A stretch of DNA of 49,802 nt, taken from positions 1 to 49,802 of the forward strand of contig JAJRSM010000106.1 of the NCBI GenBank assembly GCA_024278765.1, in the 5' to 3' direction. The stretch is from Deltaproteobacteria bacterium. GTDB lineage: Bacteria; Desulfobacterota; GWC2-55-46; DRQE01. The notes beneath the pieces are model-generated. The model saw nothing but the letters and a program-made list of their open reading frames with translations, did not search any database and was not told where the DNA came from. A program made the position numbers and the translations under genes. Of this stretch, positions 1-49,802 are shown one piece after another; position 1 is the stretch's first letter; every line of letters begins with the position of its first letter.

Positions 1-55
1 AATCCGTTATCCTGTCTCGTTCCGTAAGGCTAAGATGCCTGTATCCTTTTCCCAT
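1..55 (-). mobile_element. IS30-like transposase, N-terminal fragment cut by window edge
   Basis: Reading leftwards from an ATG at 53-55, the 18 visible codons give MGKGYRHLSLTERDRITD. The pattern Y-x-HLS-x-x-ER-x-x-I is the usual opening of IS30-family transposases, which continue into a helix-turn-helix and a DDE domain (not visible here). A weak purine-rich stretch (GGGTGG) lies just upstream. The gene runs off the window, so whether the element is complete cannot be judged. A chance match to so short a peptide is possible. Confidence 0.55.
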
Positions 56-170
56 AACCACCCAGAGTACCAGCAAAAGGACAGTCCTGCCAGGTGTTGC
101 ACTTCCTCATTGAACCCGCGTCTCAATGCTCCGCAAATTTACAACGACTATACTTTATGGTGTTTCTTTT
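56..170. other. Spacer between addA 3' end and IS30-like start; possible IS end
   Basis: No gene is visible. On the minus strand the stretch ahead of the transposase start contains TTCAATGAGGAAGTGCAACA (positions about 93-112), which resembles terminal regions of IS30-type elements from memory. The exact terminal inverted repeat cannot be fixed because the other end is outside the window. Confidence 0.3.
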
Positions 171-3100
171 CTACCCCTGCCACTCTATCCAACCATCTAT
201 CGCAGGATAATAAAGGGCCTTTCTTATCTCGCGTTGCTCGCCTGAGGCACGTAGCACATGTTCGTAACGATCAAGCTGCGGCGCATACCGCTGCTTCTCT
301 TCTGCTAAAAAGTCGTCAAGGCTGCCGCCCTCATGGCTACCTGTCTTATAATCTACTATCCAGCGAATACCTTTATCATCGACAAAGCTCCTGTCTATCA
401 CCGTACGTACGACCACGCCGTCTATCACAGTGGTTATCGCCATCTCGGCAGCATCGTTTTTATGTGCTGCAAGGACCCAACGTCCTCGCTCGGTAGCCAG
501 AGCCTTATCTATTATCTGCATGCCTTTTTTGGCGATAAGAACGGCCTCGGCTTTATCAAAGCCCATCTCTCGCAGCATCACCTGCATATGGCTATCTTCT
601 CTGGCCAACCGACCCTTATCCCAGGCAAGAAGACCGTCCGTTACAATCCTGCAAAAGTATCTGTGAATGACCGTCCCCAGGTGACGCGCCTCCTCTCCGA
701 CCCAATCAAAGCTCGGCCTTACCGGCCCGTTCTGCTGCTGGTCTTTAGATACGCCGGTCCTTATCGAGGCCGCTGGCTCGGGACGCTGCCAGCCAGCCGG
801 AAGTCTTTTCAGAGAAAGTCCTCGTACCGGGGTTTCTCCCTCCGCGTCATGCCGCTGACTCGACTCTGAGATCTCAATGATATTATCTTTATAGATCTCA
901 GAACCTATAAGAGACAAAAAAGACCCGGAGCTTGCCTGCTCTTCGCCGTCAACTCCGGCGATATTACCAAAGATATAAAGCCCCTGGCGAGCCCTTGTCG
1001 TGGCGACATAAAAAAGCCTTAGTTCTTCATATTTATCTTTTATATTATTTATCTCAGTTATTGCATTGTAGATCAGCCCGCCCGTACCTCTCTCGGATAC
1101 CTCCTCGATTGGTGCGAGCAGTAGATCACGGCCACGCTCAAGCCACTGCATAATCTTACGCTCGCTCCGACCACTCCTCTTGCCAAGCCCCGGTAGGATT
1201 ACATAATCAAACTCAAGCCCCTTTGCCTTGTGTATCGTCATAAGGACTACCGGGTTTATGCCCTCGCCAGTGCTCGAAGCAAAGAGCTTTTTCATTCGCT
1301 GGACGAACCACTTTAACTGCGAGACGTCTTTAACTCTTGCATCAGTCAAAAGATCAAAAAAGGTCTCTGCGTCCTTCATATCGTCTTCACCTGTAAAGGT
1401 CGCTGGCCCGCCAAGCTCTATCCAAAGCCCTTCAAGCAAAGCCCTCATAGGAATACGGCCTCGCAGTGCCATTGCCTTTGCCATCTTATCCCTGAATATA
1501 AATACACGGCTCTGTCCGTCCTCTGATAACGCTGCGATACGCTCGTCATCACTAAAAATACTCCACAGGATTCTTTTCTGATCAAAGCCCACAAGACTAT
1601 GAATGTCACACAAGGCCAAGCCGCAGTAACGAGCCCTTAGCAGAGCCAGCCACGCGACCCTATCGCCCGGGTGCAGGAGCGCACGCAAGAGCGCCATCAG
1701 TTCCTGAACCACGATCTTACCATCTAAAGGCTCCAGTTGCTCACCCCTATAATCTATACTAGCAGCCTTTAACGCCTCTATAATCTTATCCAGATGCGCA
1801 CGCGACCTGACAAGGATAACCTTACTGGCGTCTGCTGGGAACCCCTTTAAAACCCCTACTATATCCTCTGCCTCTCTCTTATCGTCACGCCCACTATAGG
1901 TCGTAACCTCAACACCCGCACTGCTCTCGGCCTCTCTGACACCGCAGGACTCCGAGTACCTGACGGCCCCGATTGCAGGGTCTTCAACCAGCGGAAAGGC
2001 CTCGCTAAAGACCCGATTTACCCAGTCCACAAGGGCTGGACGTGACCTGAAGTTAGCCGTAAGGTTAAGTGCTGTCAGCTCGATATCGGCCATACCGCTT
2101 TGTCTGGCCTCTAGAAATATTCCAACATCCGCGTCTCTAAACCTATAGATAGATTGCATCGGATCGCCAACAATAAAAAGCGTTCGTCCGTCGCCATGCT
2201 CAAAGCCGCGTGTTAACGAGCACATAAGAGTAGCCTGCGTCCAGGAGGTGTCCTGATATTCGTCTACTAGGATATGGCGAAACCTGTTGTCAAAGGCCAG
2301 CATCAGATCGGTTGGATCATCATCTGAGCCAAGGGCCGTTATCGCAGCCATCGAGACCATTGAAAAATCAACGGTCTCTCGCTCAACAAAAACTTCTTTG
2401 AGTTTTTTTACAGCTACCGGCAAGGTCCTGACAAGCGCACTTAAGACCTGCCATTCTTCATCACTATAAGTCGCCACTGGCAATCTGCCAACTGCGCTCA
2501 TGGTCTCGGCGATACTATCAAGGCCGTCGAGTTCTTCAAGTAACCCTTTAAAGGCCAGCTTACTAAGCTCAGCCTCACTGCCTTTCTTAGCAGGAGGGAA
2601 GCCGATCTTCTTATTCACACCACCGGGCTTTCTCCACTGCCCCTTGGCCGTCAGCAATAACTTTGCCAGCCCCTTCCATAGAGCAAGGGCTTTTGCCTTT
2701 GCAGCAGGCATCTCTTCAGTCTCACCAAGGCCGCTAATAGTCTTCTCTAAAGGATCTATCTCACGCAACACCCGTGCCGCATACCGTGCGGAATCCAGCA
2801 AGGATGCCACGAGATCATCAGGGAAGGTCTCGACTGCCCGCTGCAGTCTTTCTTCGATTAGATTTTTTATCCCCGCTTCCAGACGAATACGCAAGACGCT
2901 ATCATCTGCGTCTCCGTCCAAGTGACGCAGCCACTGATCCCGCCCCCTTAGCATTTCAACAAGTTTACAGGTCATAGTGCCAACAGAGTTATCCATATGG
3001 CAGAGAACCTGCCTGAGCGCGTCTCCGTCACGACCGTCTTTATCTATCAGCGCAATAGTACGCCTTGCGGCCTCTTCATATAACTCGTCAGGGCTATCGC

Positions 3101-3536
3101 TTACAGAGAGCTGCCTACCAAGCCCGGATAAGAGCGGCATCTGACGCACAATTGTGGCGCAGAAAGAATCAATTGTAAGTACCTTTAGCCTTGAGGTATT
3201 CAAGAGTAGATTCCAGCCTTCTGCCTTATCACGAAGGAGGACTTTGCCGGCAAGCTCCAGCGTCTTGGATTGGCCCGAGTCCTTACCCTTTTTTCCGCAT
3301 TGTGCCATCTCCATTGCCTCGACGATACGCGCCCGCATCTCTCCTGCGGCCTTACGCGTAAAGGTTATGGCAAGGACCTCTTCCGGTCTATCTACTGTAG
3401 CCAGCAAGACAAGAAAACGCTGAATCAAGAGCGTCGTCTTACCAGAGCCGGCAGGGGCCTGCACAATAAAAGATCCACCGGGGTCGATGGCAAGATCGCG
3501 CTCTTTCTGATCAGGGATATTGAGGGGATCAACCAT
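171..3536 (-). CDS. addA: AddA/RecB-like UvrD-family helicase-nuclease
   Basis: Large subunit of an ATP-dependent helicase/exonuclease that processes double-strand breaks for RecA-dependent repair. Superfamily 1 motifs appear in order: Walker A (APAGSGKTT, near residues 27-35), motif II (VDEYQDTS), motif III (GDPMQSIYRFRD), motif V (TIHKAKGLEFD) and motif VI (YVATTRARQGL). The C-terminus carries a RecB-type PD-(D/E)XK nuclease: a GTVIHRY histidine, an IDRSF aspartate, DYKTG, and a Q-x-x-x-Y motif. The ATG at 3534-3536 is chosen because GGAGGT stands 8 bases ahead of it; a TTG-type extension to 3557 would lack a ribosome site. The start overlaps the stop of the AddB-like gene by 8 bp, suggesting translational coupling. 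AddA rather than RecB is favoured by the AddB-like partner and the absence of recC and recD. Confidence 0.9.
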   Translation of the reverse strand: MVDPLNIPDQKERDLAIDPGGSFIVQAPAGSGKTTLLIQRFLVLLATVDRPEEVLAITFTRKAAGEMRARIVEAMEMAQCGKKGKDSGQSKTLELAGKVLLRDKAEGWNLLLNTSRLKVLTIDSFCATIVRQMPLLSGLGRQLSVSDSPDELYEEAARRTIALIDKDGRDGDALRQVLCHMDNSVGTMTCKLVEMLRGRDQWLRHLDGDADDSVLRIRLEAGIKNLIEERLQRAVETFPDDLVASLLDSARYAARVLREIDPLEKTISGLGETEEMPAAKAKALALWKGLAKLLLTAKGQWRKPGGVNKKIGFPPAKKGSEAELSKLAFKGLLEELDGLDSIAETMSAVGRLPVATYSDEEWQVLSALVRTLPVAVKKLKEVFVERETVDFSMVSMAAITALGSDDDPTDLMLAFDNRFRHILVDEYQDTSWTQATLMCSLTRGFEHGDGRTLFIVGDPMQSIYRFRDADVGIFLEARQSGMADIELTALNLTANFRSRPALVDWVNRVFSEAFPLVEDPAIGAVRYSESCGVREAESSAGVEVTTYSGRDDKREAEDIVGVLKGFPADASKVILVRSRAHLDKIIEALKAASIDYRGEQLEPLDGKIVVQELMALLRALLHPGDRVAWLALLRARYCGLALCDIHSLVGFDQKRILWSIFSDDERIAALSEDGQSRVFIFRDKMAKAMALRGRIPMRALLEGLWIELGGPATFTGEDDMKDAETFFDLLTDARVKDVSQLKWFVQRMKKLFASSTGEGINPVVLMTIHKAKGLEFDYVILPGLGKRSGRSERKIMQWLERGRDLLLAPIEEVSERGTGGLIYNAITEINNIKDKYEELRLFYVATTRARQGLYIFGNIAGVDGEEQASSGSFLSLIGSEIYKDNIIEISESSQRHDAEGETPVRGLSLKRLPAGWQRPEPAASIRTGVSKDQQQNGPVRPSFDWVGEEARHLGTVIHRYFCRIVTDGLLAWDKGRLAREDSHMQVMLREMGFDKAEAVLIAKKGMQIIDKALATERGRWVLAAHKNDAAEMAITTVIDGVVVRTVIDRSFVDDKGIRWIVDYKTGSHEGGSLDDFLAEEKQRYAPQLDRYEHVLRASGEQREIRKALYYPAIDGWIEWQG

Positions 3537-6417
3537 ACTCAGCCACCTCCGATTCATCAGGGCTTTCGCTATCTAACTCAAAGATCCTGCACAAGATCGG
3601 CAGCTCGCAGTAGAGGCATGCAGTTGGTTTACCTCTAGCGTCTCTGGTCGGAGAAACATTACAAATACCTGCGACAAAATCTTCGGCGAGCCGGCTGAGT
3701 GTTTGCCTCCACATCTCCCTCAGGTCGTCCCAATCCTCAACCCCTTCTATCTGTTCACGCCACCGAGTTTCTTTATCCAGAGATTTTACATTCGGCAAGA
3801 TACCGTCGTCTTTAGAAAGACCTATAAATTTTGTCCCCGGCAGTTTAAGGCTTGCAAAGGCAATCGCATCAAACTCGGTGCCAATGCCGTACAAGAGCAT
3901 CTGCGGCTCTACCATCTTATCAGGCAGCCATGCGTTTTTTGTACAGTTCCCTGTCTTATAATCTATAACAACCCTAGCCCCGTTCTCTAATTCATCAAGA
4001 CGGTCAGGGCGGGCAACAATACTCAGCCCGCCAATCGTTACCTTCTCGTCAAACTCGGTCTGAACGACCGTAAAGGGAGACCTCTTAAGCTCTACCTCCA
4101 GCCACTGCCGTACCAGAGCCACGACCCTCTCGCCCTCCATATCAAGGAATCGCCGGGGCAGCCGCCTTGCGTAATAACCACGCAGGGCTTGAGTAACGGC
4201 CTGCTCGACCATCGCCTCCAGCTCTCCGCTACCCTTAAGGGCTCGCAGTCTTTCTGAATCCTTTACCTCTTTCCAGAAAAACTCCAGAGCCTGATGCACA
4301 AGATTGCCACGCTCCGCTCCGTCTAGTCCGTCCTCTGGCTGGACCACGCCGCTAGCCCCGAGCCTGTGTTTTGCAAAGGCCCGGAAAGGACACTCACTCT
4401 GATCTTTTATAATAGAAGTCCCACCCCTGAGTGCTGCCGCACCCAGATTAGAAAGACCAATATCCCCGTCCTTTGCCATATCTTCCAGCGCACAGGCCTT
4501 GTGTACGGCGGCCTTGAGCGTAGAGCCGCTACCAAGCAATGCTGCCACCTGACCTACACTGTCTTTATCTTCATGTTTTTGCGCTTCCTTCTCAACCCAG
4601 TTTAATAGAGGGCTCAGCCCTACCTCTTTACCTCTAATATCCATTGGATAACTCACTACAAAGCTACCGGCACTCTGAAAGATCCTCTTAAGAGAGCCGG
4701 TAGCAAAGCCAAGCATCTTCTCCGGCGTTGCCCGCGGCATACCGAAACGCCGCTGCAACTCGATTGGAATAAAAGGATTTGGCGAGGCCGGTCCTGGCAA
4801 GACGCCATCATACGCGCCCATCAACCAGATATAATCGAAGTCCTGCCCGCTTGCCTCAAGCATCCCAAGGACCTCTACGCTTACGTCACCAACCGAATCA
4901 GCTACTACACTCTCGACCTGAAATATCTTCTCTGCTGCCATAGCCCTTAACCAGGATGTTGCTGCGCGTCTGGAGATTGCACCGAGGATATCGCCAAGGC
5001 CCGCAAACTCTGCCAGCAACCCCTTCCACGATTCCAGACACTGGTACTCACGACTGGTCAGTCCGGTTTTTGCAGGTGAATTAGCACGAGCCGACCAACC
5101 CCCGAAAAAACCAATCTTCGCTAGCAGAGAAGAAAACCTCTCGGCCCAGGCACTTGGCAGAGCAGAGGTCTTTGCTTTATCCAGATCCTCTATCCACAGA
5201 TCAATACGGCTCGTAAAGGCCCTAAGCGACTCACCTCTACCAGAAGCCATCCCTCTAATATCACGCAGCCCGACCGTTAAATATTTTTTGCGTTTCAGGT
5301 CGGCATCGATTGCCGCAAGCTCGAGTCCCTCCTGCCAAGTCTCGCAGATATAAGGCGACAAAAGCATGCCGCTCATCTTAGTTATATCCTCCGGCCAAAG
5401 CACTATAGTAAGGATATCAAGCAATGCACTTATTATTGGTTCTGTGCTTAACGCGGCCCCGAGCGAAAGGTTAAAGACATCGGTGGATTCTTTCCACGGA
5501 AGGACCGAGACGGGTGAAAGCTCCGCGCCAAATTCACGCAGAATAATATCCCGGTATTCGCCAAGCTCCGGCACTATAACGCCGATTCTCATTCCCCCGC
5601 CCCCAATCAGCTGTTTTTCGCTAGAAGCCAAGACCTCGCGTATCCAGAGGGCTGCGCCCTTTACCTCCTGCACAGGCCCCTTAAAACTGCGCAGTTCAGT
5701 CTGCCCCCCAATACCGGCTGGCCCAACAGACAAAAGACCCTCGTCGCCTGTAACGCTCGGCTCAGAGGGCCAGCTAGCAAGCACCAAACCGGCCCTTTCC
5801 AGTATCTGCATAAAGGCCGCACGCTGCGGCGTTATCTCGTCAAAACCTGCAAAGACAACCTTATCAGGTAATACCAGATCGCCACCTGTTACGGCTTCTC
5901 CGGCGATCCTTATAAGCTCACTAAAGTCAATAAAACCCAGCTGTTTTAAGGCCTTCTCATAACTGCGACTCCATCTTTTAAAGGCCAATGCCTCTTTGCC
6001 AAGATATATCTCTTCACCAAGCCCCTGCAAGCAATACTCCTTCATAAGGGCATAGGCGCTGGATGCCGCCTGCCACGCGCCGCCTGCGACCAAAAGATCA
6101 CTCGCCTCTAACTGGTGATCCTCCTCTATAATCTTCTTCCAGAGCGCAACCGCACGCGCCTCTGTAATCAGAGCAGGCCTGCCAGCCTGCCAGCTTTCCT
6201 GCAACAGACTCCTTGCCCACGAGCCAAGCGGCATCACCACAGGAGTCGTCCAGGAGACGCACCCACGAGCGACCATCGCCGTCTCGAAAGACGCAGACAG
6301 ATAGCGTGCAAGCCGTTTATTGACCGTCACCACTACAGCTCCGCCCTCTATCGCCTTTATTATTTCTTCCAGTTTAGTCACAAAATAAATATTAACATTT
6401 TGCAGATCAAGAGGCAA
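3529..6417 (-). CDS. AddB-like PD-(D/E)XK nuclease (probable DNA repair protein)
   Basis: About 960 residues, resembling the 'probable DNA repair protein' group (AddB/RecC-like) that is normally encoded next to a UvrD/AddA helicase. The N-terminus (TVNKRLARYL) takes the place of an ATPase and shows no Walker A motif, as expected for an inactivated helicase fold. The C-terminal nuclease has GNLVHQALEFF, then ARPDRLDEL followed by VVIDYKTGN and QMLLYG. Cysteines flank the nuclease as in AddB iron-sulfur proteins: one in SECPFRAF before it and C-x2-C-x5-C (CLYCELPILC) after it, so a 4Fe-4S staple is likely. The start is uncertain: a TTG at 6417 gives the full frame, a GTG at 6381 is an alternative, and neither has a clear ribosome site. 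It overlaps addA by 8 bp. Confidence 0.85.
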   Translation of the reverse strand: MPLDLQNVNIYFVTKLEEIIKAIEGGAVVVTVNKRLARYLSASFETAMVARGCVSWTTPVVMPLGSWARSLLQESWQAGRPALITEARAVALWKKIIEEDHQLEASDLLVAGGAWQAASSAYALMKEYCLQGLGEEIYLGKEALAFKRWSRSYEKALKQLGFIDFSELIRIAGEAVTGGDLVLPDKVVFAGFDEITPQRAAFMQILERAGLVLASWPSEPSVTGDEGLLSVGPAGIGGQTELRSFKGPVQEVKGAALWIREVLASSEKQLIGGGGMRIGVIVPELGEYRDIILREFGAELSPVSVLPWKESTDVFNLSLGAALSTEPIISALLDILTIVLWPEDITKMSGMLLSPYICETWQEGLELAAIDADLKRKKYLTVGLRDIRGMASGRGESLRAFTSRIDLWIEDLDKAKTSALPSAWAERFSSLLAKIGFFGGWSARANSPAKTGLTSREYQCLESWKGLLAEFAGLGDILGAISRRAATSWLRAMAAEKIFQVESVVADSVGDVSVEVLGMLEASGQDFDYIWLMGAYDGVLPGPASPNPFIPIELQRRFGMPRATPEKMLGFATGSLKRIFQSAGSFVVSYPMDIRGKEVGLSPLLNWVEKEAQKHEDKDSVGQVAALLGSGSTLKAAVHKACALEDMAKDGDIGLSNLGAAALRGGTSIIKDQSECPFRAFAKHRLGASGVVQPEDGLDGAERGNLVHQALEFFWKEVKDSERLRALKGSGELEAMVEQAVTQALRGYYARRLPRRFLDMEGERVVALVRQWLEVELKRSPFTVVQTEFDEKVTIGGLSIVARPDRLDELENGARVVIDYKTGNCTKNAWLPDKMVEPQMLLYGIGTEFDAIAFASLKLPGTKFIGLSKDDGILPNVKSLDKETRWREQIEGVEDWDDLREMWRQTLSRLAEDFVAGICNVSPTRDARGKPTACLYCELPILCRIFELDSESPDESEVAEYG
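3545..3550 (-). promoter_or_regulatory. Shine-Dalgarno deciding the addA start
   Basis: GGAGGT on the minus strand, 8 bases before the ATG at 3536 and inside the end of the AddB-like gene. It supports the shorter start over the longer open frame beginning at 3557. Confidence 0.7.
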
Positions 6418-6514
6418 TCAAAGGCTAGGGACTATTGACCCCGCGAGTTTGCAAAATCACGCCCTTGCTTTCAACTTGAGACAGATACCAAAACATGTTA
6501 ACTTTAATAGCACT

Positions 6515-7549
6515 ATGAAAAACAACTATAAGCCTACTAAAAAGACTACCTTAGCTGCGTTACCGCTTTTCATCCTCTTCATTACCGCTATATTACTACT
6601 GCCGGGAAGCAGCTACGCCGAAGAAGAAAAAGGATGGCTCAGCTGGGCCAAAGACCTTGCCACCTCTGCTGAGAAAGAAGATGTAGATGATCGTCATTCT
6701 TATATAACTATCGATGAGAAAAAGCGCAAATACTATCTGCACCTGCCAAAGCGTCGCAGCGGTAGCGATCCTATATCACTGATAATTGCCTTCCACTCAG
6801 GTCACGGCGGCGGCATCAGGCTGGCTGAACAGAGCGGCTTTGATGAGTTGGCCGACAAAGAAGGCTTTGCGGTTGTTTATCCTGATTCTGTAGTACAGTG
6901 GAACGACGGAAGGGCAAAGGCCTCGAGTATGAGAGATATAAAACTTACAAAGGCCCTTATCAAAAAACTCATAACTGAAAACAATATTGATCCAAAGCGC
7001 ATCTATGCCACAGGCATCCTTAACGGCGGACTCTTTACGCTGCGCCTAGCCTGCGATATGGCAGATACCTTCGCTGGTTTTGCGCCTTTGCTGGCCTCGA
7101 TACCCGAGGACTACGTTGAGTCATGCCGACCATCTAAGAAGTTTCCAATCATAATGATGAGTGCTACCAAGAATAAGATGGTTCCGTGGCAGGGAGGTAG
7201 CGTACCATTTGGAAGCAGCTTTACCCACGGCGGCAATGTTATCTCAATAGATAAAACCATCCAGTTCTGGCAAGAGCACAACGACTGCTCTGCCGCTGCC
7301 TACACCGAGGCACTTCCTGACAGGGACAAATCAGACGGTACGCGCGTTGAACTGGCCCGCTACAAAAACTGCTCCAAGGGCTCGGCCCTGACCCATATAA
7401 CGATAAAGAACGGCGGCAGCACATGGCCCGGATCAAAAGAAAAACCCGGACGAATGAGAACCACGATGATAGGACTTACAAGCTATGATATCGACGCAGC
7501 AGAGATGATCTGGGAGTTCTTTAAAGAGCACTCTATAACACAAAAATAA
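6515..7549 (+). CDS. Secreted PHB-depolymerase/esterase-family protein lacking the catalytic triad
   Basis: A 344-residue alpha/beta-hydrolase homologue of the LpqC/PHB depolymerase-feruloyl esterase family (COG3509-like). Residues 1-35 form a signal peptide ending SYA, so it is exported. The family landmarks are present, but every catalytic position is changed. The nucleophile elbow G-x-S-N-G-G reads GILNGG (Leu169, codon 7019-7021). The acid position ahead of VPW is Asn220 (SATKNKMVPW) rather than Asp. The usual GGHTWPG histidine is Ser302 (GGSTWPG). Seen in the sequence: an intact frame without stops. Inferred: a pseudoenzyme, perhaps binding a polymer or partner. The ATG at 6515 is preferred because it places the signal peptide first; a TTG extension to 6449 is possible. 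It is divergent from the AddB-like gene and is followed after 44 bp by a small Cys-rich gene. Confidence 0.82.
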   Translation: MKNNYKPTKKTTLAALPLFILFITAILLLPGSSYAEEEKGWLSWAKDLATSAEKEDVDDRHSYITIDEKKRKYYLHLPKRRSGSDPISLIIAFHSGHGGGIRLAEQSGFDELADKEGFAVVYPDSVVQWNDGRAKASSMRDIKLTKALIKKLITENNIDPKRIYATGILNGGLFTLRLACDMADTFAGFAPLLASIPEDYVESCRPSKKFPIIMMSATKNKMVPWQGGSVPFGSSFTHGGNVISIDKTIQFWQEHNDCSAAAYTEALPDRDKSDGTRVELARYKNCSKGSALTHITIKNGGSTWPGSKEKPGRMRTTMIGLTSYDIDAAEMIWEFFKEHSITQK

Positions 7550-7593
7550 TAGCCTGCCAGATACTGTAACGCCTGTTTCCAGCGGAGTGCTAC

Positions 7594-7893
7594 TTGGCCA
7601 AAAAATGCTTTTCATATACTAAAATCTTAGTGCCTTCCGGCAAGCCCGGCAAAGGCGATAGCTGCCCGTTCTGCTCAGCAGATCTAAAGGCCTGCCTGAA
7701 TTGCCGCTTCTTTGACGACTCATCATATAACGAATGCACTGAGCCGCAGGCAGAACGAGCCCTAGAGAAGGACCGCTCAAACTACTGTGAATACTTTGAG
7801 TTTACGGAGGATTCTGGAACGGATGTGACCGGGGTAGGTCAAACAAAAGAAGACCCTATGGAGAGACTAAAAGACCTCTTTAAAGACCCTTAA
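7594..7893 (+). CDS. Small cysteine-rich protein, probable zinc-binding
   Basis: A 99-residue hydrophilic protein with six cysteines: C24-x2-C27, C34-x2-C37, then C48 and C65, in a context (ACLNCRFFD … NECTEPQAE … NYCEYFEF) that recurs in small uncharacterised bacterial proteins. Two CxxC pairs suggest a zinc ribbon. There is no signal peptide or membrane segment, so it is probably cytoplasmic. The start is TTG at 7594, supported by GGAG six bases upstream; no ATG fits. It follows the hydrolase homologue by 44 bp on the same strand and may be cotranscribed with it. The function is not recognised. Confidence 0.7.
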   Translation: MAKKCFSYTKILVPSGKPGKGDSCPFCSADLKACLNCRFFDDSSYNECTEPQAERALEKDRSNYCEYFEFTEDSGTDVTGVGQTKEDPMERLKDLFKDP

Positions 7894-7942
7894 AACTCCG
7901 CAACCATCGACCAGACAGAGCGGGAAAAACCTTAGTGAATAA

Positions 7943-8470
7943 TTATTTACGAATCTCTTTGGGCACACCGCTGATTCTGCCACGCCTTCTAAGGTCATTC
8001 ATCTTTTTTTGATTTTTCAAAAGTCGCTCCTTTATAAGAGGAACCTCGACCTCGTAACGCCTAAAGGTCTCTATATTTTTCGGCTTGATGTGCTGGCCGA
8101 GACGACGGCCTCTCCTGAACATCAATATAAAATCTTCCTTCTGCTCAAGCTCTTTTTTTGCGCTATCGATTTTACTACGTAACTTGACAAAGGAAAGTCG
8201 CCACCACATAAGGGGATGGTCTCCATATACCTCAAGCTCGGAGCTTTCAGTTTTCATTCTCCTATTCTTGACAGCCCTGACCTTTAGAGCCTTTACCGGC
8301 TCGTCGGTCTCCATAGTCGAGATCTTCTCGCGATACTCAAACGGAACCTTCCCCATATCATCTGTTATATGCATAATACCTTCTTTATCTGTCCAGCGAT
8401 AGATATCAGCAAGGACAAAAGAAGGCAGCAATAAAAACAGAGAAATAACAATAAAAATATATCTTTTCAT
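7943..8470 (-). CDS. DUF4124-domain periplasmic protein
   Basis: About 175 residues. A signal peptide covers residues 1-21 (hydrophobic core FIVISLFLLL, cleavage after VLA). It is followed at once by a DUF4124 motif (IYRWTDKEG … HITDD), a small beta domain found at the N-terminus of many proteobacterial envelope proteins. The remainder is rich in Lys, Glu and Arg and probably helical or coiled (KIDSAKKELEQKEDF). The ATG at 8470 starts directly at the signal peptide; a TTG at 8488 in the same frame is less likely. The gene lies 24 bp downstream of comEC on the same strand, so it may be the last gene of that transcript. Its role is unknown. Confidence 0.75.
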   Translation of the reverse strand: MKRYIFIVISLFLLLPSFVLADIYRWTDKEGIMHITDDMGKVPFEYREKISTMETDEPVKALKVRAVKNRRMKTESSELEVYGDHPLMWWRLSFVKLRSKIDSAKKELEQKEDFILMFRRGRRLGQHIKPKNIETFRRYEVEVPLIKERLLKNQKKMNDLRRRGRISGVPKEIRK

Positions 8471-8494
8471 ACTATTGAGTATACCCAAGACTCG

Positions 8495-10957
8495 CTAATC
8501 CGTCAAATAGCTTCTTATCTGAAGCACTTCGCCGTCGGTTGTAACTATAACCGCACCAGCAAGATCTGTCCGAAAGATTTCAATCTCCCTGTCCTGATAT
8601 CTCTTAAGCGTCTCTTTATGCGGAAAGCCAAAGCTATTACCACGCCCAAGTGTCATAACGGCAACCTCTGGCGCGACAAGCTTAATAAATGCATCGGAGG
8701 ACGAATAGCGACTGCCATGATGAGGGACCTTCAAGATATCCGCACGCAACGAGCCACTGCTACTTTGCATCAATGCGTTCTCACCGGCCTCGGCAACATC
8801 ACCGGCAAAAAGTATGGCACGCCTGCCATAGCTTATTCTCATAACCAGCGATGAGTCATTTATATCAAGCCGCTTTAACTGCTCCGCCGAGCTCGGTGGA
8901 TTTAAGAACTCCAGACGCACTCCGTTTATTTCCTTTGCAGGGCTTGCCTGACCTAACTCGTGCACCTGTATCTTGTTTTTTTTCAATGTATTTGCAAGCT
9001 CATTCGAGAGTCGGCCAACCCCGCCCCACCAGAACTCTTCAATGCGGAAGTTCCGCGCGATAAACTCTAACCCCTTCATATGATCACGCTGCGGATGGGT
9101 CAAGACCAGATAATCTATCTTTTTTATTTTCTTCTTCCAGAGAAAAGGCGCGATTATATCTTTACCAGAATCAAAGTTAGCAGAGGCAAAGCCGCCACCA
9201 TCGATAAGCATTCGTTTTCTTTGCCCGCCTAGGCCTTCAGGGAACTCAACAAGCGTTGCGTCCCCCTGCCCGACACTTATAAAGGTCACCTCCATTACCG
9301 CGCCGTCGCTTCGCGTATATTCAACATAAACATAAAAAATCACCAAAGAGATAAGAGACAAGATCAGAAGTTTACAGGCACGCCTGCGTGTACGCCGCAA
9401 GACTAGTAGCGGCAGTGCAGCAAGCGCAAGGTAATACGCAACGACCTCTAAAAGACTAGGCGTTCTGACCCACGAAAAGGCCCAACCTGGCTGAGTAAAA
9501 AAAACCGCCAGCCAGACAAGTTGCCCGATCACAAGATCAGCAAGCTGCATAAGCCAGAGACTTATGGTACTGCTTATTGGATAGGCAATAACAGATAAAA
9601 GTCCGAGAGGAACTACGATGAAAGTGGCTATAGGGACGATTATAAGGTTTGCTATAAAACCTATAGCAGAGACGCGGTGAAAATAGAGAGCCATGATAGG
9701 GACGGTCGCAAGCGAGGCGGCAACCGTTACAAGCGTAAAGTCTTTAAAACGCAGCAGCAATCTACGCACCGGATACGGCCATGTATCTTTAACAAGTACT
9801 TTGCTACCGATCTGACGCGAGCAGGAGATAAAATAAATAATCACTAAAACAGCCGTAAAGGACAACTGAAAACCTACGTCCCAGAGCGAAGCCGGAGATA
9901 AGAGCAATACGACAAAGGCCGCCACCGCTAGTGTCGAGTAAAGATCGCGCACCCTGCATATGGCAACGGTTATCACATAAGCGCCGATCATAATTACCGC
10001 GCGCTGCGTTGAGAGCGAAAACCCGGATATAGTCCCGTAAAATAATACCGGCAGGAACGAAACCATCACGGCAGATCTTCTCACATCGATTGCCAGCATC
10101 AAGCGGTCGCTTCTTTTTAAGAGCCACAGAATTATCAGATATGAAATAAAGGCTACAAAACCGACATGCAACCCGGAGATCGCCAACAGATGGGCCGTCC
10201 CTGAACTTCTGAAGATCTCTTTCTTCTGCTCGGTTATCGTACCCTTCTCACCTATTGTAAGGGCCTTGAGTATCCCTGCGTGCTCAAGCTCGGCACCGTC
10301 TATAAAGGCCGCAATCGCGGCGCGGTACGTATCCATTACTCTTAAAAAACTCGCCTCGCCATCTTTTATCTTTACTATACGCCCGGCTCTCAGATAAGCC
10401 GTAGCTGAGATGCCCTTACCCCTTAGCCACCACTGGTAATCAAAGCCGCCCTCGTTGCCAAAGTTTTTTGCAAGTTTTAGACGCAAAAAACCCCTGACCA
10501 GATCTCCTCTTTTAAGCTCTCCTACGACCCCTTCGCGGTCTCTACTTGTTACCTGCACCCGCCCTGTTGCGACCTGCCAGCCACTTCCTGTGTCTACTCC
10601 CGTCAGATCTATAAAAAACCTAACACCACCTGCTCGCTCCTCCAATGCACCGCGAATCGTACCCTCCAGACGGATACTCGCCGGGCGCGATCCTTCTAGA
10701 TCGGTCTTGATTATATTCCTTATATTACCTGGTGAATCATAGAGGGTCAGGGTCGGCAGCAGATATAAAAGCCCCAACGAAAAAAATACAGGCAAAGCCA
10801 GTATGGTGCGCACCTTACCGCCTTTTATCGTAGCCGAGGTAAGCAGGGCGGTTGAGATCAGAAGTAAAACAATAACAATAGGATAATCAGGCTCAAGCAG
10901 ACGCGAGGTAATGAGACCAAGAATAAAGACAATAACTAAAGATACAAGTGGACGCAT
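8495..10957 (-). CDS. comEC: ComEC/Rec2 DNA-uptake channel with metallo-beta-lactamase domain
   Basis: An inner-membrane protein that carries single-stranded DNA into the cytoplasm during natural transformation. From the N-terminus there are paired membrane helices (RPLVSLVIVFILGL), a DUF4131-like domain, the Competence domain (LTIGEKGTITEQKKEIFRSS, then HLLAISGLHVGF), further helices, and a C-terminal metallo-beta-lactamase-like domain with a GQGDATL strand, HPQRDHMKG and a KVPHHGSRYSSS motif. At about 820 residues it is full length. The ATG at 10957 is chosen because homologues begin with M-R-x-L; the open frame extends by 16 codons to a TTG at 11005. It lies 60 bp downstream of uvrC. A ComEA-like protein at 33.1 kb could be its DNA-receptor partner. 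Confidence 0.9.
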   Translation of the reverse strand: MRPLVSLVIVFILGLITSRLLEPDYPIVIVLLLISTALLTSATIKGGKVRTILALPVFFSLGLLYLLPTLTLYDSPGNIRNIIKTDLEGSRPASIRLEGTIRGALEERAGGVRFFIDLTGVDTGSGWQVATGRVQVTSRDREGVVGELKRGDLVRGFLRLKLAKNFGNEGGFDYQWWLRGKGISATAYLRAGRIVKIKDGEASFLRVMDTYRAAIAAFIDGAELEHAGILKALTIGEKGTITEQKKEIFRSSGTAHLLAISGLHVGFVAFISYLIILWLLKRSDRLMLAIDVRRSAVMVSFLPVLFYGTISGFSLSTQRAVIMIGAYVITVAICRVRDLYSTLAVAAFVVLLLSPASLWDVGFQLSFTAVLVIIYFISCSRQIGSKVLVKDTWPYPVRRLLLRFKDFTLVTVAASLATVPIMALYFHRVSAIGFIANLIIVPIATFIVVPLGLLSVIAYPISSTISLWLMQLADLVIGQLVWLAVFFTQPGWAFSWVRTPSLLEVVAYYLALAALPLLVLRRTRRRACKLLILSLISLVIFYVYVEYTRSDGAVMEVTFISVGQGDATLVEFPEGLGGQRKRMLIDGGGFASANFDSGKDIIAPFLWKKKIKKIDYLVLTHPQRDHMKGLEFIARNFRIEEFWWGGVGRLSNELANTLKKNKIQVHELGQASPAKEINGVRLEFLNPPSSAEQLKRLDINDSSLVMRISYGRRAILFAGDVAEAGENALMQSSSGSLRADILKVPHHGSRYSSSDAFIKLVAPEVAVMTLGRGNSFGFPHKETLKRYQDREIEIFRTDLAGAVIVTTDGEVLQIRSYLTD

Positions 10958-11016
10958 AATCAAAGAGGCTGCCCGGGCTAAGGATGTTGAGGCAATCAAA
11001 CTCAATATATAAAAAA

Positions 11017-12897
11017 CTATTCTAACTTCTTTTTAATGGCCAGCGCAACCTTAGCGGTTATGCCGGGCAGGGCCTCAAGTTCGGTAAGGCTCGCCACTTT
11101 TATTCCGTCAATATCGCCAAAAACTTCAAAGAGTTGTCGGCGTCTTTCCCTGCCTATTCCCTCGATATCATCAAGGATGGACCTTATCGCGGCCTTTCCT
11201 CGCAGGCTTCTATGATAACTAATCGCAAAACGGTGAACCTCATCTCTTACAAAGCGCAGAAGAAGATCGCCCTTTGAGCCTTCTTTTAGAAATATCGGGT
11301 CTTTACGCCCGGGCCTGAAGACCCGTTCACCAACGCTCGGTTTTCCCCGGCCTGTCTCGTGCCTTTGGCCAGTCCCTTTTGAAACGGCCTTTTCCTTTGC
11401 AAGAGAGGCAAGCTCCACGCCGCGAAGCCCTAGCTCTGCCATAACCTTACAAGCAACACCTAGCTGGCCCTTACCGCCGTCGATAAGTATCAGATCCGGC
11501 AACTCTGCTTTATCTTTATACCTGCGAGTCAGCAACTCCTCCATCATGGCATAATCATCAGGACCCTCTGTACGCATCTTATACCTTCGGTACCGTTCCT
11601 TGCAAGACTTACCATTAACAAAACAGACCATAGCACCTACGGCTTCTGTACTTCCAAGATTTGATATATCAAAGGCCTCGATGACTCGTGGTAACGCGGA
11701 TAGTTTAAGCCTGCTCTCCAGAGCTATTATAGATGCGTCTTCTGCGAGACTCTCATTCTTACCAAGTGCCTCCCTTGCATTTGCAAGTGCCATCTCGACA
11801 AGACCTGGTTTCGCGCCACGCACCGGCCTTCTGACAATTACCTTGCGCCCTTTTCTCTCACTAAGCCAGCCCGCGATGACACCACTATCTGCTAAATGCT
11901 CAGAGATATAAATCTCCTTAGGGATAAAAGCCTCGGTCTTTCTATAGAACTGGCTCAGGAAAGAACTAAGGACCTCAGAGCCCTCCAGCCCGTTATCTAT
12001 AAAAATAAAATCGCGCGTACTGACGAGTCTACCGCCTCGTATAAAAAGTACTACTATGGCAAGGTTTCCCTCACCTTCTTTATCGCCAGCTGGCTCGCTA
12101 CGTTCCAGCCCGAAGATATCCTGATCTATACAGTCAAATGATACGACCTTCTGCTCTTCAAGGATATCTTCAATCGAGCGAATACGATCCCTGATGACTG
12201 CGGCGCGTTCATAGTTATGCAGGGCCGCTGCCGTTTGCATCTCTTTTTTCAGGCCTCGCAGGAGTTCTTTGTTTTTACCTTCCAGAAACATCACAGCACC
12301 ACGAACGAGCAGCGCATAATTCTCGGCATTCATCTCACCTGTTGCAGGGGCGGCGCATAACCCCATCTGATGGTCAAGGCACGGCCTTATGCGATTGCGA
12401 AATTCATGAGGAGAACAGACGCAGAGCGGAAAGAGCCTTCTGATAAACTTTACTATTGCGCGCACTTCTCTGGCCGATGCGTACGGGCCGAAGTAACGAG
12501 CACCATCGTCTCTTATACGACGCCCTACAAGGATGCGCGGAAACTCTTCCTGCATGGTTATCTTGATGCTGACGTAAGTTTTATCGTCTTTGAGTCGGAT
12601 ATTATAGCGGGGCTTATGTTTCTTAAGAAGGGTATCTTCCAGGATCAGGGCCTCTGTCTCGTTGGCCGTAACGATGACATCTATATCATCGACCTTTGAT
12701 GCCAGAAACCTGACGGCATATCGGGTATCTCCGCTTTTGCGAAAATACGACCGAACGCGAGAGCGCAGATTCTTGGCCTTACCGATATAAAGAATGGTGC
12801 GCCCTTGCTTCATCAAGTAGACGCCCGGGCCGGTTGGCAGACGCTTTATCTTTTCTTCTATCGGATTTTCAGAGTGGAGATCTGTCTTAGACTTCAT
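11017..12897 (-). CDS. uvrC: Excinuclease ABC subunit C
   Basis: The incision subunit of nucleotide excision repair, making cuts on both sides of a lesion in the UvrB-DNA complex. Domains in order are the GIY-YIG endonuclease (GVYLM … LYIGKAKNLRSR), a cysteine-containing region, a UVR motif that contacts UvrB (ALHNYERAAVIRDRI), the RNase H-like endonuclease (DISNLGS … LILIDGGKGQL … EVHRFAISYH) and C-terminal helix-hairpin-helix motifs (IEGIGRERRRQL; LEALPGITAKVA). The length of about 626 residues is normal. The ATG at 12897 fits homologue length better than a GTG at 12945. comEC follows 60 bp downstream. Confidence 0.95.
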   Translation of the reverse strand: MKSKTDLHSENPIEEKIKRLPTGPGVYLMKQGRTILYIGKAKNLRSRVRSYFRKSGDTRYAVRFLASKVDDIDVIVTANETEALILEDTLLKKHKPRYNIRLKDDKTYVSIKITMQEEFPRILVGRRIRDDGARYFGPYASAREVRAIVKFIRRLFPLCVCSPHEFRNRIRPCLDHQMGLCAAPATGEMNAENYALLVRGAVMFLEGKNKELLRGLKKEMQTAAALHNYERAAVIRDRIRSIEDILEEQKVVSFDCIDQDIFGLERSEPAGDKEGEGNLAIVVLFIRGGRLVSTRDFIFIDNGLEGSEVLSSFLSQFYRKTEAFIPKEIYISEHLADSGVIAGWLSERKGRKVIVRRPVRGAKPGLVEMALANAREALGKNESLAEDASIIALESRLKLSALPRVIEAFDISNLGSTEAVGAMVCFVNGKSCKERYRRYKMRTEGPDDYAMMEELLTRRYKDKAELPDLILIDGGKGQLGVACKVMAELGLRGVELASLAKEKAVSKGTGQRHETGRGKPSVGERVFRPGRKDPIFLKEGSKGDLLLRFVRDEVHRFAISYHRSLRGKAAIRSILDDIEGIGRERRRQLFEVFGDIDGIKVASLTELEALPGITAKVALAIKKKLE

Positions 12898-12960
12898 GAG
12901 TGTTATATCCAGAAGTGCGGAGTGCCGTCCATGAGAACAGGCCACCGTTTAAGAAAAAAC

Positions 12961-12996
12961 AGATTGCTTCGTCGCTTATACGCTCCTCGCAATGAC
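12961..12996. repeat. Short palindromic dispersed repeat (ATTGC…GCAAT type)
   Basis: The sequence starts AGATTGCTTCGTCGC and ends CTCCTCGCAATGAC, lying between the efp stop and the uvrC start. Hairpins of this kind (GTCATTGCGAGGAGC…GAAGCAATCT on the minus strand) are scattered through intergenic regions of many unrelated bacteria. Only one copy is present in this window. Confidence 0.55.
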
Positions 12997-13019
12997 AAAA
13001 TAAAAAAAGAAATTCAAAA

Positions 13020-13580
13020 CTACTTCGCACGCTCCAGATACTTACCCTCTGCGGTATCTATACGAACGACCTCGCCGGTCTCTACAAAAGGCGGCACATT
13101 TACCATAAGCCCGGTCTCTAGCTTTGCTGGCTTTGGCGATGCCGTTGCGGTTGCGCCTTTAAGATTCGGCGGAGTGTCAATAATCTTAAGTTCTACGACC
13201 TTTGGCGGAATAACGCCGATTGGGTTTTCTTTATAAAACTCTATTATAAACTTTATATTCTCAATAAGATAATAGACCGAATCGCCAAGCTTTTCACTTG
13301 AGAGCTCTATCTGCTCGTAGGTCTGAGAATTCATAAAATGATGCGTCTCGCCGTCGGAGTAAAGATAATTCATCTCTACCTTATCAAGCCTCGCCTTCTC
13401 CAGCTTCTCATCAGAACGGTAACGGTTCTCGGTAGCAATTCCTGTCTCAATGTTCCTAAGCCTCGTCTGAACGACTGCGTTGCCCTTACCCGGAGTTATA
13501 TGCTTACAGGTCATCACGGTATGCGGAGCACCGTTAAATAGTATCGTCATCCCTGCCCTTATCTGAGTTGCGTTTATCAT
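13020..13580 (-). CDS. efp: Translation elongation factor P
   Basis: Relieves ribosome stalling at polyproline stretches by binding near the P-site tRNA. The three-domain, 186-residue protein is full length. The tip loop reads HITPGKGNA, placing the modifiable lysine at residue 32, as in the lysine-type EF-Ps that are lysylated by EpmA/EpmB or act unmodified; those enzymes are not encoded here. The ATG at 13580 follows GAGGAGA about 10 bases upstream. It lies downstream of the aldolase gene and is separated from it by a strong terminator, so it has its own promoter, probably within 13581-13680. Confidence 0.95.
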   Translation of the reverse strand: MINATQIRAGMTILFNGAPHTVMTCKHITPGKGNAVVQTRLRNIETGIATENRYRSDEKLEKARLDKVEMNYLYSDGETHHFMNSQTYEQIELSSEKLGDSVYYLIENIKFIIEFYKENPIGVIPPKVVELKIIDTPPNLKGATATASPKPAKLETGLMVNVPPFVETGEVVRIDTAEGKYLERAK

Positions 13581-13683
13581 TAGATGTGGTTCTCCTCATT
13601 ACTTTTATTATTAAGACATGTAGTATAACACAGCAATGTCCAGGTTTGCCATAGGCCTTAAAAAGAATACCCCCTTCCAACTC

Positions 13684-13711
13684 ATAAAAAAGGGGCGGAA
13701 ATCCGCCCCTT
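13684..13711 (-). terminator. Rho-independent terminator of the aldolase gene
   Basis: A perfect stem AAGGGGCGGA / TCCGCCCCTT (13690-13699 with 13702-13711) has a two-base loop. On the minus strand it is followed by a T-run (13686-13690 read as TTTTT). It sits about 35 bp downstream of the aldolase stop and upstream of efp. Confidence 0.88.
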
Positions 13712-13745
13712 CATATATTATTCATAAGTATCTCAAAGCTAATCT

Positions 13746-15089
13746 CTACTCTCCCACATACTTCTTCATCTTCTCAAGGGTATTAACAGAATTTAGCTGC
13801 TTAAACAAATAATCAAAGCGGTCTTCAAGTTCCGCGCCAATTGCGTCTCTGGTCTCTCTAGGCAGACGCCACATCTTTTCTTTGAATGGCCCGAAGCCCT
13901 TTTTGCGGGTCTTATACAAGAACTGCTCCTCGGTTACGCCCTCGCCCCACTCGGCCTTCATATTTTCTTTTAGATAGGCATAGACCTCGGCCTTGAGTTG
14001 TGCCGGGAACGACGCACTGTCATAGACCATATTCTGAAAGCCTGTTGCCAGATGGACCTCACTGGCCTCTCTTTTACGGAAGAGATGAAAGTCGTCATCG
14101 GGTAGCGTAGATGCCCCGTGCTGGACAACGCCGGAGATTCCATATACCTCACGCGAGACCTTTGATAGCTTCTCAATCGTATCAAAGTCAACGCTTACGC
14201 TTGCGATAGTGCCGTCCGGCAGAACTACGCCGCCGTGCGAGGTCCCGGTCTGGACACTTATCTTACTTATCCCTTTATGACGATTACCTACCAGATCAAG
14301 GTAGCCGTCCATAAATGCACGAAGCTCTTCTTCCGTGGAGTTCTGACTGCCTACCTCGCCGATCTCGCCGCCGATAGAGACGGTAACGCCTTCGGGTTCA
14401 AGCTCGCGGATGTAGCTTGTCATAAATGCTGTTATCTCAAAGTTCGGCCTCTGCTGGTCCGTGACCGTAGGCCTATCTAGATCCACAAGCGTAGAGGCGT
14501 CAATATCTATATTATAAAACTCGCCCTCTATCGCCTCTTTAATGAGGGCCTTTAACGCCTCGATCTCTGCTGCCTTATCCGCTTCATAACCCTTTAGACT
14601 AACCTGAAAATGATCACCCTGAATAAAGACCGGCCCTTTATAACCCTCTCTTATCGCAGCGGCCAGAATACTTACCGTATACTCGGCCGGGCGCTGCTCG
14701 GTATAGCCAATCTCGCTCTTTGCTATCTCAAAGATAAATGCATTAGAGTTATTCTTTGCTCCGGCCCGAAAGACGGCACGAGCCGTATCATACGTAAGGC
14801 CCCTGATATTTATCGCCGGTACGGTAAGCCCGGTAACTTCCCCTGCGCCCATAGCCTCATAAAGGCCCTGAATAGAGGCCGAATATATACCAAGTGCCGC
14901 AGCCACGCCTTTTATAACAGAACGCGCCAGCTCTTTGACCTGCGCGTCCGCATTCACTCCGGCATTAAATGCCAACCGCTCTATAACATCACTGCTTAGG
15001 GCCTTTGCATCTGCAATTTCACAGACTTGGCCTTCACAGGCGGCAGCACCTACCGCTGCCTTCAGATCATCAACAGACTTAAACTCCAT
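13746..15089 (-). CDS. fba: Class II fructose-bisphosphate aldolase family protein
   Basis: Zinc-dependent aldolase of glycolysis/gluconeogenesis that splits or forms fructose 1,6-bisphosphate. The class II signature positions are visible: QGDHFQ (catalytic Asp and metal His), GGEIGEVG (metal Glu), TGTSHGG and VQHGAST (metal and phosphate-binding His). At 447 residues it belongs to a longer class II variant with extra C-terminal sequence, so activity on a related ketose bisphosphate cannot be excluded. The ATG at 15089 is preceded by AGGAGAGG. The gene is followed by a strong terminator and appears to be expressed alone or with the upstream glycosyltransferase, 42 bp away. Confidence 0.88.
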   Translation of the reverse strand: MEFKSVDDLKAAVGAAACEGQVCEIADAKALSSDVIERLAFNAGVNADAQVKELARSVIKGVAAALGIYSASIQGLYEAMGAGEVTGLTVPAINIRGLTYDTARAVFRAGAKNNSNAFIFEIAKSEIGYTEQRPAEYTVSILAAAIREGYKGPVFIQGDHFQVSLKGYEADKAAEIEALKALIKEAIEGEFYNIDIDASTLVDLDRPTVTDQQRPNFEITAFMTSYIRELEPEGVTVSIGGEIGEVGSQNSTEEELRAFMDGYLDLVGNRHKGISKISVQTGTSHGGVVLPDGTIASVSVDFDTIEKLSKVSREVYGISGVVQHGASTLPDDDFHLFRKREASEVHLATGFQNMVYDSASFPAQLKAEVYAYLKENMKAEWGEGVTEEQFLYKTRKKGFGPFKEKMWRLPRETRDAIGAELEDRFDYLFKQLNSVNTLEKMKKYVGE

Positions 15090-15131
15090 AAGACCTCTCC
15101 TAGATTATAAACTTTGAAAGATTATTAAACG

Positions 15132-15821
15132 TCAATGGCTGTAATACCAATTGCAGAGCCTCTCGGGCGAGACACCCATATAAAATAATGCCAGATAGGC
15201 TACATTCCTAATCGAGTTGCCAACGATGCCCTTGGCCTCCCAACGCCTGTGAGAAGTAACGACGGCCTCATCAAGGACCTTTAGCTTACCAATGGCCTTC
15301 ATACGGCTAACGCAATCGACATCTTCCATCAGCGGTAAATGCCTGAAGCCACCGGCATCAATAAAGGCCTGCCTTCTGACAAAGATTGCCTGATCCCCAT
15401 AGATAAGACCAAACCTCGTAGAGCGCAGACTAACGCCACGCTCAAGAACCCTGAACCATTTTTTCTTAGAATCAATAGAAAGTGTAAATGCTCCGACAGA
15501 TACCTCTTTGTCATCCATCGCAGAACGCACGGCCTCGTACCAACCTTCCGGTAAAGAGGTATCAGCATGAAGAAACAATAAGATCTCGCCGCCAGCGATA
15601 GCTGCGGCCTCGTCCATCTGAAGCCCTCTGCCACGCAAGGTCGTAAGGACCTTTGCCCCCATCTCGCTGGCTATCCTGGTTGTATTATCCGTGCTACAGC
15701 CATCAACTACCATAACCTCGACATTATCGCTACAGACCTGCTCGCCAGAAAGCACCGAACCAATAGTATTGGCTAGACTTTTATCTTCATCCAGCGTTGG
15801 TATAATAACGGTAACTCGCAT
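15132..15821 (-). CDS. GT2-family glycosyltransferase (TIGR04283-like)
   Basis: About 229 residues. A GT-A fold begins with VIIPTLDEDKSL, has the nucleotide-binding acid in MVVDGCSTDNT, and shows RGRGLQM followed by LLFLHADTSLP, the hallmark of the TIGR04283 glycosyltransferase group. A later EDVDCVSRM region fits the acceptor-side acidic motif. There is no membrane segment. The family is often named for arsenosugar synthesis, but nothing in this neighbourhood (no arsenic methylation genes) supports that role, so the substrate is open. The ATG at 15821 is chosen because a purine-rich GAGGGGATAGAG precedes it; a TTG at 15845 would add eight codons. Confidence 0.8.
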   Translation of the reverse strand: MRVTVIIPTLDEDKSLANTIGSVLSGEQVCSDNVEVMVVDGCSTDNTTRIASEMGAKVLTTLRGRGLQMDEAAAIAGGEILLFLHADTSLPEGWYEAVRSAMDDKEVSVGAFTLSIDSKKKWFRVLERGVSLRSTRFGLIYGDQAIFVRRQAFIDAGGFRHLPLMEDVDCVSRMKAIGKLKVLDEAVVTSHRRWEAKGIVGNSIRNVAYLALFYMGVSPERLCNWYYSH

Positions 15822-15865
15822 TGCTTTCTCTATCCCCTCTTCCAATTAAACTCTAAATAAAAAAA

Positions 15866-18247
15866 CTAGATCGAACCTACATCACTTAAAACCTTATTTA
15901 AAAGACTTAACAAACGACTTACCTCAAAAGGCTTGGTAAGGTAATTACAACTACCATTTTCCAGAAAATCTTTTACGTCTTCACTAAAGACATCGCCGGT
16001 GAGAAAGACAACCCGCTCTTCCATAGCAGGGTAATCTCTACCTATAAATTCATACATCTCAATACCACCCATACCCGGCATCTTTATATCTGCTAGTATA
16101 AGCGAAAAACTTTCTAATTTCAAGAGTTCCAGTGCCTCACTGCCCTCAGAAGCAGTTCTGACCTCAAAACCCTTGGCACTGAGTATATAAGAAAGTGCAT
16201 CCCTAATCGAGGCCTCATCATCAACTACCAAGATCCTCACACCCCTTAAGACCACCGGAGACTCTGTATCCCTGATAAGCCCTACTCCGTCTACCTCGCC
16301 ACGGCTCTCTACTATAGGCAGCTCTATTGTAACAACAGTACCGCCAGTACTAGGACTATTCATCTCTATCCACCCGCCGTGCTCTCCTATAATACCATGA
16401 CTTATTGACAAACCAAGCCCTGTACCCTTGCCGACCTCTTTTGTCGTAAAGAATGGATCAAAGGCATTTTTAACTACTTCTTTCGGCACACCCGGGCCAT
16501 TATCCGTAAAGATAATATCAATATTCTTGCCATCCACGCTAAGCACTGTACGCATCTCAAGACGCCCACCTTTGCGATGAGCGACCATAGCGTCTACGGC
16601 ATTACCTATAATATTTACAAAGACCTGCTGAAGCTGATAATAATCCACCATCGTACCGGGCAGTCCCTCGGCCAGATCCTCCACGACCTTTATATTATTT
16701 GTCTTTAGAGAGTATCCCCTAAGGGCTATGGTATCGCGCAGTATATCATTAATACTACAGAGACTACGCTCCGGCTTCTGGGCACGCGCAAAGGTCAAGA
16801 GGTTCTGGACTATCTTTGATGCCCGGATAGATTCACGGAATATTCTCTCCAGACGGTCCTTTATCTCATCGACCTTCTTCTCCCCTGCCGTCTCCATCAA
16901 GAGCTGGCTAAAGCCCATTATTCCCATCAGCGGATTATTAAGCTCATGGGCAATACCGGCGACCAAATTACCAAGGCTCGCCATCTTCTCAGAATGCATC
17001 AACCTCTGCTCCATGATCTTTTCCTGGGTAACGTCACGCCCGATATGCACCGTTGCTATAACCTTTCCTTCATCGCCAAAGATAGGGAAGGTAGTTACCT
17101 TGAAGTTACCCTCTATAGATACCCTGTCGATTTCAGCCCCTACCCGGTTGCAACTGCCAATAGTCTTTTTACTAACACAAGACTTATTAGGAGTATCATC
17201 GTCATGAAACACAATATGACACTTCTTGCCGATCAGCTCTCTTGGCTCACAGTTGAACTTATCGGACATTGCCTTATTTACCCGTATTATATTAAATTCA
17301 TTATCATGGATAGATATAAGGTCCTGGATAGAATCAAAGGTCGTTACCCACTCATTACGGCTCTTCTCTATCTTACTCAAGAGCAGGCTATTCTCTGCCT
17401 CACGCCGCTCAAGGATATCAAGCATACTATTAAATGCCTTTGCCAGTGCCCCTATTTCATCATTCGAAGAGACCTCGGCCCTTCGGGTACGCGATAACCC
17501 ACCGCCGGCCCTTGTAACCTCCTCTATTACCTCTATAGTCTTCCTGACCGGGCCTGTGACTATCCTTCTAATAAGTACAGAGACAAGTATCCCCCCGAAG
17601 ATAATCGCGATAATACCGGTAATGACCCACTGATTACGACTTTTAATAAGCATTGCGTACATACTATCGAGAGAAAAAGAGACCATCAATATGCCTCTGG
17701 CACCGTTCTTGTAATGACATGCTATGCAATCGGGCCTCTCTGCAATAGGTTGAATATATGTAAAGACACGTCCGCCATCCTCCAAGTAATAGACCGGCTC
17801 TGCGCTCCAATTCTCTTTAAAACTAGCTAGTGCATCCTTAAAAGACTTATCATCAACGCCTTCTGCAATAATGCCATCATACTGCTGACGATCTTCCAGC
17901 CATTCGGGTTTAAGCATACCTGTCTTTTTACGAACAGCCTCTATAGTCTTGGTATCGCGAAAGGCCTCCTCCCGGCCATTAGAACGTATGATCTGAACCC
18001 TCTCAACGCCTTCTTCGGTGCGCAGTATATCCATAAGGCGACGAGCAATATCAGCCCGCCCCTCAATCATATCTACATAGATAGCACTAAGCACTGTACG
18101 CGACAACAACCGACTACTCGATATCTTTTCATCCAACAGACGCTTCTCTTCGCTCTTAAAAGCCCTATAGGAGGCCACAAGCACACCTATCGCCAAGACA
18201 GCTATGACTATTATAAGGATCTTTGAATGTATGCTTCTTCTATACAT
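15866..18247 (-). CDS. Hybrid sensor histidine kinase with periplasmic CxxCH heme motif
   Basis: A 793-residue membrane kinase. Transmembrane segments at about 9-29 and 208-229 enclose a periplasmic sensor domain containing CIACH (C174, C177, H178), a c-type heme attachment motif, in an arrangement like DUF3365/Tll0287-type sensors. These are followed by HAMP (about 230-282), PAS (about 300-410), a HisKA box with phospho-acceptor His434 (GIAHELNNP), HATPase N and G boxes (NIIGNAVDA, DNGPGVP, GTGLGLSISHG), and a C-terminal receiver whose phospho-acceptor is Asp720 (LILADIKMPG). It probably senses redox state or a gas through heme. No separate response regulator is adjacent, so the output partner is unknown. 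About 690 bp of repeat-rich DNA lies upstream. Confidence 0.9.
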   Translation of the reverse strand: MYRRSIHSKILIIVIAVLAIGVLVASYRAFKSEEKRLLDEKISSSRLLSRTVLSAIYVDMIEGRADIARRLMDILRTEEGVERVQIIRSNGREEAFRDTKTIEAVRKKTGMLKPEWLEDRQQYDGIIAEGVDDKSFKDALASFKENWSAEPVYYLEDGGRVFTYIQPIAERPDCIACHYKNGARGILMVSFSLDSMYAMLIKSRNQWVITGIIAIIFGGILVSVLIRRIVTGPVRKTIEVIEEVTRAGGGLSRTRRAEVSSNDEIGALAKAFNSMLDILERREAENSLLLSKIEKSRNEWVTTFDSIQDLISIHDNEFNIIRVNKAMSDKFNCEPRELIGKKCHIVFHDDDTPNKSCVSKKTIGSCNRVGAEIDRVSIEGNFKVTTFPIFGDEGKVIATVHIGRDVTQEKIMEQRLMHSEKMASLGNLVAGIAHELNNPLMGIMGFSQLLMETAGEKKVDEIKDRLERIFRESIRASKIVQNLLTFARAQKPERSLCSINDILRDTIALRGYSLKTNNIKVVEDLAEGLPGTMVDYYQLQQVFVNIIGNAVDAMVAHRKGGRLEMRTVLSVDGKNIDIIFTDNGPGVPKEVVKNAFDPFFTTKEVGKGTGLGLSISHGIIGEHGGWIEMNSPSTGGTVVTIELPIVESRGEVDGVGLIRDTESPVVLRGVRILVVDDEASIRDALSYILSAKGFEVRTASEGSEALELLKLESFSLILADIKMPGMGGIEMYEFIGRDYPAMEERVVFLTGDVFSEDVKDFLENGSCNYLTKPFEVSRLLSLLNKVLSDVGSI

Positions 18248-18445
18248 AAGCCTTCAATTACAGTTCCTTGATCTGGACGCAAAGGTTATTACGGTTGCAT
18301 TTCCCGTCTAAAAAGACAGCAAAAACAACCTATGCCAGACCTCTACAGACAAAAGAGATACAGGCCCTACGCAGGACATTCAACACATATAACTTATTCG
18401 ACAGAAGCAGAGGAAAAGTAAAGGAAAAATACAAGAAAATATTAG

Positions 18446-18590
18446 TGCTGCGCACAGGTGCTCGCCGCACGGGTACTGCGTACAGCATATGCATCAATAT
18501 AGTTCTTAGCTACGCACGGCACGTAACTTCCTATTGAACTTTGCCCCGCCGCAGGTGGGTGCTCGCCGCACGGCAAATAAATGCAAAGAA
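18446..18590. repeat. Mosaic hairpin repeat, copy A
   Basis: It contains the shared core GCGTACAGCATATGCATCAA … CTACGCACGGCACGTAACTT, flanked by short GC-rich hairpins such as GCCGCACGGC. The same order of pieces is found at 18700-18900, 27011-27180 and 27221-27370. The core is AT-rich in the first half and ends CACGTAACTTCCT. Confidence 0.75.
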
Positions 18591-18690
18591 TGTCATCCTG
18601 AACTTGCAGTCTAAGACTGGTTATATCATTCAGGATCTATATTTAGTCTTGTTTTTAAAACAGATGCTGAACTGAATTCAGCATGACAAA
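18591..18690. repeat. Two CCTGAA/GCTGAA hairpins
   Basis: First hairpin: ATCCTGAA (18595-18602) pairs with TTCAGGAT (18629-18636) and encloses a nested CAGTC-TAA-GACTG stem (18607-18619). Second hairpin: ATGCTGAA (18664-18671) pairs with TTCAGCAT (18677-18684). They belong to the same family as the hairpins at 27388-27464 and 49569-49587. Confidence 0.7.
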
Positions 18691-18699
18691 TTTCAGACC

Positions 18700-18900
18700 T
18701 CTTCTTTGCGACGAAGCCGCTTTGCTCTCCGCAGGAGTGCCCTCCACGCATGTGGGTGCTGCGTACGGCAAAATTTATTAATATGACTTCTTACTACGCA
18801 CGGCACGTAACTTCCTGCTGGTCTTTGCGGCGAAGCCGCTTTGTGCCCACGCATGTGGGTTGCCCCCACGCATGGGGTCTACGCACATCTATGAACTACC
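18700..18900. repeat. Mosaic hairpin repeat, copy B
   Basis: It carries the core (GCGTACGGCAAAATTTATTA … ACGCACGGCACGTAACTTCC), followed by stem GCGGC-GAA-GCCGC (18827-18839) and stem CCCAC-GCAT-GTGGG (18846-18859). An upstream half-changed stem GCGAC-GAA-GCCGC (18708-18720) has one mismatched pair. It ends about 40 bp from the gpsA stop. Confidence 0.75.
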
Positions 18901-18936
18901 TAATGAATTTGCAGCAACGCAGTGAGCGCATGGGGC

Positions 18937-19938
18937 TTAGCTCTCTTCTTTGAGTTCTCTAACCATCAGTTCCATAACGGCATCTTTCGGGGGTTTGCCA
19001 TCGTAGAAGACCTTACGTACCTGCTCGGTTATCGGCATCTCAACGCCAAGCTTTGCCGCTAGTTCGGAGGCCGCCAGCGAGGTCTTTACGCCCTCTGCGA
19101 CCATCTGCATTTCACTTACTACCTGCTCCGGAGTCTGCCCTTGCCCGACTTTAAAACCAACGGTATGGTTTCTGGAAAGCGTACCCGTGCATGTCAGGAC
19201 AAGATCTCCCATCCCTGCCAGACCATAGAATGTAGCAGGCTCTGCCCCCATACTAACTCCGAGTCTAGTAATTTCTACCAGACCCCTTGTTATAAGTGCC
19301 GCACGTGCATTTGCCCCGAGTCCTAAGCCGTCGGAGGCACCGGCAGCTAAGGCCATTACGTTTTTAAGCGCACCACCAAGCTCTACCCCTACTGGATCGC
19401 CATTTGTATATACTCGAAAGTACGGAGTGGAAAAGACTTCTTGAACCTCTAGCGCAAGGAGTTTGTCTTTTGAAGCGGCAGAGACGGCTGCAGGAAGCTC
19501 CTGGCTGACCTCTTTAGCAAAGCTCGGGCCGGAGAGTATAACAACCCTGTCTTTTAACGAAGACGGCAGAACCTCTCGCAGGATCTCTGAGCATAGCAAG
19601 TGGCTCTCCTGCTCAATCCCCTTTGAGGCACTAACAATAATAGCACCTTCATCTATATTAGCCGAGAGGCCTTTGAAAACCCCTCTTATTCCGTGAGACG
19701 GCACAGAGCTTAAGACAAGTTCAGCACCGGCTACGGCCTGCTCTATATCATTAGTAATCTCTAAATTTGGCGGCAACGGAAAGCCAGGAAGGAAGGTCTT
19801 ATTCTCGCGCGTCTCTATCATCTCGACAGCGAGCTCCGGCTCTCTTACCCAGAGGGTAACGGGATAACCCTTCTTTGCCAATAGTACGGCAAGCGTCGTA
19901 CCCCAACTTCCTGCACCTATAGCTGCTATCTTTTTCAT
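18937..19938 (-). CDS. gpsA: NAD(P)-dependent glycerol-3-phosphate dehydrogenase
   Basis: Reduces dihydroxyacetone phosphate to sn-glycerol 3-phosphate for phospholipid synthesis. The Rossmann glycine motif (IGAGSWGTTLA) opens the protein, SKGIEQ follows, and the active-site lysine stands in ELGGALKNVMALA. The C-terminal domain has the conserved NARAALITRGL and GLAGMGDLVLTCTG segments. The 333-residue length is typical. The ATG at 19938 follows AGGTAA. The gene is flanked by repeat DNA downstream and a 142-bp spacer upstream, so it is probably transcribed alone or from the gyrA transcript. Confidence 0.95.
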   Translation of the reverse strand: MKKIAAIGAGSWGTTLAVLLAKKGYPVTLWVREPELAVEMIETRENKTFLPGFPLPPNLEITNDIEQAVAGAELVLSSVPSHGIRGVFKGLSANIDEGAIIVSASKGIEQESHLLCSEILREVLPSSLKDRVVILSGPSFAKEVSQELPAAVSAASKDKLLALEVQEVFSTPYFRVYTNGDPVGVELGGALKNVMALAAGASDGLGLGANARAALITRGLVEITRLGVSMGAEPATFYGLAGMGDLVLTCTGTLSRNHTVGFKVGQGQTPEQVVSEMQMVAEGVKTSLAASELAAKLGVEMPITEQVRKVFYDGKPPKDAVMELMVRELKEES

Positions 19939-20080
19939 TTCTATAAATTACCTACTATGGTTAAGAGTCGAACATAAATAAATGACATTACTAAGATCAA
20001 GAGACGACCTAAATCACCCCTAACCTTGATAGGCATTTAGCCCATTTGAGCCTTAAAGCCCGAAGGGACGAAGGGGCTTG

Positions 20081-20962
20081 TTACCTTCGTCTGCGTCTGT
20101 GTTTTTTCTTTTTATTAAGCTTTGGTCCGTCGCGAAGTCTCTGCTCAGCACTTGCGATCTTAATAGCAAGCGGCACGGCAAGCTCTGGGTACTGCGCCCT
20201 AAGTACCTTAAGAAGGGCTAAGGCCTCTTTAAGTTTTCCGCTCTGCTCAAGGACCGTTGCTTTATGCAGCATGGCATCGGCATTTAACTTATGATTTGGG
20301 AAGGTATCTATAAAAAGGTCATAGGCCTTAACCGCTGCGCTAAAGTCTCCACCAAGCTGGCGAGCCGTTGCCACCTGATAATAGGCATTGGCCAGTAGTT
20401 TTTCATCAGGAGCACTCTTGATAAGTTCATCAAGCTCTATCCGTGCCTGCCCGTAATCATTCATCTTTATATACTCTAGCGCAATATTATAACGATAGAT
20501 TCCGGCCTTTTCTTCATTGCCATACTCCAGCATCCATGCATACTCAGCGATAGATTCCCTGTGCCGCCCCCAAGACGAATAGGCCTTTGCCCGCTCTTCT
20601 CTAGCAAGCACCGCCTCAGGAGAACCCGGGAAGAGGTACAAAAGCATGGCATAAGCTTCTAGAGCCTTTGTAGCATTCTTCAGATGGCGGTTATAGACGA
20701 CCCCTACCTTATACTGAGCCTCAGGGGCATGCACGCTATCAGGGAATTCTTCGACAAAGATCTTATAATAGGCAATGGCCTCTAGATGCTCGCCCTCACC
20801 AAGGGCTCGTTCGGCCCTAAAAAAGGCCCTCTCTTCGGCCTTATTAGAGCAACCTACCGCAGTAGCTACAATAAAAACAAGTACTATAGAAAAGACCGCT
20901 AGGCGCAATACGGAACTACTAAGGAGTCCCGTATTAGCTGGTCTTTTATAAAGCGGCCTCAT
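20081..20962 (-). CDS. TPR lipoprotein, BamD/YbgF-like
   Basis: A 293-residue lipoprotein. A hydrophobic segment at about 20-37 ends in the lipobox AVGC, so Cys38 is the likely lipidation site. Tetratricopeptide repeats follow (ALGEGEHLEAIAYYKIFVEE, KALEAYAMLLYLFP, AAVKAYDLFIDTFP, KEALALLKVLRAQYP), as in outer-membrane assembly protein BamD and the CpoB/YbgF family. The C-terminus is an unusual basic tail of Lys and Arg. Its start codon overlaps the gyrA stop by one base (TAATG), suggesting coupled translation. The BamD assignment is only by repeat type and lipidation; the low similarity leaves other TPR scaffolds possible. Confidence 0.7.
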   Translation of the reverse strand: MRPLYKRPANTGLLSSSVLRLAVFSIVLVFIVATAVGCSNKAEERAFFRAERALGEGEHLEAIAYYKIFVEEFPDSVHAPEAQYKVGVVYNRHLKNATKALEAYAMLLYLFPGSPEAVLAREERAKAYSSWGRHRESIAEYAWMLEYGNEEKAGIYRYNIALEYIKMNDYGQARIELDELIKSAPDEKLLANAYYQVATARQLGGDFSAAVKAYDLFIDTFPNHKLNADAMLHKATVLEQSGKLKEALALLKVLRAQYPELAVPLAIKIASAEQRLRDGPKLNKKKKHRRRRR

Positions 20963-23403
20963 TAACCATCCACCGTCAATTTATCTTCTTTCTCCATTAT
21001 AGGGGCGATGCCGGTTACGACCTCGCCTTCGGCGATATTCATAAGCTTTACGCCCTGCGTACTACGCCCGATCACCGAGACGTCCTTCATAACAATTCGG
21101 ATAATCTTGCCCGTACTCGTAGAGATCATAATCTCGTCAGAGTCTTTGACCTGTGTAACGGCAACGACCGGGCCGTTCTTCTCGGTTACCTTGATATTTA
21201 TTATTCCGCTACCGCCTCTGGACTGGCTACGATACTCAGAGAGCTTGGTCCTCTTGCCATATCCCTTCTCGGTTACGGTAAGGATCGTCCTATCGTCATC
21301 AAGCGTGCCCATAGCAACGACGCTATCGCCTTTGCCAAGCTTTATTCCCCGTACCCCTCTTGCCTGCCTGCCCATCTCGCGAACATCCTCTTCGCTAAAC
21401 CTGATTGACATACCATTGCGCGTCCCTATAAAGACGTCGCGCGTACCGTCGGCGAGGCTTGCGCCGATAAGCTTATCATCCAGGTCCAGACTGACGGCGA
21501 TTATACCGGTTATGCGAATATTAGAAAAACTCATAAGATCGGTCTTTTTTATCGTTCCCAGACTCGTCCCCATAAGGATGCATTTCCCGCTCTCGTATTC
21601 CTTTACCGGAAGGAAGGCACTGATGCCCTCACCCGGGGAAAGACTAAGGATATTTACTATGGCCTTACCACGCGCGGCCCTGCCGGCCTGAGGAAGCTCA
21701 TAGACCTTTCTGGAGAATGCCTTACCCCTATCGGTAAAGAACATAATAAAGCTATGAGTAGAGGCTACAAAGAGGCTGGAGACAAAGTCCTCCTCTCTGG
21801 TCGTCATTCCTGTCTTACCCTTACCGCCACGTTTTTGAATCCTAAAGAGACTCGTCGGATTTCTCTTTATATAGCCCTTATGCGAGATGGTCACGACCAT
21901 ATCTTCTTCTGCTATAACGTCTTCTAGGGTTATCTCTTCGGGGTTCTCTACGATCTCGGTGCGACGCTCGTCATTGAATCTTTCACGAAGCTCTTTAAGC
22001 TCGCCGATAACAACGCCCATAAGAAGCTCTGCGCTATCGAGCGTCTCGATAACACCCTTAATAAAGGCCTGTATCTGATTATACTCTGCGATAATCTTAT
22101 CGCGCTCAAGAGCGGTAAGGCGAGAGAGCTTCATCTCGAGTATTGCATTTGCCTGCAAAAGACTAAGCTTAAAACTCTTAATCAGACCCTGACGGGCCTC
22201 CTGCGGACCTTTAGAAGCCCTTATAAGCTTTATCACATTATCCAGATCATCAATTGCGATCTTCAGCCCTTCTAATATATGAGACCGCTCACGCGCCTTT
22301 CTCAAATCAAAGACCAGACGTCGCGTAACGACCTCTTTTCTAAATTTTATAAATTCACGCATTATCTCAGCCAGCGGCATCACACGCGGCTGACCATCAA
22401 CGAGAGCCAGGTTTATAACACCAAAAGAAGAACGCATCTGGGTCTGCAAGTAAAGATTATTCAAAACAACCTCGGCTATCTCATCTCTTTTAAGCTCAAT
22501 GACAACACGCATCCCGTCTCTATCCGACTCATCCCTTATATCCGAGATGCCTTCTATCTTCTTATCGCGTACTAGATGTGCGATCTTCTCTATGAGTCGC
22601 GCCTTATTGACCATATAAGGTATCTCGGTTATAACAAGGCTCTGCTTACTGGTTCGAGGATTCTTCTCTACATTTACGCGAGCCCTCATCTGAATAATAC
22701 CCCTGCCGGTTCTATACGCCTCTTTTATACCGGTATCTCCGTAGATAAAGCCGCCGGTTGGAAAGTCCGGGCCCGGGACGATCTCCATCAAATCCTTGAC
22801 CGTTGCATCCGGGTTGTTTACCACAAAGATAAGCGCGTCGATTATCTCGCCAAGGTTATGCGGCGGCATATTGGTCGCCATACCAACGGCTATACCAGAA
22901 GAACCATTGACGAGCAGACTCGGAAATGACGCAGGCAGCAGGGTCGGCTCATTAAGAGAGCCGTCGTAGTTAGGCATAAAGTCCACGGTCTCTTTGCTGA
23001 GATCCCCAAGGAATTCACTGGTAAGCCTAGACATGCGAACTTCTGTATAACGCATCGCGGCCGGCGGGTCGCCGTCGATAGAACCGAAGTTACCCTGACC
23101 ATCTACCAAAGGATAGCGCAAAGAAAAATCCTGGACCATCCGGGTTATAGCGTCGTATACAGCCGAATCGCCGTGAGGGTGGTACTTACCTATAACATCA
23201 CCGACGACACGCGCAGATTTTTTATAGGCCTTATTCCATTCAACGCCCATCTCGTGCATTGCAAATATAATTCGCCGGTGCACGGGCTTTAGCCCGTCGC
23301 GCACATCAGGCAAGGCACGACCTACGATAACGCTCATGGCATAGTCCAGGTAGGACCTCTGCATCTCATCTTCTATAGCAACGGGAATCTGCTCTAAAGC
23401 CAT
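20962..23403 (-). CDS. gyrA: DNA gyrase subunit A
   Basis: The breakage-reunion subunit of the type II topoisomerase that introduces negative supercoils. The catalytic tyrosine is Tyr119 in [11 protein letters not shown]. The quinolone-resistance region reads [10 protein letters not shown], with Ser80 and Asp84 at the E. coli 83 and 87 positions, i.e. the susceptible type. The C-terminal beta-pinwheel carries a GyrA box variant, QKRGGKG (canonical QRRGGKG). At 813 residues it is full length. The ATG at 23403 follows GGAGG, and a near-consensus sigma-70 promoter lies 60-90 bp upstream. The absence of gyrB next to it is common outside the origin region. The TPR lipoprotein gene overlaps its stop. 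Confidence 0.97.
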
Positions 23404-23461
23404 GCTTCTTATACCTCCAGGATAGACTACTGCACAATAATAGTAAGTCTTTCAATATATT

Positions 23462-23490
23462 ATAATATTAAGGTTACGGGGTACTGTCAA
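23462..23490 (-). promoter_or_regulatory. Sigma-70 promoter for gyrA
   Basis: On the minus strand TTGACA (23485-23490) is followed by a 17-base spacer and TATTAT (23462-23467). Transcription would start near 23455, giving a leader of about 50 bases that contains the GGAGG ribosome site of gyrA. Confidence 0.75.
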
Positions 23491-23506
23491 GGAGCGAATG
23501 CGGAAA

Positions 23507-23524
23507 GCTGCTATATATAGCAGC
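23507..23524. promoter_or_regulatory. Perfect 18-bp palindrome upstream of the gyrA promoter
   Basis: GCTGCTATATATAGCAGC lies 16 bp upstream of the gyrA -35 box and about 175 bp beyond the stop of the frameshifted repressor. The symmetry suits a dimeric regulator. There is no T-run on either side, so it is not a typical terminator. Confidence 0.45.
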
Positions 23525-23698
23525 GATAAGTGGTCTGAGATTTAATGGAGTCAAATATGTAGTAATTAAGAGAAACTCTCGGACAAAGGCAGATTAGCGA
23601 AGAACCTCTTTTAGACCCAACTTCAGTGCAAATAAAAGTGGTAATAGAGTAAAAAAAGCATGCAGCGGTGCAGACAAGATCAGAAAAACAATACAATG

Positions 23699-24216
23699 TT
23701 AGTGCTCTGAGTCTTCCTGTGTGCCTTCCTCACTAGCACTATCAGACTCAGAAGATGGCTCAGCAACAGAGACTTCTGCGACGACTGCTCTTTCAAATGC
23801 ATCTATCGTCCATTTTAAGACCGCAACATTTGAGTCATCGACGCTGCGCAGGACCTTTATAAGACGCCCCACATAAATAATCTCATCAGGAGATAATGCT
23901 GCGAGATTCACAAGACCCGCGACCACCATACCTGGTCGCGCCCCATAAGAAGAGCTTTCCTCTTCAACAACTCTAGGTGCCCCTTCCCCGTCAGCAACGG
24001 CCCTATACTTATCTCCCACTCCGCTCAAAAGCCAATCTACAGAAAGTCCCTGCATCTGGGCAAACTTGATTAAAAGATCCGAAGGTACCTTGCCTCTTTT
24101 TTGTAATTTGAAAGTGCCTGTGGTGTAACATCTAACAATCGCGCTAACCTTGAGTCATTCTTAAGGTTGGCACTTTTTTTCATCCTTTCAAGCACATCTG
24201 AATATTCTACACGCAT
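23699..24216 (-). pseudogene. Phage CI-type HTH repressor gene, frameshifted in an A6 tract
   Basis: The reading frame from the ATG at 24216, after a good ribosome site (AAGGAAGG), encodes a CI-repressor-type helix-turn-helix (YSDVLERMKK … RLARLLDVTPQALSNYKK) and then hits a stop near 24066. Moving back one base at the six-A run (24097-24102) joins it to RGKVPSDLLIKFAQMQGLS and VDWLLSGVGDKYR, the expected rest of the HTH domain, and on to a stop at 23699. The restored protein would have about 172 residues with an acidic Ser/Glu-rich tail and no S24 peptidase domain. The change may be a true mutation, a sequencing error in the homopolymer, or a site of transcriptional slippage. It is divergent from the S24 repressor gene at 24446. 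Confidence 0.8.
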
Positions 24217-24250
24217 AATTAAGCCTTCCTTGACGTACACTCAAAGTCGT

Positions 24251-24267
24251 GTTATAACAAATATAAC
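24251..24267. promoter_or_regulatory. Operator-like dyad GTTATA-N5-TATAAC
   Basis: Perfect 6-bp arms (24251-24256 and 24262-24267) are separated by ACAAA, 35-51 bp ahead of the frameshifted repressor start. A further TATAAC half-site lies at 24350-24355, and an ATATCGATAT palindrome at 24368-24377. The size and symmetry are as expected for a phage-type repressor operator. This is inference from sequence alone. Confidence 0.45.
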
Positions 24268-24390
24268 CTATACGTAACCCTTAATAAAATAACAAAAATG
24301 AGACTAAATAAAAGCCTCCACTATAATATAGTTACCAAAAAAAAATACATATAACATATAATTCTTAATATCGATATCTATATTTCCTTA

Positions 24391-24419
24391 ATACTATACC
24401 AATTTGCGTATTGTGTCAA
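24391..24419 (-). promoter_or_regulatory. Promoter toward the frameshifted repressor
   Basis: On the minus strand TTGACA (24414-24419), a 17-base spacer and TAGTAT (24391-24396). It would give a leader of about 170 bases that crosses the operator-like dyads. Its -35 box overlaps the candidate -35 of the divergent gene. Confidence 0.55.
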
Positions 24420-24439
24420 CCTTTTTTTACGGATATGTG
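24411..24439 (+). promoter_or_regulatory. Candidate promoter for the S24 repressor gene (possibly leaderless)
   Basis: TTGTGT (24411-24416), 17 bases, TATGTG (24434-24439). The expected start site falls at or next to the ATG at 24446, so the message could be leaderless, as known for lambda cI from PRM. A weak ACGGA at 24429-24433 is the only ribosome-site candidate. Confidence 0.4.
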
Positions 24440-24445
24440 TAAATT

Positions 24446-25120
24446 ATGTCCACCCTAGGTGAGAGAATAAAACTTATTCGCGACGAGCTACTGAAGATCA
24501 ATCAATCTTCTTTTGCGGATAGGCTCGGCTTTTCTAGGGTTGCGACAATTAGCGACTACGAAAAAAACAAACGCAACCCGGATATCTCCACACTATGCAA
24601 GATAGCTGATATGGGCTCGGTCTCTCTTGACTGGCTCCTTACCGGTAAAGGCCCCATTGAAGAAGGTGGTCTTAACAAGCCTCGCCTCACCGATGCGCGT
24701 GAGGCCGAATGGACTCTGTACTGTGAAGAATACACAACCATCGAGACCTACGAGATAAAAGATTCAGGAGGCCCCGGCGAGTTTCCCAAAGGACGCCCAG
24801 TAGGGGCCATCTCCATACCTAAAAAAGATTATAAGAAAGACCTTGTCGCCATAAAAGTAGAAGGCGAAAGTATGAGCCCTAATATAGTAGACGGCGCAAC
24901 CATTGGTATAGATACCAAAGATCGCAGTCTTATCAGCGGCAAGCTATATGCCGTCTGGTTAAATTATGAAGGCGTAACCATAAAGAGAGTATTCGTATAC
25001 CCGGACAGGATAATTCTAAAGCCAGACAATCCGACTTTCCCAGAGACGACGATCCCTAGCCAGAACATTGGAAAGAACTTAATAGTAGGAAGAGTCGTTT
25101 GGGTATACCAGAGATACTAA
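24446..25120 (+). CDS. XRE-family S24 (LexA/CI-like) repressor
   Basis: A 224-residue repressor. An N-terminal helix-turn-helix (about 1-68; FADRLGFSRVATISDYE, then SLDWLLTGKGP) is joined to a C-terminal S24 peptidase-like domain. The catalytic dyad is visible: Ser142 in EGESMSP and Lys180 in GVTIKRV. LexA/CI proteins self-cleave at Ala-Gly or Cys-Gly, but no such pair occurs in the linker (residues 80-135), only Gly-Ala at 120-121. It may therefore be controlled by something other than RecA-stimulated autocleavage, or cut at another bond. Its divergent partner is another phage-type repressor, and tRNA-Cys lies just downstream, a setting typical of prophage remnants, although no other phage gene is seen. 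Confidence 0.85.
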   Translation: MSTLGERIKLIRDELLKINQSSFADRLGFSRVATISDYEKNKRNPDISTLCKIADMGSVSLDWLLTGKGPIEEGGLNKPRLTDAREAEWTLYCEEYTTIETYEIKDSGGPGEFPKGRPVGAISIPKKDYKKDLVAIKVEGESMSPNIVDGATIGIDTKDRSLISGKLYAVWLNYEGVTIKRVFVYPDRIILKPDNPTFPETTIPSQNIGKNLIVGRVVWVYQRY

Positions 25121-25224
25121 AAGCCACCCCTGGCAGCACCCCCATAAATACTATCGGTATATAGTATGCTATAAGTTATTCGCTTGCTACCCGCAGTTAA
25201 AAAAAAGAAAAACCAAAATTAATA

Positions 25225-25299
25225 TGGAGGCGACGAGCGGATTCGAACCGCTGAATGACAGTTTTGCAGACTGCTCCCTTACCACTTGGGTACGCCGCC
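25225..25299 (-). tRNA. tRNA-Cys (GCA)
   Basis: The cloverleaf folds on the minus strand. The acceptor stem is GGCGGCG with CGTCGCC (one G-U pair), the anticodon loop is CTGCAAA with anticodon GCA, and the T arm is GCGGTTCGAATCCGC. The CCA end is encoded (TGG at 25225-25227 on the plus strand). It is a single tRNA gene with its own promoter. Confidence 0.95.
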
Positions 25300-25318
25300 C
25301 TCTTACAAACGAACAGTT

Positions 25319-25347
25319 ATTATAGGGCATGCTTGGATTGAGGTCAA
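25319..25347 (-). promoter_or_regulatory. Sigma-70 promoter of tRNA-Cys
   Basis: On the minus strand TTGACC (25342-25347), 17 bases, TATAAT (25319-25324). Transcription would start near 25312, about a dozen bases before the mature tRNA. Confidence 0.8.
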
Positions 25348-25398
25348 CAGGCAACTGTCAAAAACCACAAAAGACCAGCAAATTCACGATAGTTAATC

Positions 25399-25911
25399 CT
25401 ATTTAGCCGACTTTCCCGAATTTACCCCCCAGATTCCAGCCCCACGACTCTTGGCATCTCTCTCTATCGCCCTATATTTCTGAGCCTTTACAAGTCCGCA
25501 GGGCGGTATCACTAACCTGCGCCCAAGCCCGGCTCGTAGGATCTCTGCCGCCACATCAATGCCATCCACATATACCCAGGCAAGCAACCTTCCGTAACGG
25601 TCTCGAGGCTCATCCCTGCAAACAACGACCTCTACAGTAACACCTACATTGACAAATTCCAGATTCTTCAGACGCGCCTCTTTATAAAAAGACTCTCCTC
25701 TCTCTGGCGTATCTATCCCTATATACCTTACCTGTTCACCACCCTCGGTCCATATTGTATCACCGTCAACTACGCGTACCACACGCAACAAGCGTGCCTG
25801 CGACTGCTGCATAGCGGCAAAGACACTCTCAACCAAAAAGACCTGCGCCATCAAGAAAATAAAAAAGGCCACGACAAAACGACGCAGCCTCAAGAAAAAC
25901 CTAGTATTCAT
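25399..25911 (-). CDS. Staphylococcal-nuclease-like (thermonuclease) protein, exported
   Basis: A 170-residue protein of the SNase family, which hydrolyses DNA and RNA with calcium. An N-terminal basic/hydrophobic segment (about 11-32, ending SVFA) is a signal peptide or anchor, so the enzyme probably acts outside the cytoplasm. Catalytic residues are kept: VDGDT (48-52), Arg62 and Asp67 in VRYIGIDTPE with Glu70, and Arg108 in DRYGR. The C-terminus continues with the family's LRAGLGR and GAGIW segments. The ATG at 25911 follows GGGAG. It lies about 40 bp downstream of the HAMP-protein gene and is possibly cotranscribed with it. Confidence 0.9.
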   Translation of the reverse strand: MNTRFFLRLRRFVVAFFIFLMAQVFLVESVFAAMQQSQARLLRVVRVVDGDTIWTEGGEQVRYIGIDTPERGESFYKEARLKNLEFVNVGVTVEVVVCRDEPRDRYGRLLAWVYVDGIDVAAEILRAGLGRRLVIPPCGLVKAQKYRAIERDAKSRGAGIWGVNSGKSAK

Positions 25912-25951
25912 ATACTACTCCCAACTACCCTAAGATAAAACACACAAATGC

Positions 25952-26539
25952 CTACCACTTCTCCCTATGCCGGTGGATTTCCTTTTGCAACGATTTAAGG
26001 CTCTTTCTAAGCTTTGCGCAATCCACATTGTCGCCCGAGAGCTCATCGACGATTCTGCCCAACCCAATAGAAATAGTACTATTTAACTTATTATACGATG
26101 AATTCATATGCTCAAAATCTGAGATCATATCATTTACATGCTCGACAAAGTTCCTTACATGCAGATCATCACGAGTCCTGACCGTAAGTCGCCTATCAAG
26201 ATCTCCGTCCTTTACATGCTTCATCTCATATTCAAGACGCTTGAACGGACCGACAAGCCTGTGTGAGAAGACCATCGCTAAAAAGCCAACGATGATAACA
26301 TAACCGATAATCATCAGTATGCCAAGCACCCTTGTATCTAGCCCTATATGCGTGGTAAGGGCCGCTGCAACCGATTGCAGAAATATACCACCGAGCAGAG
26401 CCGTAATAACCAGCAAGGCAATAGAGAGTTGAAGTTCTCGTGCCACAAAATAACGCTGACGCATAAGCTTCTTGCGAGGCTTCGCAGCCTTGGCATTCTT
26501 CTTATCCTTATCCACTTTAGTGTCGCCGCTGTCGACCAT
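25952..26539 (-). CDS. Two-helix membrane protein with HAMP domain and no output domain
   Basis: A 195-residue protein with a highly charged cytoplasmic N-terminus (about 1-35, many Lys), membrane helices at about 37-60 and 71-92 with almost no periplasmic loop, and then a HAMP domain (about 93-147; RLVGPFKRLE … DGDLDRRL) and a helical tail (KLRKSLKSLQKEIH). HAMP domains normally relay signals to kinases, cyclases or methyl-accepting domains, and none is fused here. It may act by heterodimerising with another HAMP protein or as a membrane scaffold. The ATG at 26539 follows ACGGAG. Confidence 0.75.
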   Translation of the reverse strand: MVDSGDTKVDKDKKNAKAAKPRKKLMRQRYFVARELQLSIALLVITALLGGIFLQSVAAALTTHIGLDTRVLGILMIIGYVIIVGFLAMVFSHRLVGPFKRLEYEMKHVKDGDLDRRLTVRTRDDLHVRNFVEHVNDMISDFEHMNSSYNKLNSTISIGLGRIVDELSGDNVDCAKLRKSLKSLQKEIHRHREKW

Positions 26540-26719
26540 AAAAAAACTCCGTCACTAAAACCTTGATGATTATTAAAATAGCCATAAAAACAAACAGGCC
26601 TCACACGCCTGCCGTCCAGTTCGTACAAAAAAACCTTGACTTGAAAGCACCACAGCTATTAAAATTTATAGAGTATATATATTTATAAAAACCCAAGACC
26701 TACTCAGACCGGAGGCATT

Positions 26720-26920
26720 ATGAAAGAAAAAATAGTACAGATAGAAAAAGGCAAAGAAGGCATCGCACTTCCAGCCGATTTTCTACGCTACCTAGAACTG
26801 ATCCCAGGTGCCGAGGTCGAGGTCAAACTCGACAAAGATAAAAAATGGATACTTGTACGCCCCCTGCATGCAGAAGATTTTCTCGATCACTTCAAAGACG
26901 CCATCGACTCTATGTCTTAG
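26720..26920 (+). CDS. AbrB/SpoVT-type DNA-binding protein
   Basis: A 66-residue protein with the swapped-hairpin AbrB fold pattern (GIALPADFLRYLEL, then PGAEVEVKLD and KWILVRPL). Such proteins are transition-state regulators or antitoxins. No toxin-like frame follows; downstream there is only repeat DNA. It therefore appears to be an orphan regulator or a relic of a toxin-antitoxin pair. GGAGG stands seven bases before the ATG. It is divergent from the HAMP gene. Confidence 0.75.
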   Translation: MKEKIVQIEKGKEGIALPADFLRYLELIPGAEVEVKLDKDKKWILVRPLHAEDFLDHFKDAIDSMS

Positions 26921-26928
26921 TACTGCAT

Positions 26929-27180
26929 ACCACCTGCGGTGGGGCAGACCTGCGGTCGGGCAGAAGCCATTAACTAAATTCCGTGCTATGCAGGACTAGA
27001 CACTACCTACAAAGCCTTGGTCTCCGGTGCAACCGGATGCCTCGCCGCATGGGGCTGCATACAGCATATTTATTAATATAATTTCTTGCTACGCACGGCA
27101 CGTAACTTCCTAATGATCTTTGCGACAAAGTCGCTTTGCCTCCGGTGCAACCGGGTGCTCGCCGCACGGCAAAATTCAGG
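26929..27180. repeat. Mosaic hairpin repeat, copy C
   Basis: It begins with stems CCACC-TGC-GGTGG (26930-26942) and GACC-TGC-GGTC (26947-26957). After about 65 bp come CCGGT-GCA-ACCGG (27024-27036), the shared core ending CACGGCACGTAACTTCC, then GCGAC-AAA-GTCGC (27122-27134), a second CCGGT-GCA-ACCGG (27142-27154) and GCCG-CA-CGGC (27161-27170). Confidence 0.75.
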
Positions 27181-27220
27181 TTGAGGAAATTAGCCTACAA
27201 TAAGAAAAAACTATCTTGAC

Positions 27221-27375
27221 AGACTTTGCCGCCCCGCATGGGGCTGCGTATAGCATATTTATCAATATGATTTCTTGCTACGCACAATACGGAACTTCCT
27301 AATGGTCTTTGCGACGAAGTCGCTTTGCCTCCGGTGCAACCGGTGCCGCCCCGCATGGGGCTGCGTACAGGACTA
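27221..27375. repeat. Mosaic hairpin repeat, copy D
   Basis: CCCC-GCAT-GGGG (27232-27243), the shared core GCATATTTATCAATATGATT … GGAACTTCCTAATGG, GCGAC-GAA-GTCGC (27311-27323), CCGGT-GCA-ACCGG (27331-27343) and a second CCCC-GCAT-GGGG (27349-27360). It is in the same orientation as copy C. Confidence 0.75.
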
Positions 27376-27387
27376 AAACACCTGTCA

Positions 27388-27406
27388 CCCTGAACTTGTT
27401 TCAGGG
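27388..27406. repeat. CCCTGAA hairpin
   Basis: CCCTGAACTTGTTTCAGGG, with a near-identical counterpart at 49569-49587 and relatives at 18595-18684. A dispersed short palindrome family. Confidence 0.65.
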
Positions 27407-27418
27407 TCTGTCTTTTCT

Positions 27419-27464
27419 AAAAAACTAAGTACGTCATGCTGAAATAAATTCAGCATGACGTACT
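27419..27464 (-). terminator. Perfect 16-bp hairpin with T-run, likely metF terminator
   Basis: AGTACGTCATGCTGAA (27428-27443) pairs perfectly with 27449-27464 around an ATAAA loop. On the minus strand it is followed by TAG and six T (27419-27424). It lies 35 bp downstream of the metF stop. The inner GCTGAA/TTCAGC arms belong to the CCTGAA hairpin family, so a dispersed repeat seems to have become the terminator. Confidence 0.65.
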
Positions 27465-27498
27465 GGTTATATTTTCAACCCTACTGCGGCACATAGAG

Positions 27499-28377
27499 CT
27501 AGGAGAGTGCTATTATCTTCGGCACGCTTGATTCCTGACTCATCGCCATTATATGCGCACCGTGGCAGTACCCCTTAAGCTCGTGTATCTGACGCGCTGC
27601 GATCTCTATGCCTTTTTCCAGCTGATCCGGCGCGGCATCGACCTCATCAATAAGGGCCTGCGGCACCATCACACCGGGGACATTTTTATTTAGAAAATGC
27701 GCCATCTTCGAGGACTTCAACAGCAGAATACCTGCCAGAATCTTCGCACCTGTTTTTTCTGCACCATCAAAGAAACGCTTAAACCGGTCCATGTCATATA
27801 CTGCCTGGCTCTGAAAGAACTTGGCTCCGGCCCTGATCTTCTTATCGAATTTAATCTGCTCGGTATCGAAAGGATCTGCCTCCGGCGATACAACGGCCCC
27901 TGTAAAAAAGTCTGTACCCCCGCGCAGTTCGCGCCCTTTAAGCGAGATACCACTATTGGCCCTAGTTATCGTCTCAACCAACTGAACGACATCGAGATCA
28001 AAGACGGGCTTTGCCTCGCGATGGTCTCCGCAGTTTACGTGGTCGCCTGTGAGAGCCAGAATATTTTTAACCCCAAGCGTCCACGCCCCCATAAGATCCG
28101 ATTGTAGAGCAAGCCTGTTACGGTCGCGGCAAGTCAGCTGATATACCGGCTCTAGCCCTTCTCGCACGAGTATCGCCGAGGCAGCCAGGCTTGATAGCCT
28201 CATAACCGCGCGCTGGTTATCGGTAACATTAGCCGCAACAACGTGGTCTTTGAGCATCCGAGCTTTCTCAATAAAATGCTCTACATCAGTACCTCTTGGC
28301 GGACATATCTCGGCGGTTATAGCAAAATCACCGCTCTCTAATTTTTTCTGAAAATTACTCTTTTCTGCTTCTTCCAT
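27499..28377 (-). CDS. metF: Methylenetetrahydrofolate reductase (MetF-like)
   Basis: A flavoprotein reducing 5,10-methylene-THF to 5-methyl-THF for methionine synthesis or C1 metabolism. The 292-residue TIM barrel has ITAEICPPRGTD at strand 1 (active-site Glu), the folate/FAD segments NVTDNQR and QLTCRDRNR, LALTGDH, and FFTGAVVSPEADPF followed by GAKFFQSQAVYD. This is the short bacterial type, without the eukaryotic regulatory domain. In anaerobes such genes often pair with metV for the Wood-Ljungdahl route; no metV is next to it here. It is the last gene of the purine cluster, 41 bp after purQ, which fits a shared need for folate one-carbon units. The ATG at 28377 follows AAGGTG. Confidence 0.88.
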   Translation of the reverse strand: MEEAEKSNFQKKLESGDFAITAEICPPRGTDVEHFIEKARMLKDHVVAANVTDNQRAVMRLSSLAASAILVREGLEPVYQLTCRDRNRLALQSDLMGAWTLGVKNILALTGDHVNCGDHREAKPVFDLDVVQLVETITRANSGISLKGRELRGGTDFFTGAVVSPEADPFDTEQIKFDKKIRAGAKFFQSQAVYDMDRFKRFFDGAEKTGAKILAGILLLKSSKMAHFLNKNVPGVMVPQALIDEVDAAPDQLEKGIEIAARQIHELKGYCHGAHIMAMSQESSVPKIIALS

Positions 28378-28418
28378 TTATATAACACCTTAGATTTTAT
28401 ATTACAGGCATAATGCCC

Positions 28419-29108
28419 TTAGGCAAATGAGGTTATTATCGACTCAAACATGCCCTTGCCATCAGTATTACCAAGGGCCAGTTCACTGGCCCTCTCCGGG
28501 TGCGGCATAAGGCCCAGCACATTGCCAGTGGCATTTGTAATACCAGCGATATTACCGAGAGAACCATTAGGGTTCGCCTCTGGCGATAGATCTCCCTTTG
28601 CCGTCGAATACCTAAAGAGCACACATCCGTTATCTTCTAGCTCTTTGATCGTCTCGGGGCTCGCAAAGTAATTACCATCGGCGTGAGCTACGGGTATACT
28701 CAAGACCTCGTTATCTTTATAGGCCGAAGTAAAGGCACTCTGGCTACTCTCTACCCTTACGTCTACGTTCTTACAGATAAACTTTAGCGCACGGTTTCTC
28801 ATCAATACGCCCGGTAAGAGCCCGGCCTCGCAGAGTATCTGAAAGCCATTACAGATACCAAGCACAAGCCCACCTGCTGCGGCAAAACGGCCGACCTCTG
28901 CCATAATCGGAGAGAAGCGGGCGATAGAGCCTGTACGCAGATAATCGCCATAAGAAAAACCACCTGGCAGGATCACGCAGTCAAAGCCCTCAAGTGAGCA
29001 GTCCTTATGCCAGACGTATTCAGCCTCTTGCCCCATCACGTGCTTGACCACATGGTAACAGTCATGGTCGCAGTTAGAACCGGGAAATACTATAATCGCA
29101 AACTTCAT
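28419..29108 (-). CDS. purQ: Phosphoribosylformylglycinamidine synthase, glutaminase subunit
   Basis: Supplies ammonia from glutamine to PurL in step four of purine synthesis, forming a complex with PurL and PurS. It is a 229-residue class I amidotransferase with the nucleophile Cys86 in GICNGFQ and the His/Glu pair near the C-terminus in [17 protein letters not shown] at the start and [11 protein letters not shown] are family signatures. It begins two bases after the purS stop. purL is not in the window. Confidence 0.96.
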
Positions 29109-29110
29109 AA

Positions 29111-29353
29111 CTACTCGGCCACCTCTACTCGGTAGTCTTCAATAACCGGGTTGGCCAGAAGACTCTTGCACATCTCGGTTACCCGCGCCTTGGCCTCTTC
29201 CGGTGTTGCGGCATCGACCTCAAGCTCCATAAAACGCCCGATACGCAGGTCTTTGAGTTCTTTAAAGTCAAGACTGCCAAGAGCGTCCATAACTGCCCTG
29301 CCCTGAATATCAAGGACGCCGTTTTTAAGTGTTACATATACATTAGCCTTCAT
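29111..29353 (-). CDS. purS: Phosphoribosylformylglycinamidine synthase subunit PurS
   Basis: An 80-residue small subunit that bridges PurQ and the small type of PurL and helps form the ammonia channel. Characteristic segments are [20 protein letters not shown] at the start and [12 protein letters not shown] at the end. Its presence means the organism uses the three-subunit enzyme rather than the long single-chain PurL. It sits just ahead of purQ. Confidence 0.95.
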
Positions 29354-29397
29354 TGTGAGCTCTCCAGACCGCTCCGGGCGGTACGTAACTTAATTAA

Positions 29398-29925
29398 TTA
29401 TAGCCTGTTTATCTTAAACTGCAGGTAAAATATCTGAAATAAGAAGGTAAGTATCCAAGAGAGCTCTACCTCACGCCCAAGATGTCCTACGTAATGGTCA
29501 ATCAGGACTCGCCGAAGCTTAAAGGTCTGGATCAAGACCACAATATTGACAGCAAAACCCAAAATATTAGAGGTATTCAGGAGTCGCAGCGTAAAGGTCT
29601 GGTCAAGGCCTGCACCGGCAAAGGCCAGATAAAAGACTATCGTAATATTTACAATACAGCCTGCGATAATAAAACCAAAAATCCCCTGCCCGAACTTATG
29701 CTCCGACCTAAAGCTATTGAAGATCTCCAGCCTCTTTATAAACCAGTAAGCCGTATAGACCCCACCGGTTATAACGGTCAGGACTATTAACTTCACAACA
29801 GGCATCTTATCGAGAGTAAAGGACTGCATCTTTAAACCTGTCTCCTCGCCACAGCTCGTACAGGCCCTGGCCCAGCTATTATTAAAGCTGCCACACTTTG
29901 TACAATGAAGCTCACCTTTTACCAT
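29398..29925 (-). CDS. Membrane protein with N-terminal zinc ribbon (DUF4234-like)
   Basis: A 175-residue protein. The N-terminus has two CxxC knuckles (C8/C11 and C22/C25: CTKCG and CTSCG), a rubredoxin-like zinc ribbon, followed by a membrane domain of about four helices opening with KLIVLTVITGGVYTAYWFIK, as in DUF4234 proteins. It lies between purC and purS on the same strand, 44 bp before purS, so it is probably cotranscribed with the purine genes, although no purine role is known. GGAGG stands 12 bases before the ATG. Confidence 0.72.
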   Translation of the reverse strand: MVKGELHCTKCGSFNNSWARACTSCGEETGLKMQSFTLDKMPVVKLIVLTVITGGVYTAYWFIKRLEIFNSFRSEHKFGQGIFGFIIAGCIVNITIVFYLAFAGAGLDQTFTLRLLNTSNILGFAVNIVVLIQTFKLRRVLIDHYVGHLGREVELSWILTFLFQIFYLQFKINRL

Positions 29926-30022
29926 ACTACACTACGCCTCCAAAGACTTCTCTCTAACTATATACCATCTTGATTCTCATGCAGCACCATATCCGAGCAA
30001 ACTCGCGTCGTAGCCACTAAAG

Positions 30023-30742
30023 CTACTCCATGACCTTATTAAGGACCTTTTCGTAGGCCTCTTCAATCCCGCCGAGATCCTGCCTAAACCTGTCTTTATC
30101 CAGCTTCTCGTTTGTTCCCTTCTCCCAGAGCCTACACCCGTCCGGTGTTATCTCATCAGCAAGCAAGACCTCGCCCTTGAACCGACCAAACTCCAGCTTA
30201 TAGTCCACAAGCGTTATCCCACGCTCACCAAAGAACTTTGAGAGAAGATCGTTGATCTTAAGTGCCGTATCCCCTATGTACTTCATCTCTTCAGGCGTTG
30301 CATACTCAAAGGCATAGATTATCGACTCGCAGATAAATGGATCGCCAAGGTCGTCGTCTTTGTAGCAATATTCGAGGATCGGCTGCTTAAGGACTATGCC
30401 TTCTTTTATGCCAAGCCTTCTACAGATACTTCCAGCCGTAATGTTACGCACAATCACCTCAACCGGGATTATCTCCAGATGCTTTGTAATGGATTCACGC
30501 TCGCTAATCTGCTCCACAAAATGGGTCTTTATACCCTCACCTTCGAGATATTTAAATATTACCGCCGAGACGGTGTTATTTACCACGCCCTTATTATTAA
30601 TAGTCCCTTTCTTTTCGCCATCAAATGCCGTTGCGTCGTCTTTGAAGTACTGAACCACATAATCAGGATCATCTGTCGCAAATAAAACCTTTGCCTTACC
30701 TTCATAAAGTTGTTCTTTTTTCTCAAACTTGCTCGTAGCCAT
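30023..30742 (-). CDS. purC: Phosphoribosylaminoimidazole-succinocarboxamide synthase
   Basis: Joins aspartate to CAIR with ATP to form SAICAR in purine synthesis. The 239-residue single-domain form has the family start (QLYEGKAKVLFATDD), KDDATAFDGEKKG, VEVIVRNITAGSICRR and TLVDYKLEFGRF, followed by DEITPDGCRLW. AGGAGG precedes the ATG at 30742. It follows purB by 48 bp, so consecutive purine steps are encoded together. Confidence 0.97.
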   Translation of the reverse strand: MATSKFEKKEQLYEGKAKVLFATDDPDYVVQYFKDDATAFDGEKKGTINNKGVVNNTVSAVIFKYLEGEGIKTHFVEQISERESITKHLEIIPVEVIVRNITAGSICRRLGIKEGIVLKQPILEYCYKDDDLGDPFICESIIYAFEYATPEEMKYIGDTALKINDLLSKFFGERGITLVDYKLEFGRFKGEVLLADEITPDGCRLWEKGTNEKLDKDRFRQDLGGIEEAYEKVLNKVME

Positions 30743-30790
30743 ATATAGGCCTCCTTGAAATTAACGCTCCACCCTTTACTACTTTGCGCG

Positions 30791-32101
30791 TTATTTTTTA
30801 TTCTTCTTAAATACCCGATCAAAGATATAATCGACGTTATGTATATATAGCTTAAGGTCAAAACACGACCTGAGATCCTCTTCTTTTACGACACTAGTGA
30901 CCTGCTCATCACTAAGGAGCATATCCAGGAAATGATCATCATCACTACCCTTCCAAGCCTTCATTGCATTACGCTGCGTAGCGCTATAAGCATCTTCGCG
31001 CGAGAGCCCGCCTTCGGCGAGCTTCAGGAGCACGCGCTGAGAAAATACAAGCCCCTTTGAACGCTCTATATTGGCCTGCATATTCTTGGGAAAGACAACC
31101 AGATTTTCTATTAATCCGGTAAGCCTTACCAGCATAAAGTCAGTAAGGATTGTAGCATCCGGGCCGATTATTCTCTCAACCGATGAATGACTTATATCAC
31201 GCTCGTGCCAGAGTGCTATATTCTCCATCGCCATACTACCATAACCCCGCACTAACCTTGCGAGCCCCGTGAGGTTCTCCGAGGCTATCGGGTTACGCTT
31301 ATGAGGCATCGCGGAAGAACCCTTCTGCCCTTTTGTAAAGGACTCCTCGGCCTCTGCGACCTCGGTGCGCTGGAGGTGCCTGACCTCAACGGCTATCTTC
31401 TCTACGCTCGATGCGATTATCGCAAGGGTCGTAAAAAATTCTGCGTGACGGTCTCGCTGGACGACCTGCGTGGCGACCGGCTCCGGGACTAACTTCAGCT
31501 TTTTCAAGACGTATCTTTCAATATAAGGATCAATATTAGCAAATGTCCCGACAGCACCCGATAGCTTTCCGCAGGCAATCGTTGCGCGAGCGGCCTTCAT
31601 GCGCTCAAGATTTCTGCCAAACTCTTCGTAATACAGGGCCATCTTCAGACCAAAGGTCGTGGGTTCTGCGTGTATACCATGAGAGCGTCCCATCATTACG
31701 GTCTTTTTGTGCTGGAGGGCTCTCTTTTTAAGAGCCTTCATCAAAACCTTTATATCGGCTATGATTATATCGGCGGCCTCTGTTAGAAGTAAAGCTAATG
31801 AGGTATCGAGAATATCGGAAGATGTAAGCCCGATATGAACGTAACGGGAGTCCTCACCAATATAGTCGGAGACTGATGTTAGAAATGCAATGACGTCATG
31901 CTTGACGGTCTTTTCTATCTCATCAATGCGTGCAACGTCAAAGCTTGCCTTCTTCTGAATACGATTTAGGGCCGCCTTTGGTATCCTGCCCTTCTTTGCC
32001 CAGGCCTCGCAGGCAGCAAGCTCAACATCCAACCACTTCTGGTAACGGTTCTGATCCTCCCAAACGCGTCCCATTTTTTCTCTAGTATAACGCTCTATCA
32101 A
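30791..32101 (-). CDS. purB: Adenylosuccinate lyase
   Basis: Removes fumarate from SAICAR and from adenylosuccinate. The fumarase/aspartase superfamily signature SSAMPHKRNP is intact, the general-acid/base histidines appear in TSSDILDTS … RSHGIHAEP, and the 436-residue length is normal. The start is TTG at 32099-32101, fixed by homology (M-I-E-R-Y-T-R) and by GGAGGT eight bases upstream. Only two bases separate it from the ZIP transporter stop, so the ribosome site lies inside the transporter gene. Confidence 0.96.
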   Translation of the reverse strand: MIERYTREKMGRVWEDQNRYQKWLDVELAACEAWAKKGRIPKAALNRIQKKASFDVARIDEIEKTVKHDVIAFLTSVSDYIGEDSRYVHIGLTSSDILDTSLALLLTEAADIIIADIKVLMKALKKRALQHKKTVMMGRSHGIHAEPTTFGLKMALYYEEFGRNLERMKAARATIACGKLSGAVGTFANIDPYIERYVLKKLKLVPEPVATQVVQRDRHAEFFTTLAIIASSVEKIAVEVRHLQRTEVAEAEESFTKGQKGSSAMPHKRNPIASENLTGLARLVRGYGSMAMENIALWHERDISHSSVERIIGPDATILTDFMLVRLTGLIENLVVFPKNMQANIERSKGLVFSQRVLLKLAEGGLSREDAYSATQRNAMKAWKGSDDDHFLDMLLSDEQVTSVVKEEDLRSCFDLKLYIHNVDYIFDRVFKKNKK

Positions 32102-32103
32102 CT

Positions 32104-32838
32104 CTAGTGACCTCCAACATATTCAGTGACTAAATATACCAAACCAACACCGATCAATACAAGCAGTATATTAGCCCTTGATGTATTCTTGTGCGTCTCA
32201 GGTAGCAGATCGGATGCCCCTATATATATAAAAGAACCGGCTGAGAATGCCAACATAAAGCCAAGCGTAGTATCATCTACACTCTTAACAAAGAAATGCG
32301 CACATACAGCCCCCACAACCGTTGCCATAGCGACTATCCAGCCCATCACCAGCATCCTCGTTCTGGAGTAACCGGCATGAAAGAGCAAGGCCGTAACCGT
32401 AATACCGACCGGAACCCTATGCAGAAGTATCGCAAGGGCAGCGGCTATACCAACCTCAAAACCAGCCTCGAAACTAACACCGATGGCTATACCATCAACG
32501 AGCGAATGCGCTGAAATACCGATAAAGGTCGGCAACCCCAGTCGGTGCGTCTCGCAGACGTCCTCGTGGCAGGTATGGATCGCCACGGTATGCTCTAGTA
32601 TATAAAAACCTATAATAGTAAATAAAACAACCGACAGGGCACTATCGTAGAACTCCATACCCTCCGGGATCATATGCGTAAAGGCTACTGTTAAGATGAC
32701 GCCTGCTGAAAAGCTCAGGAAATAAACGGCATTTTTCTGGGCCCACTTTTCCTTTATAAAAAGGATATAAACGCCTACAAGGGTCGCCCCTCCGGCAATG
32801 ATACTATAAAATAAAGTATTTGCAAATTCTTCACTCAT
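32104..32838 (-). CDS. ZIP-family metal transporter
   Basis: A 244-residue inner-membrane carrier with about eight helices that imports divalent metal, probably zinc or iron. Metal-site motifs of helices IV and V are present: HSLVDG and HRVPVG. A cytoplasmic loop rich in His and Cys (HTCHEDVCETH) could handle metal. It is the first gene of the purine run and lies two bases before purB; the link may be only transcriptional. A GAGGGG ribosome site precedes the ATG. Confidence 0.88.
   Translation of the reverse strand: MSEEFANTLFYSIIAGGATLVGVYILFIKEKWAQKNAVYFLSFSAGVILTVAFTHMIPEGMEFYDSALSVVLFTIIGFYILEHTVAIHTCHEDVCETHRLGLPTFIGISAHSLVDGIAIGVSFEAGFEVGIAAALAILLHRVPVGITVTALLFHAGYSRTRMLVMGWIVAMATVVGAVCAHFFVKSVDDTTLGFMLAFSAGSFIYIGASDLLPETHKNTSRANILLVLIGVGLVYLVTEYVGGH
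32110..32115 (-). promoter_or_regulatory. Shine-Dalgarno supporting the TTG start of purB
   Basis: GGAGGT on the minus strand, eight bases before TTG, within the last codons of the ZIP transporter gene (GTT GGA GGT CAC TAG). Confidence 0.75.
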
Positions 32839-33076
32839 GAAAAAAGATCCCCTCGTTTTAGCTGATTATCCGCATAAATATAGCTGGATAAAAGTCACCT
32901 GCCGATGACCAAAGCAATATATTAGCATCTCATAAAAACCATTATATTTCAAGATATTCAGGGCTAGGAAAGAGTAATACAAAAGAACAAAGTAAGACAG
33001 AGAAAGGACCGTGGGGCAACCTTTTATTCTTTAATATCAATGGATTAGTAAGGCTCTGCGCTGCAAATCGTAACTA

Positions 33077-33505
33077 CTACAGTGCTTCATGATTATAAAT
33101 CTGGTACTTCGGGCCGAGAAATGCCTTGATAGCCTCGAGCCGACGCCTGCCTATGCCCTCTACGCCTCGCAGCTCATCTATCGATCTAAAGCTACCAAGC
33201 TCTACTCTATGCTCGATTATACGTGCCGCAAGGCCGCGCCCGATTCCAGGCAGGAGCATCAACCCCTCCTTGTCAAAAGTATTGATGTCGATTCGCCCGG
33301 TCATTATAAAACGCTCGGTACTTGTAATACTAGATAAGGATCTGGCAGAATCTTCCGGCACTTTTATTTGGAGAAAAACAGAAGGATAGAGCTTTACTAG
33401 AAAGACCCCGATAAAAACAAAAAAAAGCAGAATAAAGGCTGCGTAACGATACCTGACGGACGTAGCACCCTGCGAAGGACTCTCTACTCCAGAACCTGCG
33501 GCCAT
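33077..33505 (-). CDS. ComEA-like helix-hairpin-helix protein
   Basis: A 142-residue protein with one membrane helix (about 21-39) and a C-terminal double helix-hairpin-helix domain (GRIDINTFDKEGLMLLPGIG, then SIDELRGVEGIGRRRLEAI) of the ComEA/YbaV family. ComEA is the periplasmic double-stranded DNA receptor for transformation and would deliver DNA to ComEC, encoded at 8.5-11 kb. It is placed five bases after cimA, an operon neighbour with no metabolic link. The long N-terminal linker is usual for anchored forms. Confidence 0.85.
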   Translation of the reverse strand: MAAGSGVESPSQGATSVRYRYAAFILLFFVFIGVFLVKLYPSVFLQIKVPEDSARSLSSITSTERFIMTGRIDINTFDKEGLMLLPGIGRGLAARIIEHRVELGSFRSIDELRGVEGIGRRRLEAIKAFLGPKYQIYNHEAL

Positions 33506-33510
33506 ATAAC

Positions 33511-35109
33511 CTACCTTTTCTTTGTTTGCTTTGTTTTCTTATCCTTAAACAGCTTGTACTCAATGCTATCGACAAGTGCTCGCCAGCTGGCCTCGATTAC
33601 ATTTTCAGAGACACCGACCGTACCCCACTTATCCACTCCGTCGCCGCTCTCGACCAGAACGCGCACCTTTGAGTCCGTACCCTTTGCACCTTCTATGACC
33701 CGCACCTTAAAGTCCAGCAGCCTTACGTCCTTAAGTGCAGGATAGAAACGTTCAAGGGCTTTACGCAGTGCCTTATCAAGGGCATTTACAGGACCGTTGC
33801 CCTCTGCTGCCGTATGCTCCTCTACGCCGTCGACCTCCAGACGTATCGTCGCCTCTGCGTAAGGCAGGTTGCCATCGGCCTCCTTCTCATCTATCACACG
33901 AAAACCCAGCAAGGTGAAATATTTTTCTTTCTTTTTAAAGGCCTTCTGGAGTAGCAACTCAAAGCTCGCCTCCGCACCTTCGTACTGATAACCCTGGTTT
34001 TCAAGCTCTTTAAGCTCGACCAGAAGCCCCTTTACTTCAGGCGAGCCGCTATCTATATCAAGGCCATATTCCTTTGCCTTATAGATAATATTCGAGCGGC
34101 CAGATAAGTCCGAAACCAGCACACGCTGGCGATTACCAACAAGTTCCGGGCTGATATGCTCATAGGTCTCAGGGTTCTTCATAACAGCACTTACGTGGAT
34201 ACCACCTTTATGAGCAAATGCGCTCTCGCCGACATAGGGCTGATGCTTGCGCCTAGGCAGGTTCGCCATTTCATAGACAAACTGCGAGGTCTCGCGAAGC
34301 CTCTTCATCTGTTTCGCACTCAGGCAACTCCGCCCCATCTTTAACTGCAATGCCGGGATTACCGAACTTAGATTAGCGTTACCACACCTCTCACCAAAGC
34401 CATTGACCGTCCCCTGCACATGCACCGCACCTTCTTTAACGGCAGTAAGGGTATTGGCTACGGCAGTCTCAGTATCATTATGGGCGTGTATACCAAGCGG
34501 TACTGTAAGCTCTCCCCGAAGTTCGCCGTAAACACGTGAGACCTCAAAGGGCAGAACCCCGCCGTTGGTATCACAGAGGACAAGGCAATCCGCGCCGCCA
34601 TCCTGCGCGGCCTTTAGAGATTTAAGAGCATACTCCGGGTCGTCTTTAAAGCCGTCAAAAAAGTGCTCGGCATCATAAAAGACAGTCCCCACCTTTTTTT
34701 TAAGGTAGCTTACGGTATCAAAGATCATAGCAAGGTTTTCTTCTAGAGAGACGCGCAGAGCAGTCTTTACGTGCAACTTCCAGCTCTTACCAAAGACCGT
34801 TATAGTCGTTGCGCCCGAGGCGAGCAGGGCCTTAACATTGGCATCATCCTTTGCGGCTACCTTGGCTCTTCTAGTAGATCCAAAGGCCGCAAGCTCGGAG
34901 TTCCTGAGCTTGATTTTTTTCATCTTCTCAAAAAACTCTATATCGCGTGGATTGCTTCCGGGCCAGCCGCCCTCGATATAATCCAGGCCGAGCTCGTCAA
35001 AGGCCCCGACAAGACGTACCTTATCCTCGACCGAGAAATTTATATCCTCGGCCTGCGTGCCGTCGCGAAGGGTAGTATCGTATAAGACTATTTTATTTTT
35101 TTTAGTCAT
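33511..35109 (-). CDS. cimA: (R)-citramalate synthase
   Basis: Condenses pyruvate and acetyl-CoA to (R)-citramalate, giving threonine-independent isoleucine synthesis. The DRE-TIM metallolyase barrel starts with [13 protein letters not shown] (metal Asp and catalytic Arg) and has the metal histidines in [11 protein letters not shown] and the [12 protein letters not shown] segment. A C-terminal LeuA-type regulatory domain follows (about 390-520). At 532 residues it matches the long CimA type rather than isopropylmalate synthase. The 3' end leads directly into the ComEA-like gene; upstream, a palindromic repeat separates it from lysC. Confidence 0.93.
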
Positions 35110-35170
35110 AATAATCCTTTGAAGAACTGTGCCATTACTACAAGTCTTTACCTATATTGTCTTATCCCAA

Positions 35171-35294
35171 TTCATGCTCAGAAACGCTTCACATACTAGG
35201 AAGGATAGAAATTAAACCCGAAACGTACTTAAATAATACGTGAGGCTTCAAATCTAATATACCGACAACTTAGGTGAAGGTCTATGAGTGCGAA
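35171..35294. repeat. 124-bp palindromic element, copy 1 (3' end of lysC)
   Basis: It starts TTCATGCTCAGAAACGCTTC and ends GTCTATGAGTGCGAA, imperfect terminal inverted repeats of about 16 bp. The inside can pair further around the centre near ACGTACTTAAATAATACGTG. It ends five bases from the lysC stop. Copy 2 at 36867-36989 matches over nearly the whole length. Confidence 0.8.
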
Positions 35295-35298
35295 CAAA

Positions 35299-36537
35299 CT
35301 AGACCGACTCTTCTTTAACATCATCCTTGCCAAGCTCAAATGCCGCGTGCAGAATTCGCACCGCTTCCTCAGTCTTAGCCTCATCTATTACGCAAGAGAT
35401 CTTTATCTCTGAGGTCGATATCATCTGCACATTTATCTCAGCCTCGGCAAGTGTCTCGAACATCATAGAAGCTACACCTGCGTGACTCCTCATTCCAGCA
35501 CCTACAATCGATATCTTTGCAATATCAAGGTCACCCAGAACATCTTCGGCTTCAAACTCTTTGGCCTCAGACCGTACCAGCTCGATTGCTCTTTTATAGT
35601 CGCCCTTGGCTACGGTAAAGGTAAGGTCGGTATGCGCATCATGACTGATATTCTGAACTATCATATCGACATTCACCCCGCTCTCAGTAAGAGGGCGAAA
35701 GAGCCTAGCCGCGATCCCCGGCCTGTCCGGCACCCGCACGACCGATATTTTTGCTTCGTTCTTATTATAGGTTATGCCAGAAACCATGACCTTTTCCATA
35801 TCCTGATCCTCCTCACTAACCATAGTCCCTGAGCTATCATTAAAAGACGACCTTACCATCAGCGGGACCTTATATTTTTTAGCAAACTCAACCGAGCGTG
35901 TCTGTAAAACTTTCGCACCAAGACTCGCCATCTCCAGCATCTCATCATAAGATATCTTCTCCAACTTACGTGCGTCCTTACACACACCCGGGTCAGTTGT
36001 AAAGACCCCATCAACGTCGGTATATATCTCGCAAAGATCTGCTTTGAGAGCCGCAGCCAAAGCAACGGCTGTCGTATCAGAGCCACCACGCCCAAGCGTC
36101 ATTATATCGCCACCGCAACCGACGCCCTGAAAACCAGCTACGATAACGACGCGCCCCTTCGCAAACTCGGCCTTGATACGCTTATCACTTATCGCTTTTA
36201 CACGCGCCGCATTATAAAAACCCTCGGTCTCTATCGGAATCTGCCAGCCGGTAAGGCTCGTCGCAGGGCAATCAATACCTGTCAGTGCCATTGCCAGCAA
36301 TCCAATCGTAACTTGCTCGCCGGTAGAGACGACAACATCAAATTCACGCCCCTCAGGATTGCCTGTCATCTCTTCAGCCAGCCCAATAAGCCTATTGGTC
36401 TCGCCCGACATAGCCGAGACGACTACGATTATATCGTCGCCCTTAGCACGTGCCTTTTTAACGCGTGCGGCTACGTCCTTTATTCTCTCTGTTGTTCCGA
36501 CAGATGTCCCGCCGTACTTCTGGACTATAAGTGCCAA
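35299..36537 (-). CDS. lysC: Aspartate kinase
   Basis: Phosphorylates aspartate, the first step to Lys, Thr and Met. The kinase domain has the canonical start VQKYGGTSVG, FQGVG and GRGGSDTTAVALA. Two ACT domains follow (about residues 255-400; SVVRVPDRPGIAARLF and MRSHAGVASMMFETL), which normally bind lysine and threonine for feedback control. The start is taken as TTG at 36535-36537, giving M-A-L-I-V-Q-K-Y-G-G as in homologues, with AAGGA seven bases upstream. A longer frame to 36585 would be translated from a hairpin repeat and is rejected. Repeats isolate lysC on both sides. Confidence 0.95.
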   Translation of the reverse strand: MALIVQKYGGTSVGTTERIKDVAARVKKARAKGDDIIVVVSAMSGETNRLIGLAEEMTGNPEGREFDVVVSTGEQVTIGLLAMALTGIDCPATSLTGWQIPIETEGFYNAARVKAISDKRIKAEFAKGRVVIVAGFQGVGCGGDIMTLGRGGSDTTAVALAAALKADLCEIYTDVDGVFTTDPGVCKDARKLEKISYDEMLEMASLGAKVLQTRSVEFAKKYKVPLMVRSSFNDSSGTMVSEEDQDMEKVMVSGITYNKNEAKISVVRVPDRPGIAARLFRPLTESGVNVDMIVQNISHDAHTDLTFTVAKGDYKRAIELVRSEAKEFEAEDVLGDLDIAKISIVGAGMRSHAGVASMMFETLAEAEINVQMISTSEIKISCVIDEAKTEEAVRILHAAFELGKDDVKEESV

Positions 36538-36544
36538 TATTCTG

Positions 36545-36549
36545 TCCTT
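36545..36549 (-). promoter_or_regulatory. Shine-Dalgarno of lysC abutting a hairpin repeat
   Basis: AAGGA on the minus strand, seven bases before the TTG start. The stem CCGGT-GCA-ACCGG (36551-36563) ends one base from it, so folding of the repeat in the transcript could affect access to the ribosome site. Confidence 0.6.
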
Positions 36550-36550
36550 A

Positions 36551-36866
36551 CCGGTTGCACCGGAGGCAAAGCGGCTTCGCCGCAAAACCTAATTTTTAAA
36601 TAATCAAACCCTATTAATACATTTAGTCGTACGCAGCCACCTGCGGTGGAACAAAATCCATTAAAATAATACCTCCCTATGCATAACACAAAACTCCTTT
36701 AATACATTCCGCCGTACGCAAGCACCTTCGTGCTCAGAAATGTTTCTGCTGCTAGGCAGGATCAGGCGTTACACCGGAGCACCTGCGGTGAGCAAAGTCC
36801 AATAAAACAATCTCTCACTGTGCGTAGCATATAACCTTATTAACACCTTTTGCCTTACGCAGTACC
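36551..36866. repeat. Mosaic hairpin repeats, inverted copies (island E)
   Basis: This contains CCGGT-TGC-ACCGG (36551-36563), GCGGC-TTC-GCCGC (36571-36583), a CCACC-TGC-GGTGG stem near 36639-36651, GCAC-CTTC-GTGC (36722-36733) and degenerate copies of the core in the opposite orientation (GTGCGTAGCATATAACC … CCTTACGCAG). At 36727-36768 there is a partial left end of the 124-bp palindromic element. No gene is visible in 36538-36990. Confidence 0.7.
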
Positions 36867-36989
36867 TTCGTGCTCAGAAACGCTTCATATACTAGGAGGG
36901 GTGAAGATTGAACCCGCAGCGTACCTTTAGGTACGTGAGGCTTCAAATCTGATATCCCGACAACGTAGATGAACGTTTATGAGTACGAA
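36867..36989. repeat. 123-bp palindromic element, copy 2 (3' end of lpdA)
   Basis: It starts TTCGTGCTCAGAAACGCTTC and ends CGTTTATGAGTACGAA; the reverse complement of the end matches the start at 14 of 16 bases. The centre folds around GCGTACC-TTTA-GGTACGT, flanked by GATTGAA and TTCAAATC. It stops one base before the lpdA stop codon, the same placement as copy 1 relative to lysC. Confidence 0.82.
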
Positions 36990-36990
36990 A

Positions 36991-38388
36991 TCACCTGACG
37001 CGCCGCGTGATTTTATGCACTGCCTTTGCATGTACATCTTCTGCGGCCTCCAGAACTACCTCTGGTAGCGTTGGATGCGCATGTACGGTATCAATAATAT
37101 CCTGCGCCGTATGCCCTGCCTTTACGGCCAAAGCGACCTCACCCAAAAGATCCGTTGCATGCGCACCCACAATAGACGCACCGAGGATCTTATCTGTCGC
37201 TGCATCTGCAACTATCTGCACAAAGCCGTCACCCTCACCCATCGCAAGTGCCTTGCCGCTTGCGGCATACGGAAAGCGACCGACCTTAACATCTATGCCT
37301 TGCTCTTTTGCGTCTTTCTCACGTAGCCCGACACTTCCGATCTCTGGGTCGGTAAAGATCCCGGCAGGGATCACGGAATAATCCATCACCTTATCACCGC
37401 CAAGCGCATTAACGACAGCCACCTCACCTTCTACACTTGCCACGTGAGCCAGCAACATTCCGCCTACTACGTCGCCTATCGCATAGATGCCAGATACCGA
37501 GGTCTCCATCTTTTCATTTACCTTAATGTGTCCGTTCTCCAGCTCAACACCAACGGTCTCAAGACCAATACCTTTTGTATTAAAACTCCTGCCGATACTA
37601 ACCAACACCTTTTCTGTTATGATTTCAGTACCGTCTTTAAGCGTCGTCTTTACGCCTGCCTCTACGACATCAACTGAATCGACCATTACGCCTGTCAAAA
37701 CATCTACGCCGCTGGTCTTAAAGCCCTTGGCGATTACTCGAACTATCTGCTTGTCCTCGGTAGAGAGGATCGTAGGTAAAAGCTCTACGATTTTGACCTC
37801 ACTGCCAAACTTCGAGAAGAGCGTAGCGAACTCGCAACCCATAACACCGCCGCCTATTACCAGCAGACTCTTTGGAGTCTCAACCAGGTTCAGGGCCTCG
37901 GTCGAGGTTATAATATTTACGCCGTCTATCTTAAAGGCCGGTATCAGAGCAGGCTCCGAGCCGGTTGCGATTATAATTTTCCTGGCTGCTATTTCCTCGG
38001 TCGTACCGTCTTTGAGCTCCGCTGTTAATCGTCCCTCGCCTGTAATCTCGCCGCTGCCAGAGATCAACTCTATACCGTTACCTTTCAAGAGCTGCTCTAC
38101 GCCTCCGGTAAGCCTTGTCACTATCTCGTCTTTTCTAGCCACGGCCTTTTCGAGATCAAAAGAAACATCGCCTGTAATTACACCAAAGGCCTCGGACTTT
38201 TTTGCGGCAGATAAGGCCTTTGCCGAATAATAAAGTGCCTTGGTCGGAATGCAACCACGATTCAAGCACGTCCCGCCAACCCTCTGTTTTTCTATAACGC
38301 AGACCTTTGCACCTGCCTGCGCCCCTCTAATGGCAGCGACATAACCACCTGGGCCGCCACCTATAATTACGATATCAAACTCCTTCAT
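36991..38388 (-). CDS. lpdA: Dihydrolipoyl dehydrogenase
   Basis: An FAD-dependent E3 enzyme that reoxidises dihydrolipoamide of 2-oxoacid dehydrogenases or the glycine cleavage system. The FAD motif IIGGGPGGYVA, redox disulfide Cys41/Cys46 in GGTCLNRGCIPTKAL, NAD motif LVIGGGVMGCEFA, the second FAD motif (SGIYAIGDVVGG) and the C-terminal active-site His-Glu (HAHPTLPEVVLEA) are all present. The length of about 465 residues is normal. The ATG at 38388 follows GGAGGT. No E1 or E2 gene is adjacent, so the complex it serves is unknown. Confidence 0.95.
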   Translation of the reverse strand: MKEFDIVIIGGGPGGYVAAIRGAQAGAKVCVIEKQRVGGTCLNRGCIPTKALYYSAKALSAAKKSEAFGVITGDVSFDLEKAVARKDEIVTRLTGGVEQLLKGNGIELISGSGEITGEGRLTAELKDGTTEEIAARKIIIATGSEPALIPAFKIDGVNIITSTEALNLVETPKSLLVIGGGVMGCEFATLFSKFGSEVKIVELLPTILSTEDKQIVRVIAKGFKTSGVDVLTGVMVDSVDVVEAGVKTTLKDGTEIITEKVLVSIGRSFNTKGIGLETVGVELENGHIKVNEKMETSVSGIYAIGDVVGGMLLAHVASVEGEVAVVNALGGDKVMDYSVIPAGIFTDPEIGSVGLREKDAKEQGIDVKVGRFPYAASGKALAMGEGDGFVQIVADAATDKILGASIVGAHATDLLGEVALAVKAGHTAQDIIDTVHAHPTLPEVVLEAAEDVHAKAVHKITRRVR

Positions 38389-38496
38389 CAAAACCTCCAA
38401 AAAGATATTCTACCACTAAGTCCATATAACTAAGAACCCCCTCACCCTAACCACAAAAAACATCTCTACAAACCATTTCTTCTAATAGCCCTAGTG

Positions 38497-39102
38497 CTAA
38501 TTTCCACCGTTGCAAGACCCGCTATACTCGCTAAACGATACCCGCAGAGTACGCATACTATCTTCCGCCCCTAGTTCTTCTTTACTCTCTTCTATCTCTT
38601 CCTTGATATCACCAGGGCCGTCTTCAGCAAGATCGAGATCTACCTCATTCAACTCACCGCCATAAGTAATGGTAATCATTACGGCATCATCAGGGATCAA
38701 AGATAGAGCCCGTTCGGCCCATTCTATTACACATACACCGTCGCCGTAAAGATATTCCTCTAAGGCCAGCCCGTCATCTCCGCAGTCAGCACCACCCTCG
38801 GGTAACCTGTAAAGATCTATATGATAGAGAGGAATTCTGCCCTCATGGTATTCATTTATTATAGTAAAGCTTGGACTCTTGAGATAACCCTCGACCCCAA
38901 GCCCCCTTGCTATGCCACGAGCCAGAACCGTCTTACCCGCACCTAACTCGCCACGCAGGGCCACAACGCTCCCTGCCGAAAGCCCTTCCGCTAGCCGCTT
39001 ACCGAACTCTTCGGTTGCAGCCATACCGGCGGTAACAAAACTCTTAACGCTACGCCTTAGCTTGCTCTCTGCTGTCTTTGGCTTTGGTTCTTTACTCAAC
39101 AC
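38497..39102 (-). CDS. tsaE: tRNA threonylcarbamoyladenosine biosynthesis ATPase TsaE
   Basis: The ATPase of the t6A37 tRNA modification machinery, acting with TsaB and TsaD. The P-loop is GELGAGKT (51-58), preceded by GSVVALR and followed by SPSFTIINEY and HIDLYRL, the family signatures. At 201 residues it is longer than the usual ~150: it has a 26-residue N-terminal extension and an acidic stretch near the C-terminus (DIKEEIEESKEELGAED). It starts with GTG at 39102 (or TTG at 39099) and overlaps the nnr stop by seven bases, implying coupled translation. Confidence 0.92.
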   Translation of the reverse strand: MLSKEPKPKTAESKLRRSVKSFVTAGMAATEEFGKRLAEGLSAGSVVALRGELGAGKTVLARGIARGLGVEGYLKSPSFTIINEYHEGRIPLYHIDLYRLPEGGADCGDDGLALEEYLYGDGVCVIEWAERALSLIPDDAVMITITYGGELNEVDLDLAEDGPGDIKEEIEESKEELGAEDSMRTLRVSFSEYSGSCNGGN

Positions 39103-40763
39103 TCATCCTCGCGGCAATCCGAGTCAGACGGAAGGCCGCTCTCTGCAAAACTCTTTATCAGCAATGCAGATTCTTCTATTAAATCGGTCGCGACAAGGCC
39201 CGCTTCACCAGTACGCTCAACTGCGATATCTCCTGCTAGGCCGTGCAGGTAGACACCCACGACAGATGCATCGACAACAGCCATACCCTGCGCCATAAGT
39301 CCTCCGATAACACCAGCCAGCACATCTCCCATACCGGCAGAGGCCATACCTGGATTGCCCGTCGGATTTATAAAGCTCCCCTCTTCGGTCGCCACTATCG
39401 TTGACGCGCCCTTTAAAACAACGGTTGCTCTGGTCTTTTTTCTAAGCTGCTCTGCGCTCCCCATACGGTCTTCTTGAACCTCTTTTACGGTAACGCCTAG
39501 CAGAGTCGCCGCTTCACCTGGATGCGGAGTTATAACGATCTCCGCACCATTCTCACTGGCATGCTTTAAGATAGAAAGATTGCACGTGCTTGAACCATCT
39601 GTACCTGCCAGAGCATTCAACCCATCGGCATCTATAAGTACTGCTATACCTTCTTGCGCACAAAAGCTCAGTAGCCCTTTTAAAGCATCAACAAAACCAG
39701 TCGAGACCCGACCAAGCCCCGGCCCTATAACCAGCGCACTCTTACCGACAAGCTCTCCTGCGAGTTCACCGACAGCGGCGTCATTCATGACAATCCTACT
39801 CGGCTCGATAAGCGAGACCTCTTCTGACAGAGGGATCGTCATTATCTCGGTCATCTTTATCTCCATTATATTATGCAGTGCCTTTGGCACAGCAACACTT
39901 ACCAGCCCCGCACCAACGCGCATCGCGGCAGTAGCGGCCATGGCAACGGCACCGCTCTTACCAGTTGAACCGCCGGCAACCAAAAGATGTCCGTAATTTC
40001 CTTTATGCGTATCCTCGATGCGCCATAGTATCGAAGATAAGAGCTCGGAGACAAGCAGATCATCTATCAAATAATTATTAATCTTTACGTCAGCAGCGAC
40101 CTCAGGCGGCATGCCTATATCAACGAGATCTATCTCGCCGGTATAGTCTTTACCTGGGTACAGGAAAAACCCAAGCTTCGGGTACGCCATCGTAACGGTC
40201 AGGTCTGCCATAACAGCCTCGCCCATAACCTTGCCAGTAGTCGCGTCCAGCCCGCTTGGAATGTCAACCGAGACGACAACGGCAGAGAGCGAGTTTATAA
40301 CCTCAATAAGAGCACGAGTTACACCCTTGATCTCACTACTAAGCCCAGTACCAAAGAGCGCATCGACCACGACCGCCGAGTGACGAAGCCGGGACAAAGA
40401 GCTCTCTATCTCCTTGGCTGAGGAGACCTTAAAGCAGGTCCCGCCCATCTTCTTCCAAATACGTGCGTTTGTTCCAGCGTCTCCTGAAAGCGCAGAGATA
40501 GGGACGGTCGTAAAGACCTCGACCTCATAGCCGTCGTTTCTAAGGTGACGGGCAGCTACATAGCCATCACCGCCGTTATTACCCTTACCGCATATTATAG
40601 AGACGCGCGCTTTGCCCGAGACCTCCAACTCCGCGTCAAGTATCTCGGCTACGGCCTCACTGAGCCCCCGCCCTGCGTTCTCCATCAAGACAAGGCCCTT
40701 TATGCCGTAGTCCTTTATCGTCTTACGGTCAAGCGTTCTCATCGTCTTTGCGTCTACCAACAT
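39096..40763 (-). CDS. nnr: Bifunctional NAD(P)H-hydrate epimerase / ADP-dependent dehydratase
   Basis: A metabolite-repair enzyme that converts damaged NAD(P)H hydrates back to NAD(P)H. The N-terminal YjeF epimerase domain (1 to about 220; GKGNNGGDGYVAARHL, VDALFGTGL) is fused to a C-terminal ribokinase-like dehydratase (about 230-550; GHLLVAGGSTGKSGAVAM, ITPHPGEAA). The catalytic loop reads SAGMGDVLAG, where many homologues have GSGD or GTGD, a mild deviation. The 555-residue fusion is standard in bacteria. It is three bases after acpS, and the ATG at 40763 is clear. Confidence 0.94.
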   Translation of the reverse strand: MLVDAKTMRTLDRKTIKDYGIKGLVLMENAGRGLSEAVAEILDAELEVSGKARVSIICGKGNNGGDGYVAARHLRNDGYEVEVFTTVPISALSGDAGTNARIWKKMGGTCFKVSSAKEIESSLSRLRHSAVVVDALFGTGLSSEIKGVTRALIEVINSLSAVVVSVDIPSGLDATTGKVMGEAVMADLTVTMAYPKLGFFLYPGKDYTGEIDLVDIGMPPEVAADVKINNYLIDDLLVSELLSSILWRIEDTHKGNYGHLLVAGGSTGKSGAVAMAATAAMRVGAGLVSVAVPKALHNIMEIKMTEIMTIPLSEEVSLIEPSRIVMNDAAVGELAGELVGKSALVIGPGLGRVSTGFVDALKGLLSFCAQEGIAVLIDADGLNALAGTDGSSTCNLSILKHASENGAEIVITPHPGEAATLLGVTVKEVQEDRMGSAEQLRKKTRATVVLKGASTIVATEEGSFINPTGNPGMASAGMGDVLAGVIGGLMAQGMAVVDASVVGVYLHGLAGDIAVERTGEAGLVATDLIEESALLIKSFAESGLPSDSDCREDEC

Positions 40764-40766
40764 AAT

Positions 40767-41126
40767 CTACTCCGTGGTTATCAGGGTTTCAGCTATTGCA
40801 ATCTCTCCGTCGTGGCTCATTGTAATCGACACCTTTGCCTTATCATCACCTGAGACCTTAAGGCCTGAGACCTTCAAGGAAGGTCGCCCCACCTCGTCTC
40901 TGGTAACTTCAATATTCTTAAATGGAACAAACCTGCCTAGTGCCTTCATATAACTCAACTTAGCGCAGTAACGCGCAGCAAGATGATCCTCAGATCGTCT
41001 CTGCGCCATACAATATTCCAGCTCCCCCACTGTAAAAAGACGAGTAAGAAGACGCCTGCCCCAACGCTCCACGGCCAGCTTAAATCTCGGCACCTCGATT
41101 ATCTCAACACCAAGACCTTTAATCAT
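40767..41126 (-). CDS. acpS: Holo-ACP synthase-like protein with altered metal ligands
   Basis: A 119-residue protein of the AcpS family, which transfers phosphopantetheine from CoA to acyl carrier protein. The fold landmarks are kept (GLGVEIIEVPRF, RLFTVGELEYC, HLAARYCAKLS, KALG, SITMSHDGE). Two magnesium-ligand positions differ from the family: the Asp of G-x-D is Glu8, and the Glu of the F-x-x-K-E-A motif is Leu57 (codon TTG). The first change is conservative, the second is not. Genomic position between pdxJ and nnr is the usual one for acpS, so orthology is likely. Whether it is active with rewired metal binding, or another transferase does the job, is open. It is one base after pdxJ. Confidence 0.85.
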   Translation of the reverse strand: MIKGLGVEIIEVPRFKLAVERWGRRLLTRLFTVGELEYCMAQRRSEDHLAARYCAKLSYMKALGRFVPFKNIEVTRDEVGRPSLKVSGLKVSGDDKAKVSITMSHDGEIAIAETLITTE

Positions 41127-41127
41127 C

Positions 41128-41841
41128 TTACCTTACTAGCTCCTTCATATCTCTGACAGCCCTGTCAATCCCTGCGTAGACACTTCTAGCGATAATAGAA
41201 AAACCAATCGCAAACTCTTCTATCTCTGTCATAGCGGCAACGGCAGCTATATTATGGTAATCAAGGCCATGCCCTGCGTGGACGCGAATCTTAAGTCTTT
41301 TAGCCAGCATAACCGAGTCGTGAATCCTCTTAAGTTCAATTAATTTTTCACGTTTAGTCTCGGCATCGGCGTATTTACCGGTATGTATTTCAACGCCACC
41401 GGCACCAAGCTTATGCGAAAGCTTTACGACATCCGGTAACGGATCTATAAAAAGATTTACCTCTATGCCGGCATCTCGCAAGGTCTGAATATCGGCCTTG
41501 AGCCGTTCGGGCCGAGTCTTTACGTCGAGCCCACCCTCGGTCGTAAGCTCTTGCCTCTTCTCCGGCACGATAGTTACGAGCCCTGGCCTTACGTCTTGCG
41601 CAATGGTTATCATCTCTTTGGTCGCGGCCATCTCAAAGTTAAGCTCTGTCTTCATTATGCGTCGCAGCATAAAAAGATCTCTATCTTGAATGTGCCTGCG
41701 GTCTTCTCGCAGATGCATTGTTATGCTATCGGCACCGGCGTGCTCGGCCATAAGTGCGACACTTACCGGGTCCGGCTCAATAGAGAGCCGTGCCTGGCGC
41801 ACCGTTGCTACGTGATCTACATTTACTGATAATCTAGCCAT
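41128..41841 (-). CDS. pdxJ: Pyridoxine 5'-phosphate synthase
   Basis: Condenses 1-deoxyxylulose 5-phosphate with aminoacetone 3-phosphate to form pyridoxine phosphate. Characteristic segments are LSVNVDHVATVRQAR at the start, HLREDRRHI, and TVEPEKR-like IVPEKRQELTTEGG, followed by VSLFIDP-like VNLFIDPLPD and VHAGHGLDYHN. The 237-residue length is typical. The gene is tightly linked to acpS, an arrangement found in many proteobacteria. Confidence 0.97.
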   Translation of the reverse strand: MARLSVNVDHVATVRQARLSIEPDPVSVALMAEHAGADSITMHLREDRRHIQDRDLFMLRRIMKTELNFEMAATKEMITIAQDVRPGLVTIVPEKRQELTTEGGLDVKTRPERLKADIQTLRDAGIEVNLFIDPLPDVVKLSHKLGAGGVEIHTGKYADAETKREKLIELKRIHDSVMLAKRLKIRVHAGHGLDYHNIAAVAAMTEIEEFAIGFSIIARSVYAGIDRAVRDMKELVR

Positions 41842-41882
41842 CTTCTTCTATGCTCCTTCTTACCTTCTGAAAATATTCTATC

Positions 41883-43238
41883 TTAACAAAGCTCTTTTAT
41901 AAGGGCTGCTTCCATCTGGGCACCGTACCCCTCTATCTCGGCTCGGTCCTCACCCTCTACTGTTATACGGGCCAGATTCTCAGTCCCCGAGTACCTGATA
42001 AAGGCTCGTCCCCTGCCCTTAAGTTTTCCCTGCACATCTGCGAGAAGGCCGCTTACGGAAGCAATATCATCCAGCGACTTTTTATTCTTAACCGGGACAT
42101 TTACAAGTACCTGCGGAAAGCTAGTCATTACAGAGGCCAACTCTGATAATTTTTTGCCTTGCTCTCTCATTATCGCAAGTATCTGCAAGGCCGTTATTAT
42201 ACCGTCTCCGGTCGTTGTGTGATCAAGGAAGATAACATGGCCACTCTGCTCACCGCCAAGGTTATAGCCATTTTTCAGCATCTCTTCTACGACATACCTG
42301 TCACCGACGCCGGTCCTTACGACCTTACCACCGCCGGCCTCAATTGCGGCCTCAAGCCCGGAGTTACTCATAATCGTCGCCACAAGCGTATTACCCTTTA
42401 GCGTTCCCTTCCTTAGCATATCGGTTGCGCAGATTGCCAGAACGTGATCGCCATCGACCTCGTCTCCGTTTTCATCTACCAGAATACATCTATCACCATC
42501 GCCGTCCAGAGCGATACCAATATCAGCACCCTCGGTCTTGACCTTATTTGCAAGATCATCAGGGAACAAAGCCCCGCAACCTTCGTTAATATTCACGCCG
42601 TCCGGCTCTACTCCGATTGAGACGACCTCTGCACCAAGTTCATAAAAAACCTCTGGCGCGACCTTATAGGTCGCGCCGTTTGCACAGTCCAGAACGACCT
42701 TCAACCCCTCCAAGCTTAACTCCTTAGGGAAAGAATTCTTGGCAAAGACAACATAACGCCCGATGGCATCATCGATCCTATATGCCTTGCCGACCTCATC
42801 GGCCGTTGGCCTATGGCTCGGATCAGAGTCATTACCAAAGATAAAGTCTTCAATCTCTAACTCTACATTATCCGGGAGCTTCAACCCCGCGCTTGAGAAA
42901 AACTTAATGCCGTTATCCTGATAAGGGTTATGAGAGGCACTGATAACAACACCGGCATCGGCCCGCATGCTAGAGGTAATAAAAGCAATCCCCGGTGTTG
43001 GCAGCGGCCCGACGACCATAACATCAACTCCCATCGAGCAGATCCCCGCGACCATCGCACTCTCTATCATGTAGCCGGAGAGTCTGGTATCCTTACCTAT
43101 AACTATCTTATGGCGCCGGTCTTCCTTCTTAAAGACGTAAGCTATGGCACGACCTAGCTTCAGGGCCGTCTCTGCCGTGATCGGCTCGATATTAGCGACC
43201 CCTCGAACACCGTCTGTACCAAAGAGTTTTTTATTCAT
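41883..43238 (-). CDS. glmM: Phosphoglucosamine mutase
   Basis: Interconverts glucosamine 6- and 1-phosphate on the route to UDP-GlcNAc for peptidoglycan and lipopolysaccharide. The phosphoserine loop is [18 protein letters not shown] (Ser102), the metal loop is DGDGDRC, the sugar loop GGEQSGH, and the phosphate-binding end [11 protein letters not shown]. The 451-residue length is normal and the start FGTDGVRG is diagnostic. In this cluster GlmM lies after cdaA and the ybbR-like gene, an arrangement also known from Gram-positive bacteria, where CdaA binds and restrains GlmM. Confidence 0.97.
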
Positions 43239-43289
43239 TGTGTGGTTTTCCTTTATTTGTTGTTAGTGGGCCCTTAGCCGCCGCGTACC

Positions 43290-43994
43290 CTAAGGTTTCG
43301 GCAACTCTAGTTTTTTTCGTTCAATCTCTATCCGTACAACAACCGTATCCGGCTCAGCACCAGAGAGCCCTTCCTTTGAAAGATCCAGATGTATACTCTC
43401 AACAACACTTGCCTTTAACCCAGTTATATCCATGGTCTCGGTACCAACGTATTTAAGCCCACCCATAGCACGTTTCTTGCCAAAGACATCTACACTCGAT
43501 GGCTCGACATTAATGCTCTTTACCTTAAAGCCCTTTGCCGGCACGCCTCTGGTCTTTACCTTTATGGTTAATTGCTTATTTGCAAGTCGCTCCATGGTTA
43601 TATCAACCGAAGAAGGCCTTACCGTAAGCACATTAATACCTTTCGGTACTTTCACGTTGACAGGGGCCAACCTATAGGTATTTACCCCGGGCTTTGCGCC
43701 ACCCAGATCCAGCTCTACAGCGACCTCAGAGGGCGAGAGATTATCCAGAAAACCACTGGGGCCCGCGACCCTAACCTCTACGTCAAGCCTCGGAGTCTTT
43801 GTAACTATCATCTCCTTTGGCATCCCCTTAAGGCCAAGCTGCACCATCAAGCCAACCTCAGAAGACTTCTCACCAACGACCAGATACCAGAGTGCTATGG
43901 CAAAGATAAGGGCCAGCACCTTAAGGGCAGCGTTATCAAAAATCCCGCCTCTACGCCCCTCCGAGCCTTTCTTCTTGCCAGAAAAAGGACTCAT
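43290..43994 (-). CDS. YbbR-domain protein (CdaR-like)
   Basis: A 234-residue protein with one N-terminal membrane helix (KVLALIFAIALWYLVV) and an extracytoplasmic part of YbbR repeats (PKEMIVTKTPRLDVEVRVAG, LTIKVKTRGVPAKGF, with SPSEVAVELDL and EPSSVDVFGKK). In Firmicutes CdaR modulates the diadenylate cyclase CdaA from outside the membrane. Here its start overlaps the cdaA stop by four bases (ATGA), supporting the same partnership. Confidence 0.9.
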   Translation of the reverse strand: MSPFSGKKKGSEGRRGGIFDNAALKVLALIFAIALWYLVVGEKSSEVGLMVQLGLKGMPKEMIVTKTPRLDVEVRVAGPSGFLDNLSPSEVAVELDLGGAKPGVNTYRLAPVNVKVPKGINVLTVRPSSVDITMERLANKQLTIKVKTRGVPAKGFKVKSINVEPSSVDVFGKKRAMGGLKYVGTETMDITGLKASVVESIHLDLSKEGLSGAEPDTVVVRIEIERKKLELPKP

Positions 43995-44776
43995 CCGCGA
44001 TACCTCCCAAAGAGTCCCTTCGAAGCAGTTTCATCTATATTAATAACGCTCCTTAGTCGAGCCAAGAGCTCTACCGGCTCTATCCCCATCTCCAGAGTCT
44101 CTTCGACAACGACCGAGATCTCACCTGTCTTCTCAGAAACTACTATGACAACACCATCAGTCTCCTCTGAGATTCCAATGGCAGCCCTATGACGAGTACC
44201 CATGGACTTTGTAAGCTCTCTGCTCGTAAGCGGCAAGATCGATCCGGCTCTGGCAATACGCCCTCCGCGTATAATCACCGCGCCGTCATGCAGCGGAGAA
44301 AAAGGATTAAAGATCGTAAGCAATAATTCTTTGGAGGCCTCTGCATCTATCTTCACACCGGTATCTACAAAATCCATCAGATCTATCCCGCGCTCTATTA
44401 CAATCAGGCCGCCGATCTTACCGACCGACATAGCTATCACGCCCTTGCTGACCTCTTCCAAAAACCCCGTCTCTATAATCTTGCGCCCGATAAAGGGTCG
44501 TCCCATCTCACCCAGTGCCTTTCTGATATCCTTCTGAAAGACAACAATAACCAGAAGTACAATCGAGGCCAGAAACTTATTCAGTATCCAGTGGAAGGTA
44601 TGGAGCTGGACCCTGTCGGAGACAAAATAGACGAGTACAATAACAGCAAGCCCCCAGAGCATCCGCTCGGCACGCGTGTTTCTTACCAGCCGCATCACCC
44701 AATAAAGGACTACCGCAACCAGTAAAATATCTATGACCTCTATTATCGACGGCAGCCTTGCCGCTATATCAAACAT
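43991..44776 (-). CDS. cdaA: Membrane diadenylate cyclase CdaA
   Basis: Makes cyclic di-AMP from two ATP. Three membrane helices (about residues 13-29, 37-55, 64-80) precede the DAC domain, with the metal/ATP motif DGAVII (Asp164-Gly-Ala) and the RHR motif in MGTRHRAAIG (195-197). The 261-residue length matches CdaA/DacA. c-di-AMP generally controls potassium and osmolyte balance and cell-wall synthesis. The gene overlaps folP by eight bases and the ybbR-like gene by four, making one translationally coupled unit with glmM downstream. Confidence 0.96.
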   Translation of the reverse strand: MFDIAARLPSIIEVIDILLVAVVLYWVMRLVRNTRAERMLWGLAVIVLVYFVSDRVQLHTFHWILNKFLASIVLLVIVVFQKDIRKALGEMGRPFIGRKIIETGFLEEVSKGVIAMSVGKIGGLIVIERGIDLMDFVDTGVKIDAEASKELLLTIFNPFSPLHDGAVIIRGGRIARAGSILPLTSRELTKSMGTRHRAAIGISEETDGVVIVVSEKTGEISVVVEETLEMGIEPVELLARLRSVINIDETASKGLFGRYRG

Positions 44777-46031
44777 CTCTTGCCTCGCTCAGTCCGCCCT
44801 TAGATGCCAATTCCTGTACTACCTCGCAGCTCTCGCCCTTCTTGATGGCAGCAACCATTGCGGCAGCCTCACAGGCTTGACGCACGTCATGCACCCTCAA
44901 AAGACCTGCCCCGTTCATTAGGGCGGCGACCTGTGTGGCAAGCGTACCGGTTAACCTCTGGTCTATATTCTTATCCAGAACCTTCCCAATAAACGACTTT
45001 CTTGAAGTCCCTACTAGCAGCGGCCTACCAAGGCTCTGAAACTCTCGCAGCCTTCTTAACAGCTCCAGATTACCGCCGAGATTCTTACCAAAACCAAAAC
45101 CCGGATCTATTACTATTCGCTCGCGCTCTATGCCTGCCTGCTCTGCGCATTCTATTTTTTCAGCCAGATAACCGTAGACCTCGGCCATGATATCGTTATA
45201 GGTGGTATTGCTTTGCATCTGCCCCGGACAACCCCTGCGATGCATCAGGATAACCCCTGCCTGATGCTCGGCTATTGCTACTGCCATACCCTCATCAGCC
45301 AGAGCACTTACGTCATTTACGAGCTCGGCCCCTGCCTCTAACGCAACCCTTGCAACAGCGGCCTTTGTTGTATCAATCGAGACCACAATGCCATTATTTA
45401 CCAGAGCCTCTACAACAGGCAGAATACGCTCGGTCTCTTCCTGCACGCTGACGGGCTCGGCCCCGGGGCGGGTGGACTCACCACCAAGATCAATAATATC
45501 AGCACCTTCGGCACCCATCTCCAAGGCCCTCTCCACTGCACGGTCTGCCTTAGCAAACTCACCGCCATCCGAGAAGGAATCAGGCGTGACATTCAGGATA
45601 CCCATAATAATGGCACGACCTTTAAGATCAAAGCTGCGGCTTCTGGTTACAAAGGTCAGCTCTCCTGCCTCAGCACTCCTGATATTAGAGAGCGCATCTG
45701 CTACGGCCCGACCGACCTCTACCAGAGCATACGGTTGGCTTTCTAATTTTTTGACAAGCCTTTGCAGCTGGCCGACCGTACCCGAAAGTAAGCAGCCCGT
45801 CTCCTTTATCGTGCACGAGACCGTACCCTTGGCAACGGCGGCCTCCGCACCTATAGAGAGCATTTCCTGTTTTATTATATTTGCGGCTGGGGGGGTAAGG
45901 CCTTCTAATTTAAGGCTATAGTGCTGTTGCTTGGGGATCATATAGGAATATCCCCCGAGATCCACGCCAAGCCGCTGCATCTCTTGCCTTGCGTCCTCTA
46001 GGGATAATATTTCGACTAAGCGTGCCTTCAC
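44769..46031 (-). CDS. folP: Dihydropteroate synthase with N-terminal extension
   Basis: Joins p-aminobenzoate to the pterin diphosphate in folate synthesis, the sulfonamide target. The catalytic TIM barrel (about residues 140-415) carries IMGILNVTPDSFSDGG, DLGGESTRPGA, VSIDTTKAAVA, DPGFGFGKN and GTSRKSFIG. About 138 residues precede the barrel; such extended FolP proteins occur in Deltaproteobacteria and the extension has no assigned function. The start is GTG at 46029-46031. It lies 39 bp after ftsH, a conserved pairing. Confidence 0.93.
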   Translation of the reverse strand: MKARLVEILSLEDARQEMQRLGVDLGGYSYMIPKQQHYSLKLEGLTPPAANIIKQEMLSIGAEAAVAKGTVSCTIKETGCLLSGTVGQLQRLVKKLESQPYALVEVGRAVADALSNIRSAEAGELTFVTRSRSFDLKGRAIIMGILNVTPDSFSDGGEFAKADRAVERALEMGAEGADIIDLGGESTRPGAEPVSVQEETERILPVVEALVNNGIVVSIDTTKAAVARVALEAGAELVNDVSALADEGMAVAIAEHQAGVILMHRRGCPGQMQSNTTYNDIMAEVYGYLAEKIECAEQAGIERERIVIDPGFGFGKNLGGNLELLRRLREFQSLGRPLLVGTSRKSFIGKVLDKNIDQRLTGTLATQVAALMNGAGLLRVHDVRQACEAAAMVAAIKKGESCEVVQELASKGGLSEARDV

Positions 46032-46070
46032 CTTTTGCCAATTCTCCGCATCGCCGGTTGCAGCGGCGGC

Positions 46071-47948
46071 CTAGGCTGAGGTTAGGCCCGGATTATCACC
46101 ACCGCTCTTATTGCCGGTCGGAATCTTCTCGTCTCTTGTCGTCTTTACACCCTCGGGAATAGCATCACCAAAAATAACCTGATCTATCTCCTTGGCATTC
46201 AGCACCTCTACCTCAAGCAACTTCTTTGAAAGCCTGTGTAACAGCTCGATCTTTCCGCTTAAGAGCTCTTTGGCCCTGAGGTAGTTATCATTGACGACCT
46301 TTTTTATTTCATCATCTATATCACGAGCCGTCTGCTCGCTAAAGTCACGCGATTGGCCCATATCTTTACCTAAAAAGACATGCTCTTCTTTCTTACCAAA
46401 GGTAAGAGGCCCTATCTTCTCACTCATTCCCCACTCACAGACCATCTTACGCGCCAGATCAGTGGCCTTCTCTATGTCATTGCCGGCCCCTGTGGTTAGC
46501 TGGTCAAGGACCAGTTCTTCTGCAACACGCCCGCCCATAAGCACAGCGATATTGTTTCTCAGATACTCCCTGCTATAGGTATGCCTCTCGTCAAGCGGAA
46601 GCTGCTGAGTAAGTCCAAGTGCCATGCCCCTAGGGATAATGGAGACCTTATGAATCGGATCAGTCCCGGGAATAAGCCTTGCCACAAGCGTATGACCCGC
46701 CTCGTGATAGGCCGTACTGTTTTTTTCTTCATCACTTATAATCATGCTCTTGCGTTCACTACCCATCAAGAGCTTGTCCTTTGCATCATCAAAGTCTTCT
46801 TTATCGAGCTTGTCTCTATCCCTTCTAACGGCAAGAAGAGCTGCCTCATTTACCAAGTTAGACAAGTCCGCACCGGAAAAACCAGGTGTGCCTCGTGCGA
46901 TATTATCCAGATCAACATTCCCTGCAAGCGGCGTCTTGGCCGAATGCACCTTCAGAATCTCCAAGCGCCCTCTCAGATCCGGCTTTGGTACTATAACCGT
47001 CCTATCAAACCTACCGGGCCGCAGGAGTGCCGGATCAAGGACATCCGGGCGGTTCGTAGCCGCAACAATAATAACGCCCTCATTACTCTCAAAGCCGTCC
47101 ATCTCAACAAGCAACTGATTAAGCGTCTGCTCGCGTTCATCATGGCCTCCGCCAAGCCCCGCGCCACGATGCCTACCAACAGCATCAATCTCATCTATAA
47201 ATATAATACAAGGCGCATTCTTCTTACCCTGTACAAATAAGTCTCTTACACGCGAGGCTCCGACACCCACGAACATCTCTACAAAGTCACTACCAGAGAT
47301 ACTAAAGAAAGGCACACCGGCCTCGCCTGCAATCGCCTTACCCAAAAGCGTCTTACCCGTACCCGGCGAACCCACAAGCAGAACACCCTTGGGAATCCTT
47401 CCGCCAAGTTTAGTAAACTTCTTAGGTGCTTTTAAAAAATCTATTATCTCCTGAACGTCTTCCTTAGCCTCGTCTATTCCAGCGACATCTCTAAAGGTAA
47501 TCTTCTGCTGGTTCTCGGTCAAGAGCTTTGCCTTGGATTTACCAAAGCTCATTGCCTTACCACCGCCGCCCTGCATCTGACGCATAAAGAAGAGCCATAC
47601 ACCGATGAGTAGCAACATCGGGAACCAAGAGATAAGAATATTACCCCAACCAGGGCTATTCACTACTGGCTCTGCCGATATCCTAATCTGCTTCTCCTGA
47701 AGCTTACTGACCAACTCAGGATCAAACGGGGCATAGGTAGTAAACTCTTTACCGTCCCTATCCTGACCCTTAATCGCATTACCCTGAATTACTACCGAAG
47801 AGACGTCTCCACTATTAACAGAGTCCATAAAATCACTGAAGACCACTTCATTTTTGGGCTTTTCCTTGTAATTAAGGAAGTTGAACATCAAAACCACTGC
47901 CGCTATTATAATCAGCCAAAGTGCTACATTTTTATATAGGTTATTCAT
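46071..47948 (-). CDS. ftsH: ATP-dependent zinc metalloprotease FtsH
   Basis: A membrane AAA+ protease that degrades misassembled membrane proteins and regulators such as LpxC. Two membrane helices (about 7-25 and 105-125) flank a periplasmic domain. The AAA module has Walker A GSPGTGKT (canonical GPPGTGKT), Walker [10 protein letters not shown], pore loop FVGVG and SRH arginine finger RPGRFDR. The protease site is HEAGH. The 625-residue length is typical. The ATG at 47948 has only a weak ribosome site. No tilS precedes it; der is upstream instead. Confidence 0.97.
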
Positions 47949-48044
47949 CCAGAACTTACGCCCCCTGAAAAATAAAATAACAATATTTTTATCTTAAAAG
48001 TTTAATACCGAATTTTCTCATATATTTACCATTTATTCAACCAA

Positions 48045-48072
48045 ATATTAGCACAAATCCTTAAAAATACAA
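48045..48072 (-). promoter_or_regulatory. Candidate promoter for the ftsH-folP-cdaA cluster
   Basis: On the minus strand TTGTAT (48067-48072), a 16-base spacer and TAATAT (48045-48050), just past the der stop. It would leave a leader of about 90 AT-rich bases before ftsH. The match is fair but not strong. Confidence 0.4.
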
Positions 48073-48082
48073 GACAAAGCCC

Positions 48083-49393
48083 CTACCGTCTACTTCTAAA
48101 AGAAACCCTCAAAGGGACCTCACCGATATCCAGTGCCTCTCTGAAGCGATTTATCAGATAACGCCTGTAGGCCATCGGCACACCCATCGGATAATTAGTA
48201 AAGATGCGAAGCCTCTGGGGGGCCGTGCCAGTCTGCGTCATATAATAAAACTTAATGGGCTTACCCCTATAGACAGGCGGGTGATGCCGGATAGTAAACT
48301 GATGCAGCAGGTCATTTAAGGTCGAGGTATGAAGCTTTCTGTTAGCCTGCTCACGAACTCGCTCGACTACCTGAAAGATATCAAGGGCTCGTTTTCCGGT
48401 AAGAGCCGAAACATAGACCACAGGCGCGTAAGACAGAAACGGCATAAGTTCATGGATCTTCTCTGTATATTCTTTGGCGGTATTTGTTTCCTTATCGACT
48501 AAATCCCACTTATTTACTACTATTATGCAACACTTACCGCGATTTTCCACAAGCCCTGCTATGCGCTCGTCCTGCGACCGGAGCCCCTCCATACCGTCTG
48601 CTACCAGCAGAGCTACATCGCAACGATCGATACTACGTATTGCCGAGACCACACAGTAGGTCTCTAGACGGCGGCTTATCCGGCCCTTACGCCTAATCCC
48701 TGCCGTATCGATCAATAGATAGTTTTTATCTTCATGCTCAAAGGGCGTATCAATAGAGTCTCGCGTCGTCCCCGCCACAGCACTTACGATAGAACGTTCC
48801 CTGCCTATAAACTTATTCAGAAGAGAAGACTTTCCAGCATTAGGGCGACCTACCAAAGCGACCTTTACCAACTCGGTCTCTTCTTCCTCTTCTATATACT
48901 CAGGCAACTCTTCTATAATCTTATCCATCAGCTCGGCAAGCCCCAGGCCGTGCTCGGCCGAGACAGGCAGTATCTCATCAACGCCAAGCGAATAGAACTC
49001 ACCCGTCATCCCGATCAGGCTCTGAGTATCAATCTTATTTGCACAGTAAATAACCCGCTTCCCGGACTTTCTAAGCATTGCGGCGATCTCTTTATCCGAG
49101 TTACTAGGACCAACGCGCCCGTCCATCAAAAAGACAATAACATCGGCCTCCTCAATAGCGAGGCTCGTCTGCTCCCTTATCTTCTTTACGATCTCTTCCT
49201 TTGCCTTGGGCTCAAAACCGCCGGTATCAATAAGCGTAAAGGGATGACCAAGCTCCTCACAATCAGCGTAATTAATATCGCGCGTAACTCCGGGCTCGTC
49301 CTTTATGATTGCACGACGTACCCCAAGAATACGGTTAAAGAGCGCGGACTTGCCGACATTAGGACGTCCTACTATGGCTACTACTGGCTTCAT
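48083..49393 (-). CDS. der: GTPase Der (EngA)
   Basis: An essential GTPase with two tandem G domains that assists assembly of the 50S ribosomal subunit. First domain: P-loop GRPNVGKSALFNR, DTGGFE, NKID. Second domain: P-loop GRPNAGKSSLLNK, DTAGIRRKG, NKWD. A C-terminal KH-like domain follows (PVYRGKPIKFYYMTQT). The 436-residue length is standard. The ATG at 49393 is clear. The upstream DNA is short repeats and an IS end, so the promoter must lie within about 270 bp. Confidence 0.97.
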   Translation of the reverse strand: MKPVVAIVGRPNVGKSALFNRILGVRRAIIKDEPGVTRDINYADCEELGHPFTLIDTGGFEPKAKEEIVKKIREQTSLAIEEADVIVFLMDGRVGPSNSDKEIAAMLRKSGKRVIYCANKIDTQSLIGMTGEFYSLGVDEILPVSAEHGLGLAELMDKIIEELPEYIEEEEETELVKVALVGRPNAGKSSLLNKFIGRERSIVSAVAGTTRDSIDTPFEHEDKNYLLIDTAGIRRKGRISRRLETYCVVSAIRSIDRCDVALLVADGMEGLRSQDERIAGLVENRGKCCIIVVNKWDLVDKETNTAKEYTEKIHELMPFLSYAPVVYVSALTGKRALDIFQVVERVREQANRKLHTSTLNDLLHQFTIRHHPPVYRGKPIKFYYMTQTGTAPQRLRIFTNYPMGVPMAYRRYLINRFREALDIGEVPLRVSFRSRR

Positions 49394-49568
49394 CTTTATA
49401 AATTATTCCTCTCAATCTTTCTTCTAAACCCATCAACAGGTCCTTGCGAAGGTTTTATCCCGAAACAATCTCGCCCTTATCCTTTCTGTCACGACGACCG
49501 TCTAAGGCACTCATTAATTTATTTCAGCATCTTTCTTTTTCCACTACATCTAAAAATGCAAATACAGA

Positions 49569-49587
49569 CCCTGAATCAAGTTCAGGG
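49569..49587. repeat. CCCTGAA hairpin
   Basis: CCCTGAATCAAGTTCAGGG followed by TGACA, the same short palindrome family as 27388-27406 (there in the opposite orientation) and 18595-18684. Confidence 0.65.
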
Positions 49588-49610
49588 TGACAAATTTGAT
49601 TGCCTTTCAA

Positions 49611-49646
49611 CCTCCCCCTTTCGTAAAGGGGGATAGAGGGGGATTT
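49611..49646. repeat. CCCCCTTT hairpin repeat
   Basis: CCCCCTTT (49614-49621) pairs with AAAGGGGG (49625-49632), followed by ATAGAGGGGGATTT. Short elements of this type are scattered in many bacterial genomes. It stands directly before the IS3-family end. Confidence 0.55.
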
Positions 49647-49662
49647 AAAGTCAAGATTGCTT

Positions 49663-49802
49663 TGATCTTCCCCCGATAAAGTAGACACAGAGTTAAGCTA
49701 CTTTTCGCTGTTCTTCAAATGCGAGAGGCGATTTGTAGCCGAGAGTAGAATGTTTTCTCTGTCTGTTATAAAAGATCTCTATGTAATCAAATATCTTGCT
49801 TC
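49663..49802 (-). mobile_element. IS3-family insertion sequence, right end with transposase C-terminus
   Basis: On the minus strand the last 35 codons of the transposase (OrfB) read in from the edge and stop at 49693-49695. They include [20 protein letters not shown] followed by [13 protein letters not shown], the typical end of IS3-family integrase cores. Beyond the stop lies TGTGTCTACTTTATCGGGGG (read on the minus strand), the usual terminal inverted repeat style, ending in CA at 49663-49664. The element continues past the window, so its integrity is unknown. Confidence 0.88.

Follow-up and report, generated by a model that had tools for sequence, protein, structure and literature searches.

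The gene at positions 6515-7549 (+ strand) of the window, which is the whole stretch of 49,802 nucleotides analysed here and the start of a contig (C4) in the host draft genome, judging by length probably all of it, appears to encode an exported (periplasmic or secreted) pseudoenzyme. It would derive from a hydrolase resembling PHB depolymerases and acetyl xylan esterases and be kept as a non-hydrolytic binding protein, a reading to which we assign a probability of about 0.65. The nucleophile, the acid and the base of the catalytic triad and the glycine of the oxyanion hole are all replaced, which would preclude ester hydrolysis by the family mechanism. The folded domain may have been retained for binding an acylated ligand, a polymer or a partner protein, within or beside the former substrate cleft, which Leu169 and a lengthened loop after residue 302 could reshape. 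With the catalytic residues gone and the scaffold kept, the protein probably acts by binding and not by cleavage. Homology-based annotation routinely labels secreted esterases of this family as PHB depolymerases or feruloyl esterases, and would mislabel this protein as an enzyme.

Gene product and family assignment

The sequence-only reading had described an exported protein of an esterase family with an intact frame, and this description holds. The frame is open from ATG to TAA, comprises 344 residues and contains no internal stop. Its N-terminus, as read from the sequence, exhibits a hydrophobic stretch followed by SYA/EE, as in a typical signal peptide. The features of the gene are as follows.

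6515-7549, + strand: putative exported pseudoenzyme of 344 aa, an alpha/beta hydrolase from the PHB-depolymerase/CE1-like family (homology, alignment, predicted structure)
6515-6619, + strand: predicted signal peptide spanning residues 1-35, with cleavage expected after SYA and no lipobox cysteine (sequence reading; helix 10-27 in the model)
6794-6799, + strand: oxyanion-hole motif H94-S95 (H-G in the family), Gly in 53 of 54 homologues
7013-7030, + strand: nucleophile elbow GILNGG; Leu169 replaces the Ser found in 54 of 54 homologues
7169-7189, + strand: acid loop KNKMVPW; Asn220 replaces the Asp found in 54 of 54 homologues
7412-7432, + strand: base loop GGSTWPG; Ser302 replaces the His found in 53 of 54 homologues

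The only family model that matches strongly is NCBIfam NF050058 (extracellular short-chain-length PHA depolymerase, catalytic domain type 1), which aligns residues 68-336 (269 residues) to model positions 5-276 with 124.8 bits (E 4.3e-36), below its curated cut-off of 150 bits. Three near relatives score 145.7, 156 and 160 bits, two of them above the cut-off. The match to Pfam Esterase_PHB also falls below the gathering threshold. The protein shares with the NF050058, LpqC and esterase_phb group homology over the full length, export, and the motifs WND-G, G-x-(S)-N-G-G and GG(H)TWPG. In contrast to that group, it has neither the Ser, Asp and His of the triad nor the oxyanion glycine.

The closest solved structure by sequence is 9j07 (acetyl xylan/feruloyl esterase), with an E-value of 3e-14. 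An AlphaFold2 model built from a six-row alignment reached a pTM of 0.76, with most of the domain above a pLDDT of 80; residues 310-319, in the loop behind the former His, are poorly determined. Aligned with VIA-align, the model superposes on 9j07, the acetyl xylan esterase B of Aspergillus oryzae (9j07/9j08), with a Z of 30.7 and an rmsd of 2.7 over 263 residues, and on LtPHBase (8daj; also 9byu) with a Z of 29.6, compared with about 20 for other alpha/beta hydrolases. Fold and motif order are alike in the three proteins; this common fold, seen here in a predicted model, says nothing about function. LtPHBase is an active hydrolase with the triad Ser121-His270-Asp197 (PMC11544428) and the Aspergillus protein is described as an esterase, whereas all three residues are missing here. 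Taken together, the sequence comparisons support a degenerate-active-site (pseudoenzyme-type) member of the PHB-depolymerase/acetyl-xylan-esterase family.

Catalytic site and retained scaffold

The replacement of nucleophile, acid and base had been proposed from the sequence and was checked by alignment with 54 homologues, drawn from 395 genomes of the same phylum, from GTDB contigs and from the groups of the closest matches outside the phylum. The alignment bears it out: the catalytic columns hold Leu169, Asn220 and Ser302 in this protein, and no real Ser, Asp or His stands at these positions. In a phmmer alignment, Leu169 likewise falls on the nucleophile motif of LtPHBase. The intact triad is also present in three further near relatives outside the alignment. 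A fourth catalytic loss, which the earlier reading had not mentioned, is the replacement of the oxyanion-hole glycine by Ser95. The loop after Ser302 is three residues longer than in the nearest relatives. The codons of Leu169, Asn220 and Ser302 are CTT, AAT and AGC; as these differ from any Ser, Asp and His codons by several nucleotide changes at three separate sites, a single base-calling error is no explanation. Among the homologues, the divergent, long-branched L027 exhibits a glutamine at the aligned His column (motif AQAFPG), which may stem from misalignment or mark a further altered active site.

Twenty columns of the alignment are at least 95% conserved, and five of these are changed: the three of the triad, the oxyanion glycine, and F144L, which is conservative. 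The remaining 15 are retained, including R71, P78, H94, W129, D141, R162, G167, G171, P305 and W333. Random placement of five losses on the 20 columns would include the four catalytic ones with a probability of about 0.001. The protein also retains 38 of the 50 residues that are invariant across its ten nearest homologues, and its cysteines 180, 204, 258 and 286 stand in columns that hold Cys in 23, 26, 44 and 31 of the 54 homologues, respectively.

At the 80% conservation level, 16 of 48 columns are changed, more than in any of the homologues aligned. The 32 of 48 columns that are kept make up the lowest share among the 55 proteins, the next lowest being 37/48 and 37/47, which indicates that constraint is partly relaxed. 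Several of these changes (P88S, V90I, D140R, V142I and G217A) adjoin the catalytic motifs in the primary sequence, which suggests a general relaxation of constraint around the active site.

The closest relatives, which belong to genus g45 of another class of the phylum, are about 40% identical, possess an intact triad and share the motifs PDRDxxDGTRV and TSxDIDA with the protein; at this identity, synonymous sites are saturated. Relatives from Ignavibacteria and Calditrichota come next. The tree places the protein among these three groups on a branch of about 1.46 changes per site, with weak support for the fork (82/89). No orthologue was found in the other 62 of the 63 genomes of the class that were searched, and no paralogue was detected in the host genome. 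Orthologues with the Leu, Asn and Ser replacements were likewise not found in the 395 genomes of the phylum, the class of the nearest relatives, the phylum of homologue L036 or the class of homologue L037, nor in GTDB contigs, IMG/VR, plasmids or phages.

Decay, relocated catalysis or binding

The earlier suggestion that the losses reflect selection for a non-catalytic role rather than decay stands in part. The losses at catalytic positions, the kept scaffold and a neutral simulation disfavour decay of the whole gene, whereas the non-catalytic role itself is one that we infer. Neutral mutation up to 16 changed sites among the 48 conserved ones produced about 5.5 stops on average, with a probability of about 0.004 of producing none; this calculation assumes that all 16 changes are neutral, rejects only whole-gene decay since then and is silent on what is selected. 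When the simulation was stopped at 8 changed conserved sites, 7% of the runs were free of stops.

A young unitary pseudogene, in which relaxed selection led to the loss of catalysis and stops and frameshifts have yet to appear, is unlikely but deserves consideration. This singleton gene sits on a long branch, its product retains fewer of the well-conserved columns than any of the other proteins aligned, and its codon preference is weak. The host possesses neither a paralogue nor a PHA synthase, and the gene is missing from the corresponding interval of the family member G004, as far as the contig reaches, so it is dispensable in the family. However, the losses cluster on the catalytic columns, 15 of the 16 other columns that are at least 95% conserved are retained, some five stops would be expected under neutrality from the conserved changes and none is seen, and the signal peptide and cysteines are intact. 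With regard to codon usage, third-position GC lies in the range of the neighbouring genes, and all three codon positions lie within or near that range. Synonymous codon preference is weak but in range (rank 18 of 126 genes, with training genes from both strands), and the strand of the gene may explain this weakness. Codon usage was also compared for signs of decay or foreign origin and gave a result that depends on the training set: the gene looks atypical when training genes are taken from the minus strand only, but not when both strands are used. From the pattern of conserved positions, a retained pseudoenzyme, with losses on the catalytic machinery and the scaffold kept, fits better than whole-gene decay.

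It is improbable that the protein is still an enzyme which uses different residues in the same cleft (e.g. Ser95, His97 or Ser302) for another reaction. The loop H94-S95-G96-H97 does bring a newly placed Ser and His next to the old active site, and moves of catalytic residues are possible in principle for a family of the alpha/beta-hydrolase fold. Nevertheless, a leucine occupies the nucleophile elbow, the defining feature of the chemistry of this fold, the triad columns offer no Ser, Asp/Glu and His in a working arrangement, and the oxyanion glycine is gone. An assembly or sequencing artefact (chimera or errors) is very improbable: the genome is a 2.2 Mb draft of 123 contigs and the case occurs once, but several substitutions at three distant sites have not broken the frame, the assembly has a completeness rating of 100% with 0.12% contamination, and the GC values of the three codon positions fall in or close to the range seen in neighbouring genes.

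For a pseudoenzyme kept for binding, a precedent is MPT51 (FbpC1) of Mycobacterium tuberculosis, a member of the antigen-85 family. Scaffolding and interaction roles have also been noted for inactive homologues of alpha/beta hydrolases (PMC11878206). MPT51 is described as an alpha/beta hydrolase that is non-catalytic (Wilson et al. 2004, as cited by PMC6119806 and PMC8875947), and like the present protein it is exported. In contrast, PF00756 (Ag85/Esterase family), the Pfam family of antigen 85, is absent among the Pfam matches of the esterase-like protein up to an E-value of 1, which points to an independent loss. As MPT51 belongs to another esterase family, the comparison is an analogy and not a claim of membership. 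Our best guess is an exported, non-hydrolytic binding protein of the same general kind as MPT51 that arose in another family of esterases. The more specific proposal, that a protein of the PHB-depolymerase/acetyl-xylan-esterase family has turned into an exported binding protein (a receptor for an acyl polymer or a partner), independently of MPT51 and as the only triad-less member among 58 inspected, could equally be right or wrong in our estimation. Literature searches on pseudoenzymes in this family returned nothing directly on the subject. The singleton status limits the weight of the case. If functional, the protein would represent a second route, unrelated to MPT51, from an exported serine hydrolase to a binding protein, and a natural starting point for examining what the alpha/beta-hydrolase esterase fold binds without cutting.

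Genomic neighbourhood

The esterase-like gene sits between a divergent AddB-like gene and a small cysteine-rich gene, which is followed by genes for DUF4124, ComEC, UvrC and EF-P. The neighbouring features are as follows.

171-6417, - strand: two long genes similar to an AddAB-type helicase-nuclease pair, one for a UvrD helicase with PD-(D/E)XK nuclease, the other for a second PD-(D/E)XK protein
7594-7893, + strand: small cysteine-rich protein gene, 44 bp 3' of the esterase-like gene, in 33 of 63 class genomes
7943-13580, - strand: block DUF4124-ComEC-UvrC-EF-P, order conserved in the family genomes G001, G002 and G006, parts in others

The family member G004 exhibits the same order UvrC-ComEC-DUF4124-Cys-rich, and no esterase-like sequence was found in the 640 bases beyond its cysteine-rich gene to the end of the contig. 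The absence of the gene from this interval indicates that it is accessory in the block, having been either gained in the host lineage or lost in the others. A link to the host's own PHB storage was rejected, since no PHA synthase (PhaC) was found in the draft genome. A promoter scan gave no excess over chance. The cysteine-rich gene is possibly co-transcribed with the esterase-like gene and is conserved independently of it; as it occurs widely across the class in genomes that lack the esterase-like gene, it was ruled out as a specific operon partner. Its product has no Pfam match, exhibits the motif CPFCxxxLxxCLNCxFxD and is about 46-60% identical across the class, where its neighbourhoods vary.
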